Positions 1 to 64,000 of a stretch of 64,000 nt of DNA are shown piece by piece; the first letter of the stretch is position 1, and each line of letters begins with the position of its first letter. The notes below the pieces were generated by a model. The model saw nothing but the letters and a program-made list of their open reading frames with translations, searched no databases and was not told the DNA's origin. A program made the position numbers and the translations under genes. Source of the stretch: Bacteroidia bacterium (GTDB taxonomy: Bacteria; Bacteroidota; Bacteroidia; SpSt-205); NCBI GenBank assembly GCA_026003215.1, contig BPGV01000001.1, positions 213,570-277,569 of the forward strand, given 5' to 3'.

Positions 1-2
1 AT

Positions 3-2253
<2,251 letters not shown>

Positions 2254-2254
<1 letters not shown>

Positions 2255-3438
2255 TGCAGAAGCTACCCTCGCTTCGTGGGGCTAAGCTCAGGGGGCGCCG
2301 CGTCTTTGTGCGGGTAGATTTCAATGTGCCTATCCAAGACGGGCGCATTACCGATGATAGGCGCATTCGAGCGGCCTTGCCTACTCTTCAGCACCTGCTG
2401 ACCGAAGGGGCCGGTGTAGTACTGTGCTCACACCTCGGGCGGCCTAAGGATGGCCAGCCAGACCCCAAGTATTCTTTGGCGCCTGTTCGGGCCCACCTGG
2501 AGACGCTCTTAGGGCGGCCGGTGGGCTGGATTGAAGACCCTACCGCCGTGCACCCTATCGCCCCGGGGGAAGTGTACCTTATGGAAAATATCCGTTTTTT
2601 CCCCGGTGAAACCAAAAACGATACAACTTTTGCCAAGGTTTTGGCGCAGTGGGCCGAGGTGTATGTCTGTGATGCTTTTGGGTCTGTGCATCGGGCCCAT
2701 GCATCGGTGGAAGCCCTTCCCCGCCTTATGCCCGAGAAATACGCTGGCTTCTTGGTGGAGGCCGAATGGGAGAATGCCCAGCGGGTGCTCACCGGCATAG
2801 AACACCCCTATTTGGTAGTGGTAGGGGGGGCTAAGGTGAGCGATAAGCTTCCCCTGCTCAAGCACCTCCTGCCTAAGTTAGATAGGCTCTTGATAGGTGG
2901 GGGCATGAGCTATACATTTTTACATGCGCAGGGCCTTCCTATGGGTAAGTCTCTCTTAGAAGCCGACCAAGTAGAAGCTGCGCGGGCTATTTTGGAGGAG
3001 GCAGCGGCTTTGGGGAAGAAGGTCCTTTTGCCGGTGGATTCTGTGGCGGCGACGGAGTTTCGGGCAGATGCTCCAGCTCGGGTTTTCCGGCATGACGAAG
3101 GGGCCTTTCCAGCGGAATACATGGGCTTAGATATTGGCCCGGAGACGATACAGCAGGCCCGGACCTTTATCTCTGGCGCACGCACTATTTTATGGAATGG
3201 GCCCATGGGGGTTTTTGAGTGGGAGAAGTTCCGTACCGGTACGGTCAAGGTCGCAGCGTACTTAGCGGAAGAGACCCAGAAAGGCGCGCATACCCTCGTG
3301 GGGGGCGGAGATACAGCCAGCGCCGCCGAAGTAGCTGGCGTAGTAGACAAGCTGAGCTTTGTTTCCACCGGGGGAGGCGCCCTCTTAGAACTTTTAGCCG
3401 GACAAACCCTCCCCGGCATCGCTGCCCTCCTGTCATGA
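2254..3438 (+). CDS. pgk: Phosphoglycerate kinase
   Basis: Transfers phosphate from 1,3-bisphosphoglycerate to ADP, the step after gap. The 394 residues are normal for the family. Substrate-binding VRVDFNVP lies near residue 20, GGAKVSDKL in the middle, and the nucleotide loop GGGDT near the C-terminus. The ATG at 2254 shares one base with the gap stop (TGATG); a GTG at 2251 is the alternative. The end overlaps the next start as ATGA, so translation of the two glycolytic enzymes and the following genes is probably coupled. Confidence 0.97.
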
Positions 3439-3929
3439 AAGGATGGCAGTTTTTCTGCCTTTTCGGTAGCCTCTGGAGCCAAATCTACTGGCAAAATCTC
3501 AACGATGCCTTTCAGCGGGCGCGCTTCCAAGACCGTATCCTCCTCATTTATATTTACACCCCCTGGTGCGCGCCCTGTGTAATGATGGACCAAAATACCT
3601 GGGCACATCCCGTGATCGCTACGTATGCCACGGCTAACTTTCACTGCGTGCGACTGAATGCCGAGGCCCGCGACTCCCTTTTCTTCAACGGTACGTACTT
3701 TCCATACCTGCCTGACCTGCACGCCAATCAGTTGGCATATCTTTTGTTAGAAGGGAAGATGGAGTATCCTGCGCTGGTGCTGATGGACCCCTCAGGTACC
3801 ATCCTCCTGACGCTGAGGGGATACATTGCCCCCAAGCTTATGGATGAGGTCTTGCGGTACTTTGGCGGAGGGTTTTATCGGCATACAGCGTGGGAAGAGT
3901 TTCAAAAAACCAATCCTTCTAAACTATGA
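3435..3929 (+). CDS. Exported thioredoxin-fold protein
   Basis: A 164-residue protein with an N-terminal hydrophobic signal (about residues 1-16) and a redox motif CAPC at 45-48 within YTPWCAPCVMMDQ. The start ATG overlaps the pgk stop as ATGA, which excludes a longer reading inside pgk. It resembles the thioredoxin-like proteins with a WCxxC active site that act on periplasmic thiols. The longer spacing after the motif and the segment NGTYFPYLP are unlike classical TrxA, so its partner is not known. It is sandwiched between pgk and grpE and overlaps the grpE start, suggesting expression with central metabolism and chaperones. Confidence 0.85.
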   Translation: MKGWQFFCLFGSLWSQIYWQNLNDAFQRARFQDRILLIYIYTPWCAPCVMMDQNTWAHPVIATYATANFHCVRLNAEARDSLFFNGTYFPYLPDLHANQLAYLLLEGKMEYPALVLMDPSGTILLTLRGYIAPKLMDEVLRYFGGGFYRHTAWEEFQKTNPSKL

Positions 3930-4550
3930 GTGAGACAGAAAAGAAGGTAGAACTCTTTATAGACGCTTCGCTGGGTTCGGCACCGCAGCCGGCGGCCGAA
4001 GCTTCCTTTTCTCAGGAGGGCGAGGGCGCAGGGGAAAAGCCTACATCTTCTTCGGCGGTGATACAGGTCCCTGAGCGAGATTGGCAAGCGGTACAGGCAG
4101 AAGTAGCCCGGCTACGGGAAGAGGTGGCGGAATGGAAGGACCGGGCTTTGCGTACAGCGGCCGAATGGGAAAACTACCGAAAAAGGATGCAACGAGAACT
4201 CCCCCAACAGGTATTTCAAGCGCAAGCGGACCTTCTGCGGGCGCTTTTCCCTGTATTAGATAGCTTGCAGCGGGGGGTACGCGCCGCCCAAGCAGCCCCT
4301 GACATAGAGAAGCTTCAGGAAGGCCTCTCGCTTATGCAAAGGCAAATTCACCAAGTACTTCAGCGCTTAGAAATAGAAGTGATTGAACCGCAAGTAGGAG
4401 GGCTTCCCAATCCCGAGCTGCACGAGGTGCTTTCTACGGTCCCAGCGCCTGAAGGTGTCCAGCCCCCACACTATTGTAGAAGTAGCTGAGGTAGGCTATA
4501 AGTACAAGGGTCAGCTGCTGCGCCCTGCCCGCGTAATCGTCACCGAATGA
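3926..4550 (+). CDS. grpE: GrpE nucleotide exchange factor, frameshifted near the 3' end
   Basis: Co-chaperone that releases ADP from DnaK. An acidic, disordered N-terminus precedes the long coiled coil (about 50-115) and then the beta-domain, recognisable by [16 protein letters not shown]. After that the frame runs into a stop at 4489, but one base earlier in frame the normal GrpE ending continues ([23 protein letters not shown]) to a TGA at 4548-4550. The break coincides with a run of five C at 4463-4467, where four would restore frame. The restored stop overlaps the dnaJ ATG as ATGA, like the other junctions in this operon. As read, the product would be 187 residues with an aberrant tail. 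Confidence 0.92.
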
Positions 4551-5680
4551 AGTATAAAGACTACTATGCTATTCTCGGCGTGAGCCGAGATTCAGACACG
4601 GCTACTATAAAGGCCGCTTACCGCAAGCTGGCCCTGCAATACCACCCCGACCGCAACCCTGGCAATAAAGAAGCCGAAGAAAAGTTTAAGGAAATTTCCG
4701 AAGCGTATGAGGTCTTAAGTGATCCAGAAAAACGCCGCCAGTATGATCTTTTTGGGACAGTGGGTGGGGCTGCAGGTGGAGGGGGGGGATATGCGGATCC
4801 TTTTGCACAAGTCGTAGAAGAGGTATTCGAAAGCTTTTTCGGCGGGAGGCGGCGTTCAAGGGGCAGACCCGTAATTCAAGGGGAGGATGTGCGTCTCTCT
4901 ATTGAGCTTACCTTGGAGGAGATAGCGGCAGGTACCACCCGGGAAGTAGAATATGTGCGGGAGGATATATGCGACCATTGTAGGGGCACAGGGAGCGCAG
5001 AACGCATGCCTCCTAAACCTTGTGCTACCTGTCAAGGCACAGGACAGGTTGCTTATCGGGTCGGAGGGGGCTTCTTTCAGCAGATTGTTTATCAGCCTTG
5101 CAGTACTTGTGGCGGGAGTGGGTTCTATATTCCGCATCCCTGCCCTATCTGCGAAGGGAAAGGCGTGCGGCCTAAACGTCATGTACAGGTGGTAGATATT
5201 CCGCCGGGGGCGGTCGGCGGAATGACCCTCTCTCTCCGAGGCGCTGGCCATAAGGGCCCCTGGGGCGGGCCAGCCGGTGATTTACTCCTGGAGATTGTAG
5301 AAAAACCCCATCCTACTTTTGCCCGAGATGGGGAGGACCTCATCTACGAAGTATGGGTCTCCTACCCTGACTTGGTCTTGGGTACTACCATAGAAGTACC
5401 TACCCTCACGGGTGAGTCGGTGTCCCTCCGGATCGAACCAGGTACCCCCTCAGGAGAGGTTTTTAAGCTGCCCGGTAAAGGTCTCCCACGCTACGGAAGC
5501 CGCCGGAAAGGTAACCTCTTCGTGCAAGTGCATGTGTGGGTACCTCGTAAAGTGAGCCGCCAAGAAAAAGAACTTTTAGAACAAATGCGCAAAAGCCAGA
5601 TCTTCTCTCCGGCAAAGCGTCCTATGGAAAAGAGCTTTCTCCAACGGCTCAAAGATCTTTTCCGCCGGGAAGAAGGATAG
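4547..5680 (+). CDS. dnaJ: Chaperone DnaJ (Hsp40)
   Basis: Type I J-protein of 377 residues that stimulates DnaK ATPase. The J domain carries HPD at 33-35, followed by a Gly-rich linker containing a run of glycines. Four zinc-binding repeats follow ([32 protein letters not shown]), then the two C-terminal substrate-binding domains. Its start overlaps the frame-restored grpE stop by four bases. dnaK is not in this window. Confidence 0.98.
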
Positions 5681-5686
5681 TTTTGG

Positions 5687-5694
5687 TATATTTG
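5687..5694 (+). promoter_or_regulatory. TAnnTTTG promoter
   Basis: TATATTTG, four bases before the ATG of the lipoprotein at 5699 and only six bases after the dnaJ stop. Confidence 0.7.
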
Positions 5695-5698
5695 GGGG

Positions 5699-6376
5699 AT
5701 GCGGTGGGGGCATAGCATACTTGCGCTTGTGTTTTTCCTCATAGGCTGTCGGCGAGAGATACCCCTTCCTTCGCGTGAAGCAGGCCAATCGCTGTTTCCG
5801 CTTGCCACGGGTCTTGCGTGGGTATATCAGGTGCGAGAGACCACTTATACGACCACTGGGACAGAAGGAAAGCGTTATTTCGTACGTATGCGCATAGATA
5901 CCCCTACGACTGATGCTTATGGGCGTAGGGCCTTTTATGTCTTGTGGGATACAGCTTCTGTCCAGGATAGTGGCGCTTGGGGCTTCTGGCGGGCGGGTCT
6001 GGCTTACCGCGACTCCGTCCAAGCCGAACTGTGGGAAGACAACCGACGCTACCTTCTTTTGCGCTTTCCGCTTGCGCCCTACCTCCGCTGGAACCGCAAC
6101 GAATATACCGACCTGCCCCCAGAAATATGCCGCTATGGGGCCGTAGATACACTTTTTCCCACGCCTACACGTACTTTTCCGCATAGTGCCTGGGTAGTGC
6201 GTAGGGTAGATACGCTGGGCCTCCTACAAAAAGCCTATTTTTACGACGTTTTCACTCGGGAGGTGGGCCTTTCCTATCGGTATGAACGATTGGATGTCTA
6301 TGATTTGAACGCGAATGGTTCGCTGGTGCGCAATACAGATAGCTATTTTCGGGAGTGGGTGCTGGTTGCTCCTTAA
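5699..6376 (+). CDS. Lipoprotein of unknown function
   Basis: A 225-residue protein with a type II signal ending in FFLIGC (lipidated Cys17). The start is fixed by TATATTTG four bases upstream. The mature part is rich in Tyr, Arg and beta-prone segments and contains no motif I recognise. Similar Bacteroidota lipoproteins are anchored in the outer membrane. It overlaps the next gene by 62 bases, so the two are probably co-expressed. Confidence 0.8.
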   Translation: MRWGHSILALVFFLIGCRREIPLPSREAGQSLFPLATGLAWVYQVRETTYTTTGTEGKRYFVRMRIDTPTTDAYGRRAFYVLWDTASVQDSGAWGFWRAGLAYRDSVQAELWEDNRRYLLLRFPLAPYLRWNRNEYTDLPPEICRYGAVDTLFPTPTRTFPHSAWVVRRVDTLGLLQKAYFYDVFTREVGLSYRYERLDVYDLNANGSLVRNTDSYFREWVLVAP

Positions 6377-6854
6377 GGGGCAAGACACAGTGGGTATATA
6401 TTTTTCCAGTCGGGGCTTTTCTTTTGACCCTTTTTATAAGAAGGCCATCCTGTCCGAAGGCGATACTGCCCTTACAGGAAAAGGCTTTTTTCTTTTGCAG
6501 TTAGCAGACACAATAGCTCATATACTACAAGATACGGGTTTTCATGGGTATAACCTTCATCGGCATCCCGAATATGCACCCGCCATAGAGGGGGCAAAAG
6601 TGCCTCTTTCATGGAGGGGGATGGTAATTTTCCGCAGTCTTACCTTTAAGGCCATAGAGGAGAAAGCCGTATTTGCCCAAAGCAATCGTTTCCGGGTGGA
6701 GAAGTATGTTATTTTACTCTATGAGGCGGTAGGGGAAGTATGTACCCCAGCGGGCAAGCGCCCCTTTCGTTGGCAGGGGGAGCTGCCAAGGGAAGGTTGG
6801 CGTCAAGCACTTTCTCAGGAGTTAGGCGTAAGTATAAAGGAGGAGCTACGATAA
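6315..6854 (+). CDS. Uncharacterised, probably exported protein
   Basis: A 179-residue reading whose first ~22 residues are hydrophobic enough to be a signal sequence, ending near LLLKGQ. It starts inside the preceding lipoprotein gene; a TTG at 6366 would give a shorter form with less overlap. The mature region (GIYFSSRGFSFDPFYKKA, later HRHPEYAP) shows no domain I know. Codon use resembles the neighbours and the frame is clean, so I regard it as real. Function unknown. Confidence 0.65.
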   Translation: MVRWCAIQIAIFGSGCWLLLKGQDTVGIYFSSRGFSFDPFYKKAILSEGDTALTGKGFFLLQLADTIAHILQDTGFHGYNLHRHPEYAPAIEGAKVPLSWRGMVIFRSLTFKAIEEKAVFAQSNRFRVEKYVILLYEAVGEVCTPAGKRPFRWQGELPREGWRQALSQELGVSIKEELR

Positions 6855-6870
6855 GTCTAAAAGAAAGCCT

Positions 6871-6878
6871 TACCTTTG
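6871..6878 (+). promoter_or_regulatory. TAnnTTTG promoter
   Basis: TACCTTTG, three bases before the GTG of the first tiny lipoprotein. Confidence 0.65.
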
Positions 6879-6881
6879 AGT

Positions 6882-7025
6882 GTGCGCTATGTAGGGATTG
6901 GGCTAAGCCTCTTGCTGGTGGTAGCGTGTGGAGCGGCCCGACATACGAAAAAGCGAAAGAAGGTTCGTATGCCCTGTCCGTGTGAGCTGTATGAACAAAA
7001 AACCCTATATTTGTCGCATGCGTAA
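6882..7025 (+). CDS. Tiny lipoprotein (47 residues)
   Basis: GTG-initiated reading with one positive residue, a hydrophobic run and lipobox VVAC (Cys16), then a short basic tail containing CPCE. The promoter TACCTTTG lies three bases upstream, which supports transcription and the start choice. The stop at 7023 overlaps the ATG of the next tiny lipoprotein at 7018 in another frame. No family recognised; the mature peptide would be about 32 residues. Confidence 0.6.
   Translation: MRYVGIGLSLLLVVACGAARHTKKRKKVRMPCPCELYEQKTLYLSHA
7006..7013 (+). promoter_or_regulatory. TAnnTTTG promoter
   Basis: TATATTTG, four bases before the ATG at 7018. It lies inside the coding end of the preceding tiny lipoprotein. 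Confidence 0.65.
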
Positions 7026-7173
7026 TCCGTATCGGTTAGGGCGCGGGATAGTAGGGGTGCTTCTTCTGATTTTAGTGGCAGAAGCCTGTGCAGCTGCTCG
7101 CACGGGTCGGGGGTCTGTATGGCAGCGTAGCGGCTCTTGTCCTGCGACTCGGGTGGATAATCATGTCTATTAA
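7018..7173 (+). CDS. Tiny lipoprotein (51 residues)
   Basis: The ATG at 7018 follows TATATTTG by four bases; an in-frame ATG at 6991 is upstream of that promoter and less likely. The basic start, hydrophobic core and lipobox VAEAC (Cys24) predict lipid anchoring of a ~28-residue peptide carrying one further Cys (SGSCPA). It shares its layout, but not its sequence, with the tiny lipoprotein it overlaps by eight bases. Unknown function; it sits directly upstream of sprA. Confidence 0.6.
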   Translation: MRNPYRLGRGIVGVLLLILVAEACAAARTGRGSVWQRSGSCPATRVDNHVY

Positions 7174-7208
7174 GCAAAAGCCCTTATTTTAGCCGCGGCT
7201 TTTTAGCT
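7173..7208 (+). terminator. Hairpin before sprA, terminator or attenuator
   Basis: AAAAGCC (7176-7182) pairs with GGCTTTT (7197-7203), and AGC/GCT extends the stem past a two-base bulge. A short T-rich stretch follows. It ends four bases before the sprA GTG, so it could terminate the tiny-lipoprotein transcript or modulate entry into sprA. A near-match promoter TAGCTTTT covers 7204-7211. Confidence 0.4.
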
Positions 7209-7212
7209 TTTA

Positions 7213-10200
7213 GTGCGGCAAAGGAAGCTTATACAAAGGCTCAAGGAAGTAAGTTTCCTATTGAGCCTGGCAGGGGCGATACGCGCGCAACCCGCTGATA
7301 CATTAAGGTATCGCCTCAAGGAGTCGCCCGCTGATGCCACGGCGCGGCGTTCCTATAGGCCGCCGTGGATGCTCCCTACCCCCAGTGGCTATGAAGTGAT
7401 ATACGAGCTTACACCCGATGGGAAAGGGTACTGGGTGTATGAACGCATAGGGGGCCGAGATATTCGCCCCCCCTCCTACATTACCCGCGAGGAGTATGAA
7501 CGCCTCCGTAATCGGGAGTTTAGCCGACAGTACTTAGACAGGCGTAGCCGAGAAAGCCAACTCACCGCTACGGGTCGTACATCCCAGTCTGCTTCTTCTC
7601 AAAGTTTGTCCGGATTGGTTCCTCCTATAAATGTCAATAGTGAGCTTTTCAAAGATATTTTCGGGAGTGGCCGCGTAGACATTCGTCCCAATATTAATGT
7701 GCTCTTAGACCTCTCCTTGCGAAGTAATCGCATGCGTAATCCCGCCCTAACTATCCGTCAGCAGCGCAACACCAACTTGGCTTTCAATCAGCAAATCCAA
7801 ATGAATGTAGTCGGTAATATTGGAGAAAAGCTCAAGCTTCGCCTCAACTGGGACACGCAGACGAGCTTTAACTTTGAAAACCAGTTCAAGTTGGAGTATC
7901 AAGGGTATGAGGATGATATCATAAAGAGCATAGAAGCAGGCAATGTAGGCTTGCCGATTGGGGGTACATTGATTACGGGGGGGCAGAATCTGTGGGGAAT
8001 CAAGACGCGTATGCAGTTTGGCTCTATATTTGTCACGGCGATAGCTTCACAGCAGCGCAGTAAGAGTCAAGAGGTCGTCGTCAAAGCCGGCGGCCAACGG
8101 CAGGAAAAAGTCAAAAAAGCCAGCGAATACGACTATAATCGCCACTTTTTCCTCAATCACTTTTTCCGTTCTATTTATGAACAATCGCTCTCTACCCTAC
8201 CTGTTGTGTCTTCGCCCATCAACATCACTCGGATAGAAGTATGGGTAACCAACCGTTCCAGTGCAGTGGCGCAGAATACCCGAAATGCGGTAGGCTTCGT
8301 GGATTTAGGAGAGAACCTTCCTGCCAGAGGTGGGGTACTTTTTAATCCCGGGATTGCGGTCTCGGGTACTTATCCGGATAATGCTGCGAATGAGGTTTAT
8401 GCCCGTGCCCTCAGATATCCTGGGGCTCGCTTGCGGGATTCGGTGGTGTATTACCTTGGGCAAGAAGGGTTAGCCAATGGTCAAGACTTTGAGTTAGTGG
8501 AAAATATGCGGCGTCTAAACGAAAATGAGTTTTTTGTTCATCGTCAGCTCGGTTATATTAGTCTTAATGTCAGCTTACAACCTAATGATGCGGTTTTCGT
8601 TGCGTATGAGTACACCTTGGCGGGAGATAATACCGTGTATCGGGTCGGTGAGTTTAGCGTAGATCAGCCGGCAGACCCGCAAAACAGTAATGTGCTCTTC
8701 CTTAAGATGCTCAAACCCCAAGCGATCCGTCCTACGCTCAACAATCAACCCTACCCCACCTGGGACCTCATGATGAAAAATGTCTATCGGTTAGATGCAT
8801 TCAATATCCAGCCTCAAGGTTTTGATTTACAGATTGTCTACGAAGCTACGGATGGAAGTGGAGATATTTCGTATCTTCCTTCGGCCGATACGCGTGACCG
8901 TCCACTTATTCAGGTAGTAGGGTTAGACCGGCTGCGTAACAATATGGAAGCCGGCGCCGATAATACCTTTGACTTTATTCCCCAGGTTACTATCTTTCCC
9001 GATAGAGGTGTAGTCGTTTTTCCTGTCCTGGAACCTTTTGGCCGGCATTTGGTGCAGCAGTTTGTAACCGATCCTGTTAACGATTCTATAAAATACGCCT
9101 ATGACCCCCTCTATCGTCTCACCCAAGTAGATGCTGTACAATATTACCCGCAGCTTAACCGCTTCAAGCTAAAATATAGTTTTGTTTCCTCTACAGGCGC
9201 TGAAATAAACCTGAATACTCCTCAAATACAGCCAGGAAGTATCCGGGTCACTGCAGGGGGCGCTCCCCTCACCGAAGGCGTAGATTACCAAGTGGATTAT
9301 ACTATCGGGAAAGTAACTATTCTCAATCAAGGGATTTTACAATCAGGACAGGAAATACGCGTTCGTTTTGAAAGTAATCAGCTTTTCGGCATAGACCAAA
9401 AAACCTTAGTAGGGAGTCGCATAGAGTGGCGTCCTAATCAGCGCTTCCAGCTGGGGGTGACGGGTTTGAGCTTTTATGAGCGGCCGCTCATCAATAAGGT
9501 GATTATTTCTGAGGAGCCCGCAGCTAACCTTATGTGGGGAACCGATGTTAGCCTTCAGGAAAAGTCCCGTTTTATTAGTGCTTTGCTTAATAGCTTGCCC
9601 TTTTATAGCACCAAAGAAGAAAGCGAGATAACTTTCAAAGGGGAGTTTGCCCAGCTTCGTCCAGGGATACCCCGCCAGGTCATAACCGGCGGTGAAAAAG
9701 GGATTGCTTACATAGATGATTTTGAAGGCTTGCGCAATGTACTGGACCTCACCCAATGGACCTATTGGAAGTTAGCCTCGGTGCCTACTCCTCTCCGTCC
9801 CAACGACCCTAATCCTCTTTCAGCTAACTTTACCCGGGCAGCGCTATCGTGGTACTTTATTGACCCGGAGTTTTTTAATCGGCCTTCCAGTTTCGGGTTA
9901 GATGACCAAAGTCCCACCTTGAATGCCCATTATACTCGACGCGTAGAGCCTGCGGAGGTCTTCCCTAATCGGACTATCGCCGCGGGAAGCAATATACTCA
10001 CCACGTTTGACCTGTATTATCGCCCCCGAGAGCGCGGTCCCTATAACTACAACGCTAATCCCACCGATATTAGCCCCGATGGAACCTTCACTAACCCGAC
10101 CCGAAACTGGGCCGGTATCATGCGCCGTGTAATAGGCAATACCGATTTTGAAGCAGCTAACTATGAGTTTATAGAATTTTGGCTCATGGATCCTTTTCTG

Positions 10201-13200
10201 GATGATCCTTCGGCGCCAGGGGGGGACTTATATTTCAATCTGGGTCAAGTCAGCGAGGATGTACTACCGGACAACAGGCGAGCTTACGAACATGGCCTTC
10301 CTACAAACGCCCAAGATGATGCGGCTAACCTCAATCTTTCTATCACCTCTTGGGGGCGTGTGCCCAATATCCAGGTACCTACGTTGGCTTTTGACAATGA
10401 CCCCGCCGCACGCCAGTTTCAAGATGTGGGCTTAGATGGGCTACGCTCCGAAGTAGAGCAATCCTTTTTTTCTACTTACCTGAGCCAGCTCCAAAGCATC
10501 CTCACGCCTGCAGCCTATCAAGCAGCCACAGCGGATCCTTCCAGTGATGATTATGCCCACTTCCGGGATATAAATAGCCCCAATATTTTAGAGCGTTATC
10601 GGCGTTTTTCTGGCTTAGAGGGAAACTCTCCTATACCCCAAGCCAATGAGCCCTACACCCGCCAAGCCAGTGCCCTTCCTGATGTGGAAGACATTAACTT
10701 GGATGGTACCCTCAACACGCGGGAGGCTTATTTTGAGTACCGCATTTCCCTTCGGCCGACGGATTTAGGGGTAGGTAGAAACTACATCGTAGATAGCCGC
10801 GAGTTAGAAATAAAATTACCTAATGGTACCACCACCCGCACCCGGTGGTATCTCTTCCGTATCCCCTTGAATAGCGGCAAAGCTGTAGGGGGCATACAAG
10901 ATTTCAAGGCGATAGACTTTATCCGCTTGTACCTCACGGGTTTTGACAGGGATGTGGTGCTGCGTTTTGGGAAGTTAGAGTTAGTAGCGACTACCTGGCG
11001 GCGTGCCCTTGTCAATCTCAATCAACGGGAAGAAGCTACGTTACCCGACCCTGCCTCTGACCCTACGCGCTTTGAGACAGGTACGATGAATATTGAAGAA
11101 AATGGTTCACGCCAGCCTTTTCCATACATACTTCCACCAGGGATTTTGCGGCAGCCCATTCCCGGTAGCCCTGTAGCAGGCCTCCTTCAAAATGAACAAA
11201 GTCTCGTCATGCGCGTCTGTAACTTAGCCGATGGCGATGGCCGAGGGGTCTTTCGCACCTTTAACTACGACTTGCGCTTCTATGAATATCTGCGCTTATG
11301 GGCTCATGCCGAACCCCTCCAAGGTAGCCCTATCCCCCCCAACGTAAGCCAAACTGGCGACGCCGTGCTCTTCATACGGATCGGTACCGACTATTCCGAA
11401 AACTATTACGAATATGAGGTGCCCCTCAGGCTCTCTCAAATAGGAGACCTTTCCGTAGAAAATATCTGGGCAAATAATATAGAGGTTCGCTTAGAAGACC
11501 TAAACCTGGTGAAGGTTCTGCGTGATCAAGCGCGACAAGTACAAAACTTCCCGCTTACGCAGGTCTATAGCTATACGCTCCCTAATGGACACCGTGTTTC
11601 TGTACGAGGCACCCCTCAGCTCAATAATGTAAAAACCATCCTTATCGGGGTGCGTAACCCGGACGATGGGCGCGGCCCTATCTGCGTAGAAGTATGGGTA
11701 AATGAACTGCGCGTGACCAACTACAATACCAAGCCCGGCTGGAGTGCCTCCGGCGTCCTTAACCTACGCTTGGCCGATCTGGGGAATCTTTCGCTCTCCG
11801 GCAGCTATGGCACCCCTTGGTACGGCGCTATTGAACAAAAAGTCAGCCAGCGTTCTACGGAATGGACCCAGCGCTATACGCTTACCGGCGGCTTACAACT
11901 CCATAAGCTTTTGCCTAAAAAGCTGGGCGTAGAAATACCCGCCTTCTTTACGTATGGCGAAAATACCATTCGGCCCTTGTATAGCCCCTACGATCCGGAT
12001 GTTTTAGCCCGCACCCGCTTAGAAGCTCAACCTACGCCCACACAGCGGGACAGCTTAGAACGTATCCTTACCACTTATAGCCGCACATATAGCTACACTT
12101 TCGCTGGGGTACGCAAGATATACCTCAATCCCCAAGCTAAACGGCATTTCTGGCATATACAAAACTTCCTTTTTAGCTACGGCTATAATGAAACTTTCAT
12201 GCGTAATCCCCAAACGGAATACTCCATAAGCCAACAATACACCGGAAGTATCGCTTACTCGTATACTTTCCAATCCAAGCCATTCAAGCCTTTTGGCAAA
12301 CTCAAACCCGCCCTTTTGCGTGATTTTAGCCTAAGCTACCTCCCCGCACAGGTAGGGTGGAAGGTAGAAGGCAATAGACAGTACCAAGAGCAGCGCCTGC
12401 GTGCCATAAATGGCGGACCTGAGGTACGTCCCACTTTCTACCAAAACTTTCTCCTGAATCGCCAGTACCTCCTCCAGTGGAACCTTGCGCCCTCCCTTTC
12501 TTTGAACTATAATGCTACTGTGCAGGCCCGTGTGGATGAACCCCAAGGGCCTATCAACACCCCAGAAAAGCGGGATAGCTTGTGGAATAACTTTTTTAGC
12601 ATAGGGAAAGACCCCGCTCGGGGCCGTTACCAACGCATAAACTTTGGTCGTACGCTTTCTTTTCAACAAAATGTTACAGCTACTTACCGCTTGCCTTTCA
12701 ATAAAATAAAATGGACTGACTGGATAAATAGCAGCATCACCTACACCGCAGACTATCGCTGGAATACGGCAGCTTTGGGCCAAGAGGCTTTCGGAAATAC
12801 TATTGCAAATACCCAAAATATCCAGCTTACAGGGCAGTTTCAGTTTAGTAACCTTTATAAAAAAGTGAAGTTCATAGATAGGATTCTTTCACCTCCACCC
12901 AAAAAGAATATCTTTTCTCAGGCAGATAGCTCTCGTAAGCAGGGGGACGATCCCTATGTAGCGATGCGGCAGATGGGGCGCGCTTTGGGGCGGGTGTTAT
13001 TTGGCGTGCAAAGTGTAGATGTAGCCTATACCCGCCAGCGAGGGACTACTCTGCCGGGCTTTTTACCTCGCCCGGCGAACTTTGGCTTAGATTGGGACTA
13101 CCAGGACACGGTGACAGGCCGGCGTAGCCAGGCCCCGGGCTGGGACTTTATCCTTGGACAGCAACCCGACCTCACCGGGGGCTGGCTCCGAAGCGCCGCC

Positions 13201-14430
13201 GATAAAGGCTGGATGACCCGCAATCCCCGCTTTACCCTCCCTTTCCAGCAGACCCGCAGCACCCAGCTCAACATCCGTTCAAGTATCGCTCCCCTCAAAG
13301 ATTTGCGCTTAGATATTACGCTCACCCGGAATGAAACCTTCTCCGAAGGCGGCCTTTTTGGATGGGATACTTTGCAAAATGATTTCGCCTTTAGTAACCG
13401 TAACGCACAGGGTAACTTTAGCATGAGCTTTTTCAGCTTCGGTACGGCTTTGGCTGGCAAGCGTGACCGAGGCTACGAACGCTTAGAAGGCGAATATCGC
13501 TATATCTTTTCCCAGCGCTTGCGTTTGGCTAATCCTTTTTATACGAACGCATTGGGTCCTGATGCCGGGCTCACCCGCCGGGACTACTGGAATGGCTATA
13601 CAGGTTCCCAACAAGATGTCGTGGTTTTGGCTTTCCTGAGTGCCTATGGCCCCTATAATCCCAACCGTATGTCGCTCTCGCCCTTCCCCCGCACCCCTCT
13701 ACCTAACTGGAACCTCAACTACACAGGCTTATCTCAGATCCCTTTCTTCAAAGAGCGCTTCCGCACGGTAACCCTCTCCCATAGTTACCGTTCTACTTAT
13801 ACTACCAGTTATACGCTAAACCTTCGTGCTTTTGACCAGAATGGGGATGGACTTTCAGAGACCATACAACCTATTCAAGCGCCGTTGGATACGATCGCTG
13901 GGCAGACTATCTACAACTTTGAGCCAGTCTATGTCATAAATGCGGTGAGCATTCAAGAGACTTTTTCGCCGCTGTTAGGCCTCAATCTCGCTTGGAAAAA
14001 TGGCATGAATACCACGGTAGAGTTTCGGCGCAGCCGCACCCTCACCCTCAATGTGGGGGCCCTCCAGCTGAACCAAAATCGTACCACAGAGATGAGCATT
14101 ACCTGGAACTGGCGGCGTGAGAGCTTTCTACAACCCTTCTCGCTTTTTGGGCGTACTTTTGAGCTACGCAATAGCGTAACCTTCCGAGTGGAGGTTACCT
14201 ACCGTAATCTCGTCAATCAAAACCGCCAAATAGACAATCCGGCTTTTACGCAACCTATCGGAGGCACCCAATCTTTCACTGTCAAGCCGGCGGTAGATTA
14301 TACCCTCAGTACCCAGCTTACCGTACGGGCTTATGTAGAACATACCCGCAATCGTCCTGTACTATCTAATGCTTTTCCGACTTCTTTTACGGCGGTAGGA
14401 GTTCAGTTCCGCTTTTCTCTCACAAACTAA
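7213..14430 (+). CDS. sprA: SprA/Sov, outer-membrane translocon of the type IX secretion system
   Basis: A 2405-residue protein with a signal peptide (about 1-26, ending IRAQ). SprA forms the very large beta-barrel through which type IX substrates cross the outer membrane. Family marks are the N-terminal stretch GYWVYERIGGRDIRPPSYI, the segment AYIDDFEG near residue 833, repeated amphipathic strands throughout, and an aromatic-rich C-terminus ending FRFSLTN. Length is typical (about 2300-2500). Two proteins in the window carry type IX sorting domains, consistent with an active system. The GTG start has no exact TAnnTTTG; a hairpin precedes it. Confidence 0.96.
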   Translation: MRQRKLIQRLKEVSFLLSLAGAIRAQPADTLRYRLKESPADATARRSYRPPWMLPTPSGYEVIYELTPDGKGYWVYERIGGRDIRPPSYITREEYERLRNREFSRQYLDRRSRESQLTATGRTSQSASSQSLSGLVPPINVNSELFKDIFGSGRVDIRPNINVLLDLSLRSNRMRNPALTIRQQRNTNLAFNQQIQMNVVGNIGEKLKLRLNWDTQTSFNFENQFKLEYQGYEDDIIKSIEAGNVGLPIGGTLITGGQNLWGIKTRMQFGSIFVTAIASQQRSKSQEVVVKAGGQRQEKVKKASEYDYNRHFFLNHFFRSIYEQSLSTLPVVSSPINITRIEVWVTNRSSAVAQNTRNAVGFVDLGENLPARGGVLFNPGIAVSGTYPDNAANEVYARALRYPGARLRDSVVYYLGQEGLANGQDFELVENMRRLNENEFFVHRQLGYISLNVSLQPNDAVFVAYEYTLAGDNTVYRVGEFSVDQPADPQNSNVLFLKMLKPQAIRPTLNNQPYPTWDLMMKNVYRLDAFNIQPQGFDLQIVYEATDGSGDISYLPSADTRDRPLIQVVGLDRLRNNMEAGADNTFDFIPQVTIFPDRGVVVFPVLEPFGRHLVQQFVTDPVNDSIKYAYDPLYRLTQVDAVQYYPQLNRFKLKYSFVSSTGAEINLNTPQIQPGSIRVTAGGAPLTEGVDYQVDYTIGKVTILNQGILQSGQEIRVRFESNQLFGIDQKTLVGSRIEWRPNQRFQLGVTGLSFYERPLINKVIISEEPAANLMWGTDVSLQEKSRFISALLNSLPFYSTKEESEITFKGEFAQLRPGIPRQVITGGEKGIAYIDDFEGLRNVLDLTQWTYWKLASVPTPLRPNDPNPLSANFTRAALSWYFIDPEFFNRPSSFGLDDQSPTLNAHYTRRVEPAEVFPNRTIAAGSNILTTFDLYYRPRERGPYNYNANPTDISPDGTFTNPTRNWAGIMRRVIGNTDFEAANYEFIEFWLMDPFLDDPSAPGGDLYFNLGQVSEDVLPDNRRAYEHGLPTNAQDDAANLNLSITSWGRVPNIQVPTLAFDNDPAARQFQDVGLDGLRSEVEQSFFSTYLSQLQSILTPAAYQAATADPSSDDYAHFRDINSPNILERYRRFSGLEGNSPIPQANEPYTRQASALPDVEDINLDGTLNTREAYFEYRISLRPTDLGVGRNYIVDSRELEIKLPNGTTTRTRWYLFRIPLNSGKAVGGIQDFKAIDFIRLYLTGFDRDVVLRFGKLELVATTWRRALVNLNQREEATLPDPASDPTRFETGTMNIEENGSRQPFPYILPPGILRQPIPGSPVAGLLQNEQSLVMRVCNLADGDGRGVFRTFNYDLRFYEYLRLWAHAEPLQGSPIPPNVSQTGDAVLFIRIGTDYSENYYEYEVPLRLSQIGDLSVENIWANNIEVRLEDLNLVKVLRDQARQVQNFPLTQVYSYTLPNGHRVSVRGTPQLNNVKTILIGVRNPDDGRGPICVEVWVNELRVTNYNTKPGWSASGVLNLRLADLGNLSLSGSYGTPWYGAIEQKVSQRSTEWTQRYTLTGGLQLHKLLPKKLGVEIPAFFTYGENTIRPLYSPYDPDVLARTRLEAQPTPTQRDSLERILTTYSRTYSYTFAGVRKIYLNPQAKRHFWHIQNFLFSYGYNETFMRNPQTEYSISQQYTGSIAYSYTFQSKPFKPFGKLKPALLRDFSLSYLPAQVGWKVEGNRQYQEQRLRAINGGPEVRPTFYQNFLLNRQYLLQWNLAPSLSLNYNATVQARVDEPQGPINTPEKRDSLWNNFFSIGKDPARGRYQRINFGRTLSFQQNVTATYRLPFNKIKWTDWINSSITYTADYRWNTAALGQEAFGNTIANTQNIQLTGQFQFSNLYKKVKFIDRILSPPPKKNIFSQADSSRKQGDDPYVAMRQMGRALGRVLFGVQSVDVAYTRQRGTTLPGFLPRPANFGLDWDYQDTVTGRRSQAPGWDFILGQQPDLTGGWLRSAADKGWMTRNPRFTLPFQQTRSTQLNIRSSIAPLKDLRLDITLTRNETFSEGGLFGWDTLQNDFAFSNRNAQGNFSMSFFSFGTALAGKRDRGYERLEGEYRYIFSQRLRLANPFYTNALGPDAGLTRRDYWNGYTGSQQDVVVLAFLSAYGPYNPNRMSLSPFPRTPLPNWNLNYTGLSQIPFFKERFRTVTLSHSYRSTYTTSYTLNLRAFDQNGDGLSETIQPIQAPLDTIAGQTIYNFEPVYVINAVSIQETFSPLLGLNLAWKNGMNTTVEFRRSRTLTLNVGALQLNQNRTTEMSITWNWRRESFLQPFSLFGRTFELRNSVTFRVEVTYRNLVNQNRQIDNPAFTQPIGGTQSFTVKPAVDYTLSTQLTVRAYVEHTRNRPVLSNAFPTSFTAVGVQFRFSLTN

Positions 14431-15684
14431 GCATATTTTTTTTAGAATATGCCTTATTTTTTGCAGACGATAAATGGTACCTCGCCAAAGTTTTTGCCTT
14501 ATGGAAGTTTTACCCTCTAAGGCGAGACGAATCCGAATAGTGGTGCCTTGCCCCAGGCCGCTCTGGTATACAAATATTTCGCCCCCGTGGTATTCCTCTA
14601 CCACGCGCCGAGCTAAGCTAAGGCCCATGCCCCATCCCCCTCGTTTTGTAGAAAAGCCCGGACGGAAAATAATCTCCCACTGAGAAGGCGGAATCCCTTT
14701 GCCGGTGTCTTCTACATCTATCCATACCTCTCGGCGGCGCACTTGAACGCGCACGCGGATATGGCCGCCTTCGGATGGTAGCGCATTTAAGCTATTACGA
14801 ATGAGATTTTCTATGACCCACTTGAGTAAAATCGCATTTAAAGGTAAAGCTATGGGGGTTTCCGGTGCCTCTAAGGTTATCTGTACATTCTCAGGTACCC
14901 TACGCTGGAAATATGCTACCACTTCTTTTATAATAGGCAAGAGTGGTTGTTTCTTAAGCTGGGGAGCAGCACCTATTTTGGAAAATCTATCGGCTATTTC
15001 TTCTAATCGTTTGATGTCTGATTCCATACCAGGTAAAAGACGAGGTAAAAGCTCAGGAGATTCTTTGAGCATTTCTACGGCACCTAATAGACCAGAAAGA
15101 GGTGTACCGATTTGGTGAGCTGTTTCTCGAGCCAGCCCTATCCATAAGCGGTTTTGCCTGTAATGATAGGCTGCATACAGAAAGATAAGCCAAAGGATAG
15201 CGGCTATCGCAATCAAGCCTGCACTAAATATAGGCATCCATCGCAGCTGTCTAATAATGAGGGGTTCGCCATAGTAGATCTTGAGCATACGACCTTCGCC
15301 GAACTGCACTGTGACAGGAGAAAAAGTGACCGTATCTGCATGAAGGAGCGGAAGGAAGGCGTCTAAGGTCTGAGCTTCGGGGAGTTTTTCGCGCAGTTCG
15401 TGGAGATTATGGCTAAGTACTTTGCCTTTTTCATTAGTCAGCACCATGGGCACCAGAAAAAGCCGAGAACCTGCGCGCCGGTCGGGAAAAAGATATTCCC
15501 AGAAAAACTCAGCTAAACACTCTTCGGGGGCCTGAGCCGCGTAACGCAGCGCTTCTGCATAAAAATGTACTAAGGTGGTCTGCTGGCGCAGAAGCTTTTG
15601 TGCTAAGAAGTTTGCATACAGAAAAAGCCCTATAAATAAGAGGATACCTACACTGATGGACAGGGCTATCCAGCGCAGGCGCAT
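14362..15684 (-). CDS. Sensor histidine kinase
   Basis: Membrane kinase of 440 residues. Transmembrane helix 1 (about 6-28), an extracytoplasmic sensor region (30-148) and helix 2 (150-174) precede the kinase core. The phospho-acceptor is His190 in RETAHQIGTP, the N box is around 293-300, DTGKGI lies at 327-332 and GWGMGL at 350-355. No HAMP or receiver domain is evident and no response regulator lies nearby. The last ~50 residues are a basic tail that is not part of the kinase fold and reads through the sprA terminator, overlapping the sprA 3' end by 69 bases on the opposite strand. It follows the upstream lipoprotein gene after four bases. Confidence 0.93.
   Translation of the reverse strand: MRLRWIALSISVGILLFIGLFLYANFLAQKLLRQQTTLVHFYAEALRYAAQAPEECLAEFFWEYLFPDRRAGSRLFLVPMVLTNEKGKVLSHNLHELREKLPEAQTLDAFLPLLHADTVTFSPVTVQFGEGRMLKIYYGEPLIIRQLRWMPIFSAGLIAIAAILWLIFLYAAYHYRQNRLWIGLARETAHQIGTPLSGLLGAVEMLKESPELLPRLLPGMESDIKRLEEIADRFSKIGAAPQLKKQPLLPIIKEVVAYFQRRVPENVQITLEAPETPIALPLNAILLKWVIENLIRNSLNALPSEGGHIRVRVQVRRREVWIDVEDTGKGIPPSQWEIIFRPGFSTKRGGWGMGLSLARRVVEEYHGGEIFVYQSGLGQGTTIRIRLALEGKTSIRQKLWRGTIYRLQKIRHILKKICLVCERKAELNSYRRKRSRKSIR
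14431..14462 (+). terminator. Intrinsic terminator of sprA
   Basis: Immediately after the sprA stop, GCATATT (14431-14437) pairs with AATATGC (14446-14452), followed by CTTATTTTTT. It lies within the 3' coding end of the antisense kinase gene. Confidence 0.7.
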
Positions 15685-15688
15685 AGAG

Positions 15689-16696
15689 CTACTCTAAGCT
15701 GCAGGGGGTACTGGGGGGAGGAGCGTCATTCAGACGTAAAAGGTATTCCGAGCAGCTATCTATGCGGAAGTGCCGATAAGCGAGTGCAGCTGCCCCAAAG
15801 ACCCCTAAGCCTCCCCGAATGTTGGTATATTCCGGCTTGACAGTGGTAAAATCGGTGGTAGCGGGGTCATTTACCCGCAAATAGTTATATAAAGCGGTAT
15901 CTAATGCTGTAATGTATAAAGTCCAGGAGGTACTGAGGCGGCTATTGTCATACACATAGCGGGCATTAGGATTATTTAGGTTCGCGTAGGCGGTGGTGAG
16001 CAGTTCTTTTTCTTGGAGGGTATAGGTTTGTATAGCGGTTCCTCCTGGAGCTAATCGGCGAGGACCTATACGAAGTACTTTCCACAGCGTATCTGAGCCC
16101 CGGATTTCCCCATACTGGAAAGAAAAACTCAGCTCATACCCCCCAGCCAAGGACGGAAGCTGGAGGTTGGCTTGTGGGTAAAACTGAATGACATATTTCT
16201 TGGTCAGGTCTATGCTGGGATAAGCGGGTTGGTTGGCCAAGAGTATGGTGCTCTCAGGTTTAGCGATGTAAGGAGGTGAAGGGACAACGGTGGTTGCTGT
16301 GACATTGAGCGTGGTATCGTCAGGTACGCGCACCGTGAGGGTGTAAATGCGGCGTGGTATGGGACGCAATGTTAGGCGATATATGATTTGTACGGGATAA
16401 AAGGGCTGGGACGGACTCTTGAGAACAGTTTCTGGTGTGGCGGTCCATGTGGTTTGCCCATCCGAGAGGGTTACTTGGGCAGATACGCTTAAGTCGGTGC
16501 GGGCTGCGTAGGCGGCTGCATCTTCTCGAGTCACAAAGAGGCGCCCGACCCGTACATATTGGGTGTCTTTATCTGTGCGCAGGATGGCATAAACCACGAG
16601 CTTTTCCCGGGCCTCCGGCGCCACTAAATCTACTGTTGTGCTACATCCCCAGAGGAGCGTAAGTATGCTTAATCCTGCGTATCTTTGCTTCCGCAC
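15689..16696 (-). CDS. DUF4249-like lipoprotein
   Basis: A 335-residue lipoprotein starting at a GTG that lies four bases after TACATTTG (minus strand, 16708-16701). The signal ends LLWGC (Cys18). The early motif VVYAILRTDKDTQYVRV and the late GGLGVFGAA resemble Bacteroidota DUF4249 proteins, often found with outer-membrane receptors. The kinase gene follows after four bases, so the lipoprotein may feed a signal to it, which is inference. Upstream ATGs would place the start inside the divergent gene and are rejected. Confidence 0.8.
   Translation of the reverse strand: MRKQRYAGLSILTLLWGCSTTVDLVAPEAREKLVVYAILRTDKDTQYVRVGRLFVTREDAAAYAARTDLSVSAQVTLSDGQTTWTATPETVLKSPSQPFYPVQIIYRLTLRPIPRRIYTLTVRVPDDTTLNVTATTVVPSPPYIAKPESTILLANQPAYPSIDLTKKYVIQFYPQANLQLPSLAGGYELSFSFQYGEIRGSDTLWKVLRIGPRRLAPGGTAIQTYTLQEKELLTTAYANLNNPNARYVYDNSRLSTSWTLYITALDTALYNYLRVNDPATTDFTTVKPEYTNIRGGLGVFGAAALAYRHFRIDSCSEYLLRLNDAPPPSTPCSLE
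16680..16687 (+). promoter_or_regulatory. TAnnTTTG promoter of GbsR-type gene
   Basis: TATCTTTG, 16 bases before the ATG at 16704 and inside the first codons of the divergent lipoprotein gene. Confidence 0.65.
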
Positions 16697-16700
16697 AAGG

Positions 16701-16708
16701 CAAATGTA
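16701..16708 (-). promoter_or_regulatory. TAnnTTTG promoter of lipoprotein-kinase pair
   Basis: Minus-strand TACATTTG, four bases before the GTG at 16696. Its complement contains the ATG of the divergent regulator gene. Confidence 0.7.
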
Positions 16709-17309
16709 CCAGTCGCGCAAGATATCTTTGAGCGAAAGCCAGCGGCAGCTCATAGAAGTGTGGGGCCGGTTAGCGTACTCCTGGGGCGTAGGGCCTACCA
16801 TGGCTCAGATATTCGCCCTCCTCTATGTGTATCCTGAGCCGCTGGATAGCGATACCATTTTAGAGCTTTTGGCTATCAGCCGAGGGAATGTAAGTATCAA
16901 TCTACGCAAACTTATAGAGTGGGGCCTCGTTCGCAAGATAGATATTCCTGGTAGCCGACGTGCCCTTTACACGGCAGAAAGAGATATATGGGTGATTGCC
17001 GCTAATATTGTAAAAAAGCGTTTTGAAAGGGAAATTGCCCCTATTCAAATCCTCCTTGAGGAGCTATTGGCGCGCCCGGATGTGCAAGAAGACTCCCATA
17101 CCCACGCAGCCCTCTTACAAATCCGAGACGTTGTATCCGCGGTGTATTTAGTTACACAACTCGCTATACCTGTAATGGTTGCCGCTGATAGGGATAGATT
17201 TTTGAAAATACTTTCACATTGGCAGAAGCGTTTTGGTGATGGAGATAGTGTATCGGGATCCATATCTCGTGGCGATCCTAAAGCCGGCCGGGACTCCCAG
17301 CCTACCTGA
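16704..17309 (+). CDS. GbsR/MarR-family transcriptional regulator
   Basis: A 201-residue DNA-binding protein. The start region LSESQRQLIEVWGRLAYSWG and winged helix (ISRGNVSINLRKLIEWGLV as recognition region) are characteristic of Bacteroidota GbsR-like regulators. Only seven bases separate its ATG from the divergent lipoprotein GTG, so self-binding would control both directions. The C-terminus runs 71 bases into rluA-like coding sequence. One extra T in the T4 run at 17231-17234 would instead end it at a TGA overlapping the next ATG, so the tail may be artefactual. Confidence 0.88.
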   Translation: MYQSRKISLSESQRQLIEVWGRLAYSWGVGPTMAQIFALLYVYPEPLDSDTILELLAISRGNVSINLRKLIEWGLVRKIDIPGSRRALYTAERDIWVIAANIVKKRFEREIAPIQILLEELLARPDVQEDSHTHAALLQIRDVVSAVYLVTQLAIPVMVAADRDRFLKILSHWQKRFGDGDSVSGSISRGDPKAGRDSQPT

Positions 17310-17967
17310 ACGGCAAGGCGCCTCCGGAAAAGAAGCTCTATCTGAGATTCGCCGTATTATTCACCCAGAAGCGCATCTTTTGCACCGCTTAGACAAGCCT
17401 ACCTCAGGTATTTTGGTAGCTTCTTGGGATAAAGAAGTCTTCCGGGCGTTGTATGAGCAGTTTGCCGCCCATCGGGTGGAAAAAAAGTATTGGGCTTTGG
17501 TTCACGGTGAGCCGGACTTTGAAGCAGCAGAACTCACGGCGCCTATTGCGCCTACTTCTCCCCCTCGGGTAGATCCTTACCATGGCAAGCCAGCCCTAAC
17601 CTTTGCTCAGACCGTGGAGCGGTTTCGGGGCTATTCTTTGGTGGTATGTGTCCCCGTAACGGGTCGCCTCCACCAGGTGCGCCTCCACCTCGCCTACTAT
17701 GGCTTCCCGATAGTGGGAGACACTGCGTATGGTGGTAAGCCGTTGTTTCTTTCTGACTTCCATCCCCGCTATAAAGCACCTGCTGAAGGAGAACGGCCCC
17801 TCCACTCCCAGGAGGTTATCTTTCTCCATGCAGGCTATTTGGCCTTTCAACACCCCGTGTATCAGAAAAAGCTTACCTTAGAAGCCGCCTTTCCCCGGCA
17901 CTTTAACATCGCCCTTCGCCAGCTGCGTAAGTGGGCCGCTCGTCGCTCCCCTTCTGACCATAAATAA
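17239..17967 (+). CDS. RluA-family RNA pseudouridine synthase
   Basis: Isomerises uridine to pseudouridine in rRNA or tRNA. The 242-residue protein carries the catalytic aspartate Asp52 in HRLDKPTSG, the early KPAGTPS segment and the C-terminal GRLHQVRLHL motif. It lacks an N-terminal S4 domain, unlike RluC/RluD, so the substrate cannot be assigned. The ATG at 17239 is preferred over the GTG and TTG just before it because it would couple to the upstream gene. Confidence 0.92.
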   Translation: MEIVYRDPYLVAILKPAGTPSLPERQGASGKEALSEIRRIIHPEAHLLHRLDKPTSGILVASWDKEVFRALYEQFAAHRVEKKYWALVHGEPDFEAAELTAPIAPTSPPRVDPYHGKPALTFAQTVERFRGYSLVVCVPVTGRLHQVRLHLAYYGFPIVGDTAYGGKPLFLSDFHPRYKAPAEGERPLHSQEVIFLHAGYLAFQHPVYQKKLTLEAAFPRHFNIALRQLRKWAARRSPSDHK

Positions 17968-17989
17968 AAAACCCCCGGTCTAACCGGGG
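17966..17989 (-). terminator. Intrinsic terminator of the rpsF-rpsR-rplI operon
   Basis: CCCCGGT (17973-17979) pairs with ACCGGGG (17983-17989) around a three-base loop. Read on the minus strand the stem is followed by GTTTTTTATTT. The T tract overlaps the stop codon of the convergent pseudouridine synthase gene. Confidence 0.85.
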
Positions 17990-18019
17990 ATTAGGCGATC
18001 TTCAAAAAGAAGATAGGTA

Positions 18020-18484
18020 TTACAGCTCTTCTGGCAATACTTCTAAGGGGAGGGTGGCAGTTACCTCCTTGTGGAGCCGTATGACGACTTCATACGTGCC
18101 TAAGGAACGGGGAGGTACAGGAAAGTGCACTTGACGGCGTTCTGCGGTGTAGCCGTGCTGGGCAAGTATAGCCACAATCTGTTGGGGCGTGACTGCCCCG
18201 AAAAGCTTGCCTTCTTTTCCTGCGGGCATCCGTATCTCCAAGCGGAGTTGGCTGAGCTTTTCCGCCAGCTGCTGAGCAGCGGATTTTTCCTGAGCGAGTT
18301 TATGAGCGATTTGTCGTAGGTGGGCTTCTAAGTGACGTTTTGCGCTTTCTGTAGCTATTTCGGCTAACCCTTTAGGAATAAGGTAGTTCCAGGCATAGCC
18401 TGGGCGCACGCGCACAATATCATACTTATGCCCTAACCCCTCTATATCGGCGTGTAGAATAATCTCTATATTACGGCTCGCCAT
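18020..18484 (-). CDS. rplI: Ribosomal protein bL9
   Basis: Large-subunit protein of 154 residues with the standard layout: an N-terminal RNA-binding domain (GYAWNYLIPKGLA), a long helix and a C-terminal domain (LFGAVTPQQI). It is last in rpsF-rpsR-rplI, nine bases after rpsR, and a strong terminator lies about 30 bases beyond its stop. Confidence 0.98.
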   Translation of the reverse strand: MASRNIEIILHADIEGLGHKYDIVRVRPGYAWNYLIPKGLAEIATESAKRHLEAHLRQIAHKLAQEKSAAQQLAEKLSQLRLEIRMPAGKEGKLFGAVTPQQIVAILAQHGYTAERRQVHFPVPPRSLGTYEVVIRLHKEVTATLPLEVLPEEL

Positions 18485-18493
18485 AGACAGGTA

Positions 18494-18775
18494 CTATTTC
18501 AGGTTGTCTGCGACAAAAGGTAAAAGCGCTAAGTGTCGAGCACGTTTTATAGCTTTGGCTAACCGCTTTTGATACTTCCAGCTGGTGCCTGTGATGCGAC
18601 GGGGCAGTATTTTGCCTTGTTCGTTGATAAAGGGCATGAGAAAATCGGGGTCTTTGTAATCTATATACCGGATACCACTCTTCTTGAAAAAGCAAAACTT
18701 TTTCCGCTGCCGTGTACCTGTGAGTACCGCTAAGGCAGGGTTAGAAGGGGCAGGACCTAATCCTTTTTCTATCAT
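18494..18775 (-). CDS. rpsR: Ribosomal protein bS18
   Basis: Small-subunit protein of 93 residues that binds next to S6. Conserved segments are [14 protein letters not shown] and KILPRRITG, followed by a basic helix. A ~20-residue N-terminal extension is longer than in E. coli. The ATG overlaps the rpsF stop as ATGA. Confidence 0.98.
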
Positions 18776-19140
18776 ACTTGAGAAGAGGTTTGCGCACGAA
18801 GTTTTTCGAGACGGCGACGATTGAATTCTATGGCGTGCTTATCCAGCTTAACGATAAGCTCCCGTAACACATACGGGCGCAAGCGTATATAGCTACGCAG
18901 CTGGGGAATAAAAGAAGCGGGGGCACGAAACTCGGTATATACATAGTAGCCGGCTTCTCGCTTGCGAATAGGATACGCCAGTCGGCGAAGCCCCCATACT
19001 TCTTGATTTACGATTTCTACGCCATTTTCCGTAAGGAAGCGATTAAACTCCTCCAGATACCCCTTATACTCTGCTTCGGTGAGGTCGGGAGGCCAGATTT
19101 GGGTCACTTCGTATTGACCGACAGGGTCTAAGCGTGGCAT
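18772..19140 (-). CDS. rpsF: Ribosomal protein bS6
   Basis: Small-subunit protein of 122 residues, the S18 partner. The start is the ATG at 19140, nine bases after TACCTTTG. A longer in-frame reading from 19257 would run back over the iscA-like gene and is rejected. Typical S6 segments are [29 protein letters not shown] and the C-terminal [11 protein letters not shown]. Confidence 0.97.
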
Positions 19141-19149
19141 AAGCGGCGG

Positions 19150-19157
19150 CAAAGGTA
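19150..19157 (-). promoter_or_regulatory. TAnnTTTG promoter of rpsF operon
   Basis: Minus-strand TACCTTTG, nine bases before the rpsF ATG and beginning just after the stop of the IscA-type gene. Confidence 0.7.
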
Positions 19158-19162
19158 CAAAA

Positions 19163-19504
19163 TCATACCGAAAAAGAGGTTCCACACCCACAAGTACTTT
19201 TGGCTTGGGGATTGTGGAAGACGAAGCCCCGAGCCAAAAGCCCTTGAGGGTAATCAATCTCTATCCCAGAGAGCAATAGCGTATGGCCCTCTTCTATGTA
19301 AAAAGGAATGCCTTCTACGATACAGCTTACCTCGGAGGGAAGCGGTGTGGTGGTGATTTCCATTTTGTAGGTGAGACCTGCACAGCCGCCAGCTTCTACT
19401 TTGAGGCGTATCCCCGCTGCTTGGGGATTTGTGGCCAACAAGCGTTTCAGCTCTTGAGCAGCGGAGGGTGTGACGTGGATTTCCATATCTGAAGCGTTTA
19501 ACAT
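19163..19504 (-). CDS. IscA/HesB-type iron-sulfur carrier
   Basis: A-type carrier of 113 residues that delivers iron-sulfur clusters to apo-proteins. The three cluster ligands are present: GGCAG and the C-terminal CGCG. A start at the internal ATG (19486, MEIHVTPSA) would match the family length more closely; the ATG at 19504 sits one base after the stop of the preceding TPR-CHAT gene and suggests coupling. No iscS or iscU is nearby. Confidence 0.93.
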   Translation of the reverse strand: MLNASDMEIHVTPSAAQELKRLLATNPQAAGIRLKVEAGGCAGLTYKMEITTTPLPSEVSCIVEGIPFYIEEGHTLLLSGIEIDYPQGLLARGFVFHNPQAKSTCGCGTSFSV

Positions 19505-19505
19505 T

Positions 19506-22500
19506 TTAGGGACGTACGAGGATAAAAGCTCCCCAGAAGTAAGGCGCGGACCGAGCCGTGCGCATGGCTTTTTGGGTATTCCAGAAGGCTTCTTCTATGG
19601 GGAGTTTTTTCTGGAGCCATTCGGTGTAGAAGCGGATCATAAAATCTCGGGTGGCTTCGTCATCCACTTTCCATAAGCTTAGAAGAAGGTTGCGGGCGCC
19701 TGCCAAGAGGAAGGCCCGCTGAAGACCATAGACCCCTTCGCCGTTTTGCACTTCTCCCAGCCCAGTCTCACAGGCCGAGAGGGCTACCAGTTCCGTATTG
19801 GTAAGCTGCAAGGAAAGCAGTTCGTACGCGTTGGCAATCCCATCTCGGCTTACATCAGTAGAGCCATAGAGCATGGTGCGTCCCGACTCAGCTAAAAGAA
19901 GCGCCGAACGAAAGAGGGGGTTAGCCAGCGCACTTCCACTTTGAATACCCACTAAGCTTCCGAGCCCTTCATCATACGGTAGGAAAATACCGTGGGTGGC
20001 AATGTGCAAGATATACGGGGAAACCGTCTCATATAAGCGGTTTTCTGTGGCTTGCGTACGAGTATAAATATAAGCCAAAATGCCCTGCCCTTGGAGGATA
20101 TCTCGTATAGCTTTAGCTTCTTCTGCGGTACCGGGGAGGGGAGGTACATAGAGGCTATCTGTGGAAACGCCTGGGGCATACTCAGGGTCTGCTATAAGGT
20201 AAGCTTTCCTACCCTCATAGTAACGCAGCGGCTTTGGGGGCGCAGTTAAGCTGGCCAAACGGGAGTAGTGGATAACTTTGTACTTATCCACAATATACCC
20301 CCCTGCTGGTAGCAGCATTGCGGAGGGATTTATCTGGTAATACACACCATCGCCTGACACATAAAGGGTCGTAGTACCTTCGGGAAGCTTTTCTATGATA
20401 GGTTGCCAATAGGCTGCATAGGAGGTTGTATCTTTTTCAAAATTGAGGATAGACTGACTATAACGGAAAAAGTAGTAGTTTTCCATCTTTTTCCCTTGGG
20501 GAAGGGTCACATAGATAGGTGTTTTGAGAGCAGGTGTAGTTAGGACGGCTTGATATACCACTGAGTCCTTAGCTGTCGGCACTCGGAGCCGGATCCAATC
20601 TATGGCTACGGTTTGGGCAGGTAAAGCGCTACGAAGCTGGCGCCACGTAGGTCGTTTCATGCGAATGTCACCGATATAGGCCGTGAGCTGCTTTTCTAAC
20701 TCATTAAGGCGATTTTCTTCCTCTGCCAGATTGATGCCCAGTTCTTTGAGCTCATTCGGGGAATAGGCATACAGGCGAACTACATATTCTTTTTGGTCTT
20801 GCCATTCTTGAAAGATTCGTTGGACAGTTGTGTCTGGGGTCCGGGCCAAGCGGGCGCGCAGCTGCGCTGTTTCACTGAGCAAGAAAGCTTTGGTGGCCAG
20901 ATGCACTTCGTATGCTTTGAGTTTAGCGGCGTCGGTGCCTTGGGTGAAAGCAAAGGCCATATAATGTTCTAAGACCTGTTTGACACGGTTCCAATAGCGG
21001 GTCTTTTCGCTTTCTGTGAGACCATTGAAGAGCCTATCTACTTGGAAAAGGAGGAGGGAGACAGCTTTTTCGTAGGCTTTTTTGGCAGAAGACAGGTCGC
21101 GTGCGAGCCAATAGCTATCGGCCATCTCAGCCAGATAGAAGGGATATTCGGGATGTTTTGTGCCATAGACACTACTCCAGAGGGCAAGCCAGCGTTTGAA
21201 GTCGGCTAAGGCTGGAAGGTACTCTCCTTGGGCGCGTTTGAGACGGGCTTGATACAGGAAAGCGCGCATCCGATCCGGATGGCGCAGCGGCACCTGAGCG
21301 TCTAATACGGCTTTTGCGGCGGCGATGCGCTCTTCGGCTTCTGGGAGGCTATCCAGAGCTAACCACAAACCTCCGATGTCCAAAGACAAAGTGGCATACT
21401 CTAAGGGTGCACTATGTTGGGCGCGTTCTGCTTCTTCTGCGGCTTTTTCTAAAAAGGAGCTGGCGGAGTCGTTCTTACCTTGGAAAAAATGATTTTCTGC
21501 CAGGAGATAAAGGGTTCGGGCTAAAGGCAAGGCAGGTTGCCCAGCATAAAACCCTCTTTGTGCTTGTTCGGCTTCATGCAATAGATGACCTTGCTTATCA
21601 TACCGGCCTAAGACTCCTTCTGTGCGGGCAGAAGCAAGGAGCGCTTGTACGTAAGTGGGTGAGGATCGACCTAATAAACGCGCACTAAGGTCTCGGGCTT
21701 TTTTAGCGGTTTCTTCTGCCTTTAGATAATCTCCCAGCAAGAGATAAAAATCTGTCAGGGAAATATAATAGCTTGCTACTTCTCCATCCTCACGGTGGCT
21801 ACTTTGGTAGAGACGAGTGATTCGCTCGTACACTTCTTTAGCGCGGGTGAGGCGTCCTGTGCGTTGATACAGAAGGGCTAATCGCAGGAGCGAGGCGCTT
21901 TCTTCGCCAGCAGGCGTGCCTCCTTCTTTCTGCTGGCGCATGCGCAGGCGCACGGCTTCCATGTAGAGTTTTTCCGCTTCGCGAAACTGACCTTGGGCCT
22001 GGGCTAAGTCTCCTTTGAGCTCGTAGAAGGCAATGCGTTCTGCAAGGTAAGCAGAGGGTAGGTCTTCTATGGGTTTTTCCAAGGTGCGTAGCAGGGTCTC
22101 GGCTGCTGCGGGTTGAGCCAAGCGCAAGGCTAAGTCTGCCTCTAAGAGCAGGACTCGTAGGTAAGGCAGGCTTTGGGTAGGTCTTTTGAGGAGGCGCTCG
22201 TAGGTACGCTGTTGGCGTTCAAGGAGGGCTTGGGCGGAAAGATAAGCTCCTGCTTGCACGTTTCGGCGGGCAAGTGCTTCTCGGATAGCAAAAGTGAGGG
22301 GACCTTCGGGTTCTCCTATGGCGGCTAAAAGGCGGGCAGCTGTGGCAAAAGCGCTATCTGCCTGGGCATACTTGTACCCCAAGAGGGCCGCTTCGCCGAC
22401 TTCTGTCCAGGTGCGAGCCGCTTCCAAGGTAGCGAAAGGCCAGTTTTGGAATCGTTGGGCCGCTTGCTGGGCATAGCCCAAGGCGATGGCAGGGCGATAC

Positions 22501-23561
22501 TGTGCTCGGGCTATCTGAGAAGCTATACGTTGGAGCTGTGCGGCCAACAGCCCTTCCCCCTTCCCTATTACTAAACTTAGTACATTTTCAGCCAAGGGGA
22601 GTCGCTGGGCGAGCTGTCCAATCTGCAAGAGATGTTGTAGGGCTTCTGCGGTGGCGTATGAAACAGGCAATGCAGGATTGCGTAGATTTTTGAGGATGGG
22701 GTTGAGTTGGCGAATGCGGCGGTTATACGAACTTCTGTTGCTTTCCAGGAGGGTATGGAGAAAAGAAAGAAGCTGTGCCCGTATTTGTAAATCCAGTCCA
22801 CCATAAGAAGTTTTTTTAGCCCATCGTAGACTTTGCTTTAGGTAGCTTTCGGATTTCTTTTTATCTCCGGCTAAGTCCGCGCTAAGGGCGAGCCAGTAAG
22901 TGTATTGGGCCTGGTAGTAAGCGGCTTCTTCACCACGGAAGGTACGAGGCAAGGAGGGGGGCAGGGAGTCCCATTCTCCCTTTTGCCAGTGGGCCCATAA
23001 GGTGAGGAAAGTTTTTCTTTGGCGGAGGTAGGTGCCATACGGCTCCACGAGTTCAGTGGGGAGAAAGACGGCTTGCAGGGTATCAGCGGCCTGGGGGGCA
23101 TTGCCTACGAGCAGGAGGTTTTCGGCTATTTCCAAGCCCAGGAGTGCTTGTTGCCAGGCATTTGGGCTGTGGTTTTTAGCCGATAAGAAGGCCTTTTGTG
23201 CTTGGGGGATGCGTCCGAGGCTACGATGAGTTCGGCCTTGAATCCAATAATAATAAAATCGCACTTGGGGAGGAAGCGCGGTATTTCCCTCCACTACGGG
23301 GCTTATCTGACGTAAGAGGGAGTCGGCTTGGTAGGGGGCCTGTTGCTCTACAAGGCTAAGCGCATAGGCTAATCCTGCCGCTAATACCTCTGGGTCTTGC
23401 GGCCCTTTACGCTTGACAACTTTGGTATAGGCTGAACGGGCTTTTTTAGGGAAGGCGTGTCCTTTCCCTTGAAAATATACAGGCTCATAGGGGAGGAGCT
23501 GTGCGAAGACGATGCCTATGCCCAGTGCAAGCCATAGAGAGGGGCGGAGGAATGGGGGCAT
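19506..23561 (-). CDS. Secreted TPR-CHAT caspase-like protein
   Basis: A 1351-residue protein with a signal peptide (about 1-20, ending VFAQ), a very long helical-repeat region of tetratricopeptide character (roughly 30-950) and a C-terminal CHAT domain. The caspase-like dyad is intact: His1190 in HIATHG and Cys1264 in SACETG. CHAT domains in TPR-CHAT proteins act as regulated cysteine proteases, including in type III-E CRISPR systems. Here no CRISPR component is near and the signal peptide puts the protein outside the cytoplasm. It begins nine bases after rplS with no promoter visible between, so it appears to be transcribed with a ribosomal protein. Substrate unknown. Confidence 0.9.
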   Translation of the reverse strand: MPPFLRPSLWLALGIGIVFAQLLPYEPVYFQGKGHAFPKKARSAYTKVVKRKGPQDPEVLAAGLAYALSLVEQQAPYQADSLLRQISPVVEGNTALPPQVRFYYYWIQGRTHRSLGRIPQAQKAFLSAKNHSPNAWQQALLGLEIAENLLLVGNAPQAADTLQAVFLPTELVEPYGTYLRQRKTFLTLWAHWQKGEWDSLPPSLPRTFRGEEAAYYQAQYTYWLALSADLAGDKKKSESYLKQSLRWAKKTSYGGLDLQIRAQLLSFLHTLLESNRSSYNRRIRQLNPILKNLRNPALPVSYATAEALQHLLQIGQLAQRLPLAENVLSLVIGKGEGLLAAQLQRIASQIARAQYRPAIALGYAQQAAQRFQNWPFATLEAARTWTEVGEAALLGYKYAQADSAFATAARLLAAIGEPEGPLTFAIREALARRNVQAGAYLSAQALLERQQRTYERLLKRPTQSLPYLRVLLLEADLALRLAQPAAAETLLRTLEKPIEDLPSAYLAERIAFYELKGDLAQAQGQFREAEKLYMEAVRLRMRQQKEGGTPAGEESASLLRLALLYQRTGRLTRAKEVYERITRLYQSSHREDGEVASYYISLTDFYLLLGDYLKAEETAKKARDLSARLLGRSSPTYVQALLASARTEGVLGRYDKQGHLLHEAEQAQRGFYAGQPALPLARTLYLLAENHFFQGKNDSASSFLEKAAEEAERAQHSAPLEYATLSLDIGGLWLALDSLPEAEERIAAAKAVLDAQVPLRHPDRMRAFLYQARLKRAQGEYLPALADFKRWLALWSSVYGTKHPEYPFYLAEMADSYWLARDLSSAKKAYEKAVSLLLFQVDRLFNGLTESEKTRYWNRVKQVLEHYMAFAFTQGTDAAKLKAYEVHLATKAFLLSETAQLRARLARTPDTTVQRIFQEWQDQKEYVVRLYAYSPNELKELGINLAEEENRLNELEKQLTAYIGDIRMKRPTWRQLRSALPAQTVAIDWIRLRVPTAKDSVVYQAVLTTPALKTPIYVTLPQGKKMENYYFFRYSQSILNFEKDTTSYAAYWQPIIEKLPEGTTTLYVSGDGVYYQINPSAMLLPAGGYIVDKYKVIHYSRLASLTAPPKPLRYYEGRKAYLIADPEYAPGVSTDSLYVPPLPGTAEEAKAIRDILQGQGILAYIYTRTQATENRLYETVSPYILHIATHGIFLPYDEGLGSLVGIQSGSALANPLFRSALLLAESGRTMLYGSTDVSRDGIANAYELLSLQLTNTELVALSACETGLGEVQNGEGVYGLQRAFLLAGARNLLLSLWKVDDEATRDFMIRFYTEWLQKKLPIEEAFWNTQKAMRTARSAPYFWGAFILVRP

Positions 23562-23570
23562 ACCAACCTA

Positions 23571-23930
23571 CTATGCTTCTCGGCGCTTGAGGCGGAGGGC
23601 CTTGCCGAGTCGTCCTCGCATATAAAAGAGGCGGGCTCGGCGGGTGCGGTTGTGTCGTACCACTTCTACTTTCAATAGGTAGGGAGAGTGAAGCGGTACT
23701 ATCCGTTCTACCCCTACCCCGCCGGACACTTTCCGCACGGTCACGGTTTCCCGCAGACCACTGCCTCGGCGTTGGATGGCCATACCTTCAAAAATCTGGG
23801 TGCGTTCTCGTCCCCCTTCCACAATCTTTAAGTGCAAGCGCACAATGTCGCCGGCCCTAAAATCCGGTAGGTCCTTTTTGTAATGCGCTGCGTTGATGAG
23901 ATGTTCTACTTCTCGCAGGAGATGGCTCAT
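23571..23930 (-). CDS. rplS: Ribosomal protein bL19
   Basis: Large-subunit protein of 119 residues at the subunit interface. Diagnostic segments are FRAGDIVRLHLKIVEG, GMAIQRRGSGLRETVTVRK and GVERIVPLHSP. The ATG follows TACCTTTG by four bases. rimM and trmD, common neighbours elsewhere, are absent; the TPR-CHAT gene follows instead. Confidence 0.98.
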   Translation of the reverse strand: MSHLLREVEHLINAAHYKKDLPDFRAGDIVRLHLKIVEGGRERTQIFEGMAIQRRGSGLRETVTVRKVSGGVGVERIVPLHSPYLLKVEVVRHNRTRRARLFYMRGRLGKALRLKRREA

Positions 23931-23934
23931 GGCG

Positions 23935-23942
23935 CAAAGGTA
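23935..23942 (-). promoter_or_regulatory. TAnnTTTG promoter of rplS
   Basis: Minus-strand TACCTTTG, four bases before the rplS ATG. Confidence 0.75.
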
Positions 23943-24000
23943 CGGCGTTTATCCACATTCACCTCAAAGCCAAAAGAGGTTTGGTTTTGCGTACAAGTCC

Positions 24001-24008
24001 TATATTTG
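24001..24008 (+). promoter_or_regulatory. TAnnTTTG promoter of exbB-tonB operon
   Basis: TATATTTG, seven bases before the exbB ATG. A short dyad CCAAA/TTTGG lies about 15-30 bases upstream. Confidence 0.75.
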
Positions 24009-24015
24009 CGGCGGT

Positions 24016-24864
24016 ATGAGCCAGACGACAACTACACCTGAAGCGGGAGCCGTAACTGTCCCGCAAGTCCGTTCCAGCGGAAGTGCCCTGCGCGAGTTTT
24101 TTGCGGCTATTGTTATTGTGGCATGTATTACTGTTGGAGTACTTGTTTATGTATTTGTGCTGGGGAACCCCAATAACTTTGAAGGGGGTGACCCTAAGAA
24201 TAACCCGCTCCAAGGTAATTATTTAGGTATCGCTTATAAAGGTGGGGTTCTGGTGCCCATAGCCATAGGCCTCTTGCTCATCACGATTACTATGTCCATA
24301 GAGCGGGCGATTACCTTGGCTCGCGCTTCGGGGAAAATGAGCATGGAGGCTTTTGTACAACAAATAGAATACCTATTAGAGCAAGACCGTATAGATGAAG
24401 CCATCGCTTTATGTGATAAACAACGTGGGACCGTAGGCAACGTCGTGCGCGAAACCCTCCTCCGATTGAAGCAAGTAAAAGACGATCCTAAGTTAGACAA
24501 AGACCAGAAGGTCGCGGCTATTCAAAAAGCCTTAGAGGAATCTCTGGCGCTCGAGCTGCCCATGTTAGAAAAACACATGACAATTATCGCGACGATTGTA
24601 TCCATAGCGACATTGGTGGGGCTTATTGGGACGGTGTTGGGGATGATACGGGCCTTTGCAGCGCTGGCGACTTCGGGGGCGCCGGATGCCGTACAGCTCG
24701 CTACCGGTATTTCTGAAGCGCTTGTCAATACGGCTTTGGGGATTACTACTTCTACCATTGCCACCATTTTATATAACTACTTCACCAGCCGGATAGACGA
24801 TATTACTTACCGCATAGACGAAGCGGGCTATATTATTGTACAAACCTTCCAAGCCAAAGCATAG
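24016..24864 (+). CDS. exbB: ExbB/TolQ/MotA-family proton channel
   Basis: Inner-membrane stator subunit of 282 residues that uses the proton gradient to drive TonB. It has an N-terminal membrane helix (about 30-52), a second helix near 77-95, a cytoplasmic helical stretch, then two helices bearing the family signature VGLIGTVLGMIRAF and the segment ALVNTALGITTSTIA. The ATG at 24016 follows the promoter; a longer reading from 23893 would overlap the divergent rplS. It heads exbB-exbD-exbD-tonB. Confidence 0.97.
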   Translation: MSQTTTTPEAGAVTVPQVRSSGSALREFFAAIVIVACITVGVLVYVFVLGNPNNFEGGDPKNNPLQGNYLGIAYKGGVLVPIAIGLLLITITMSIERAITLARASGKMSMEAFVQQIEYLLEQDRIDEAIALCDKQRGTVGNVVRETLLRLKQVKDDPKLDKDQKVAAIQKALEESLALELPMLEKHMTIIATIVSIATLVGLIGTVLGMIRAFAALATSGAPDAVQLATGISEALVNTALGITTSTIATILYNYFTSRIDDITYRIDEAGYIIVQTFQAKA

Positions 24865-24870
24865 GTTCCT

Positions 24871-25476
24871 ATGGCGAAATTCAAGGCCAAAAAGCAGAAT
24901 ATCGCCATAGACATGACCCCTATGGTGGACTTGGCCTTTCTCTTGATTACTTTTTTCATGCTTACCGTGAAGTTTCGGGCTCCTGAAGCTGTGGAAGTAC
25001 AGTTGCCCTCTTCTATAGCGGATACCCCCTTGCCGGCTCAGGATATCTTGGTCATCTCGGTCTCTCGGGATGGCCGCATTTTCTTTGGGGTAGATAGTAA
25101 GCATACGCGCTTAGCCATACTGGACAAGATTCGGGAGCGGTATGGCTACGAGTTTGACGAGCAAGAGAAGAAGATATTCTCGGTGCTCCCTGAGATAGGG
25201 GTTCCTTTTGAACAGTTGAAGAGTTATCTTTCTTTTGGTGAGCTTGAGCGTAAGGCTATAGATAAAAAAGTGTCTATACCCGTGGATAGCGCAAACAACC
25301 AGCTCAAGCAGTGGATTCTTTTTGCTCGGTATAGCAATCCGCGGATACGGATAGCTATCCGGGCGGATGAGCAGGCGCCCTATCCGGTAATAGCGCGTAT
25401 CATAGAGACTCTGAAAGAGCAGAAAGTACATCGGTTCAATCTCATCACTACCTTAGAAGCCAAACCTAAATCGTAA
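24871..25476 (+). CDS. exbD: ExbD-family protein, first copy
   Basis: A 201-residue inner-membrane partner of ExbB. It has a short basic N-terminus, one membrane helix containing the proton-carrying aspartate in MTPMVDLAFLLITFF, then a periplasmic domain. It is longer than E. coli ExbD (141) because of an insertion of roughly 60 residues in the periplasmic part, as is common for the first ExbD of Bacteroidota pairs. Six bases separate it from exbB. Confidence 0.95.
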   Translation: MAKFKAKKQNIAIDMTPMVDLAFLLITFFMLTVKFRAPEAVEVQLPSSIADTPLPAQDILVISVSRDGRIFFGVDSKHTRLAILDKIRERYGYEFDEQEKKIFSVLPEIGVPFEQLKSYLSFGELERKAIDKKVSIPVDSANNQLKQWILFARYSNPRIRIAIRADEQAPYPVIARIIETLKEQKVHRFNLITTLEAKPKS

Positions 25477-25483
25477 GTAAGCT

Positions 25484-26035
25484 ATGGCCGCAGAAGTCGG
25501 AGGTGATAGCGGAGCACCGAAAAAAGGGAAGAAAAAAGGCAAAGCCCGTAAGTCCAAGAAGCGCCCACGTATTGATATGACGCCCATGGTGGACTTGGGC
25601 TTTCTCCTCCTTACATTCTTTGTCCTTACTACTACCATGTCCACGCCTAATACGATGCCTGTGGTAGTTCCGCCTAAGATTGAGAAAAATGAGGAGGTAG
25701 AGCCGCCCAAGATCTCCGAAGGGAAAGTCATTACACTGCTCGTAGGCCGAGGGAAGATTTACTATTATACGGGCATAGAGAAGCCTGAGCTACGGATTAC
25801 AGATTTTTCCAGGAGCGGTATCCGTAAAGTCCTTTTGGAAAGGAGAGCCGAGGTCGAAGATCGCTATGGAAAAGGAGAAATGATCGTGATTATCAAGATG
25901 ATGGATGAGGCTCAGTATAAGGATTTTGTGGATATTTTAGATGAGATGGCGGTAGTTGAGCAGAAGAAGTATGCTCTGGTGAATATCACACCTGAAGAAG
26001 TAGCATTGGTAGAAGACTACAAGAAATCTACGTAA
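25484..26035 (+). CDS. exbD: ExbD-family protein, second copy
   Basis: A 183-residue paralogue of the preceding gene. A strongly basic N-terminus (KKGKKKGKARKSKKRP) leads into the helix MTPMVDLGFLLLTFF with the essential Asp, then a periplasmic domain with an insertion. Bacteroidota often have two ExbD forms that may build a hetero-oligomeric stator. Seven bases follow the first copy, so both come from the same message. Confidence 0.95.
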   Translation: MAAEVGGDSGAPKKGKKKGKARKSKKRPRIDMTPMVDLGFLLLTFFVLTTTMSTPNTMPVVVPPKIEKNEEVEPPKISEGKVITLLVGRGKIYYYTGIEKPELRITDFSRSGIRKVLLERRAEVEDRYGKGEMIVIIKMMDEAQYKDFVDILDEMAVVEQKKYALVNITPEEVALVEDYKKST

Positions 26036-26054
26036 CCGAGCTAAGCTTAAGACT

Positions 26055-26864
26055 ATGGCATCAGTAGCCTTTGACTGGGATGATAAATTATTTGCCCATC
26101 GTAATAAGGCGTATGGGGCGTACTTTCTCCGGAAGAACTATGTGCGTCATACCCTTCGGGCGTTGATTATTGCTATCTCAGCTATTGCGATAGGGATTGC
26201 TGTCCCTTTTGTGAAGGCCTATATTGAAGCTAAGTTGGAAGGACTCAATAGAGGTAAAAAGAAGACGGTGATTACCGAGCTGATGGAGCCCCCTCCCATT
26301 GATAAAAAGAACGAGCCGCCCCCGCCTCCGGTGGAACAACCCCCGCCCCCGCCCCAACGTGCCCAGATTAAGTTCGTGCCTCCGCAGGTAGTCAAAGAAG
26401 AAGAGGCTAAAAAAGAAGAGACTATCGCTAATATTGACACCCTCATGAAGGTAGACCCAGGCACCAAAGATGTAGAAGGAGACCCTAACGCTATCCCCGA
26501 AATAAGTGAAGGAGACGGGCAGGGGCAACCAGCTGAGGTCGTAGAGAAAGAAGAAGAACCAGACCCGAATGCCTTTATCGCTGTGGAAAAGGAACCCCAA
26601 CCTGTCAATATAGACGAGATAAAGAAACGCATAGGCTATCCGCCCTTAGCCAAAGAAGCGGGAATACAGGGGAAAGTTATCGTGCGGGTTTTGGTAGGCA
26701 AGAATGGTAGGTATGAGAAGCATATTGTGCTGAGATCTCCGCATAAGCTGCTTACGGAAGCCGTAGAAAAAGAACTACCTAACTTAGAGTTTACCCCTGG
26801 GATTCAAGCGGGGAAGCCTATCAAGGTATGGGTGACGATACCTTTTGACTTCCAGCTCCGATGA
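26055..26864 (+). CDS. tonB: TonB energy transducer
   Basis: A 269-residue protein that links the ExbB/ExbD motor to outer-membrane receptors. A cytoplasmic start (about 1-32), one membrane helix (33-55), a proline-rich spacer (PPPPPVEQPPPPPQ) and an acidic linker precede the C-terminal domain (about 195-269), which contains GIQGKVIVRVLVGKNG and ends in VWVTIPFDF. The end overlaps the next gene as ATGA. Confidence 0.95.
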   Translation: MASVAFDWDDKLFAHRNKAYGAYFLRKNYVRHTLRALIIAISAIAIGIAVPFVKAYIEAKLEGLNRGKKKTVITELMEPPPIDKKNEPPPPPVEQPPPPPQRAQIKFVPPQVVKEEEAKKEETIANIDTLMKVDPGTKDVEGDPNAIPEISEGDGQGQPAEVVEKEEEPDPNAFIAVEKEPQPVNIDEIKKRIGYPPLAKEAGIQGKVIVRVLVGKNGRYEKHIVLRSPHKLLTEAVEKELPNLEFTPGIQAGKPIKVWVTIPFDFQLR

Positions 26865-27448
26865 AACAAGGGGGATGGCGCTTAGCCAAGCTTGCGGGGG
26901 TAGGTGTATGCGTGTTGTGGTTCATCGCCTGTTCTCTCCAGAAAGATTCCTCGTCTTCTACCGCAAGCGATGAAAAACACTCAGGAAGTATAGTGGAGAG
27001 TTTGGCCGATAGCATAGAGCAAGCTACTACCAATAGCTCTTCTGCTCCTGTACCCCAAGAGCATAAGAGGGCTTCTTCTACTGGTCCCTTACCTCCTCCT
27101 AAAAAAGAGCCGTGGATGGATACCCTTGTAGACCTTACCAATATTCCGTCTCCCAATAGTGCGGTGCTCTTAGAAGAGGACCCTATCCCCCAGAATAAAC
27201 GGACGGTGGAGCTCCTTATCGCCAAACAATACCACCCTAAGCGCCCGATACAGCTTACGCTGAGGATGTATGTGACGGAAGAAGGGAAACCGCGCCGATT
27301 CCAGATTCTTAAGAACTCAGACCCAAAGCTCACACTCCCCTACTTGGCCTACCCTATTGTAGAGTTGCGTTTTGTGCCGGCCTTGTATAATGGGAAGCCT
27401 GTGGCCGCATGGACTACCCTAACTCTTCAAATCCAACCGGAAAAATGA
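26861..27448 (+). CDS. Lipoprotein with a TonB-like C-terminal domain
   Basis: A 195-residue protein with a lipoprotein signal ending FIAC (Cys24), a Ser/Thr/Pro-rich linker (25-110) and a C-terminal domain (about 125-195) whose strands parallel TonB: LRMYVTEEGKPRRFQILKNS, then LRFVPALYNGKPVAAW. There is no membrane helix other than the signal. It is therefore TonB-like but lipid-anchored. It overlaps tonB and ferritin at both ends by ATGA. A role in receptor docking or competition with TonB is inference; a TonB-derived structural domain with another role is possible. Confidence 0.75.
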   Translation: MKQGGWRLAKLAGVGVCVLWFIACSLQKDSSSSTASDEKHSGSIVESLADSIEQATTNSSSAPVPQEHKRASSTGPLPPPKKEPWMDTLVDLTNIPSPNSAVLLEEDPIPQNKRTVELLIAKQYHPKRPIQLTLRMYVTEEGKPRRFQILKNSDPKLTLPYLAYPIVELRFVPALYNGKPVAAWTTLTLQIQPEK

Positions 27449-27954
27449 CGCTGCCTACCGAAATACTTCAGCACTTGAACGAACAGCTCAACCGAGAGCT
27501 ATATGCCCAATATCTCTACCTGGTAATGGCCTCGTATTTCTATGAAAAGGATCTCCCCGGTTTTGGGCACTTTTTCTTGCGCCAATCTAAGGAGGAAGGC
27601 GAACATGCTATGCGCCTTTTCCGCTATCTCATGGAGAAAGGCGCTTCTTTCCAGCCTCTGCCCATAGAAATCCCCCCCAAAAACTACGAATCGCCCTTGG
27701 CTTGCTTTGAAATGGCCTACGAATACGAAAAGAAAGTCACGCTCAGCTACTACAACCTCCTCAAAAAAGCGCGGGATTTAGGCGAGTATGATGTAGAGGA
27801 GTTTCTGCTGTGGTATATTCGGGAGCAGCGCGAGGAAGAGTCACTCATGCAAGGATGGGTAGCCCGGCTCCGGTTAGCTAATGGGGAAGGACCAGCTCTT
27901 TTGCTTTTAGATCGGGAGGCTGCGGCTTATGCCCAGTCCGAAGAAGAGGAATAG
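27445..27954 (+). CDS. Non-haem ferritin
   Basis: A 169-residue iron-storage protein of the bacterial FtnA type. The ferroxidase region is visible: NRELYAQYLYLVMASYF with its Glu, EEGEHAMRLF, and the later WYIREQREEE. The ATG at 27445 overlaps the preceding stop as ATGA, and an in-frame upstream reading is rejected. Being last in a TonB-motor operon, iron storage appears to be made together with iron or cofactor import. Confidence 0.93.
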   Translation: MTLPTEILQHLNEQLNRELYAQYLYLVMASYFYEKDLPGFGHFFLRQSKEEGEHAMRLFRYLMEKGASFQPLPIEIPPKNYESPLACFEMAYEYEKKVTLSYYNLLKKARDLGEYDVEEFLLWYIREQREEESLMQGWVARLRLANGEGPALLLLDREAAAYAQSEEEE

Positions 27955-27962
27955 CTTCGGAC

Positions 27963-28820
27963 ATGCCTCGTGCGCGGCTTCTCCATACCCCAGAAGTCGT
28001 AGAGGTCTTGCGAATAGACGCCCAAGCCGGCGTGGCTTGGATACGCCGTCAAGGGTTTGAACAGCGGATACCCCTCGCTCACCTTGTTTTAGAAGAAGAC
28101 CCGCCTTTACCTGCTGGCGAGCCTACTTCGCCTGCGCTCTCTGGAGAAACCGAGCTGTATTTGGTCCCGCATATGGCCCAAGCCCAAGCAGAACTCCACC
28201 TTATCCATGGGCTCAGTCAGCCCGGGTTTTATAGCGTATATTTCAGGAGTAGCACGCAAAAAACTTGGCAATCCCTGTTAGCGGGTATCTTAGTCCCTGG
28301 CGAGTCGCGTTTTTTTGCTTTTTCTCTCCAGCACTATTCGCCGCCCTGGACTGTACATATCCAACGGCTCCTTCTTTCCGAAGGTGAGCAAGCGGCTATT
28401 CCACCAGCATGGGAAAAAACCTTTTCCTTGCGTTTGGTGCAGTTTATGGAGGGGCAGCGGCTACGCCTCACTTCCACAGAGATGTTCACTAAGGAGGTTT
28501 CTCCGACTACTGCCCCTCTACCTAAGTCAGGTGTTTCCACGGGCCTCCCTCCGCAGGAAATAGATTTGCATATTGAGAGGCTGGCCCCTGAGCTGCGGGA
28601 TGCTTCGGCGGAGGAAATTTTTCTGTATCAGGTGCAAGCCCTGCGCCGCTACTTATACGCCTGTGAAGCGGCACAGTACCGGACCGTGACAGTAATCCAC
28701 GGTGTAGGCAAAAAACGGCTTTTTGCCTGCTTGAAAAAGCTGTGCGCAGAAGCCGGGTGGGAGCTTGAACCTCTTTTGGTTCCCCCATACTTAGGGGGGG
28801 CCAGCCGTGTAAAGTTTTAG
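27963..28820 (+). CDS. DUF2027/Smr-domain protein
   Basis: A 285-residue protein. The N-terminal half resembles the DUF2027 proteins of Bacteroidota: a small barrel-like start (VVEVLRIDAQAGVAWI), then a beta-rich domain. The C-terminal ~85 residues form an Smr domain with EIDLHIERL and HGVGKKRLF, the marks of the MutS2-type nuclease domain. Whether it cleaves DNA or RNA is not known. It starts eight bases after ferritin and overlaps metE convergently by four bases. Confidence 0.88.
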   Translation: MPRARLLHTPEVVEVLRIDAQAGVAWIRRQGFEQRIPLAHLVLEEDPPLPAGEPTSPALSGETELYLVPHMAQAQAELHLIHGLSQPGFYSVYFRSSTQKTWQSLLAGILVPGESRFFAFSLQHYSPPWTVHIQRLLLSEGEQAAIPPAWEKTFSLRLVQFMEGQRLRLTSTEMFTKEVSPTTAPLPKSGVSTGLPPQEIDLHIERLAPELRDASAEEIFLYQVQALRRYLYACEAAQYRTVTVIHGVGKKRLFACLKKLCAEAGWELEPLLVPPYLGGASRVKF

Positions 28821-31048
28821 GAGAGAACCTGGGTACGGGCAGCCTGAGCGGCTTCTACCATGTGGATGAGCGCGGGGCGTACTTCTTCCCAGCGGCGCGT
28901 TTTGAGACCGCAGTCTGGATTTACCCAAAGGAGCTTGTCGGGCAGTACCTTTCGGGCAGCTTCTATCACCTGGGCGATGGTCTCGCGGGTGGGTATCGCC
29001 GGCGAATGAATGTCATACACACCTAACCCAATCTGCCTATCCCACTGCGGGAAGCGCCGAAACTCCTCTACCAAGGTCCCCTTGCTCCGAGAAGCCTCAA
29101 TAGATACCACATCAAAGTCCATTTCCCAGATGTATGGGAGGATGCTTTCAAACTCGGAGTAGCACATGTGGGAATGGATCTGGGTGGTAGGCTGCGCATT
29201 AGAAGCTAATCGGAAGGCCCGCACCGCCCAGCGAAAGTACTCCGGCCAATCCCGTTTTTTGAGAGGTGCCCCTTCCCGGAAGGCCGGCTCATCTATTTGG
29301 ATGATTTGAATGCCTGCACGCTCTAAGTCTTGTACTTCATCTAAGATAGCGAGGGCTATCTGATAGGCGACTTCTTCTCGGCTTTTATTAGGGGGGGCAT
29401 AGCTCCAGTTGAGGATGGTAACGGGGCCGGTTAGCATGCCTTTGACGGGCTTGGCAGTGAGCGACTGCGCATACCTAATCTCTTCCACCGTCATGGGCTG
29501 CGGGCGCCATACATCCCCGTAAATGATGGGGGCTCGGTATACCCGAGACCCGTACGAAAGGACCCACCCTTGCTGGGTAATGGCAAAGCCTTCTAACCTT
29601 TCCGCGAAGAACTCCACCATATCGCTGCGTTCAAACTCTCCATGTACAAGTACATCCAGGGCGAGCTCTTCTTGGAAGCGGATAACTTCGGCGATACGCT
29701 GCCGAATCTGCGCCTTGTACTCTTCCGGCGGCACTTTACCTTCCCGATAAGCCTTACGTAAGGCGCGCAGGTCTTCGGTTTGCGGGAAAGAACCGATGGT
29801 CGTCGTGGGCAAAGGCGGGAGTTGGAGCTTTTCTTGTTGGAGGCGGCTGCGTTCGGCATACGGTACCGAGCGGGTAAAGTCGTTTTCTTTGAGGGCGGCT
29901 ACGCGGGCGCGGGTAGGTTCGTGGAAGCCTAAGGGCTGGCCTTGCCAGAGCGCTTCGGAGGCGGCGGCTTCCGCTTGGGCTTGGGCATCGCCTTGGAGGG
30001 CAGCGGCTAAGGTGCGCAGCTCGGCCAGTTTCTCCTTGGCAAAGCTCAGCCTTTCCCACACCGCCGCGGGAATATGGGTCTCCGGTGCCTTGGTCAGCGG
30101 CAGGAAAGAAAGCGGCGCACTCGGCGCGAGCCAGACCTCACGAGCTATTTTAGAGAGACTTTCTACCTCACGGATTTTTTCTTTGAGATTAGCACGCCAG
30201 ACATTACGGCCATCAATTACCCCTGCTATAAGAACCTTATCTTCTGGAAAGCCATACTGGGATAAAGCTTGACGATTAGCGGTATTGGAGACAAAGTCTA
30301 AGCTAATCCCTTTGACAGGAAGTTCTACGAGCCTTGGGTAAAAATCCACCGACTCATAGTACGTCAGCAAGTAAATAGGTAAGCCTGCGAGGTGGTGGTA
30401 GATATAGCCTACCAAGGGTACGGGCACTTCGTCCAGCACGAAGGCGGGTTCATGGAGGAGGAAAGCGGGCGCGCCCGCTTTTTGAAGGGCTTCTAAGAGG
30501 CCCCGGTAAGCGGGTAGAAGTTTTTCTGCGTATTTTTCTATTTCATCCGGGGAGAGGGGCCGACCCTCCTTTTTAGAGAGGGCCAAGAAAGTATAAGGTC
30601 CTATGAGGCTTGGCCAGGCGGAAGTATGCCCGAGCTTTTGGGCCAGTGCATACGCTTGGAGGAAAAAGTCCGGCTGAGCGGTAAGCGGCACCTCCTCCCA
30701 CTCAGGCACCAGGTAATGGTAGTTTGTGTTGAACCATTTGGTCATTTCTAAGGCAGAGGCGCCCCGTGCCATCTGGAAGTACGACTCCCATCCCGTATAG
30801 GGCTGGAACCGGCTGGGAATAAGCCTTACCGCTACCGCTACATCCAGCATGGGGTCATAAAAAGAAAGTTCCCCACTGGGGTAAATAGAGACATGGGTTT
30901 TATAGGTATTCAGCCTTTCGGCTTCTAAGGTTTCCATGCCGGTCAGGAGGTCTGCTTCCGAAGTCTTCTTTTGCCAGAATCGTTCTAAGAGGGTCTTATA
31001 CTGGCGCTTCTCGCCCAATCGGGGCAAACCAAACGCAAGTGTATGCAT
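28817..31048 (-). CDS. metE: Cobalamin-independent methionine synthase
   Basis: Transfers methyl from 5-methyltetrahydropteroyl-triglutamate to homocysteine. The 743 residues match the family. The N-terminal half begins FGLPRLGEKRQYK. The catalytic half carries the zinc ligands in HSHMCYSEF and PDCGLKTR, and the substrate segment QIDEPAFRE. The ATG at 31048 follows TACCTTTG by seven bases; seven extra N-terminal codons would lie upstream of the promoter. It is divergent from a B12-type binding lipoprotein. Confidence 0.97.
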   Translation of the reverse strand: MHTLAFGLPRLGEKRQYKTLLERFWQKKTSEADLLTGMETLEAERLNTYKTHVSIYPSGELSFYDPMLDVAVAVRLIPSRFQPYTGWESYFQMARGASALEMTKWFNTNYHYLVPEWEEVPLTAQPDFFLQAYALAQKLGHTSAWPSLIGPYTFLALSKKEGRPLSPDEIEKYAEKLLPAYRGLLEALQKAGAPAFLLHEPAFVLDEVPVPLVGYIYHHLAGLPIYLLTYYESVDFYPRLVELPVKGISLDFVSNTANRQALSQYGFPEDKVLIAGVIDGRNVWRANLKEKIREVESLSKIAREVWLAPSAPLSFLPLTKAPETHIPAAVWERLSFAKEKLAELRTLAAALQGDAQAQAEAAASEALWQGQPLGFHEPTRARVAALKENDFTRSVPYAERSRLQQEKLQLPPLPTTTIGSFPQTEDLRALRKAYREGKVPPEEYKAQIRQRIAEVIRFQEELALDVLVHGEFERSDMVEFFAERLEGFAITQQGWVLSYGSRVYRAPIIYGDVWRPQPMTVEEIRYAQSLTAKPVKGMLTGPVTILNWSYAPPNKSREEVAYQIALAILDEVQDLERAGIQIIQIDEPAFREGAPLKKRDWPEYFRWAVRAFRLASNAQPTTQIHSHMCYSEFESILPYIWEMDFDVVSIEASRSKGTLVEEFRRFPQWDRQIGLGVYDIHSPAIPTRETIAQVIEAARKVLPDKLLWVNPDCGLKTRRWEEVRPALIHMVEAAQAARTQVLS

Positions 31049-31055
31049 GTCGCGA

Positions 31056-31063
31056 CAAAGGTA
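31056..31063 (-). promoter_or_regulatory. TAnnTTTG promoter of metE
   Basis: Minus-strand TACCTTTG, seven bases before the metE ATG. Confidence 0.7.
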
Positions 31064-31074
31064 AGCCAAAAGCG

Positions 31075-31107
31075 CCTATACTCTTGGGATATTGGCAGGA
31101 GTATAGG
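31075..31107. promoter_or_regulatory. Operator-like inverted repeat between metE and the binding-protein gene
   Basis: CCTATACTC (31075-31083) and GAGTATAGG (31099-31107) form a perfect 9-base inverted repeat with 15 bases between. The right arm ends where the near-consensus -7 element GAACTTTG (31107-31114) of the plus-strand gene begins, and TTG at 31084-31086 is placed like a -33 element. The position suits a repressor of both divergent genes. Confidence 0.55.
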
Positions 31108-31118
31108 AACTTTGGCGC

Positions 31119-32042
31119 GTGCGGGTCTGGGACAAACTCTTTTGGGTGTCTGGCGTGTTGTGGATAGGGTGTACCCGAGCACCTGAATGGCTGCAAGAAG
31201 CCCCCCTTGTAGGTATGCGCGTCCGAGATGACAAAGGACAAGAGCATTATTTAAAAGCCCCTCCCCAGCGGGTAGCTTTATGCACAGGAGAGGCTCTGCT
31301 GTTGTGGGAAAAAGCCGGCCTATTTTCTATGGTGCAGGCGGCCTGTGTAGGTGAGGGAGATAATGCGCGGTTTTTTTATCTACCTTGTGAGGATTCTTTA
31401 TTACTTTTAGAGGTATTGTATCGTTTACGTCCGGATTGGGTTTGGTTTTCCGAAAAAAACCTCCTTACAGCGCAGGCCTTTCCCGCATATGTATTTGCCC
31501 CGAAAAGTACCGCAGAATGGTTGCGTAACTTACGACAGCTCGGGGCATTATATGATAACCCGCCGCTTATCCGTGTAGCTGATAGCTTGCAAGCGCTCGT
31601 GACTTCCCTTCAAAAGAAACTTCAGGAAGCGCGGCGCCTGCGGGTAGCGGTTATTGCTCTCGGCTCGCCTTTCCAGCTGGTTACCACCCGACATCCGCTG
31701 GCTACCCTTATTCAAGAAGCGGGGGGAAGCGTACTGTACTGTGATTCTTTACCTCCTCTGGATACCCTTAGGGCTAATCCTCCAGATGTCCTCCTCATCC
31801 CTGAAGGTTCCACAGAACTTTTGAATGACTTTCTGACTCACTACCCTGAGGGTTATACTTTTCCTGCCCTTCAATACAAGCGTCTTTTTAGCATAGAACG
31901 GTGGATGATAGAGCGACCTTTTGCAGATGCCCCGACAGCTTTTTTTTCTCTGGTAAGGATTTTGCATCCAGAACTCACCGGTTCAGCTTCGGAGCCACCG
32001 GCTGAGGAGATAGAAAAGGCCGCTCAGGAGCACGCTCAGTAA
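31119..32042 (+). CDS. Periplasmic-binding lipoprotein (BtuF/FepB-like)
   Basis: A 307-residue solute-binding protein of the class used by vitamin B12 and ferric-chelate ABC importers. The signal ends LWIGC (Cys18). The family feature is the segment after PQRVALCTGEALLLWEKAG and the second lobe with RLRVAVIALGSP and ANPPDVLLIPEGS. GAACTTTG, one mismatch from consensus, lies four bases before the GTG. No permease or ATPase gene is adjacent, so the ligand is unknown; metE next door makes B12 or methionine-linked regulation plausible but not shown. Confidence 0.85.
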   Translation: MRVWDKLFWVSGVLWIGCTRAPEWLQEAPLVGMRVRDDKGQEHYLKAPPQRVALCTGEALLLWEKAGLFSMVQAACVGEGDNARFFYLPCEDSLLLLEVLYRLRPDWVWFSEKNLLTAQAFPAYVFAPKSTAEWLRNLRQLGALYDNPPLIRVADSLQALVTSLQKKLQEARRLRVAVIALGSPFQLVTTRHPLATLIQEAGGSVLYCDSLPPLDTLRANPPDVLLIPEGSTELLNDFLTHYPEGYTFPALQYKRLFSIERWMIERPFADAPTAFFSLVRILHPELTGSASEPPAEEIEKAAQEHAQ

Positions 32043-32207
32043 AACACTTGTGCCCAACGGGATATATAGCCGAAAGGAAGGTCGCTCAATCACGATATCT
32101 CCAGGGAGACGGGGCCATTCCCAGGAAAAGCGTTCAAAGAACCAGAGCAGCCCTCCTATGGCCATAAGAAAGGCTCCTACCAAGAGGAGGACTTTACCCA
32201 TAGACAT
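31983..32207 (-). CDS. DUF2905 small membrane protein
   Basis: A 74-residue protein with two membrane helices flanking the diagnostic PRLPGDIVIERPSFRLYIPLG-type segment of DUF2905. The function of the family is unknown. It starts four bases after the stop of the sorted secreted protein upstream and overlaps the convergent binding-protein gene by 60 bases. Confidence 0.88.
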   Translation of the reverse strand: MSMGKVLLLVGAFLMAIGGLLWFFERFSWEWPRLPGDIVIERPSFRLYIPLGTSVLLSVLLSGLFYLLSRWLRS

Positions 32208-32211
32208 GGCC

Positions 32212-33261
32212 TTATCGTATAAGCCAGAAGCGGTGCCAGGTAGTCTGGCTATTTTGGGTAAGCCGTAAGAAATACACGCCTTCTGACAGGTGGGCAGGCA
32301 AGCGGATTTGCCCTTCGGGGGAGACTTCCCCCTCGGCGACCATTTGGCCTAAAAGGTTTCTTATCAGATAACGCCCATGAGGAGGAGAAACCCATAAGCT
32401 ACCCTGAGTAGGATTAGGCGTGATTCGCACAGATGAACCCCCTCCAAGCAAAGCTGTGGGCGATAAGGTGTTTTTATACTGGATGAGTACTGGCACAAAT
32501 GCGCCCCCCATACCAGACCAGTTGCCTTGCACGCGTAGGAGAGGAACGCCTTCTTCTTGCGCTAACCACTGAAACTCTGTATAGGAAGAGTCTCGCTGTT
32601 GAAGGGGAATACCGTTATAGTAGAGGGTGTCTTTTTGGTGAACGTCTTGTCGTAGGCGCAAGCAGACCTTTTGGGTGTAGGGCGTTTGGGTTGGGCCGTA
32701 CCCATCTACCCGATGAAGCCTATAGCCCCGCTGGGCTAAAGTGATAGTACCTCCTCCTACCGGAGCAGGGAAAGAAAACCGCAGCCAAAAAGTAGTGCTA
32801 TCATTTTGTCCATAGGTCAAAGGAAGCACATATACTTCATCGGGGTCTTGATAGCACGGCGTAAGGGGTAAGCCATTAACGGAGGCTCCTATTCCTTGTA
32901 CGGTGAGCGCGGAGGTACCCTTGCGTAAAAAAGCATAAATGTCGCGTATGGATATTCCTCCGGGCGAAGGGAAAGAATCTGCGATCTTGAGTAAAAGAGC
33001 TTGGAGACTGGCATTTCCACACGAAAAGGTGTATTGCGGCGCTTCCCAGACATGCTTCCAGGCGATGGTGAGTTGGGTATCGCTGGGTAGCTGAGAGAAA
33101 TCCCAGGTGTAGTTAGGGCCTGTGGCAGTAAAATCTATACCGGGCTGAGGGCGGCTTTGGCTCACGATGTAAGTAGTACCGGCGGAGGGAAGGTCTGAAG
33201 CCGTAATCTGAATCTGCGCGCAAGCCCAGGCAAGAAAAAATATGCCCAATCGTACGGACAT
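32212..33261 (-). CDS. Secreted protein with type IX C-terminal sorting domain
   Basis: A 349-residue protein with a signal peptide (about 1-15) and a C-terminal ~75-residue type A sorting domain: ITPNPTQGSLWVS, then RNLLGQMVAEGE and SEGVYFLRL, ending in a basic tail. Such domains route proteins through SprA and are usually removed on the cell surface. The central region (about 16-270) is beta-rich and otherwise unrecognised. The start is fixed by TATATTTG four bases upstream. Confidence 0.88.
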   Translation of the reverse strand: MSVRLGIFFLAWACAQIQITASDLPSAGTTYIVSQSRPQPGIDFTATGPNYTWDFSQLPSDTQLTIAWKHVWEAPQYTFSCGNASLQALLLKIADSFPSPGGISIRDIYAFLRKGTSALTVQGIGASVNGLPLTPCYQDPDEVYVLPLTYGQNDSTTFWLRFSFPAPVGGGTITLAQRGYRLHRVDGYGPTQTPYTQKVCLRLRQDVHQKDTLYYNGIPLQQRDSSYTEFQWLAQEEGVPLLRVQGNWSGMGGAFVPVLIQYKNTLSPTALLGGGSSVRITPNPTQGSLWVSPPHGRYLIRNLLGQMVAEGEVSPEGQIRLPAHLSEGVYFLRLTQNSQTTWHRFWLIR

Positions 33262-33265
33262 GAAG

Positions 33266-33273
33266 CAAATATA
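33266..33273 (-). promoter_or_regulatory. TAnnTTTG promoter
   Basis: Minus-strand TATATTTG, four bases before the ATG of the sorted secreted protein. Confidence 0.7.
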
Positions 33274-33285
33274 AGGAAGCCTTAG

Positions 33286-33723
33286 CTAAGGACGGCGTAG
33301 CTGGAAAAAGTGCCGTAGGAGAGTGAGTGCTTCCTCCGCAAAAGGGCCGCGACGGACCCGCGTACGAGGATGTAGGAGGGAAGGCGTATGCCGGGAGAAG
33401 CCGCGTTGCGGGTCTGGTGCGGCATAAACAATCTCTCCTATCTGAGCCCAAGTTAACGCTCCTGCACACATAGGACAGGGTTCTAAGGTGACGTAGAGGG
33501 TAGCGTCGGGGAGGTATTTACTGCGTAGGTGCGTAGTGGCTGCGGTAAGGCAGAGCATCTCGGCGTGGGCGGTGGGGTCTTTAAGCTGTTCGGTGCGGTT
33601 ATGGTCACGGGCGAGCAGGTGAGGACCTACCACGAGCACAGCACCGATAGGAACTTCTCCCTCTTCTAAGGCTCGGTGGGCCTCCTGTAGAGCTATACGC
33701 ATAAAGTGCTCGTCAGCCCTCAC
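33286..33723 (-). CDS. tadA: tRNA-specific adenosine deaminase
   Basis: Deaminates A34 to inosine in tRNA-Arg. The 145-residue protein has the zinc-hydrolase motifs AHAEM (His ligand and catalytic Glu) and PCPMCAG (two Cys ligands). The GTG at 33723 overlaps the stop of the EamA gene as GTGA; a longer in-frame reading inside that gene is rejected. Guanine deaminase is a less likely alternative. Confidence 0.93.
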   Translation of the reverse strand: MRADEHFMRIALQEAHRALEEGEVPIGAVLVVGPHLLARDHNRTEQLKDPTAHAEMLCLTAATTHLRSKYLPDATLYVTLEPCPMCAGALTWAQIGEIVYAAPDPQRGFSRHTPSLLHPRTRVRRGPFAEEALTLLRHFFQLRRP

Positions 33724-34640
33724 CGGCGGAAAAGTATCATTCCTCCAGTAGTAAGTAGGGCAGCCACACCCAGCTGCCAAGAAAGGGGTTCCTGCCCTAT
33801 CCCAGCAGCTAACGCAGCCGTGCCTATGGGTTGAAGGTTAATATACAAAGCCGCTTGAGTCGGGGTCAACTGGGTGAGGCCGGCATTCAATAAAAGATAG
33901 GCCAGGACCGACATGCCCACGATAAGGTATCCTAAGCTCACCCAGGCGCCTGGTGTCAGGGTGGCCCAGGATTGGCGGAAAAAACCCCCAATCAAGGTAG
34001 GGGTATGTAAAAGGGCCCCTATGAGCATTACATAAGAAGTTACCGCGAGCGCCCCCAGCCGCTCTATCATGGGGGGGGAAAAGTTTAAGTACCAGCCCCA
34101 AAAGCCTACGGCTACAAGAATAAGCAACCAGCCCCACCCGTGTGCGCTATGAAGGACATTGTGCCAAAGAGCTAAAACTACCCCTATGTAGGCCATAGCT
34201 AACGCAAAGAGCTTTGAAGTTGAAACCTTCTCTCGTCCAAAGACGGATACCCCTAACCAAAAGACTACCGAAGGCGTAAGGGCATAGATGAGTGCGGTAG
34301 TTGCGGCTGTCGTGTAGCGTAATCCCCAGTTGAAGAGCAGCTGATTAAAAAATATACCCAGTATGGCGATAATGAACAACCTTTTTTGCCAGGATTTAGG
34401 CAAGTCGCTCCAACCATAGGCGATATACCCTTTTCGTTTAAAGAATGGCCAGAGGAGGAGATAAATAGCTGCACTGCCCCAGGCTCGGAGGCCTGTCAGA
34501 AGCAGGGGATCAAACCGCTGGGCAGCCTCCCTCCCTATCACATAGCCGCCGCATATAATAGCCGTCTGTCCCAGTAAGGCTGCATGTCCTACCCAAGAAG
34601 AGGGCTTAGCTACGACATTTACACTTCCAGACGGTCGCAT
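33720..34640 (-). CDS. EamA/DMT-family transporter
   Basis: Inner-membrane metabolite transporter of 306 residues with about ten hydrophobic helices arranged as two EamA repeats. The first repeat includes ILGIFFNQLLFNWGLRYTTA; the second ends with the PTQAALYINLQPIGTAALAA segment. Substrate unknown. It overlaps the AddB-like gene upstream by 22 bases and tadA downstream by four. Confidence 0.92.
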   Translation of the reverse strand: MRPSGSVNVVAKPSSWVGHAALLGQTAIICGGYVIGREAAQRFDPLLLTGLRAWGSAAIYLLLWPFFKRKGYIAYGWSDLPKSWQKRLFIIAILGIFFNQLLFNWGLRYTTAATTALIYALTPSVVFWLGVSVFGREKVSTSKLFALAMAYIGVVLALWHNVLHSAHGWGWLLILVAVGFWGWYLNFSPPMIERLGALAVTSYVMLIGALLHTPTLIGGFFRQSWATLTPGAWVSLGYLIVGMSVLAYLLLNAGLTQLTPTQAALYINLQPIGTAALAAGIGQEPLSWQLGVAALLTTGGMILFRR

Positions 34641-37162
34641 AATAAAGCAAAATCACAATACCGGCAACTGTAGTGGTCAGTGGTCTGAGGAAAGGCTAAG
34701 GCGCCTTCTTTTGACTTCTTCTCCAGCTTAGGTACAATATTACTGATGAGCTGCTCTAACTTATTGAGGTATTCTTGTATCCCCTCTGGATGAAAGGCCG
34801 CATAGAGGGTATCTGGGCCCGCCTCTTGCTTAGGGCGCCACCAGAGATTGATAATGACTATCGTAGGCAAGGAATTAAGCGTTGCGCCCCCGCTTTTTGA
34901 AAGGGCGTGGAGGTAGATTAGAGCTTGCAGGCCCGATTCTGGAAACTTTTTGGGGGGGGTATAAGGTTCATTTGTCTCAGGCCAGCGCCAATCCCAAGGA
35001 ATAGTATGCAACTTTTTGACATCTTGGGAAAGGGATGACTTAAAATCTATCAGGTAACGACGCGGTGACTCAAGTACTTCTCCTGTAGTAGGGTCTGTCC
35101 ATGCTTCTATGAGTAAATCTATGCGGCCCTTTATCGGGGGGCTTGGTAGCGATACAGGGGTTTCGGAAAAGAAATGCAGCCTATGATAGAACTGCGCAAA
35201 ATGTCGAAAACGAAGCACTTTTTGGGGATTTGCTGCAGATTCATACAAAAGAGCTGTAAGGCTGTGGAGGATAGGTTGGCTTACTTGCGCCATGAAAGGG
35301 CGTAAGGGCTTATATTTTCGCTTCCAGAGAGGCTGCTGGTCACGCGCACGAATCCTCCCCAAGCGGTAATAGAGTCTTCTGCAGCTCAGGCGATACGCTA
35401 CCTTTCGGAGAGAAGCTTCATACGCCGCATGAGGAGCGCGGCGGGAACGAAAAGCCCAGCCTACGATTTCATGAAGGAGGGTACCTATTTCAGCGGCTTC
35501 GGAAGCGGGACGCTCAGAGAGGACCTTTTGCCAATAAAATCTTCTTGGGCAAATAAAAAGCTGACTTAGCTCGGAGGGAGAAAGGGGGGTGGAGGCTGAA
35601 AGCGGTGTATTGGGGGTTAAAGGTTGGGAGGCGAGGCGTGGCGGTGGCGGATTCGGAGGCGAAGGCGAGATCGTGAAGTACTTAGCTATGGAAAGGCTAT
35701 CGGCATGGGTCAAAAGGTCTTCTATGGGTGTGGAGTTTTCTACGCCGGCAAGACGCCAGAGAAAGATATTTTTACTGCCCCAGAGGAGGAGCGAGAGAAG
35801 CCGCCACCCTAACTTTCGGTGGGCCTCAGGGGAAAAGAAGCGGCGGCGTAAGCCCGCAGGCCAGAAGCTCACCCTTTCCCATCGGCCTAAAAACTCTCCG
35901 GGCGGATTTATCAAGAAGAGTGCGTCATAAGCCCCTCCAGCTATCTGCGGCAGGCGACCTAAGTAAATACGCGTTTGCGGAAAGATCCCCTTATAGATAG
36001 GATTGCGGCTTTGTAAGAGCTGAAAGAGAAACTGCCAAGCATTGGGATCTTCGGGGACCATTTTTGAGGTTACCTGGGCATAGAGGGTGGCAGCCCACTG
36101 GTCAGCAGGGTCTTCGGAGGCAGATACCATCGGCCATGCCCGCACCTTGCCTGCCAAGCCATCCAGGAGAAGTGGTTGTAAGCTTTTACCTACTTGGGTA
36201 CTTTCCCATAGAGCTGTGGGTTTGGCTGAAATTATTTCCTGATAAGGAAGCTGTTTTTCTATAAACTGTTGAAAAATAATCAGGGTATCCTCCCTCCCCC
36301 ACACGGCTATACGGGCCTCAGGGTTTTGGTTGTGCCATGCTGCCAGGGTTTGTGCGGCCTCTTCTAAAAGCTCTATAAGAGAAGGACGTTCATAAATGGT
36401 TACTTGTCGTGCAGAGTCTGGCCATGTAGCCACTCGCGTGCCGGGGAAAGGCTTATCCCACACTTCAGGGAGCATAGTGGATAGCAATTCAGTATCCCAC
36501 CGCCAGACTTCTGCCCCTGCTTTTGCCCCATTCGCTATAACTTTTTCTAAAAGGGGATAAGAACTATATACATGGAGAAAGACCACTTTTTCCCAAGCCA
36601 TATCTGAGCTATGTAAAACTTGTTGAAGAGCTTCTTCGGCGAAAAGGCGATTCTTTTGTGAGAGGTATTGGTGATAGTGATGAATGAAGTCAACGAAATT
36701 TTCCCAAAATATACCCTTGGAGCTATCTATAAGAGGTAGGGGTAGCTGCTGGAGCCAAGTGAGAGCATTTTTTTCATACAAGGCAAATAGTTGAGCGATC
36801 TCTTTTTCGGCTTTGAGGGCCTTCCAGTAGCCCAAAGCTTCTTGCAGGGAGGAGGTGGCCCAAAGTACCTCTTGCCAATCACGCCCGAGGCGCTGGGCCA
36901 TCGCCCAATGCTCAGGAAAGTAGGTTTCTCCGGTGCGCCCTATACGAGCTAAAGCCTTGTCAAAGGCTTCCAAAAGATCAAGCGGATTAGGTTTATTTTT
37001 TTTTGCTTTTTCTGAGGCCCAGGTGAAAATATCTTGTATGTAGGGATAGCCTGTATCTATTTTCAGCGCTTCGGCTAAAAAAGGGTCAGCGGTAACGAAT
37101 ACCTTACCCTCCGTACTACGGAGTGCGTGATAAAAGGGCTCCGGGAGTAAGCCTGAGCTCAT
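34619..37162 (-). CDS. AddB-like PD-(D/E)XK nuclease with iron-sulfur cysteines
   Basis: An 847-residue protein. The C-terminal third is a RecB-family nuclease: EIGTLLHEIV, GRIDLLIE and YLIDFKSS carry the catalytic residues. Four cysteines suit the AddB-type 4Fe-4S staple: Cys538 in CPRRFYW and Cys833, Cys836 and Cys842 near the C-terminus. The N-terminal part resembles an inactive helicase fold and shows no Walker A motif, as in AddB. It probably acts in double-strand break processing, but no AddA-like helicase gene is in the window. It overlaps the coiled-coil gene by ATGA. Confidence 0.87.
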   Translation of the reverse strand: MSSGLLPEPFYHALRSTEGKVFVTADPFLAEALKIDTGYPYIQDIFTWASEKAKKNKPNPLDLLEAFDKALARIGRTGETYFPEHWAMAQRLGRDWQEVLWATSSLQEALGYWKALKAEKEIAQLFALYEKNALTWLQQLPLPLIDSSKGIFWENFVDFIHHYHQYLSQKNRLFAEEALQQVLHSSDMAWEKVVFLHVYSSYPLLEKVIANGAKAGAEVWRWDTELLSTMLPEVWDKPFPGTRVATWPDSARQVTIYERPSLIELLEEAAQTLAAWHNQNPEARIAVWGREDTLIIFQQFIEKQLPYQEIISAKPTALWESTQVGKSLQPLLLDGLAGKVRAWPMVSASEDPADQWAATLYAQVTSKMVPEDPNAWQFLFQLLQSRNPIYKGIFPQTRIYLGRLPQIAGGAYDALFLINPPGEFLGRWERVSFWPAGLRRRFFSPEAHRKLGWRLLSLLLWGSKNIFLWRLAGVENSTPIEDLLTHADSLSIAKYFTISPSPPNPPPPRLASQPLTPNTPLSASTPLSPSELSQLFICPRRFYWQKVLSERPASEAAEIGTLLHEIVGWAFRSRRAPHAAYEASLRKVAYRLSCRRLYYRLGRIRARDQQPLWKRKYKPLRPFMAQVSQPILHSLTALLYESAANPQKVLRFRHFAQFYHRLHFFSETPVSLPSPPIKGRIDLLIEAWTDPTTGEVLESPRRYLIDFKSSLSQDVKKLHTIPWDWRWPETNEPYTPPKKFPESGLQALIYLHALSKSGGATLNSLPTIVIINLWWRPKQEAGPDTLYAAFHPEGIQEYLNKLEQLISNIVPKLEKKSKEGALAFPQTTDHYSCRYCDFALLCDRLEV

Positions 37163-38067
37163 TTGATTTGAAACTGCCCTTGCCCGATAGAAACACCTTC
37201 ACAAAAGACTTCTACGCGGTAGGTGCCTTTGGATAGCTCTTGTTCGGCGGGGCGCTCGTAGGTAGCACAAACTTCCTGGCGGGTACGGTTATAGGTAAAG
37301 ACGGCCTTCGCCGAGAAAGGTTGCTCGGTATCCATAAGCGTAAAGTAGCCGCTGGTAGCCGAAAAGTTGGTAAGGACTTTTCCTGTGGGGTCAGAGATGA
37401 CTACATAAGCGGTACGTTGGCCAGGTTCTGCTACCTCATTTTCTAATAGGGTAAAACATATCTTTAGCTTGTGGATGCGCCGCGCGCGAAACTCTGTATC
37501 CCACTCTTCCTTATTGTTTTCTCGTACTAAACCGTATTTGAAATCTATGGCTTTCAGGTAAGAAGCTGCCCGTACCTTTATCTCTAACTGTTCTTTTTCT
37601 TGTTGTATCTGCCGTGTTTGAGTCTCCTTCTCTTCAACTTTTCTTTCAAGCTCGGAAGCCTTAGCACGCAGTTCTGCATTTTCTTCTTCTAACTGCTTTA
37701 TGCGTTCTTGATACTTTTGGATGTAATAGGCCATCTGTTCGGTTTTATAGCGCATTTCTTCAGCTTGTTTTGCGGAAATGCGTCCTTGCTCTTCATATCT
37801 ACGGATGCGAGCGCGGGCTTGTTCCAGTTCTTTGGCCAGCTTTTCTACTTGCTGTGTTTTTTCCGCTAAAGCCACATCCTTGCGCTCCAAATCTTCTTGT
37901 ATCGCTAATATCCGCTGGTTCAGGCTTTGGATCTCCTCTTCCAGATTTAGCTTTTCTTCGGTGAGCTGAGTATTTTCTTTTTCAGCTTTTCGGAGCTTCC
38001 AGTAGAGGACACCGGCTACGGCCGCAACCAGGACAAGGAGTACACCTGAGATGATACCGACACGCAC
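37159..38067 (-). CDS. Membrane-anchored coiled-coil protein
   Basis: A 302-residue protein: an N-terminal membrane helix (about 4-23), a continuous coiled coil (25-180, rich in Glu, Lys and Gln) and a C-terminal beta-rich domain (about 190-302; AYVVISDPTGKVL, KGTYRVEVFCEG). Such proteins in Bacteroidota are often labelled chromosome-segregation-like on coiled-coil similarity alone, which I do not follow. The GTG start follows TAACTTTG by four bases. It leads an operon with the AddB-like nuclease, EamA transporter and tadA. Confidence 0.82.
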   Translation of the reverse strand: MRVGIISGVLLVLVAAVAGVLYWKLRKAEKENTQLTEEKLNLEEEIQSLNQRILAIQEDLERKDVALAEKTQQVEKLAKELEQARARIRRYEEQGRISAKQAEEMRYKTEQMAYYIQKYQERIKQLEEENAELRAKASELERKVEEKETQTRQIQQEKEQLEIKVRAASYLKAIDFKYGLVRENNKEEWDTEFRARRIHKLKICFTLLENEVAEPGQRTAYVVISDPTGKVLTNFSATSGYFTLMDTEQPFSAKAVFTYNRTRQEVCATYERPAEQELSKGTYRVEVFCEGVSIGQGQFQIK

Positions 38068-38071
38068 GGGA

Positions 38072-38079
38072 CAAAGTTA
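38072..38079 (-). promoter_or_regulatory. TAnnTTTG promoter
   Basis: Minus-strand TAACTTTG, four bases before the GTG of the coiled-coil gene. Confidence 0.7.
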
Positions 38080-38116
38080 CCTATTTGTGCACAGAAGTTT
38101 TTTTGTTCTTGAGGAG

Positions 38117-38650
38117 GTGGAATGGGCTATCCTCTCCTGTACGCATCGGCCAGGAAGCTACACCCGGCGAGTGGCTTTACATATTGCACATCTGGTGGAG
38201 AAAAGTGGAGGGACATATCATTTCATAGATTTCCTTGCTCTCCCGCGAGATTTTCTTTTTTCTGACCTTTTTGGGCATAGGTCAGAGGCTTTTCGGGGCG
38301 TAGTAGAGCTGCTTGCTCAACAAAAGTATTGGATATGGGTAGTGCCTGAGTATAATGGCAGCTTTCCTGGAGTGGTGAAGGTTTTCATAGACGCGCTTCC
38401 CCGGGAGGTGCTGCGAGGGAAGTGGGCGGCCTTGGTAGGCGTCTCGGATGGTCGATTTGGGAACTTGAGGGGCTTGGATCACTTGAGTAGTATCCTCCAC
38501 TACTGCGGGACTAATGTGATACCTTATCGGGCACACCTTATGCACATTCAGCGGCACTGGCAAGAGGCCGAAGAGCGCCCCGACGCCGAACATGAGAAGG
38601 AGTTACACTTGCTTTTAGAGAAAGTACGAGACCTCCAGAGTCAGGGATAG
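38117..38650 (+). CDS. NADPH-dependent FMN reductase-family protein
   Basis: Flavodoxin-fold protein of 177 residues. It has the FMN phosphate-binding start AILSCTHRPGSYTRR, in the place of SGSLRxGS, and the strong family motif VPEYNGSFPGVVKVFID. The GTG at 38117 gives the usual family N-terminus; a GTG at 38087 or ATG at 38051 are longer options, the latter overlapping the divergent gene. It likely reduces FMN, quinones or related substrates. No exact TAnnTTTG precedes it. Confidence 0.85.
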   Translation: MEWAILSCTHRPGSYTRRVALHIAHLVEKSGGTYHFIDFLALPRDFLFSDLFGHRSEAFRGVVELLAQQKYWIWVVPEYNGSFPGVVKVFIDALPREVLRGKWAALVGVSDGRFGNLRGLDHLSSILHYCGTNVIPYRAHLMHIQRHWQEAEERPDAEHEKELHLLLEKVRDLQSQG

Positions 38651-38654
38651 TTTG

Positions 38655-38662
38655 TACCTTTG
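38655..38662 (+). promoter_or_regulatory. TAnnTTTG promoter of tRNA-Leu
   Basis: TACCTTTG, seven bases before the mature 5' end of the tRNA. An RNA gene with the same element supports its being a promoter rather than a translation signal. Confidence 0.8.
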
Positions 38663-38669
38663 CGGGGCT

Positions 38670-38752
38670 GCCGAAGTGGCGGAACTGGTAGACGCGCACG
38701 TTTCAGGGGCGTGTGGGGTTCTCCCGTGTGGGTTCGAGTCCCACCTTCGGCA
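38670..38752 (+). tRNA. tRNA-Leu (anticodon CAG)
   Basis: Class II tRNA of 83 bases. The acceptor stem GCCGAAG pairs with CTTCGGC, followed by discriminator A at 38752. The anticodon stem CACGT/GCGTG encloses loop TTCAGGG with anticodon CAG, reading CUG. A long variable arm follows, and the T arm contains GTGGG TTCGAGT CCCAC. CCA is not encoded. Confidence 0.96.
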
Positions 38753-38753
38753 C

Positions 38754-38787
38754 GGCTCCATTTTTTTGTTTTAAAAGGTATGGAGCC
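38754..38787 (+). promoter_or_regulatory. Inverted repeat enclosing the CDGSH start codon
   Basis: GGCTCCAT (38754-38761) and ATGGAGCC (38780-38787) are perfectly complementary around an 18-base T- and A-rich loop. The right arm begins with the start ATG at 38780. In a transcript reading on from the tRNA the start codon would be paired. Confidence 0.5.
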
Positions 38788-39013
38788 GGTAATTGCTCAA
38801 AAAGCCCCTTTTGGAAAAGAACTTCAGCCGGGCACGTATTGGTGGTGTGCGTGTGGACGCAGCCAAAATCAACCCTTTTGCGATGGCAGCCACAAGGGGA
38901 CAGGTTTTGCGCCCGTCAAGTTTGTGCTGGAAGAGTCTAAAAAAGTATGGCTCTGCGGCTGTAAGCACGCCCATACCCCGCCTTTCTGCGACGGAACCCA
39001 TAAAAACCTCTAA
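38780..39013 (+). CDS. Double CDGSH iron-sulfur protein
   Basis: A 77-residue protein with two complete CDGSH 2Fe-2S sites (three Cys and one His each): CACGRSQNQPFCDGSH and CGCKHAHTPPFCDGTH. Tandem CDGSH proteins of this size are known in bacteria as small redox or cluster-transfer proteins. It lies 27 bases after tRNA-Leu with no separate TAnnTTTG, so it may be transcribed with the tRNA. Its start codon lies within an inverted repeat. Confidence 0.94.
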   Translation: MEPVIAQKAPFGKELQPGTYWWCACGRSQNQPFCDGSHKGTGFAPVKFVLEESKKVWLCGCKHAHTPPFCDGTHKNL

Positions 39014-39063
39014 GAAAACACCTTCCTGTACAGGGCTTTTTGTCCCTCTGGGGAGCGGAGCGG

Positions 39064-42000
39064 TTATTCTTCGTAGTAAGTGATGATGAGGGAGTCGCCT
39101 GCGCGCACTTCGTCGGATTTGAGGAAGTTGAGGTCTCGGAGCTGTTCTACGGAAACACCATACCGCTGAGCGATGCTGGGGAGGGTCTCCCCGGCTTGTA
39201 CTTTATGGATACGGGCTTTGGGGACTTTTTTGAGGGTAGGCACTTCCTTATCCAGCCGAGGGTCCTCTAAGAAGAAAGTGCGTCTTTGTTGAGGAGTCAA
39301 GGCAGGGAGGTTCTTTTCATGCGCAAAATCTATGAGGGCCTGTCTGTCGGGGAGCAGTGGGTAAAGATAGACGCTCCCCCGCGGGCCGGGTACCGCCAAG
39401 AGCTGGCCATCTGGACTAAACGCCGGGCGGAACTGGATATGCAGCGGGAAGCGGTATTCAGTCAAGCGGAGGAAGGTCCGGCCGCTCCATAGGCGTGCGG
39501 TTTGGTCTGTGGCGATGGAAAGGATGTGTAAGCCCGTAGGACTCCATTGTACGGCATAAGGGATGCCTTTATGGCCGGAGAGGGTGTGAAGGAGTTTCCC
39601 CGAAGGGAGATCCCACACCCGCAAAGTAGAATCGGCACTGGCGGTGACCACCTTGTGTCCCTCAGGGTGAAAAGCAGCTGCGGTAAGCCCAAGTCTGTGT
39701 CCGACGAGGATGGCCAGCCGCTTCCCTTCCCAGTTCCAGAGGGAAGCCGTACCATCCTCGCTCAGCGCAAGAATCCACTGCTCATCTGGTGAGAGCAGTA
39801 CCTGCGAGATAGCCCCGCTATGCGCCTGGAGGCGGATAGGGTCTCCGTTGGTGGTTTTCCAAAGGTAAAGGGACCCCAAGCGGGTAGCTATGACGGCTTT
39901 ACTGCCATCTCGCGTGAGGGCGCCATGCAAAGCCTCGCTATCTAAATGGGCGGTGCGTAAAAGCTCCCCAGAGGTACCCCGCCACAAACGCGCCGTTTTA
40001 TCTAAGGAAGTAGTGAGGATGGTAGATGCATCCGCAGATAGCGCGATGTGGGTGAGGTTGTCTTTATGTCCCCAAAGCCGAGCTATACTCACGCCTTGGG
40101 AAAGGTCCCACACACGGGCCGAAAAATCTTCTGCCAGCGAGACCAAATATTTGAGGTCTTGGGAGAAATAGACTTTTTCTACGATATGGGTATGGCCGCG
40201 CAGTACTTCTCGGGAGGCGCCTGACTGGACGTCCCAAATGCGTATAGTTTTATCCCAACTGGCGGTGGCCAGCTGCTCACCGGCCGGGCTAAAGGTGGCA
40301 TAAATGACGCGGTTTTTATGACCGATAAGTTTTTTGAGGGGTTCTTTATAAAGGTGAGCGTGGAGGGCATAGTAGAGGGCAGCTTCGGCTTCTTCCACGT
40401 AGGGGCGTTCGTTGGGGTTGCCGATATGACGAGGCAAGGCTTCCATGGCTAAACGGGCAGCTACTTGGGGATAGCCTTTGCGGGTTTGCTCCTCAGAGAG
40501 TGCAGCGAGGAAGAGCGATTGCAGGATGAGGGCTTTATTGCGCTGGAGGATAGCAATTTGGGTTTGGTATTCCGCTTGGGCTTGGTTGTACTGGGCGTTG
40601 ATGCGGGCGGCCTCGGCGAGGCGGGTTTGGTTTTCGGCGATGCGCTGCTGGATAAAGGCGCGCTCACGCTCCATTTCAGCGATGCGGCGCTGGGCTTCGG
40701 CGATGATCCGTTGGCGTTCGGCATTAGAGCGTTCTGCTTGAGCGACACGCAGGGCATTTTCGGCAATAAGCTTTTGCTGTAGGGCGAGGTAGCGTTCTTT
40801 TTCCGCCAAGAGCTTTTGGTGAAGCGCTTCTTCGGCGTTTTTCTCTGCGAGGAGGCGCTGTTCTTGGGCGATTTGGGCTTGCCGGCGGGCTTCTTCGGCG
40901 TTTTTCTCGGCTAAGCTGCGTTGTACTTCGGCATAGTACAAGGCTATCAGGCTGAGGAGGAAAAGCAGGGTAATAATCCCCAACGCCAAGAGGAGGAGGC
41001 GGCGGTTGCGCTCTATGCGGGCCTTGCTGCGGGCTAAGTACAGCTCAATAGCGTCTCGCAGGGCAAGGGCTTGGGTAAGGGGGTCCTCATCCGGTACGAG
41101 CTCCTCAGGTAGGAGATAGCGGCGTATCCATGCAGCATTCGGACGGGTGCCGTAATACCACTCCGAGAAGTACTGATAGGCGCCGCCACTCAAAAGCAGG
41201 CGATTGGACTGGTGGGCTTCCAGCCACCGCTGCACTTGAAACTTCAGCTCCCGGAAGATTCGTACGCTTTGGGCCTCAGCTTCGGCCCAACGGATGAGCC
41301 GCTCCCAGTTTCGGATGAGGGATTCATGGGAGACGGTGAGGGTATCATTTGGGCTAAGTAGAGGACTTTCGCCCTCTCGCAAGGAAGGTTGAAGGAAGCT
41401 TACCTTTTCACTGCGGAAAAGCGCCGCGACCCGAGCTACTACTTCTGGGGTAACCCCTTCAAGACCCAAAATGTCGGTAATCTGGCCGAGGGTGAGGCGG
41501 GCTCGTACCGCTCGCCCCTCGTCTATCCGTGTGAGAGAGACAAAAAGCCCCCGTATAATCGCCTGTAAAAGGTCTATGCTTAGCGACTCGCTGTAGTGCG
41601 CTTGATAGAGGCGGTCCAGGTTATTATAGAGCCACTCGGCGTGGAAGTTGAGTACATTCCGCAGGCGGGCGTTTGGGTAGAGTTTCTTTTCGGTTTCTGG
41701 AAGGGAAGCTAAATATTTTTCAAAGAGAGGGCGGTCTTGTTCAGGAAGGCGGTTTGCGGCTAACCCTCCTACCAAGGCGTATTCCAGCAGGTCCAGGGGT
41801 CTTTTGCCTTCATCGGCGGCGTGCCATATGCGGTGGAGGGCATGTTGGAGTACGGGCAGCTGGTCTATCCCATCGCCTAAGTCGTTGAGGAGACGCTGGG
41901 TGAGGCGCGGCGTGATGCGGTCCCCATTCAGTTCTACGGGCTTTTCTATGACGGCTTGAAACTCCTCTCGGGTGAGCCGCGGTACGAAGTAGGTGCTCTC

Positions 42001-43575
42001 CCCTATCAGTTCGGCAAAGCCGTGGAAGGCCACGCACTGCCCGATAAAGTCCGACCGCATGGTGAAGATGACCCAAATCGGGAGACCTTCCCGCTGAGCT
42101 ATGCGGATGGTTTCGGAGAGTACATTTACGGTGATCTGTGCCAGGGGGGAAGCCACGCCCGCTGAGTAGTTTTCTTCATTGGTGAAAAACTCTTCAAACT
42201 GGTCTACGAGGATGAGGAGGTTTTGGCCTTCGCGCAGGCGGGCGATTTTTTCGGTGTCGGAGAGGGCTTGGAAGGCTTCTGAAGTGGGATCCACGTAAGC
42301 AGGGGAACTCTTGTAGAGGTCTACCAAGGCCGAGAAGCCGTAGACTAAGCGGTTTTCCACAGCGGCGACTTGGCTGTATCCCAACGCGCTGGCTAAGGCT
42401 GTGGCCAAGTTCGTTAGCGGCTGCTTTTCAGGGCGGAAGGTAGCGATGGCCCAGCTCGGATATGGGGCCGGCATAAGGTTCGCGCGCAGCGCAGGTAATA
42501 CGCCCGCAAATACCAACGACGACTTCCCATCCCCTGAGGCCCCCGTCACCATGACAAACTTCCGCTCTTGGAGCTGCTCTAAAATCTTGGTGATGTGCTT
42601 GTCGCGCCCATGGTAAAAGACCATTTCTTCTTCTTCAAAGGGACGCAGGCCGATATAGGGGCACACACGCGGACTATCGGGCCATACTGAGGATTTTTTC
42701 GCTTCTTGGAGAGCTGAAGCGATGTGGTTTCCTATTTCTTCTATGGGGGCCAGTTGGAGTCGGATGTTAGGCACTCGGACCGAAAGCGTGCGATTGCGCA
42801 AGGGCTCAGGAGGGCCTATCAGCAGAATAGGTGTAGGCGCGCTCAGCCCACCGCTGGCTTTCCAGATTTGCTGAGCTACTGAGACAGCCCAATCCCCCGC
42901 CCGATGGAAGAAGATAACCAATAGCTGACTCTGCTGGTAGATCCGTAGCGCTTCTTTTGCATCTTGGTCGGCTTGTTCTGGCCGGAAAGAAAGGGTATGT
43001 ACCTTAAAGGCTTTGGAGAGTTTTTCGGTTAGCTCGAAGCAGCTTTCAGCGTCGCGGGCATTATGGATGAAGCCGACCTCGTATTGTTTGACGGCCTGAC
43101 GGGCTTCTACGGCCTCGCTGAGGAAGGCGCGCACCTCTTGAATAAGGAGTGGCAAGCTGGCTGTGCGCGTGAGCATCACCCGATTGGTGAGCGTGTTTTC
43201 TATATGGGTGAGCAGCTCTTGGGCTTCTACCGTATAAATCGTTCCCTCTTCGTGTGGAGCCCACACTATCAGCCGAAACCGTGGCGAGACCTGCTGGAGG
43301 AGGAGTTCGTATTGTTTTTTCAGGAGAGGGGTGCCCTCAGGCAGGAGAGGCCCCACTTCGGGCCCTAAAATGAGAAAAGCGGCATCGTATTGCTCCCCCA
43401 CTTGGGACAAAAGGGAAAGGTCTGAAACCGCGGGCTTTTCTACCTGATAGCCGGCGTTAGCGAGCATGACGCTCAAAACCTCCCGTCGCGTTTCATCGGC
43501 GGGACTCACCCAGCCCAGCCAGAGAGAGAGCGTCCGAGCCCTTGTCTCTGTCGTCAAGACCGAAGCTGTCTCCAT
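39064..43575 (-). CDS. Membrane-spanning STAND NTPase with WD40 repeats and LysM
   Basis: A 1503-residue multidomain protein. Residues 15-155 and 165-290 are two alpha/beta domains with TIR-like order but no clear catalytic residue. A STAND NTPase of the nSTAND1 type follows: entry motif CPYIGLRPFEEEE (305-317), Walker A GASGDGKSS (345-353), Walker B LLILVDQFEE (453-462). One membrane helix lies at about 858-881, then an Ala/Glu-rich coiled coil with repeats of LAEKNAEEA (882-1035), seven clear WD40 repeats plus one degenerate (about 1080-1400), and a LysM domain (about 1453-1503, HKVQAGETLPSIAQRYGV). The topology suggests cytosolic NTPase and N-terminal domains with an external propeller and peptidoglycan-binding end. 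The start follows TACTTTTG by four bases. Role unknown; signalling or defence is inference. Confidence 0.9.
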   Translation of the reverse strand: METASVLTTETRARTLSLWLGWVSPADETRREVLSVMLANAGYQVEKPAVSDLSLLSQVGEQYDAAFLILGPEVGPLLPEGTPLLKKQYELLLQQVSPRFRLIVWAPHEEGTIYTVEAQELLTHIENTLTNRVMLTRTASLPLLIQEVRAFLSEAVEARQAVKQYEVGFIHNARDAESCFELTEKLSKAFKVHTLSFRPEQADQDAKEALRIYQQSQLLVIFFHRAGDWAVSVAQQIWKASGGLSAPTPILLIGPPEPLRNRTLSVRVPNIRLQLAPIEEIGNHIASALQEAKKSSVWPDSPRVCPYIGLRPFEEEEMVFYHGRDKHITKILEQLQERKFVMVTGASGDGKSSLVFAGVLPALRANLMPAPYPSWAIATFRPEKQPLTNLATALASALGYSQVAAVENRLVYGFSALVDLYKSSPAYVDPTSEAFQALSDTEKIARLREGQNLLILVDQFEEFFTNEENYSAGVASPLAQITVNVLSETIRIAQREGLPIWVIFTMRSDFIGQCVAFHGFAELIGESTYFVPRLTREEFQAVIEKPVELNGDRITPRLTQRLLNDLGDGIDQLPVLQHALHRIWHAADEGKRPLDLLEYALVGGLAANRLPEQDRPLFEKYLASLPETEKKLYPNARLRNVLNFHAEWLYNNLDRLYQAHYSESLSIDLLQAIIRGLFVSLTRIDEGRAVRARLTLGQITDILGLEGVTPEVVARVAALFRSEKVSFLQPSLREGESPLLSPNDTLTVSHESLIRNWERLIRWAEAEAQSVRIFRELKFQVQRWLEAHQSNRLLLSGGAYQYFSEWYYGTRPNAAWIRRYLLPEELVPDEDPLTQALALRDAIELYLARSKARIERNRRLLLLALGIITLLFLLSLIALYYAEVQRSLAEKNAEEARRQAQIAQEQRLLAEKNAEEALHQKLLAEKERYLALQQKLIAENALRVAQAERSNAERQRIIAEAQRRIAEMERERAFIQQRIAENQTRLAEAARINAQYNQAQAEYQTQIAILQRNKALILQSLFLAALSEEQTRKGYPQVAARLAMEALPRHIGNPNERPYVEEAEAALYYALHAHLYKEPLKKLIGHKNRVIYATFSPAGEQLATASWDKTIRIWDVQSGASREVLRGHTHIVEKVYFSQDLKYLVSLAEDFSARVWDLSQGVSIARLWGHKDNLTHIALSADASTILTTSLDKTARLWRGTSGELLRTAHLDSEALHGALTRDGSKAVIATRLGSLYLWKTTNGDPIRLQAHSGAISQVLLSPDEQWILALSEDGTASLWNWEGKRLAILVGHRLGLTAAAFHPEGHKVVTASADSTLRVWDLPSGKLLHTLSGHKGIPYAVQWSPTGLHILSIATDQTARLWSGRTFLRLTEYRFPLHIQFRPAFSPDGQLLAVPGPRGSVYLYPLLPDRQALIDFAHEKNLPALTPQQRRTFFLEDPRLDKEVPTLKKVPKARIHKVQAGETLPSIAQRYGVSVEQLRDLNFLKSDEVRAGDSLIITYYEE

Positions 43576-43579
43576 CTCA

Positions 43580-43587
43580 CAAAAGTA
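43580..43587 (-). promoter_or_regulatory. TAnnTTTG promoter of the STAND gene
   Basis: Minus-strand TACTTTTG, four bases before the ATG at 43575. Confidence 0.7.
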
Positions 43588-43712
43588 CGCAAAACAAAAA
43601 CAAATCTTTTCCCCTACTTATCCATGGTCTTGGGCCCAGGAGCATAAAGCTTTTCCGCTATTAGAAGGCGTAGCGCGGTATCCGTGCCGGGCGTGGGCCC
43701 AGGTAGCGGACT

Positions 43713-46700
43713 TTATGGGCCTGCGCTTTGCCGGAGGGCATTCTGGTTGCTCCGGAGAAGGAGAGCGTCGGCGGCATCCACATCGCCATCCGCATCCAAG
43801 TCGGCCCATGAAAAGCCGGCAGTAATGCCACTTCGAGGAAGGAGAAATTCCCAATCGGCGGCGTTGATGCCTCCCCTATCATACCCGAGCCCTTGACCGG
43901 GGCCGAAGTCGTTCAGCTGGTCGGCACAGTTGCCGGCCCAAGTCGCAGCATACATGCGCCCCCCCCGGCCCAGCGATGAGCTTGTACTGCTGTCCGGGCA
44001 CCCCCTGCAAAGAAGAAGGGTCCGTAAGGTCAAAAGTATCCGCTTCTCCTACCCCACGGGCCGGCAGGCTCACCACTGCTGTATAGAGCGGCAGGTGATT
44101 AGGGGTGCGAAGCACAAAGTATTTAGCGGCATTTGTATCGCACACGCAGAAGCTGAGCGTATCTCCATATATGCGGCCGCCCGTATAGGTAGTTAGGGGC
44201 AGAGGGTAGGCACTGGTAAAAGGATAAAGGTGCCCCAACGTGTCTATCACCGCCCAGGCTGTGTCTATGCGCTGATGAGTGGCGGCATCATAGGCCTCTA
44301 CCCGAGCTATAGCACTGCCCAAGGAAAAAGTAGGGATGATGTAGTTAGGTGGGGATGAAAAGTCCTGCCTTCGCCATAAGAAAGAGTCGGCTTCCCAGGG
44401 CCAGGCAGGCAAGCGCCACAGGGAGTCGGTTAGGGTCGCCGAGGGCATGCGTAGGTAAGTAAAGAAGGTTGCCGGCGTGAGGTAGGGATGTGGTGGCTGG
44501 AGGCAGCCGCTACACCCCCGTGTGGCGGGCCCTTCTAAGGCAGCCCTAAATCGTATCCGATGCCCGCGTCGCACCAGGATAGGCTTACGCAGGGCGCCGC
44601 TCGCTCCTATCAAGAAGCTGGCCTTCGGGGTTGAAGTGCCCAGTATCAGCGTATCCGGTCCCGGCGCTATCCCCCGTATCCACCAAGCTGAGGTAGGCAT
44701 ACCCGGGCCCCGTGCGTTATCAATGAGCACGCGTCCTTGGGTGCTGCTCAGCGAAAAAGTAGGCCAGTTACATACGGTACCCCCATAGCCTGTCCCGTAG
44801 AAAAGCGTATCTGCCCGGGTGCCCGACAGGGCCCCCACGCAGAGCGTATCTGGAGCATAGAGCGCCGTACCCACTAAGGGTATCCGATAGCCCCAGTAAG
44901 AAAATAGCTTTCCCGGGCTACAAGGCGCTATGCTAAACGATACCTGTCCCGAGTCTAATCCGAACCCCGTACCACTATACCACTGTGCGCTGGGATTGAG
45001 GTAAAGCCTATCTCCTGAATGGCCGGCGTAAAAGATAGGCCCCCCTGTGCCTGTGATAGGGGCTTCGGCTTGGAGGGTATCTTGGGTAAAGTAGCTGGCC
45101 CATAAGGGCACAGCCAGCATGACCCCCCTGGCCCCGTGATGCGAAAAGGCGATACTGCCTCCCCGCAAGGTAGTCAGCCCAATAGCCCAGTAACCCATGC
45201 GAATTTCCCAGTTAGGGCCCTCTATACCACAGCTTCCCCCGAAAAAGAGCGTGTCTTTTACCCCTGTGCTTAAGTCGTAGCGTAGTACGGTAGCGCTTCC
45301 CGTCCAGGGGTGGCCTACCAAGAGCATAGGGCGTGGCCCTTCTACTACTGCCAGCTCGTGGGACACAAAAGAAGAGCCGGGTCGCCTGAGGGTATCTATG
45401 GTAGAAATCACATAGCCATATGGCGGCGTAGAGGAAGTGGGCACCGCTTTCCGCAAGAGATCGGCGTTGCTACAGGCGTTTTCTATCCAGTAGAGGGTGT
45501 CCTTGTGAGCAGTGATAGCCCGAATAGCCCCTATCCGAGTAGGGTCACAGGGTGGATAAGGAGCATCTTGTAATATCTGGCTTGGGGGGGCTACAGGGGG
45601 ACCCCATCGCCATAGACCTGCGTTGTAGGCCTGATAGAAAAAGTTGCCTGACGAAGCAAAAACAGTGGGAGCCTCCGGCGGAGTAGGGGGAGAAGGGATG
45701 GTAGAAAAGATCAAGTCAGGCCCAGTGTCCAGTCGGATAAGTCGCAGAGCGCCTACCTCCCGAAGGAAGAGGTTGCCTCTCAGGACATCATACCGTAGGA
45801 GACTTCCCCCCGAAGGGCCTGGTACAAGCGAGCCGGGCAACCGTACTGTCGTCTCGCTGGAAGAAGTCGTTCCTATCTTCCATGCGCGCAGGCGCACGAC
45901 TTGGCCATCGTGGAGTGTGACGCGATACAAAAAGGCCGAGTCGTTGGCGAACGTCCGTTCCAGGATATAGAGGCATTCTTTTCCGCCGGCGTGGGGGTCC
46001 CAGGGGACGTAGGCAACGCCGTGAATCACATCAAAGGAGCGGGCTTTTCGGTGGAAGGGGCCGGTGGCCCAGCGCGCCGGCGGAGCATTAGCATTGTCAG
46101 AACCCACATAGCGGAAGACCCAGAAGCGGTCCCCCAAGCTGCCTGCCCGCTGCGCGAGAGGGGTAGTCGTGCCTGAGACCTGTACCCATAACGTATCCCC
46201 CACATCGGCGAAGTTTCTGCCGAGGAGGGAGCTACGCAATACCAAGAAATACCGTCCTGGCGGCATCCGCCCCGATAAAAGCAAATCTACTGACCCTGAG
46301 GTAGAGCCCTCTATGTCGATTGCGGGGAAGTCCCTCGCCAAGCTACCCGCCCAAGGCTGCGTAGCCCGGTATCGGCGGGCAGGATCCTCCGGCATCCATA
46401 AAAGTTCTCGGCGATGAGTCGCTGCCCAGGTCCCTGTTATCCCAAGCTGTTGATTGGGTAAGCTGTCAGGCGCACACGCCGAGGATGCAATAGGCATAAC
46501 TGGTCCCAGATCCAAGCGATGAAGGTCTAAGCGGCCCACCCATATGCGTGGCACCCCTCCAGGTGCCGTCTGTAAGCTCAGGGTATCGCTGTGGCCGTCA
46601 TCCCATCGCGGCTCCACCAGTACGCTGTCACGCCCCCAGCCAAAGAGATAGAGGGAAGGCCTGGTAGGATGCTTGGCGAGGCTGGCGCACATTATCCCCT

Positions 46701-48351
46701 GGCGGGGCCCCTGCGACGCCAACGTCCCCAAGACCTTATAGCCCCCAAACCGCCAATCTGCCGGAGAGGGGGTTCTATAATACCGCAGTCCGAGAATGAA
46801 GCCATTGGCCTCACTGCCTGTGCCGCCAGGGAGGGCTGCCGGCGCATTCGTGACATTCGTCAGGCTCCAAGATGGGGATTTGACTATACCACTGAGATAC
46901 AAGTACGAAGTGGGCTGACCACTTAGAGAAGTAAGTGGCTCTATGGCTAAGCCTGTGAGCTGCAGGCTATCGGCTTCTGCCGTCACCACAGGCAGACGAT
47001 TAGGAAGGAGGTTGGGCTGAAATTGCATACCGGTCAGTATCAGCCGAGGACGCGCAGCTTGCGGGAGGGTAGTAGCCCCTATGGTATAGCCTGCGGTATC
47101 CACCGCCGCCCAGTATAAGTACCGAAAAGTACCACTCTGCGTAATAGATTGAAAAGCCACAAAGTAATGTGTAGCACTTTCCGATATGCTGGAGGCATAC
47201 TCAGCCAAGGTATAATGTGTGCCGGCCGGTACCGGGACAAGCTGCATAGTGCTCCCTTTGATGAGGAGGAGCCGTAACTTGGGCTCACTACTAACCCCTG
47301 TCCCAACACTACTTCCAGCGACTTTGTACCGGATATTGGTCCCTTGCTCTCTATTAGCTACAAGCCAACCCAGGGTATCCGGCCCAAAGGCCAAGAGCGC
47401 TCTCCCAAAACACCCTGCTGGAATACCGCCGAAGGATAAGTTGTCTTGTACGACAGCGGCGCTATCGGCCGTGAGAGAAAACGGGTCCATTCGGAGGAGT
47501 AATGCCTGAGCCGTAGGCGGATATCCCGTAACTGAGCTAAACAAAGCATCTATTGTGGAGTTAAGAGAAGAGGTTATTTGACTAAGTTCTACGGAGTTAT
47601 GTTCTGGCGATAATGATCCCTTTGTCACCACTGTCCCGCTGGCCCAGAGCTTACCCTCATGGAGCAGGAGCGAAAAAAGGTTTGCCTCAAAATTATCGCA
47701 GTTGAACGCTGCTATAAATCTACATTTTACCTGTTGGAGGGCATAGCTGGTTGGATTAGGGCTACCGGTCCCCATCTGCATGCGGAAAATAAAGCTCATG
47801 GGATATTCTGGGATATCGTTGCCGGAGGTGATGGGTGCTGGGGGCCCAGGGCTCACTATGACCGTAGTACCCCCATAGGCGAGCGTTATGCCTAATACTT
47901 GGCCAGAGCCGTAGGCTCTCGCGTGCAGGAGCACATAGAGGGTATGGTCAGGGGTCACCCATAGGTCTATTCCCCGTACATGAGTGGGGTCGCCGAGGGT
48001 ATAATAGGGATGGAAAGAAGCCTGCCATAGGAGTGTACCGTCGTGGCGATTATAGGCGAGGAGAACAGCCCTGGTATCATTATCATTTTGTACCCCCCAG
48101 CCTGATAAAGCGCCAGGCGGAAAAAAGGGATTACTGGCTTGGGCATGCTGTACAGTAGCCAAGATATATACGGTATCGCCTACCACGACCGTCTTGCCCA
48201 TCATGCGCTGGTAAGGCGCACCAGTCCCTAACCACGCTGCCGTAGGCTCAGCAGCACTTTGGGTGTCGTAGGTAAACCAATGCCATACCCCTGCCGTCTG
48301 CGCACTGAGTAGCCCCACCCCTGTCGCAAGCCACATGGACCAGACCTTCAT
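43713..48351 (-). CDS. Large secreted protein with dockerin-like tail, frameshifted near the 3' end
   Basis: A signal peptide (about 1-18, ending LLSAQ) is followed by a very long beta-rich region. Repeated blade-like segments such as VLLAYNRHDGTLLWQASF suggest beta-propeller structure. The uninterrupted frame ends at 43879 with an unlikely Arg-rich tail. One base fewer in the G8 run (minus strand; 43959-43966) continues it as GGRMYAATWAGNCADQLNDF to a stop at 43713, giving 1545 residues. The restored tail contains two calcium-loop-like repeats, the second DLDADGDVDAADALLL, like dockerin or EF-hand loops. Surface location is likely; ligand and function unknown. The start follows TATTTTTG by five bases. 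Confidence 0.82.
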
Positions 48352-48356
48352 ACGGG

Positions 48357-48364
48357 CAAAAATA
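48357..48364 (-). promoter_or_regulatory. TAnnTTTG promoter
   Basis: Minus-strand TATTTTTG, five bases before the ATG of the large secreted protein. Confidence 0.65.
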
Positions 48365-48404
48365 CACTTTTTTGTCTAAGTAGGGGCCTTATACCAACCT
48401 TTTT

Positions 48405-48648
48405 TTAGTTTTGCGGTGGAGATAAAATGTGGAAGGTCTTTTGGCGGTGATGGGCGCCGGCCACGAGACGCACTGCTCTACGCGGCACCCGAAAATACTC
48501 GGCTAAGAGGGTGATGACAGCCTCGTTGGCTTGGTTTTTTTCGGGGGGCTGAGGAACCCAAGCTTCCCACCGAGGAGGGGGGCGGCCGTAAAGCGCATCG
48601 CCGCGCCCGCGGATGAACCCACACTTCTATGGTGAGCCCTTCGGGCAT
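48405..48648 (-). CDS. DUF167 (YggU) family protein, frameshifted
   Basis: Two reading frames together give a complete ~80-residue DUF167 protein. The first, from the ATG at 48648, reads LTIEVWVHPR. The second continues RGDALYGRPPPRWEAW and then NQANEAVITLLAEYFRVP, the hallmark of the family, ending at 48405. Joining them needs one base fewer between about 48593 and 48613, for example in CCC at 48606-48608. The total of 244 bases, one more than a multiple of three, agrees. Family function is unknown. It starts seven bases after the DUF486 stop. Confidence 0.8.
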
Positions 48649-48655
48649 GGGATCC

Positions 48656-49039
48656 TCACGTAGGACGGTCGGACCAGCTGAGCCATACGGCTACCAGCAC
48701 CAGCCCAAAGGCTATCCAGTGCCGGAGCGCTATCTTTTCCCCAGCAAAGAGCCACCGCGCCACGAAGATAAACACGGTGATGGAAATGGCTTCTTGGAGG
48801 ATTTTGAGGGTGACCAAGGAAAAAGGACCGCCTGTGCCCCGGAAGCCTAACCGATTAGCTGGCACTTGGAGGAGGTATTCAAAGAAGGCGATACCCCAGC
48901 TCGCCAGGATTACGGTGAGCCATCCCCAAACCGAGAGCTTAGCGGCTGGCTGGGCCCGTAAATGCCCATACCACGCTAAGGTCATGAAAAGATTGGACAA
49001 AAACAGCAGCCCAATAGCTGCCCACCCACGCCAAGACAT
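48656..49039 (-). CDS. DUF486/DMT-like small membrane protein
   Basis: A 127-residue protein with four membrane helices. The beginning GLLFLSNLFMTLAWYGHL and the end IAFGLVLVAVWLSW are typical of the DUF486 branch of the drug/metabolite transporter superfamily. The ATG at 49039 follows TACCTTTG by seven bases; the 32 extra upstream codons would include the promoter. Substrate unknown. Confidence 0.88.
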   Translation of the reverse strand: MSWRGWAAIGLLFLSNLFMTLAWYGHLRAQPAAKLSVWGWLTVILASWGIAFFEYLLQVPANRLGFRGTGGPFSLVTLKILQEAISITVFIFVARWLFAGEKIALRHWIAFGLVLVAVWLSWSDRPT

Positions 49040-49046
49040 GGCGGGG

Positions 49047-49054
49047 CAAAGGTA
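49047..49054 (-). promoter_or_regulatory. TAnnTTTG promoter
   Basis: Minus-strand TACCTTTG, seven bases before the DUF486 ATG. Confidence 0.7.
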
Positions 49055-49082
49055 CGACCTCTGGGGGCTGTGCTTGTACGGC

Positions 49083-49502
49083 TTATTCTTCGCCGGGGTC
49101 GGTGCCGTGTTTGGCTTTGTACCAGGCGCGGGCACGGGCGCGCCAATCCGCTTTGATAGCTTCGTACTTTTTCTGCTGCTCTGGCGTCAAGAGGGCTTGT
49201 ATCTGCGCATCGGTATTTTTACGCAAAGCCCGGCGCTTCTCTTGGGCAGCTTCGGAGCGGTCGCCGCGCAGGGCTTGCATCTCCTTTTGGTGCTGAGCGA
49301 GGATATCCCTAAGCTTAGCTTGTTGGTCCGGGGTAAGGCTTAGGGTCTCTGTAAGGTAAAGGGTCCAAGCTTCTAAGCGCTTTTCTGGGGAAAGGTGTTC
49401 TCTTTGGGCTGCGGCTGCAGAAGGGGCCGGAGATTTTTTAGAAGTTTGATTTTCTTGGGCCCACAAGAGGGCCATGCCTACAAGTACGAGTCCGTATCGC
49501 AT
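49083..49502 (-). CDS. Periplasmic LTXXQ (Spy/CpxP-like) protein
   Basis: A 139-residue protein with a signal peptide (about 1-15, ending LLWAQ) and an all-helical mature part. Two LTxxQ motifs, LTPDQQAKL and LTPEQQKKY, are those of Spy and CpxP, which bind unfolded or stress-related proteins in the periplasm. Binding partner unknown. A near-match promoter AACCTTTG (minus, 49538-49531) would leave a 28-base leader that can fold just before the ATG. Confidence 0.85.
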   Translation of the reverse strand: MRYGLVLVGMALLWAQENQTSKKSPAPSAAAAQREHLSPEKRLEAWTLYLTETLSLTPDQQAKLRDILAQHQKEMQALRGDRSEAAQEKRRALRKNTDAQIQALLTPEQQKKYEAIKADWRARARAWYKAKHGTDPGEE

Positions 49503-49504
49503 AT

Positions 49505-49529
49505 CGGGAGGTTAGACCTTCTAAACCCG
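49505..49529 (-). promoter_or_regulatory. Leader hairpin before the LTXXQ gene
   Basis: CGGG (minus, 49529-49526) pairs with CCCG (49508-49505), and inside it TTAG with CTAA around a five-base loop. The hairpin ends two bases before the start codon. Confidence 0.4.
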
Positions 49530-49537
49530 GCAAAGGT

Positions 49538-49978
49538 TTAAAGCCCCCCGTACCGGCTGGCAATACCCAAGTAGAGGAGTCCCAAGGCGATACAGGTGAC
49601 CAGTAGCACATGGAGAGCGAGGAGGGGTAGCGTTTGCGGATTAAGCCGCGGTAAGAGGCGTAGCCTGGCGTGCGCCGCCAAAAGCAAGGTAAGGCCTAAC
49701 CCGAGGAGCTTAAGCTGGCCTAAGCGGTCATAAGGCCCCGCCCCTGCCCCAAATGGCCAAGCCTGATACTGCCAGAGCAGAAAAAGACCTGTCAAGAGTT
49801 GGAGGGCCAGCGCAGGGAGGCCTACCTTTTCGTACTGCCTTTCAAAATGCAGGAGGGGTTCGGGGTTGCGGTGGCGGAGGGCTTCTCGGAGGGGACCTAT
49901 TAAGAGAACCAAATGGCCGCCCGCCCAGATAGCAGCTCCTACGACGTGCAAAAAAACTACCCAGCCAGTGGCGGTCAT
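49538..49978 (-). CDS. CopD-like membrane protein
   Basis: A 146-residue integral membrane protein with four helices. The first contains FLHVVGAAIWAGGHL, with His and Trp placed as in CopD/YcnJ and related four-helix haem or copper membrane proteins. It overlaps the truncated haemoglobin gene as ATGA, so the two are translated together. A haem- or copper-related role is suggested by this pairing but not proven. Confidence 0.8.
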   Translation of the reverse strand: MTATGWVVFLHVVGAAIWAGGHLVLLIGPLREALRHRNPEPLLHFERQYEKVGLPALALQLLTGLFLLWQYQAWPFGAGAGPYDRLGQLKLLGLGLTLLLAAHARLRLLPRLNPQTLPLLALHVLLVTCIALGLLYLGIASRYGGL

Positions 49979-50364
49979 AGGAGGGGTTTTTCTTCGGGAT
50001 GGGCTTGGTAGTAGGCTATCTTACTGAGAAAGAGGGTAGCCATCTGGCGTGCTCGGGTGAGGGCTTCTTCGGCTTTGGGTCCTTGGAAGTGGGCCCGCAG
50101 AGTTTCTTCAAAGAGGGCCAGCCACCGTTCAAAGTGCGCTGCTGTCAAGCCTAATCGGAGGTGCGGCAAAAAGGGGCTACCGCGATACTTAGGCCGGGCA
50201 AAAAGGACCGTCTCCCAAAAATCCCCTATGCGCTGAAGGTGAGCGGGCCAAGCTTCTTCGGAGATGTGGGCAAAGGCCGGCGCTAAAAGCGGATCCCGCC
50301 GCACCTGCGCATAAAAAGCCTCCAACAGCCGATCTATATCGGCCCGACCCGTGAGGTCCCCCAT
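49975..50364 (-). CDS. Group III truncated haemoglobin
   Basis: A 129-residue haem protein. The start DIDRLLEAFYAQVRRDPLLAPAF and middle WETVLFARPKYRG are typical of class P truncated globins. The proximal histidine is in LTAAHFERW. The class is linked to microaerobic growth and nitrosative or oxygen chemistry. The start follows TATCTTTG by four bases, with an operator-like dyad directly upstream. It is followed by a CopD-like gene. Confidence 0.93.
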   Translation of the reverse strand: MGDLTGRADIDRLLEAFYAQVRRDPLLAPAFAHISEEAWPAHLQRIGDFWETVLFARPKYRGSPFLPHLRLGLTAAHFERWLALFEETLRAHFQGPKAEEALTRARQMATLFLSKIAYYQAHPEEKPLL

Positions 50365-50368
50365 GCCC

Positions 50369-50376
50369 CAAAGATA
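50369..50376 (-). promoter_or_regulatory. TAnnTTTG promoter of the globin gene
   Basis: Minus-strand TATCTTTG, four bases before the ATG at 50364. Confidence 0.7.
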
Positions 50377-50397
50377 GCAGTTTAGATTGAAACTACT
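50376..50397. promoter_or_regulatory. Operator-like dyad upstream of the globin gene
   Basis: On the minus strand AGTAGTTT (50397-50390), six bases, then AAACTGCT (50383-50376) form an 8-base dyad with one G-T pair. It abuts the -7 element in the spacer towards -33. It could also be the weak terminator of the gene ending at 50434. Confidence 0.4.
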
Positions 50398-50433
50398 TAG
50401 GGCAGGGGGAAGGTACGGGTCAGAAGAAAGTCG

Positions 50434-51801
50434 CTATTCCTTGAGGAAAGAGCGGCTGAGGGAGTTGTATCCCTGGGTAAGCTGGAGGAAGTACAGCCCG
50501 GAGGGCCAATCACTCACGGGTAGGCTGTAGGCAAAGCTTCCCGCGGCGGGGGAAAGGGAAGTCTCCCAGAGCTTGCGGCCTTGCGCATCCCACACGATAA
50601 GGCGGAGCGGTTCTGGTGAGGCGACTTCTCCTCGGAGGTGAAGGTAGTCCTGTGCAGGGGAAGGGCCCAAGGTGAGGTCAGAAAACCCGTCAGAAGCTGG
50701 GCTTAGGGCTGTAGCACACACGCCCGCAGAGAGATCTATCCGTAGCTCTAAGAAGCGCCCGCAGTTTGGTGAGGCATCCCCATCTAAGAGGAGGTAGTAC
50801 TTTTGGCCAGAGGTCACGTTGGCGCGGAGGGTGCGACGGGCTTGGCTGAAAGTCGTGTGGGAAGCTATGCATCGTCCGCAGGCAAAGGGATTCCCTTCAA
50901 AAAGCTGTAGGCCAAAATAGAGCCATGCGCCGCTGGACTCCGTGGTATCCCCCAGGAAAGTCACTTGTAAGCAGCCGTTTTGCGGGGCGGTAAAAGTCCA
51001 TACCCGGTCCTCCGAGTCGAGGTGGGAGGCGCTACAGGGGTTTTTCACTTGGAATACCCGGATGTCATCGCTTTGGCCGCAGGTGGTGGCTGGCGTAGGG
51101 GTATGGCTGTACGGGAAAGTAGTAACCGGCGTTACCCCTGAGCCTAAGGCAGGGTCTGGGGCCGTAGCTGACGCTATCAGCGAAATCTCATCCATGGCGA
51201 TGGGGGGATTGTTTCGGACAAGACGGTCGTTTTTCCATGAAAATACAAGCCAGTACGTTCCCGCTTCAGCACAAGTGTAGTATGTAAGGGAGGTCCAGCT
51301 TACATTAGATACGGCATAGCCTGACTGTAGGTCTACGGAAGAAGTGGTATACATAACCCTAAACAGTCGATTGGTGGCTGGAGGCAGGATGCCACCACTA
51401 AGCGCGGTACCTATGGGTAAAAGATACACTTCCAAGGCATCCGCATCTCCTTCTCCCCTTTGTAAAGCCTTGAGGGATAAAGTCAAAAAAGTTTGTCCGG
51501 TCGGCACGGTGATGCTTCGGTAAAGATGTACCACAACGTCTCCGGGGCCATTAGTATAGCTGTGCCGAGAGCAGTCGGTGGTATCGCTGATATAAGCGTA
51601 TCGGCTGCCATGAGAGGGGGCTGGCGTATTTACATTCCCGATGCACCAGTGGTTGGGTTGGCCTGTTTGGTCCACCATAGTCCAGCCGGCCATACCTGTT
51701 CCTTCAAAGCTGCCTTCTTGCGTAGGGTCAATCAGCGTGGTCTGCTGCGCCCATAAAAGCGGCAGAGCCGCTACTCCAAGGTATATGCTATACATGCGCA
51801 T
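50434..51801 (-). CDS. Secreted protein with type IX C-terminal sorting domain
   Basis: A 455-residue protein with a signal peptide (about 1-18, ending LLWAQ). The N-terminal domain (GSFEGTGMAGWTMVDQTG, later YAYISDTT) resembles the lectin-like jelly-roll domains of surface proteins. A Cys-rich middle follows (about 230-350), and the last ~80 residues are a type A sorting domain (LGPSPAQDYLHL, then WPSGLYFLQL). Probably exported by SprA. Unlike most genes here it has an ~88-base leader, with the promoter at 51894-51901 and a nested hairpin. Confidence 0.88.
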   Translation of the reverse strand: MRMYSIYLGVAALPLLWAQQTTLIDPTQEGSFEGTGMAGWTMVDQTGQPNHWCIGNVNTPAPSHGSRYAYISDTTDCSRHSYTNGPGDVVVHLYRSITVPTGQTFLTLSLKALQRGEGDADALEVYLLPIGTALSGGILPPATNRLFRVMYTTSSVDLQSGYAVSNVSWTSLTYYTCAEAGTYWLVFSWKNDRLVRNNPPIAMDEISLIASATAPDPALGSGVTPVTTFPYSHTPTPATTCGQSDDIRVFQVKNPCSASHLDSEDRVWTFTAPQNGCLQVTFLGDTTESSGAWLYFGLQLFEGNPFACGRCIASHTTFSQARRTLRANVTSGQKYYLLLDGDASPNCGRFLELRIDLSAGVCATALSPASDGFSDLTLGPSPAQDYLHLRGEVASPEPLRLIVWDAQGRKLWETSLSPAAGSFAYSLPVSDWPSGLYFLQLTQGYNSLSRSFLKE

Positions 51802-51814
51802 AAGCTCTCTAAGC

Positions 51815-51887
51815 CCTTCTTTGAGAAGGAGACTTAGATACCTACCCGCAGTTCTTTACACCTATCTATGCCTCTTCACAAAGAAGG
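51815..51887 (-). promoter_or_regulatory. Nested hairpin 5' leader
   Basis: Outer arms 51815-51828 and 51874-51887 pair at 13 of 14 positions (9 bp, one mismatch, 4 bp). Inner arms 51835-51840 (TAGATA) and 51863-51868 (TATCTA) pair perfectly. The structure fills most of the leader between the promoter and the start codon at 51801. No known riboswitch class is recognised. Confidence 0.55.
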
Positions 51888-51893
51888 TTAAGC

Positions 51894-51901
51894 CAAAGGT
51901 A
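51894..51901 (-). promoter_or_regulatory. TAnnTTTG promoter with long leader
   Basis: Minus-strand TACCTTTG, 92 bases before the ATG at 51801. Initiation would fall at about 51889, the foot of the leader hairpin. Confidence 0.6.
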
Positions 51902-51905
51902 AGGC

Positions 51906-51927
51906 AAAAATTTAGCACTGCCGTGCC
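51906..51927 (-). terminator. Possible asnS terminator
   Basis: On the minus strand GGCAC (51927-51923) pairs with GTGCT (51918-51914, one G-T pair) around a four-base loop and is followed by AAATTTTT. The stem is weak. Confidence 0.4.
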
Positions 51928-52009
51928 TGGTGATGGGCGAACGGAGACTTTTTTGGGGAAAAGCCCTGAGGATGAGGGATTTAGAAAAGAAGCCAACTTT
52001 GGATTGGGA

Positions 52010-53428
52010 TTAAGCCATTTGGTCAGTGGTGCGGAAGAAAGGTATTACATCGCGCACGTTGGTCATCCCCGTGAGGAAGAGGAGGAGCCGTTCGAGGCCT
52101 AAGCCGAAGCCGCTATGCGGGACGCTCCCGTATCTGCGCAGGTCCAAGTAGTGCTCGTAAGCGAAGAGGTCCAGGCCGACCTCTTGCATGCGCTGGAGGA
52201 GTTTGTCGTAACGCTCTTCGCGTTGGGAGCCGCCGATGATTTCGCCGATGCGCGGGAAAAGCACATCAAAGGCCGCTACGGTCCGCCCATCTTCGTTTTC
52301 CCGCATGTAAAAGGCTTTGATGGCTTTGGGGTAGTTATACACAATCACGGGGCGCTGGGCGTATTCTTCTACGAGGTAGCGCTCGTGTTCGGCTTGGAGG
52401 TCGCTGCCCCACTCCGTGGAAAACTGGAAGTTTTTCCCGCTTTTTTGGAGGATCTCTATAGCCTCCGTATAAGAGAGGCGCAGGAAAGCGCTTTCTTTGG
52501 TGTTTTCGAGTTCGGCGAGGAGGGAAGGTTCGTAGCGTTCGGTGAGGAAGGCGAGTTCCTCGGCGAAGTGGCGGAGCGTGTGGCGGATGAGGTACTTGAG
52601 GAAGTCCTCGGCCAGGTCCATGGTCATGGCGAGGTCATAGAAGGCCATTTCGGGTTCAATCATCCAAAATTCGGCCAGGTGGCGAGGGGTATGGGAGGGT
52701 TCTGCGCGGAAGGTAGGCCCGAAGGTGTAGATTTTAGAGAGGCCCATGGCGAGCATTTCACCTTCCAGCTGGCCGCTGACGGTCAGGTACGCCGGCCGCT
52801 TGAAGAAGTCTTCTTCATAGGCTACGCGGCCATCGGGATGCTTCGGGACGTTTTGCAGGGGCAAAGTAGTGACCTGGAAAAGCTGGCCGGCCCCCTCACA
52901 GTCCGAAGGCGTGAGGATAGGCGTATGCACATACACGAATCCCCGTTCTTGGAAGTACTGGTGTATGGCGAAAGAGACCCCACTCCGTATGCGAAATACC
53001 GCTTGAAACGTACGGGTACGCGCCCGCAGGTGCGCAATCTCTCGGAGAAACTCCAAGGAATGGGCTTTCTTTTGGAGGGGGTAAGTCTCGGGGTCAGCTG
53101 GGCCATACAGCTCGTACCCTTCGGCGACCAGCTCAAAGGGTTGCGGACGGTCGGGGGTGGCCTTAAGGGTGCCCCAGACGGCCAGGCCTGCCCCAGTGTG
53201 GAGTTCTTTCTCTATGCGTTCGGCCGAAATACCCTCATGGGGGAGTACCACTTGGAGGGCTTTTAGCGTAGAGCCGTCTTGCAGCTCTACAAAGCTTACT
53301 TTACGGGTGGTGCGCCGCGTGCGAACCCACCCTTTTACGGTGAGGCGCTCCTCCAACGGCGGGTTTCTATAAAGGTCAGCGATTGTTTCTCGGACGAGCG
53401 GAGCGTATAAGCCGGGGGGCTTTCCCAT
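52010..53428 (-). CDS. asnS: Asparaginyl-tRNA synthetase
   Basis: Class IIb synthetase of 472 residues charging tRNA-Asn. An N-terminal OB-fold anticodon domain (LTVKGWVRTRRTTRKVSFVEL) precedes the catalytic domain with motif 2 around FGPTFRAEPSHTPRHLAEFWMIEPE and motif 3 GFGLGLERLLLFLTG. The ending VRDVIPFFRT is AsnRS-like rather than AspRS. The start follows TACCTTTG by four bases. Confidence 0.98.
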   Translation of the reverse strand: MGKPPGLYAPLVRETIADLYRNPPLEERLTVKGWVRTRRTTRKVSFVELQDGSTLKALQVVLPHEGISAERIEKELHTGAGLAVWGTLKATPDRPQPFELVAEGYELYGPADPETYPLQKKAHSLEFLREIAHLRARTRTFQAVFRIRSGVSFAIHQYFQERGFVYVHTPILTPSDCEGAGQLFQVTTLPLQNVPKHPDGRVAYEEDFFKRPAYLTVSGQLEGEMLAMGLSKIYTFGPTFRAEPSHTPRHLAEFWMIEPEMAFYDLAMTMDLAEDFLKYLIRHTLRHFAEELAFLTERYEPSLLAELENTKESAFLRLSYTEAIEILQKSGKNFQFSTEWGSDLQAEHERYLVEEYAQRPVIVYNYPKAIKAFYMRENEDGRTVAAFDVLFPRIGEIIGGSQREERYDKLLQRMQEVGLDLFAYEHYLDLRRYGSVPHSGFGLGLERLLLFLTGMTNVRDVIPFFRTTDQMA

Positions 53429-53432
53429 GCTG

Positions 53433-53440
53433 CAAAGGTA
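53433..53440 (-). promoter_or_regulatory. TAnnTTTG promoter of asnS
   Basis: Minus-strand TACCTTTG, four bases before the asnS ATG. Confidence 0.75.
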
Positions 53441-53464
53441 TAGGGGTGAGCCGGTTTTTGCCGC

Positions 53465-53472
53465 TACTTTTG
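53465..53472 (+). promoter_or_regulatory. TAnnTTTG promoter of permease operon
   Basis: TACTTTTG, four bases before the GTG at 53477; divergent from the asnS promoter 24 bases away. Confidence 0.7.
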
Positions 53473-53476
53473 TGCG

Positions 53477-54730
53477 GTGCAGGGAAAGCGATTCGGCTGG
53501 CTCTCGGCCACCTTTTTGGTGATAGCGAACATGATTGGTACGGGCATTTACACGACGACGGGTTTTATCGTGGCGGATTTGCCGGCGGGGATGGCGGTGC
53601 TTTTCTTGTGGTTTTTGGGGGGGCTGGCGGCCCTCGGGGGCGGCTTAGCCTACGCCGAACTGGCTAAAAGGTATCCCCGCTCCGGCGGCGAATACCATTT
53701 TCTCACGCTTTTGTATCACCCGTTTGTAGGGTATTTGGCTGGGCTGGTGTCTTTGGTCGCCGGCTTTGCGGCGCCTATTGCAGCCTCGGCGTATGCCTTT
53801 GGGGCATACCTGCCCTTGCCGCTGTCGGATCTCCAGCGGAAAATAGCGGCTTTTGGGCTGGTGCTCGGACTGGGCGGAGTGCATTTATTAGGCCTTACGC
53901 GGAGCGCTCGGATCCAAAACGCCTTTGTGCTGATAAAGCTCCTGCTGCTTGCGGGGCTTGTAGCTGGGGGGATGGCGATCACGCCGGGAAGCCCTCAGGA
54001 GCTTAGCTGCCCTCGGTGGTCCTGGGATACCTTGCAGGTGGCAGCTGTGGCGCTGATATTTATATCGTATGCGTATTCGGGGTGGAATGCCGCGGCGTAT
54101 ATCATGAGCGAGGTACCTGAGGCCACCCGGGTGGTGCCGCGGGCTATCGTAACGGGTACCCTGGTGGTTATAGCGCTGTATGTGGGATTTAACTATGTGC
54201 TTTTGCGGCATGTACCGGTGTCGGAGCTGGCCGGGCAGGTGGCGGTAGGACGCCTTTTGGCCCAGAAGCTTTGGGGAGAAGGTGGAGATATCCTCTTTGG
54301 CTGGGGCGTGAGCCTCGCACTGGTATCATCGGTGAGTGCTATGCTCATGATTGCGCCTCGGGTCCTGAGCGTGATGGGTGAAGACTATCCTCGCCTCCAA
54401 GCGCTCTCCGTACGCAATACATACGGTGCCCCTTTTTTAGCGCTGGGCCTTATTGTAGCGCTGGCAGGGGTATTTCTGTTTTCGGCGGCCTTTGATGCCG
54501 TGATGAACTATATCGGCTTTACGCTCTCGCTTTCGGCGGGGCTTACTGTAGCGGGCTTTTTTATCAGGCACCGCACAGAAAAAGGACTTCCATGGGATTT
54601 AGGGCTACTGTACTTGGTTTTGACCATATGGATGGTGGCGAATAACCTGTGGGAGCGACCCTGGGAGAGCTTGGCGGGACTGCTGACCGTGGGAGTGTTG
54701 GGGAGTTCGTACCTTTGGCTGCGAAAATGA
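53477..54730 (+). CDS. APC-family amino-acid permease
   Basis: Inner-membrane transporter of 417 residues with about twelve helices. The first helix carries the APC motif MIGTGIYTTTGFI, followed by GLAYAELAKRYPRSGGEY in helix 3, both diagnostic for the amino acid-polyamine-organocation superfamily. Substrate unknown. The end overlaps the next lipoprotein gene as ATGA. Confidence 0.94.
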   Translation: MQGKRFGWLSATFLVIANMIGTGIYTTTGFIVADLPAGMAVLFLWFLGGLAALGGGLAYAELAKRYPRSGGEYHFLTLLYHPFVGYLAGLVSLVAGFAAPIAASAYAFGAYLPLPLSDLQRKIAAFGLVLGLGGVHLLGLTRSARIQNAFVLIKLLLLAGLVAGGMAITPGSPQELSCPRWSWDTLQVAAVALIFISYAYSGWNAAAYIMSEVPEATRVVPRAIVTGTLVVIALYVGFNYVLLRHVPVSELAGQVAVGRLLAQKLWGEGGDILFGWGVSLALVSSVSAMLMIAPRVLSVMGEDYPRLQALSVRNTYGAPFLALGLIVALAGVFLFSAAFDAVMNYIGFTLSLSAGLTVAGFFIRHRTEKGLPWDLGLLYLVLTIWMVANNLWERPWESLAGLLTVGVLGSSYLWLRK

Positions 54731-56094
54731 AGCGCGTTTTTTGGAGTATATTTTTTATTTGGGGGTGCCAATCTACGCCCCAATCTCCTATAAAATCTTC
54801 TACGGATACCCTGGCTCCTACGGTAAGCCAGCCTTCCCCGCCTAAGCCTGTCTATAATCCCTATTGGACCGATCTGGCCCGGCTCTTAGCGGGTTTGCGT
54901 CCCCGGGATACGGTATTTTGGGCGGCAGCCCTTCGAGATACGGCTTGGCAGAGCTACGCTCGGCGTTTGGACTATCTCTGGACCATACGTAAGAAAGCGC
55001 TCTATGACTCCCTGCGCGTATGGGCTGCCCGAGAACTGCAGCCGTATCATGAATGGAAAGGAAGTGTATTTTACCCTTTCAGCGGCGCGGATTGGCCGAC
55101 GATTTTTTACGTGTATCCGCAGGGCAGCCGCTACGTGTTTTTTGGTTTAGAACAAGAAGGAGACCCTCATGTGCTGCGTCTCCTGGCTCCGGAAGAAATT
55201 GCTCGTGGTTTGCAAGGAACATATAGTACCTTGGAAGATCTTTTGCGATTGAGTTTTTTCAAGACAAAAGACATGCAAGTAAAGCTCGCGCACGGAAAAG
55301 TACGAGGGCTTCTGCCGGTGTTTTTAGCGCTCTTTGGGCGTACAGGGCACTTGGTTTATTCGGTTGAACATATTGTTTTGAGAGAAGGGGGAAAGGTAGA
55401 CACCTTGTCCGGCGGGAAAAGCAAGCCTGCGCAATCTGCTTGGGATAATCCTATCACAGGATTACGGTTTGTAGTGGGCTTGCCAGACGGGCCGACTCAG
55501 GAGGTAATCTACCTCAGCCTTAATGCAGCTAACGCCGGCTTAGAAAAACAAATAGGCAGCCGAGACTTTCTCGGCACACTCCGTCCCTGTGTCACCCTCA
55601 TCAAGTCGGCCTCCTACCTACTCTTTGGCGCGGACTTTTCGGAAATGCGGCGTCTTATTCTCACGCAGAGCGTGGCTATTTTAGAAGAAGACAGCGGCAT
55701 TCCTTACAAGTATTTTGATAGTACGGCTTGGCGAGTCCAGCTTTTTGGCGTGTATCATCAGCCTATACTGCTTTTCCGCAGTAAGTATCAACAAGACTTA
55801 TGGCAAGCGTATAGAACCTACCCTGTGAAACGTCTTCCTTTTACGATTGGGTATCACACGGTGCCTGGCCAGAGTAACCTGATATGGGCTGTGCGTCGAG
55901 ATCCACAGGCTGCTTTACCTCCCCTGCCGGAGGAGCTCGAGGCTTCCCAGGGTAAAGTTTCTCCGCTTCCTCCGCAGACGGTACTGCCTACCTTGAAGGA
56001 CACCCTTTTGGGAAGGTCGGATAGTGCGCCCCGCGATACAAAAGCCCCAGTGCTCCCCTCCCCTACCGAAGTTCCTTCCGGCGATTCCGAATAA
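54727..56094 (+). CDS. Lipoprotein of unknown function
   Basis: A 455-residue protein with a signal ending FIWGC (Cys14), a Ser/Pro/Thr-rich stretch to about residue 45, a globular region with many Trp and Tyr, and a Pro-rich C-terminal tail after about residue 395. The start overlaps the permease stop as ATGA. No domain recognised. The tail overlaps the convergent vWA gene by 32 bases. Confidence 0.83.
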   Translation: MKRVFWSIFFIWGCQSTPQSPIKSSTDTLAPTVSQPSPPKPVYNPYWTDLARLLAGLRPRDTVFWAAALRDTAWQSYARRLDYLWTIRKKALYDSLRVWAARELQPYHEWKGSVFYPFSGADWPTIFYVYPQGSRYVFFGLEQEGDPHVLRLLAPEEIARGLQGTYSTLEDLLRLSFFKTKDMQVKLAHGKVRGLLPVFLALFGRTGHLVYSVEHIVLREGGKVDTLSGGKSKPAQSAWDNPITGLRFVVGLPDGPTQEVIYLSLNAANAGLEKQIGSRDFLGTLRPCVTLIKSASYLLFGADFSEMRRLILTQSVAILEEDSGIPYKYFDSTAWRVQLFGVYHQPILLFRSKYQQDLWQAYRTYPVKRLPFTIGYHTVPGQSNLIWAVRRDPQAALPPLPEELEASQGKVSPLPPQTVLPTLKDTLLGRSDSAPRDTKAPVLPSPTEVPSGDSE

Positions 56095-57163
56095 AGTCTT
56101 CGAACACAAAAAGCCCTACTTTTTGGGGATGGGCATAGTAGGCCCGGCCGTGGTTTATTTGGGTAAAAGTATGCACAAATCGCTGGAGATAGGTATCTTT
56201 CGCAATCATAAAGGTGGTGATGACGATGCGCTCGCGTCGGGCTTTGTCCGCCATTTCTAAGGTTTTATTGACGATTTTAGGGTCTAAGCCGAAACTATTC
56301 CGATAATAACGATTTCCTTCGCGGATACAGGTAGGTTTTCCATCAGTGATAAGGAAGATTTGTTTGTTGGTGGCCTTAGTACGGGCTAAGGTTTCTATGG
56401 CCATGGCTATGGCGTCTCGGGTATTGGTGTGGTAGGGGCCTGCTTGGAGGAAGGGTACCTGAGACAGCTCTACCGGCCATGCATAATCGCCAAACGCCCC
56501 AATAAAAAGTAGGTCCTTAGGATACCGCCGCCGAATAAGCTCGGCCAACGCCAAAGCTACTTTTTTGGCTGGCGTAATGCGATCTTCTCCATACAGGACC
56601 ATAGAATGCGAAGCATCTATCAGCACGTAAGTGGCGGTGATGGTTTTTTGTTCGGTTTGATAGACGGTGAGATCTTCGGTAGTCAGGCGAAATTCTTCGA
56701 GGCCATGATGGAGGTAAGCATTGTTGAGGGTTTCGGTTAGGTGGAGATGTTCTAATCTATCGCCGTATTCGTAGGGACGCGTTTCGTAGTTGAGGTCATC
56801 GCCCGGGCCGGACTTAGGGAGGGGATGGTCGCCGAGCGGGCCACTGCGCAGCCCCGTGAAAATCTCTTCTAAGCTTCGCTGGCGAATGTCTATTTGGGCT
56901 TTGGTAGAGGGCACATAGACGGTTTGGTTAGTGGAGCCCTCTTCTATGTAGCCCCGCGCTTTGAGGTCCTTTACAAAGTCGCCTAAGGTATAGGTAGGGT
57001 CGGTAAGATTGTGTCTTTTATCAAAATAAGCCAGCCACCTGAGCGCTTCAGCTACATTTCCACCCGTTTTCATGAGTAGGTCCAAAAATGCGGTAAGGAG
57101 CTTTTGGAACTTCTCCTCGCGCGTATTGCGTGGGAGGGAGGCATGGAAAAGGAGGTACTTCAT
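56063..57163 (-). CDS. vWA-domain protein
   Basis: A 366-residue protein without signal peptide or membrane helix. Residues 1-170 are helical. A von Willebrand A domain (about 175-340) has a complete metal site DASHS at 183-187 and the later segment LITDGKPT. This layout matches cytosolic vWA proteins that work with MoxR-type AAA ATPases, but no such ATPase is in the window. A near-match promoter TATCTTTA (minus, 57176-57169) lies five bases before the ATG. Confidence 0.87.
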
Positions 57164-57187
57164 GTAAGTAAAGATAACACTTTTTCC

Positions 57188-58045
57188 TCACCAAGCGGCT
57201 CTGAGGAAGATTCCTGTGCTAAGCGTACGGCCGGAAGGGGTGGTTAGGCCGAGTTCGCCTACTTCTATGGGGGCAGGGGGGGCGAGGGTCTCCCGAAGGA
57301 GGCGGTACAGGGTCAGAGGCGAGAAGCCCGAGCTATAAATATTGAGGAGGAAAAGGCCTTTTTCTCGGGAAAGGAGGGGGGCCAGGGCGGCTAAGAGTGG
57401 CGGGAGGTCTTTTTCCAACTCCCAGCGTTGGCCTTCTGCACCGATACCGTAAGCGGGCGGGTCTAAGAGGATAGCGTCATACAAGAGCTGCCGTCGGGCT
57501 GCCCGCTGGACAAAGCGCCGGGCATCTTCCGGTATCCATCGGATAGCAGAGACGCCGTTGAGCTGGGCATTTTCTGCGGCCCAGGTGAGGGCGCTTTTGC
57601 TGGAGTCTATGTGGGTCACTTGGGCGCCAGCCAGGGCTGCCGTGACAGAAGCGGCACCCGTGTAGGCAAAAAGGTTGAGGACCTGCGCCCCGGGATACTT
57701 CTTAAGCCAAGCGTAGAGCCATTCCCAGTGTGCCGCCTGCTCAGGGAAGATCCCCAGATGCTTGAACCGTCCGGTGCGTGCCCAGAGCCGCAAGGTCCAT
57801 CCTTTGCCGTGGTAGGTTATTTCCCATTTCTCGGGAAGGGGCGGTTCCCAGCGGCCCTCGTAAGCGCCGGTGGGCTGGTAAGTAGGGGCTTGGGGCCATC
57901 GGTCTCTCGGCATCTGGGGCGGCCCTACGGCCCAGCTATCTGGACGTATGAGGGTATAGCTTCCCCATTTTTCCCAGCGCCACCCCTCGCCAAAGTCCAT
58001 GAGGGTATAGCTTTTCCATCGGGGAGTCAGACAGAAGTATTCCAC
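57188..58045 (-). CDS. RlmI-like SAM-dependent methyltransferase
   Basis: A 285-residue class I methyltransferase. Motif I is LNLFAYTGAASVTAALAGA, followed by the acidic loop VTHIDSS, and the catalytic region is DAILLDPPAYG. This combination matches RlmI/RlmK-type 23S rRNA methyltransferases, but the N-terminal PUA domain is missing, so the target is open. The GTG at 58045 has TACCTTCG, one mismatch from consensus, four bases upstream; an internal ATG about 15 codons later is an alternative. Confidence 0.87.
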   Translation of the reverse strand: MEYFCLTPRWKSYTLMDFGEGWRWEKWGSYTLIRPDSWAVGPPQMPRDRWPQAPTYQPTGAYEGRWEPPLPEKWEITYHGKGWTLRLWARTGRFKHLGIFPEQAAHWEWLYAWLKKYPGAQVLNLFAYTGAASVTAALAGAQVTHIDSSKSALTWAAENAQLNGVSAIRWIPEDARRFVQRAARRQLLYDAILLDPPAYGIGAEGQRWELEKDLPPLLAALAPLLSREKGLFLLNIYSSGFSPLTLYRLLRETLAPPAPIEVGELGLTTPSGRTLSTGIFLRAAW

Positions 58046-58060
58046 GAGACGAAGGTACGG

Positions 58061-58068
58061 TACATTTG
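58061..58068 (+). promoter_or_regulatory. TAnnTTTG promoter
   Basis: TACATTTG, four bases before the GTG at 58073. The minus-strand near-match TACCTTCG of the divergent gene occupies 58057-58050, three bases away. Confidence 0.7.
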
Positions 58069-58072
58069 GGGG

Positions 58073-59251
58073 GTGCGGTGGGATGCGGTAGGCTACTTCG
58101 CGGGGATGCTGCTAATGCGGGCGCAGCCCTTATTAGAAGCGGTCCTCCTTACGGCTCTCCTCCCTGTAGAAGACTTCGGCCGGTGGAGCTGGGCTCTGGC
58201 CTTTTATGCGGGAGTCATTGCCTTAGCCCATGGAGGGATGCCGGCGGCCATGCTGCGCTATGCGGCTATCCACCGCCAAGAAGGACCGGCCCTGCTGCAT
58301 TTTGCCCTAAGGCAGCTTTTTTATTGGATGGTTATAGGGATTGGGGGGCTCTTCGGGCTAAGTTTTACGGTGCCGCTGGCCGTGCGTTGGCTCATGTGGG
58401 CTTTTTTGCCGGCTGTACCTTCTTTCTTGGTGGCGGAGGTCGTTCGAGCCTATTTACGCGGGCGCTACGAAAACCTACGCCTCTTTCGGTGGCAGGTGAC
58501 TTCCACCACCATAGGGCTGCTTGTACTGGCGGGCTTCGCACTCACTTGGGGCCTTAAGGGGGCAGCGCTCGCCCGAACCCTCCAACCGCTATGGCAACTT
58601 CTCCCTATTGCCTCCCTACTCCTACAAGCGCTTCGTTCAGAAAAGCGCATTTACCCAGGATTTGTACGCTTTGGCTATACTTCTTTGTGGGGAAACTTAG
58701 CCTTAGAGGGGATATTTGTGCTACCCACATGGTTTATTGGGTGGTGGAGCGGGTCTCCCACGGCGATAGCGTATTGGCGCTGGGCTACCCTCCTCCCGCT
58801 CAATATTCGGGTGCTTTTTGCGCAGTGGGTGAGTTATTTGTATCCGGCCTGGGCGCGGGCCGGCGATAAAGCTTTTACGCTTTATATGCAGCAGCGATGG
58901 AAAGTATGGGGTGTGGCTTCTTTGTGTGCCATAGGATTGGCTATATGGGGTTTTTTCTGGCATATTTTCCCAGGAGAAGCCTACCTTGCTGCGCGTCCTT
59001 ATTATTGGGGAGCCGTGGGGGTTGGATGGCTTTGGAGTACCGAGGCCCTCCTCTTGCCTAACCTGCTATCGGCTTTTGGTGATATCAAGGCCTATAGTCG
59101 GGCTTATCTTATAGGGCTGCTGGTAAGCCTTCCGTTTTACAGCGCAGGGCAAGGGAATCTCTGGTGGTATTTGGTAGGGCTGGGCGCGGGCAGCATAGGT
59201 GCCGTCTTCGCTGCCCGGAAGGTTACCCACCGCCTCGCAGCCCGGGTATGA
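58073..59251 (+). CDS. Wzx-like polysaccharide flippase
   Basis: A 392-residue integral membrane protein with about twelve helices, of the MOP superfamily that flips lipid-linked oligosaccharides. Family-like features are the first helix region GYFAGMLLMRAQPLLEAVLL and the charged loop after VAEVVRAYLRGRYENL. The GTG at 58073 follows TACATTTG by four bases. A longer in-frame reading starting at 57611 would lie inside the divergent methyltransferase and is rejected. No glycosyltransferase genes are close, so the cargo is unknown. Confidence 0.85.
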   Translation: MRWDAVGYFAGMLLMRAQPLLEAVLLTALLPVEDFGRWSWALAFYAGVIALAHGGMPAAMLRYAAIHRQEGPALLHFALRQLFYWMVIGIGGLFGLSFTVPLAVRWLMWAFLPAVPSFLVAEVVRAYLRGRYENLRLFRWQVTSTTIGLLVLAGFALTWGLKGAALARTLQPLWQLLPIASLLLQALRSEKRIYPGFVRFGYTSLWGNLALEGIFVLPTWFIGWWSGSPTAIAYWRWATLLPLNIRVLFAQWVSYLYPAWARAGDKAFTLYMQQRWKVWGVASLCAIGLAIWGFFWHIFPGEAYLAARPYYWGAVGVGWLWSTEALLLPNLLSAFGDIKAYSRAYLIGLLVSLPFYSAGQGNLWWYLVGLGAGSIGAVFAARKVTHRLAARV

Positions 59252-59278
59252 CGCTTACTTGCATTTGCCAAAGAACCT

Positions 59279-59286
59279 TATCTTTG
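59279..59286 (+). promoter_or_regulatory. TAnnTTTG promoter
   Basis: TATCTTTG, five bases before the ATG of the DUF1573 gene. Confidence 0.75.
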
Positions 59287-59291
59287 CGGGT

Positions 59292-60407
59292 ATGCGGGTC
59301 GCCATAGCACTGGTAACGGCTTGGAGTGTGGGATGGGCTCAAATCGTTTTTGAAAAGACGGAACACGACTTTGGAGAGCTTGTAGAGGGCCCTCCGGCGG
59401 TTTATACCTTTACCTTCAAAAACACAGGGGATAAGCCTGTGAAGCTTACTTCGGTAAAGGCCTCTTGCGGCTGTACTACGCCCAGTTGGACCCAAGAAGA
59501 GGTGCCACCCGGAGGTACGGGCAGGGTACAGGCTTCCTATGACACCAAGGGTCGGCCCGGTAACTTTATCAAGACGATTACCGTGCAGCATTCGGCCAGC
59601 GAGACGCCAATCGTGCTTACTATTCGGGGCGTGGTCAAGGCCAGCGATCGGCCGGCTGACAGGTATAGCGAGGTAGATGGGAGTTTGGCTTGGGTGAAGC
59701 GCCGAGAAAGCTTCGCGGTAGTGAAATCTACCGATTCACCGGCGCTTACCTTTGAGGTCAAAAATATTGGGCAAACGCCCGTAGAGTTTGTAGAGCTTAT
59801 AGAAGCTAAGCCTATGTTTCGGGCTTCTTTTAGTCCGAAGGTGCTGGCTCCCGGGCAAGAAGGGAAGGTAGTGATTACCTTAGACGGGAAGGCGGCCCGG
59901 GCGGCGGGATGGAAGCACCAGTCGGGGTTTTATGAGGTTCTTCGGGTCCGTACCACCGATCCGGCCTCTGCTGAAAAGCAGCTCGTAGTCAATGGCAGTT
60001 TTGAAGTGGTCTATTCGCCGGAGGAGCTGGCCAAGGCCCCCAAAGCGGTTTTTCCCGTGACGGAGTTTGACGGGGGAGAAGTCCTGGAGGGGCAAACGGT
60101 AGAGTATCGTTTTGTGGTGCGGAATGAGGGCAAGAGCGACTTAGTGATAGAGAGTGTGAAGGCTTCTTGTGGGTGCACGGCGGTAGAGCCAGCGGACAAA
60201 GTCCTGAAGCCGGGACAAAGCACAGAGATTGTGGCCCGGTTTGATTCTCGCGGGCGGTTGGGTCCTCAGCATAAAACCATCACCGTAGAGACCAACGACC
60301 CGCTAAATGGGCGAGCTATTCTGCATTTGAAAGCCAATGTGGTGGCAGTGAATAGCTTTGGCGTAGGCGGCAGCGCCCCCACCAATCCCGCAGCAGCAGG
60401 GTACTAA
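59292..60407 (+). CDS. Exported DUF1573 protein with two Cys-Gly-Cys modules
   Basis: A 371-residue protein with a signal peptide (about 1-16, ending VGWAQ). Two DUF1573 modules sit at the ends. Each starts with a DFGEL or DGGEV turn and contains VKASCGCT, followed by a PGG or PGQ turn and a threonine-rich strand. A related but CGC-less immunoglobulin-like module lies between. DUF1573 proteins are common in Bacteroidota envelopes, function unknown. The start follows TATCTTTG by five bases; a longer reading would enter the flippase gene. Confidence 0.92.
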   Translation: MRVAIALVTAWSVGWAQIVFEKTEHDFGELVEGPPAVYTFTFKNTGDKPVKLTSVKASCGCTTPSWTQEEVPPGGTGRVQASYDTKGRPGNFIKTITVQHSASETPIVLTIRGVVKASDRPADRYSEVDGSLAWVKRRESFAVVKSTDSPALTFEVKNIGQTPVEFVELIEAKPMFRASFSPKVLAPGQEGKVVITLDGKAARAAGWKHQSGFYEVLRVRTTDPASAEKQLVVNGSFEVVYSPEELAKAPKAVFPVTEFDGGEVLEGQTVEYRFVVRNEGKSDLVIESVKASCGCTAVEPADKVLKPGQSTEIVARFDSRGRLGPQHKTITVETNDPLNGRAILHLKANVVAVNSFGVGGSAPTNPAAAGY

Positions 60408-60413
60408 AACGCA

Positions 60414-61721
60414 ATGAGCGAAACGGTAGAAGCCCTTATTGTGGGGGCGGGCCCCTCCGGATTGGCAGGCCTGCGCCGCCTGAGAGAAGCCGGCCTCTCG
60501 GTCCTGGCCCTGGAAAAGCGCTGGGATGTAGGCGGGGTCTGGCTCTACGAAGAAGACCCTACGGGCCATTCCAGTGCTTACCGTACCTTGGTCACCATCA
60601 CCTCTAAGCGGTGCTCCGAGATGGAAGGTTTTCCTTTCCCCGACGAATGGCCCGATTACCTCCCCTATGCCCTCGTGCAAACGTACTTCCGCCGCTATGC
60701 CGAACACTTCGGCCTCTTGGAGCACATACGCTTCGGGGAGGAAGTTATCCAGGCCTCCCGTACCGATGACCACTGGCAGGTAACTACCGCCGCCGGAAAA
60801 CGCTATGAAGCCCGCTACCTGATTGTCGCCTCGGGCCACCACTGGAAGCCTTTCCTCCCCACCTATCCCGGCACATTCTCAGGAGAAAGTTACCACGCCC
60901 ATGCGTACAAAGACCCTATCCAACTCAAAGACAAGCGCGTCCTGATCGTGGGTGCGGGCAACTCCGGCGCCGACATCGCCACCGATGCGGTACGAGTGGC
61001 TAAAAGTGTAGCTATTTCCATTCGCCGGGGATACCATATTTTGCCCAAGTTTGGCTTTTTCGGCGAACCTACCGATGTTTTGTATAAAAAGCTTGTAGCA
61101 CCTCTACCGCGTTTTCTCCATCGCCCGATGACTACGCTCACGTTGCGGCTTTTGCGAGGGTCCATGACCCGGTATGGTCTCCCCGAGCCGAAGGAACCCC
61201 TCTTCTATACCCATCCGCTGGTAAATAGCGAGCTTTTGTACCATCTACGCCACGGAAAAGTGCAAATAAAACCAGGCATTGCCCAGTTAGAAGGTCAAAA
61301 AGTCCATTTTACAGACGGTTCTATTGAGGAGTTCGATACCCTGGTATGGGCTACGGGGTATGAAGTGGCTTTTCCCTACTTGCCGGCGGACCTGGTGCCG
61401 GTAGGAGAGAATGCGCGGCATCTCTATCTCAACCTCTTTTTTCTAAAAGAACCTACATTGCTCTTTTTGGGCCTTATTCAACCGAACGGGTGCTTGTGGA
61501 ATCTCTCGGAGAAGCAGGCCGCTTTGATCGCGCGCTACATTCAGGGCGCATATAAGCTTCCAGCAGATGTGGAAGCTCAAGCGTCTGCCTACTGGGAGGC
61601 CCATAGGCGGCGCTATGCCGACTCCCCTCGTCATGTATGGGAGGTGGACTGGTACGATTATGCTCGCCAGATAGATAGGCTGGTGCGGCGTCACCCTTTA
61701 CGGGCTTTGTCCCATGCCTAA
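60414..61721 (+). CDS. Flavin-containing monooxygenase
   Basis: A 435-residue FAD- and NADPH-dependent oxygenase. The FAD loop is VGAGPSGLAG (10-19), the flavin-monooxygenase fingerprint is FSGESYHAHAY, and the NADPH loop is VGAGNSGADIA. Substrates in this class are soft nucleophiles or ketones; no further assignment is possible. It begins six bases after the DUF1573 stop and overlaps the SDR by eight bases. Confidence 0.93.
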   Translation: MSETVEALIVGAGPSGLAGLRRLREAGLSVLALEKRWDVGGVWLYEEDPTGHSSAYRTLVTITSKRCSEMEGFPFPDEWPDYLPYALVQTYFRRYAEHFGLLEHIRFGEEVIQASRTDDHWQVTTAAGKRYEARYLIVASGHHWKPFLPTYPGTFSGESYHAHAYKDPIQLKDKRVLIVGAGNSGADIATDAVRVAKSVAISIRRGYHILPKFGFFGEPTDVLYKKLVAPLPRFLHRPMTTLTLRLLRGSMTRYGLPEPKEPLFYTHPLVNSELLYHLRHGKVQIKPGIAQLEGQKVHFTDGSIEEFDTLVWATGYEVAFPYLPADLVPVGENARHLYLNLFFLKEPTLLFLGLIQPNGCLWNLSEKQAALIARYIQGAYKLPADVEAQASAYWEAHRRRYADSPRHVWEVDWYDYARQIDRLVRRHPLRALSHA

Positions 61722-62515
61722 GGTAATCCTTACGGGAGCTGCGGGGGGGATTGGACAGGCAACGGCACGCTTGCTCTGGGAAAAAGGCTATACCCTCGTA
61801 CTTACCGATAGTCGTAAAGAAGCGCTGGAGACGGCTTACCCTACCCTGCCCGGGGGCTCTTGCCTCCAAGAGGTGGATGTGACTTCCATAGAGGCTTGGC
61901 AGGCTCTGGCCCAGGCGCACGGAGATGCCGATGTGCTAATTCAGCTGGCAGGTGTGATGCGCGCCGGCAGCTTCTTAGAACAGCCCTCAGAAGTATGGCA
62001 CCTGCATGCGCAAGTAAATCTCTACGGGATAGTGTATGGGGCGTGGACATTTGGGCGGCTATTTGTGCAGCGCGGGCGGGGTCACCTCATTCATATTGCC
62101 TCACTGGCGGGGGGTAGCGCCTATCCCTGGTATTACCAGCTATACTGCGACGAAGTTTGGGGTGCGGGGGTTCAGCTTAGCCTTGGATGCCGAACTGCGT
62201 CCGCAAGGCGTGCCGGTGACCGTGATTTGCCCGGGTCCCGTGGCTACCCCGCTCATCTTTAACGAACTCCCCAAGCCCGAGAGCGTGTATACCCTTTCTG
62301 CCGGCGGCCTTCTCAAGCCTGAGGCTGTGGCGCAGGCTATCTTCCGCGCTATCCGTCGCCGTCCAAAAGAAATACTCCTACCTGCCGGCAAGGCGTGGGC
62401 TGCCCGTATGGTTTCGCTTTTTCCCCGCCTCCAGGATATAGCCGCTCGCTTCCTCAGGACAGACGCAGAAGCTCGCCGCCAAAAGCTCCTCAGAAACCGC
62501 CCTCCTTTTTCCTAA
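61714..62515 (+). CDS. Short-chain dehydrogenase/reductase, frameshifted
   Basis: Two frames together give a complete ~266-residue SDR. The first (from ATG 61714) has the NAD(P) motif TGAAGGIG and runs to the catalytic-serine strand IHIASLAGG. The second continues APIPGITSYTATKFGVRGFS with the catalytic Tyr-x-x-x-Lys and ends at 62515. One base fewer in the G6 run at 62109-62114 joins them exactly. As read, the product would stop at 62262 without its catalytic residues. It overlaps the monooxygenase, suggesting a shared pathway such as ketone or alcohol conversion. Confidence 0.9.
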
Positions 62516-62549
62516 GCACGTCACCAGATATTATTTTGTTTTGAGATAT

Positions 62550-62711
62550 GTGGGCAAGCGGGGGCGCAAAAAGCGCGCCATACAGCTACCGCCTGAACTA
62601 CAAGGCTTAGCACCGCGTATTTCTGAGACGGGGGAGGTAGAGTTAGGCGTGGGTCGGGAAGCTTGGTTACGCTTCTTGGAACGACTCCGACGGGGCGAGA
62701 AAGGGCTCTAA
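62550..62711 (+). CDS. Possible small basic protein
   Basis: A 53-residue reading from GTG 62550 (or TTG 62541) with a strongly basic start (GKRGRKKRA) and a mixed-charge helix at the end. Codon choice resembles the neighbours. It overlaps the convergent Sua5-type gene by 45 bases. No family recognised; it may be chance. Confidence 0.35.
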   Translation: MGKRGRKKRAIQLPPELQGLAPRISETGEVELGVGREAWLRFLERLRRGEKGL

Positions 62712-63296
62712 CTCCGTCACGCTCCCTAATCCGACCCGCAACACCCGCAGACGAGCCAGCCCTTCACTGAGATCTACCACGGTTGTTCGCGCATCGGGAG
62801 GCAGAGGTCCCGCATCTAATGCTTCAGGTACCCCTCGGGCATACCGCTCAAACTGATCTGGGGGCACGCTGGCCGTGACAAGCGGCTCTTTCAACTCTGA
62901 CAATAGCGCTTGTAGGATGGGGTATTCCGTCACGCGGAAGCCTACGGTGCGACGATGCCAAAGGTGCCGAGGAATCGCCGGCCCCGGCCGCAAAATGATC
63001 GTATACGGCCCAGGCCATAACCGCTTCAACAGCCGGTAAGTAGGCGTATCCACCCCTACCGTATAACTACCTATTGCCCCTATCTCCGGTAAAAATACAG
63101 AGAATAAACTTTTTTCTGGGGATACTCCCCTCAGCTGGCAGAGCTCTTCAAAAGCTTTTTTATCTGTAAGCCTACATCCTATGGCATAAGTGGTATCAGT
63201 CGGATATAAAATCACCTGGCCTGCTCGGAGAGCTTCTGTGGCTTTTAGGATGGCCCGCTTATGGGGGATACCCCCTTCTACCTCCCATCGCCCCAT
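62667..63296 (-). CDS. Sua5/YciO/YrdC-family protein
   Basis: A 209-residue protein of the fold that makes threonylcarbamoyl-AMP for the t6A modification of tRNA. Recognised segments are GQVILYPTDTTYAIGC and LKRLWPGPYTIILR, with the later TVGFRVTEYP. No separate C-terminal Sua5 domain is present, so it is of the TsaC/YciO length class. These two cannot be separated with confidence. The start follows TAACTTTG by eight bases. Confidence 0.9.
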   Translation of the reverse strand: MGRWEVEGGIPHKRAILKATEALRAGQVILYPTDTTYAIGCRLTDKKAFEELCQLRGVSPEKSLFSVFLPEIGAIGSYTVGVDTPTYRLLKRLWPGPYTIILRPGPAIPRHLWHRRTVGFRVTEYPILQALLSELKEPLVTASVPPDQFERYARGVPEALDAGPLPPDARTTVVDLSEGLARLRVLRVGLGSVTELEPFLAPSESFQEA

Positions 63297-63304
63297 GCAG
63301 GGCT

Positions 63305-63312
63305 CAAAGTTA
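63305..63312 (-). promoter_or_regulatory. TAnnTTTG promoter
   Basis: Minus-strand TAACTTTG, eight bases before the ATG at 63296. Confidence 0.65.
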
Positions 63313-63323
63313 GGCGAAACATG

Positions 63324-63331
63324 TATCTTTG
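63324..63331 (+). promoter_or_regulatory. TAnnTTTG promoter
   Basis: TATCTTTG, three bases before the ATG at 63335; divergent from the Sua5-type promoter 11 bases away. Confidence 0.7.
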
Positions 63332-63334
63332 TCT

Positions 63335-64000
63335 ATGCGCTGGGTATGTTTTTTGTCGGTAGGGCTGGCGCAGTCATTTTTAAGCATGGGGGCGCGGGTG
63401 CAGCTGTACCAAAGCCGCTTTTCTTCCCCCACAGATGCTGCTACGCATGGGGTTTCTTTTGATCCTACCCAAAAAGCCGGAGTGACAGGCTTTTTTAGCT
63501 GGGGCTGGAACCCTTACCTCGCCACCGGGATAGAAATAGGCTATCAAGGCGTAGGGCAAGATCTCTACGGCATAGGCGTCAATAGTGCGCCTTATACGGT
63601 ACAGGTAAAGCTACATTATCTCCGCACGGGCATTGCTATCCAACCGCAATATGAGCGTGGGGTATGGGGCCTTTGGGCCAGTATCTCCCCTGGTTTCAGC
63701 TTTCTGACCCAAAGCGAGCTTACGTATCAAGGGGATAGTGTCCTGCCGGGTAACCTCACTACTCCCCAAGTCACCCAAACCCTCCTCCGCTATTTAGACC
63801 AAAGCACCGATCCCAACGACCGTCTAATCTTGACGCGCATGTATCAACGCGGGGTCCTTTCTCTACATTTCACCGGCGGCCTGCGCATACGCTTGGCCGA
63901 GGGCGTGTGGGTGCTGGGTACACTCTTCTACGAGCGGAGCTTTGGGGACTTAGAACGCAAAGGCTATACCTACGGGAAAGAATACACCCCTATGTATGCC
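63335..64000 (+). CDS. Outer-membrane beta-barrel-like protein, 3' truncated by window
   Basis: An open frame of 222 codons from ATG 63335 to the right edge. The first ~20 residues are a signal-like stretch (MRWVCFLSVGLAQSFLSMGA). The rest alternates short aromatic beta strands and turns (GFFSWGWNPYLATGIEIGYQG, then VKLHYLRTGIAIQPQYE), as in small outer-membrane barrels. The start follows TATCTTTG by three bases. Function unknown. Confidence 0.72.
   Translation, partial: MRWVCFLSVGLAQSFLSMGARVQLYQSRFSSPTDAATHGVSFDPTQKAGVTGFFSWGWNPYLATGIEIGYQGVGQDLYGIGVNSAPYTVQVKLHYLRTGIAIQPQYERGVWGLWASISPGFSFLTQSELTYQGDSVLPGNLTTPQVTQTLLRYLDQSTDPNDRLILTRMYQRGVLSLHFTGGLRIRLAEGVWVLGTLFYERSFGDLERKGYTYGKEYTPMYA

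What the first reader, a model, noticed from the sequence alone, without database searches (positions are those of the whole stretch)
39064..43575. Membrane-spanning STAND NTPase whose sensor end carries WD40 repeats and LysM
The order is two TIR-like domains, an nSTAND1-type NTPase, one membrane helix, a ~150-residue coiled coil, seven to eight WD40 repeats, and LysM. STAND proteins normally sense in the cytosol through their C-terminal repeats. Here the helix between NTPase and repeats, together with a peptidoglycan-type LysM at the end, argues that the sensor is outside the inner membrane. A cell-wall-state or invader sensor transmitting to cytosolic N-terminal domains is a plausible and, to my knowledge, undescribed arrangement.
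Basis: partly seen in the sequence, partly recalled or inferred. Interest (0 to 1): 0.72.

Follow-up and report, generated by a model that had tools for sequence, protein, structure and literature searches.

The report
Wall-anchored membrane STAND switch protein
A lineage of probably heat-loving bacteria carries, as a single-copy gene in every species sampled, a signalling protein built like an immune-type switch but threaded through the inner membrane, with its sensing end predicted to sit outside and to end in a cell-wall-binding domain.

Summary
The architecture is real. The 1503-aa protein has two tandem flavodoxin/TIR-like domains, an intact nSTAND1 NTPase, one strong transmembrane helix, a 131-residue heptad coil, a WD40 propeller and a C-terminal LysM (E 2e-12, modelled as beta-alpha-alpha-beta). 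Charge bias puts the NTPase inside and WD40-LysM outside. The same genome also encodes a PP2C phosphatase-TM-LysM-LysM protein, which supports that topology. (1) Membrane-spanning nSTAND1 proteins with WD40 are not new: about 90% of the family proteins examined have the helix, and plasmid-borne TIR-nSTAND1-TM-WD40 proteins exist. The rare part is the LysM. (2) The first N-terminal domain belongs to the DUF4062 TIR-like family, but the likely catalytic Glu is Gln or Ala in 62 of 63 members, so it is probably an adaptor, not an NADase; in relatives a separate TIR or cyclase domain sits in the partner gene. (3) The gene is in 13 of 13 genomes of its order, without conserved neighbours or a hypervariable sensor. 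This fits a core envelope-state receptor better than phage defence. Best class: new variant of a known kind (membrane-spanning nSTAND1). Output and ligand remain unknown.

The parts
39064..43575 (-). whole gene, 1503 aa, apparently monocistronic
   Evidence: orthologs; neighbours not conserved
43096..43533 (-). domain D1 (residues 15-160), DUF4062-like TIR-like fold; catalytic Glu position holds Gln88
   Evidence: profile hits to DUF4062 in both directions; model pLDDT 92.7; residue counts at column 88
43312..43314 (-). codon of Gln88, aligned with the conserved Glu of canonical DUF4062 (Q 55, A 7, E 1 of 63)
   Evidence: identification with the catalytic Glu is by pattern
42685..43095 (-). 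domain D2 (residues 161-297), flavodoxin/TIR-like fold, no sequence-detectable link to TIR
41758..42660 (-). nSTAND1 NTPase core (residues 306-606); Walker A GASGDGKSS, Walker B LILVDQFEEFF, TMRSD and QLPVLQHAL conserved
   Evidence: 87% mean pairwise identity in the genus, 212/301 invariant
41002..41757 (-). STAND C-terminal/helical part (residues 607-858) with the SHE-LIRNW motif
   Evidence: second nSTAND1 stretch, alignment
40930..40998 (-). transmembrane helix (residues 860-882)
   Evidence: hydropathy 2.95, K/R 6 before versus 3 after; hydropathy at least 1.8 in 89 of 96 family proteins
40537..40929 (-). heptad coil (residues 883-1013), Ala every 7 residues, constant length
40345..40536 (-). 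helical linker before the propeller (residues 1014-1077)
39346..40344 (-). WD40 beta-propeller (residues 1078-1410), seven blades plus one extra strand pair
39076..39219 (-). LysM (residues 1453-1500)
   Evidence: Pfam E 2.3e-12; beta-alpha-alpha-beta in the model; conserved in orthologs

Best explanation
A single-pass inner-membrane receptor. The nSTAND1 NTPase and two TIR-like adaptor domains lie in the cytosol. A helix and a stiff heptad coil carry the WD40 propeller into the periplasm, and the terminal LysM holds it on peptidoglycan. I propose that a change in what the propeller or LysM binds, or in the distance and tension between membrane and wall, is passed down the coil. This would release or trigger nucleotide exchange and oligomerisation of the STAND domain and bring the TIR-like domains together as an adaptor platform for a downstream partner. 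Shown by sequence and model: domains, intact NTPase motifs, helix, constant coil register, LysM, universal presence in the order. Inferred: orientation, peptidoglycan binding, oligomerisation, the housekeeping (envelope-state) role. Unknown: ligand and output.
For: Domains. Orientation: net flank charge +4.3 on the NTPase side against +0.7 on the other side, averaged over 89 family proteins; 70 have more K/R on the NTPase side, 11 fewer. Cys is half as frequent beyond the helix (0.44 versus 0.89 per 100 aa). Same plan in the same genome: PP2C phosphatase - TM - Pro-rich linker - two LysM, next to a Ser/Thr kinase-TM gene; PP2C homologs occur in 13/13 genomes of the order, most in the genus matching over nearly the full length including the LysM end. 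Coil as a rigid spacer: TM-to-linker length is exactly 160 residues in 14 of 15 proteins down to 32% identity, and the exception and the internal shifts are multiples of 7; Ala at 18 of 19 successive heptad positions is invariant or nearly so. Core role: 13/13 genomes of the order, full length in the genus, against 6 of 394 other genomes of the phylum sample holding the N-domain. The WD40 part is not hypervariable (69% mean identity, like the N-domains at 68%).
Against: No experiment fixes orientation or peptidoglycan binding. The same fused family without LysM exists (G012, L051, L052), so LysM is not required for the basic function. No effector or partner is identifiable. The coil model has a low-confidence break near residues 940-959, so a hairpin is possible and the propeller could sit close to the membrane. 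Typical WD40 proteins are cytosolic.
Confidence: 0.5

Rival explanations
1. Anti-phage (abortive-infection) receptor: the STAND module senses an invader and fires a TIR-type toxic output.
For: nSTAND1 and DUF4062 are known from conflict systems (PMC8195603; PMC13174449). Relatives in Bacteroidota are patchy operons with TIR or cyclase domains and often two STAND genes, some on plasmids.
Against: Present in 13/13 genomes of the order. No TIR_2 domain in 11 genus genomes and no class III cyclase in the own genome. Catalytic Glu position is Gln. PADLOC gives only a weak hit on the WD40 part. Sensor not hypervariable. No viral copy found.
Confidence: 0.2
2. The C-terminal end stays in the cytosol: the helix is only a membrane anchor and the WD40-LysM part folds back as an ordinary cytosolic STAND sensor.
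For: TM-less nSTAND1-WD40 proteins exist (Nostoc), and WD40 is mostly cytosolic.
Against: One hydrophobic segment only, with the positive flank on the NTPase side. A terminal LysM would have no wall to bind. The PP2C-TM-LysM protein of the same genome has the same plan.
Confidence: 0.12
3. A structural envelope tether or ruler whose NTPase has become constitutive or scaffolding, with no signalling output.
For: Constant coil length in heptad steps; no effector found; core gene.
Against: The NTPase core is the most conserved domain (87% identity) with its motifs intact. The LysM-less family members keep the rest.
Confidence: 0.15

Closest known systems
nSTAND1 (PF20703) STAND NTPases with WD40 repeats
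   Same: NTPase core, motifs and C-terminal repeats; some relatives also carry the membrane helix
   Different: LysM at the end, two degenerate TIR-like domains in front, core presence in one order
DUF4062 TIR-like NADases: bacterial Swarozyc, human TEP1/NWD1 (PMC13174449)
   Same: DUF4062-type fold; NWD1 and TEP1 have the order DUF4062 - STAND (NACHT) - WD40
   Different: the conserved Glu is Gln or Ala; membrane helix, coil and LysM; nSTAND1 rather than NACHT
Bacteroidota operons [TIR or cyclase + N-domain] - [nSTAND1-TM-repeats], often twice (found here)
   Same: same N-domain and same nSTAND1-TM core, homologous over about 880 residues
   Different: N-domain fused in one gene, no effector domain, WD40 + LysM instead of helical/TPR-like sensors, not duplicated
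Caballeronia NK8 plasmid TIR-nSTAND1-TM-WD40 protein
   Same: TIR-named N-terminus, nSTAND1, membrane helix, WD40 in one chain
   Different: N-domain not matched by the family profile, no LysM, plasmid-borne
Streptomyces nSTAND1-TM protein annotated as substrate-binding
   Same: membrane helix shortly after nSTAND1; protein annotated with a substrate-binding domain, which is normally extracytoplasmic
   Different: other sensor and other N-terminus

Membership tests
nSTAND1 STAND NTPase | profile match over the curated cut-off | tested here: met
   236 bits against 27.1
nSTAND1 STAND NTPase | intact Walker A, Walker B and STAND C-terminal motifs | tested here: met
   key residues invariant in 9 species
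nSTAND1 STAND NTPase | nucleotide-dependent oligomerisation | not testable with these tools
   needs protein
DUF4062 TIR-like NADase (Swarozyc/TEP1) | DUF4062 profile match | tested here: inconclusive
   window domain itself does not match; 46 of 63 relatives match at E<=0.01 and the family profile finds canonical DUF4062 at E 4e-8
DUF4062 TIR-like NADase (Swarozyc/TEP1) | catalytic Glu (E97 of KpSwz) | tested here: not met
   Gln88; Q 55, A 7, E 1 of 63, aligned with the conserved Glu of canonical members. That this column is E97 is inferred from the pattern
LysM | profile match and beta-alpha-alpha-beta fold | tested here: met
   E 2.3e-12; model
LysM | binding to peptidoglycan | not testable with these tools
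   needs a pull-down
single-pass transmembrane receptor, N-in/C-out | one hydrophobic helix | tested here: met
single-pass transmembrane receptor, N-in/C-out | orientation | tested here: inconclusive
   charge rule and same-genome PP2C-TM-LysM agree, but this is prediction
anti-phage defence system | patchy, mobile distribution or defence island | tested here: not met
   13/13 in the order; neighbours differ between species and the window proteins scanned gave no clear defence system
anti-phage defence system | recognisable effector | tested here: not met
anti-phage defence system | protects against phage | not tested
   needs a plaque assay

The most novel reading that the evidence does not exclude
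A STAND (immune-type) NTPase was domesticated in one probably thermophilic Bacteroidota order into a housekeeping receptor that reads the state of the cell wall, or its distance from the membrane, through a peptidoglycan-anchored WD40 head on a fixed-length coil, with pseudo-TIR domains as a cytosolic assembly platform.
Probability: 0.3. Interest if true: 0.82.

Novelty: new variant of a known kind. Interest (0 to 1): 0.55.

Why it matters
STAND NTPases are mostly studied as cytosolic sensors of invaders. A conserved, membrane-crossing version with a wall-binding end would extend the STAND switch to envelope sensing and give a route by which an immune-type module becomes a housekeeping receptor. 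The two-to-three-gene Bacteroidota relatives (TIR or cyclase plus paired nSTAND1-TM genes), which I could not find described, are a related system with obvious candidate outputs.

Tried and rejected
Operon partner: none; neighbours are not shared in the orthologous loci that reach beyond the gene, except in one close relative. N-terminus as an NADase: rejected as the default because the Glu position is Gln or Ala. D2 as a sequence-level TIR: profile comparison with D1 and with the operon TIR domains gave nothing (E 0.04 and 0.08); the D1-versus-TIR hit in that call is an artefact, since a stretch of N-domain had been left in one TIR row. Foldseek on the N-terminus gives only generic flavodoxin-like matches (PleD, PorX, TIR-STING at E 6e-3). 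The phylum scan with the WD40-LysM junction mostly returns unrelated LysM proteins; the one other full-length match, G524, is a bin with 13% contamination and was not counted as a separate lineage. No close relative was found in viral contigs; three faecal phage records have a distant partial nSTAND1. The G012 homolog is split over two contigs, with a stop near one contig end; it was left unjoined and the halves were read apart.

Full report
The object. The ORF at 39064-43575 (minus) encodes 1503 aa. Pfam places nSTAND1 at 306-606 (E 1.4e-69), WD40 repeats from 1078 (E 9e-47) and LysM at 1457-1499 (E 2.3e-12). NTPase motifs (Walker A GASGDGKSS at 345-353, Walker B with D458/E461/E462, TMRSD, QLPVLQHAL, SHE-LIRNW) are kept in all nine aligned species, with single substitutions only at A346, A579 and S752. 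It is the only nSTAND1 over the cut-off in the 2.27-Mb genome.

Not an artefact, and a core gene. All 11 genus genomes, one further genus of the family and one further family of the order have it: 13 of 13 for the NTPase region, full length at 71-78% identity where contigs allow. The full-length orthologs have no gap between residues 300 and 1240. Flanking genes are not shared, apart from one close relative, so it appears to be a stand-alone gene. In an even sample of the phylum only 6 of 394 other genomes carry the N-domain. The organisms are uncultured Bacteroidia MAGs (titles); that they come from hot springs is my inference from the isolate names.

N-terminus. Residues 11-300 are predicted with high confidence (pLDDT 92.7) as two beta-alpha domains, with generic flavodoxin-like structural matches. 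The family profile of D1 finds canonical DUF4062 proteins (E 4e-8), and 46 of 63 family members match DUF4062 in Pfam at E<=0.01; the window's own copy is too diverged to match alone. DUF4062 was reported in May 2026 as a TIR-like NADase family with a catalytic Glu (PMC13174449, a preprint). In the alignment the conserved Glu of canonical members falls on Gln88, and the family has Q 55, A 7, E 1. Equating this column with E97 of KpSwz is an inference from the E-x-x-x-A pattern; I could not superpose the structures. D2 has no acidic residue four positions after the conserved Trp229, where a TIR would have its Glu, but D2 is not tied to TIR by sequence.

Relatives. A scan of 84,980 species genomes gave 76 loci. 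Most are operons: a first gene ending in the same N-domain and often preceded by TIR_2 or by a guanylate-cyclase domain plus a TIR-like stretch, then one or two nSTAND1-TM genes of about 1350 aa with helical/TPR-like C-termini. The two STAND genes form separate well-supported clades. The fused N-nSTAND1-TM-coil-WD40 proteins form one clade (SH-aLRT 100). LysM is present in the genus and in L047 and L049, absent in L051, L052 and G012. L047's LysM was read by eye from its sequence and the alignment; L049's scores E 6e-15. Whether LysM was gained once and lost, or gained more than once, is open.

Membrane and coil. A helix with hydropathy of at least 1.8 occurs in 89 of 96 family proteins; flank charges favour NTPase-in. 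The stretch from helix to linker is 160 residues in 14 of 15 fused proteins, with shifts of whole heptads only, and Ala recurs every seven residues. If straight, the 131-residue coil would be about 20 nm (0.15 nm per residue). The model breaks with low confidence near 940-959, so a hairpin is not excluded.

The terminal LysM. It models as beta-alpha-alpha-beta. The same genome encodes PP2C phosphatase-TM-Pro-rich-LysM-LysM beside a Ser/Thr kinase with a TM, conserved in the order at least for the phosphatase part. PP2C is cytosolic by established knowledge, so that protein very probably has its LysM outside, an internal precedent for the window protein.

Mechanism and rivals. I favour an envelope-state receptor: wall-anchored WD40 head, rigid coil, STAND switch, pseudo-TIR platform. 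Defence is weakened by universal presence, missing effector and a non-hypervariable sensor, but not excluded. I did not compare the gene tree with a species tree, so vertical inheritance is inferred from presence and copy number.

Novelty. nSTAND1-TM-WD40 is not new: see Bacteroidia, Caballeronia, and the suggestion of a periplasmic STAND sensor in PMC10907252. Full-text searches found no nSTAND1-LysM protein, in a library that lacks most subscription papers. I call it a new variant of a known kind.

Noticed in passing
G000:C1:300603-302021 (L147:604-2022), next gene L147:1977-3500: PP2C phosphatase - TM - Pro-rich linker - two LysM, overlapping a Ser/Thr kinase-TM gene: a possible wall-reading phosphatase/kinase pair; PP2C homologs in 13/13 genomes of the order.
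   Followed up: partly
L062, L084, L096 and many other loci: Widespread Bacteroidota operon: effector (TIR or guanylate cyclase) fused to the N-domain, followed by one or two paralogous nSTAND1-TM genes. The operon proteins were not scanned against PADLOC, and no paper describing them was found.
   Followed up: partly
L143:2533-6876, L142:1326-6540: Caballeronia plasmids carry TIR-nSTAND1-TM-WD40 as one protein, or a TIR gene followed by an nSTAND1-TM gene annotated as WD40.
   Followed up: partly
L144:2206-5250: Streptomyces plasmid nSTAND1 protein with a TM, annotated as containing a transporter substrate-binding domain.
   Followed up: no
19506-23561: TPR-CHAT protein (CHAT E 1e-56) in the same window, on the same strand.
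   Followed up: no
43879-48351: 1490-aa protein directly upstream with no Pfam match; begins like a secreted protein.
   Followed up: no
34619-37162: 847-aa protein with a C-terminal PD-(D/E)XK nuclease domain (E 3e-13).
   Followed up: no
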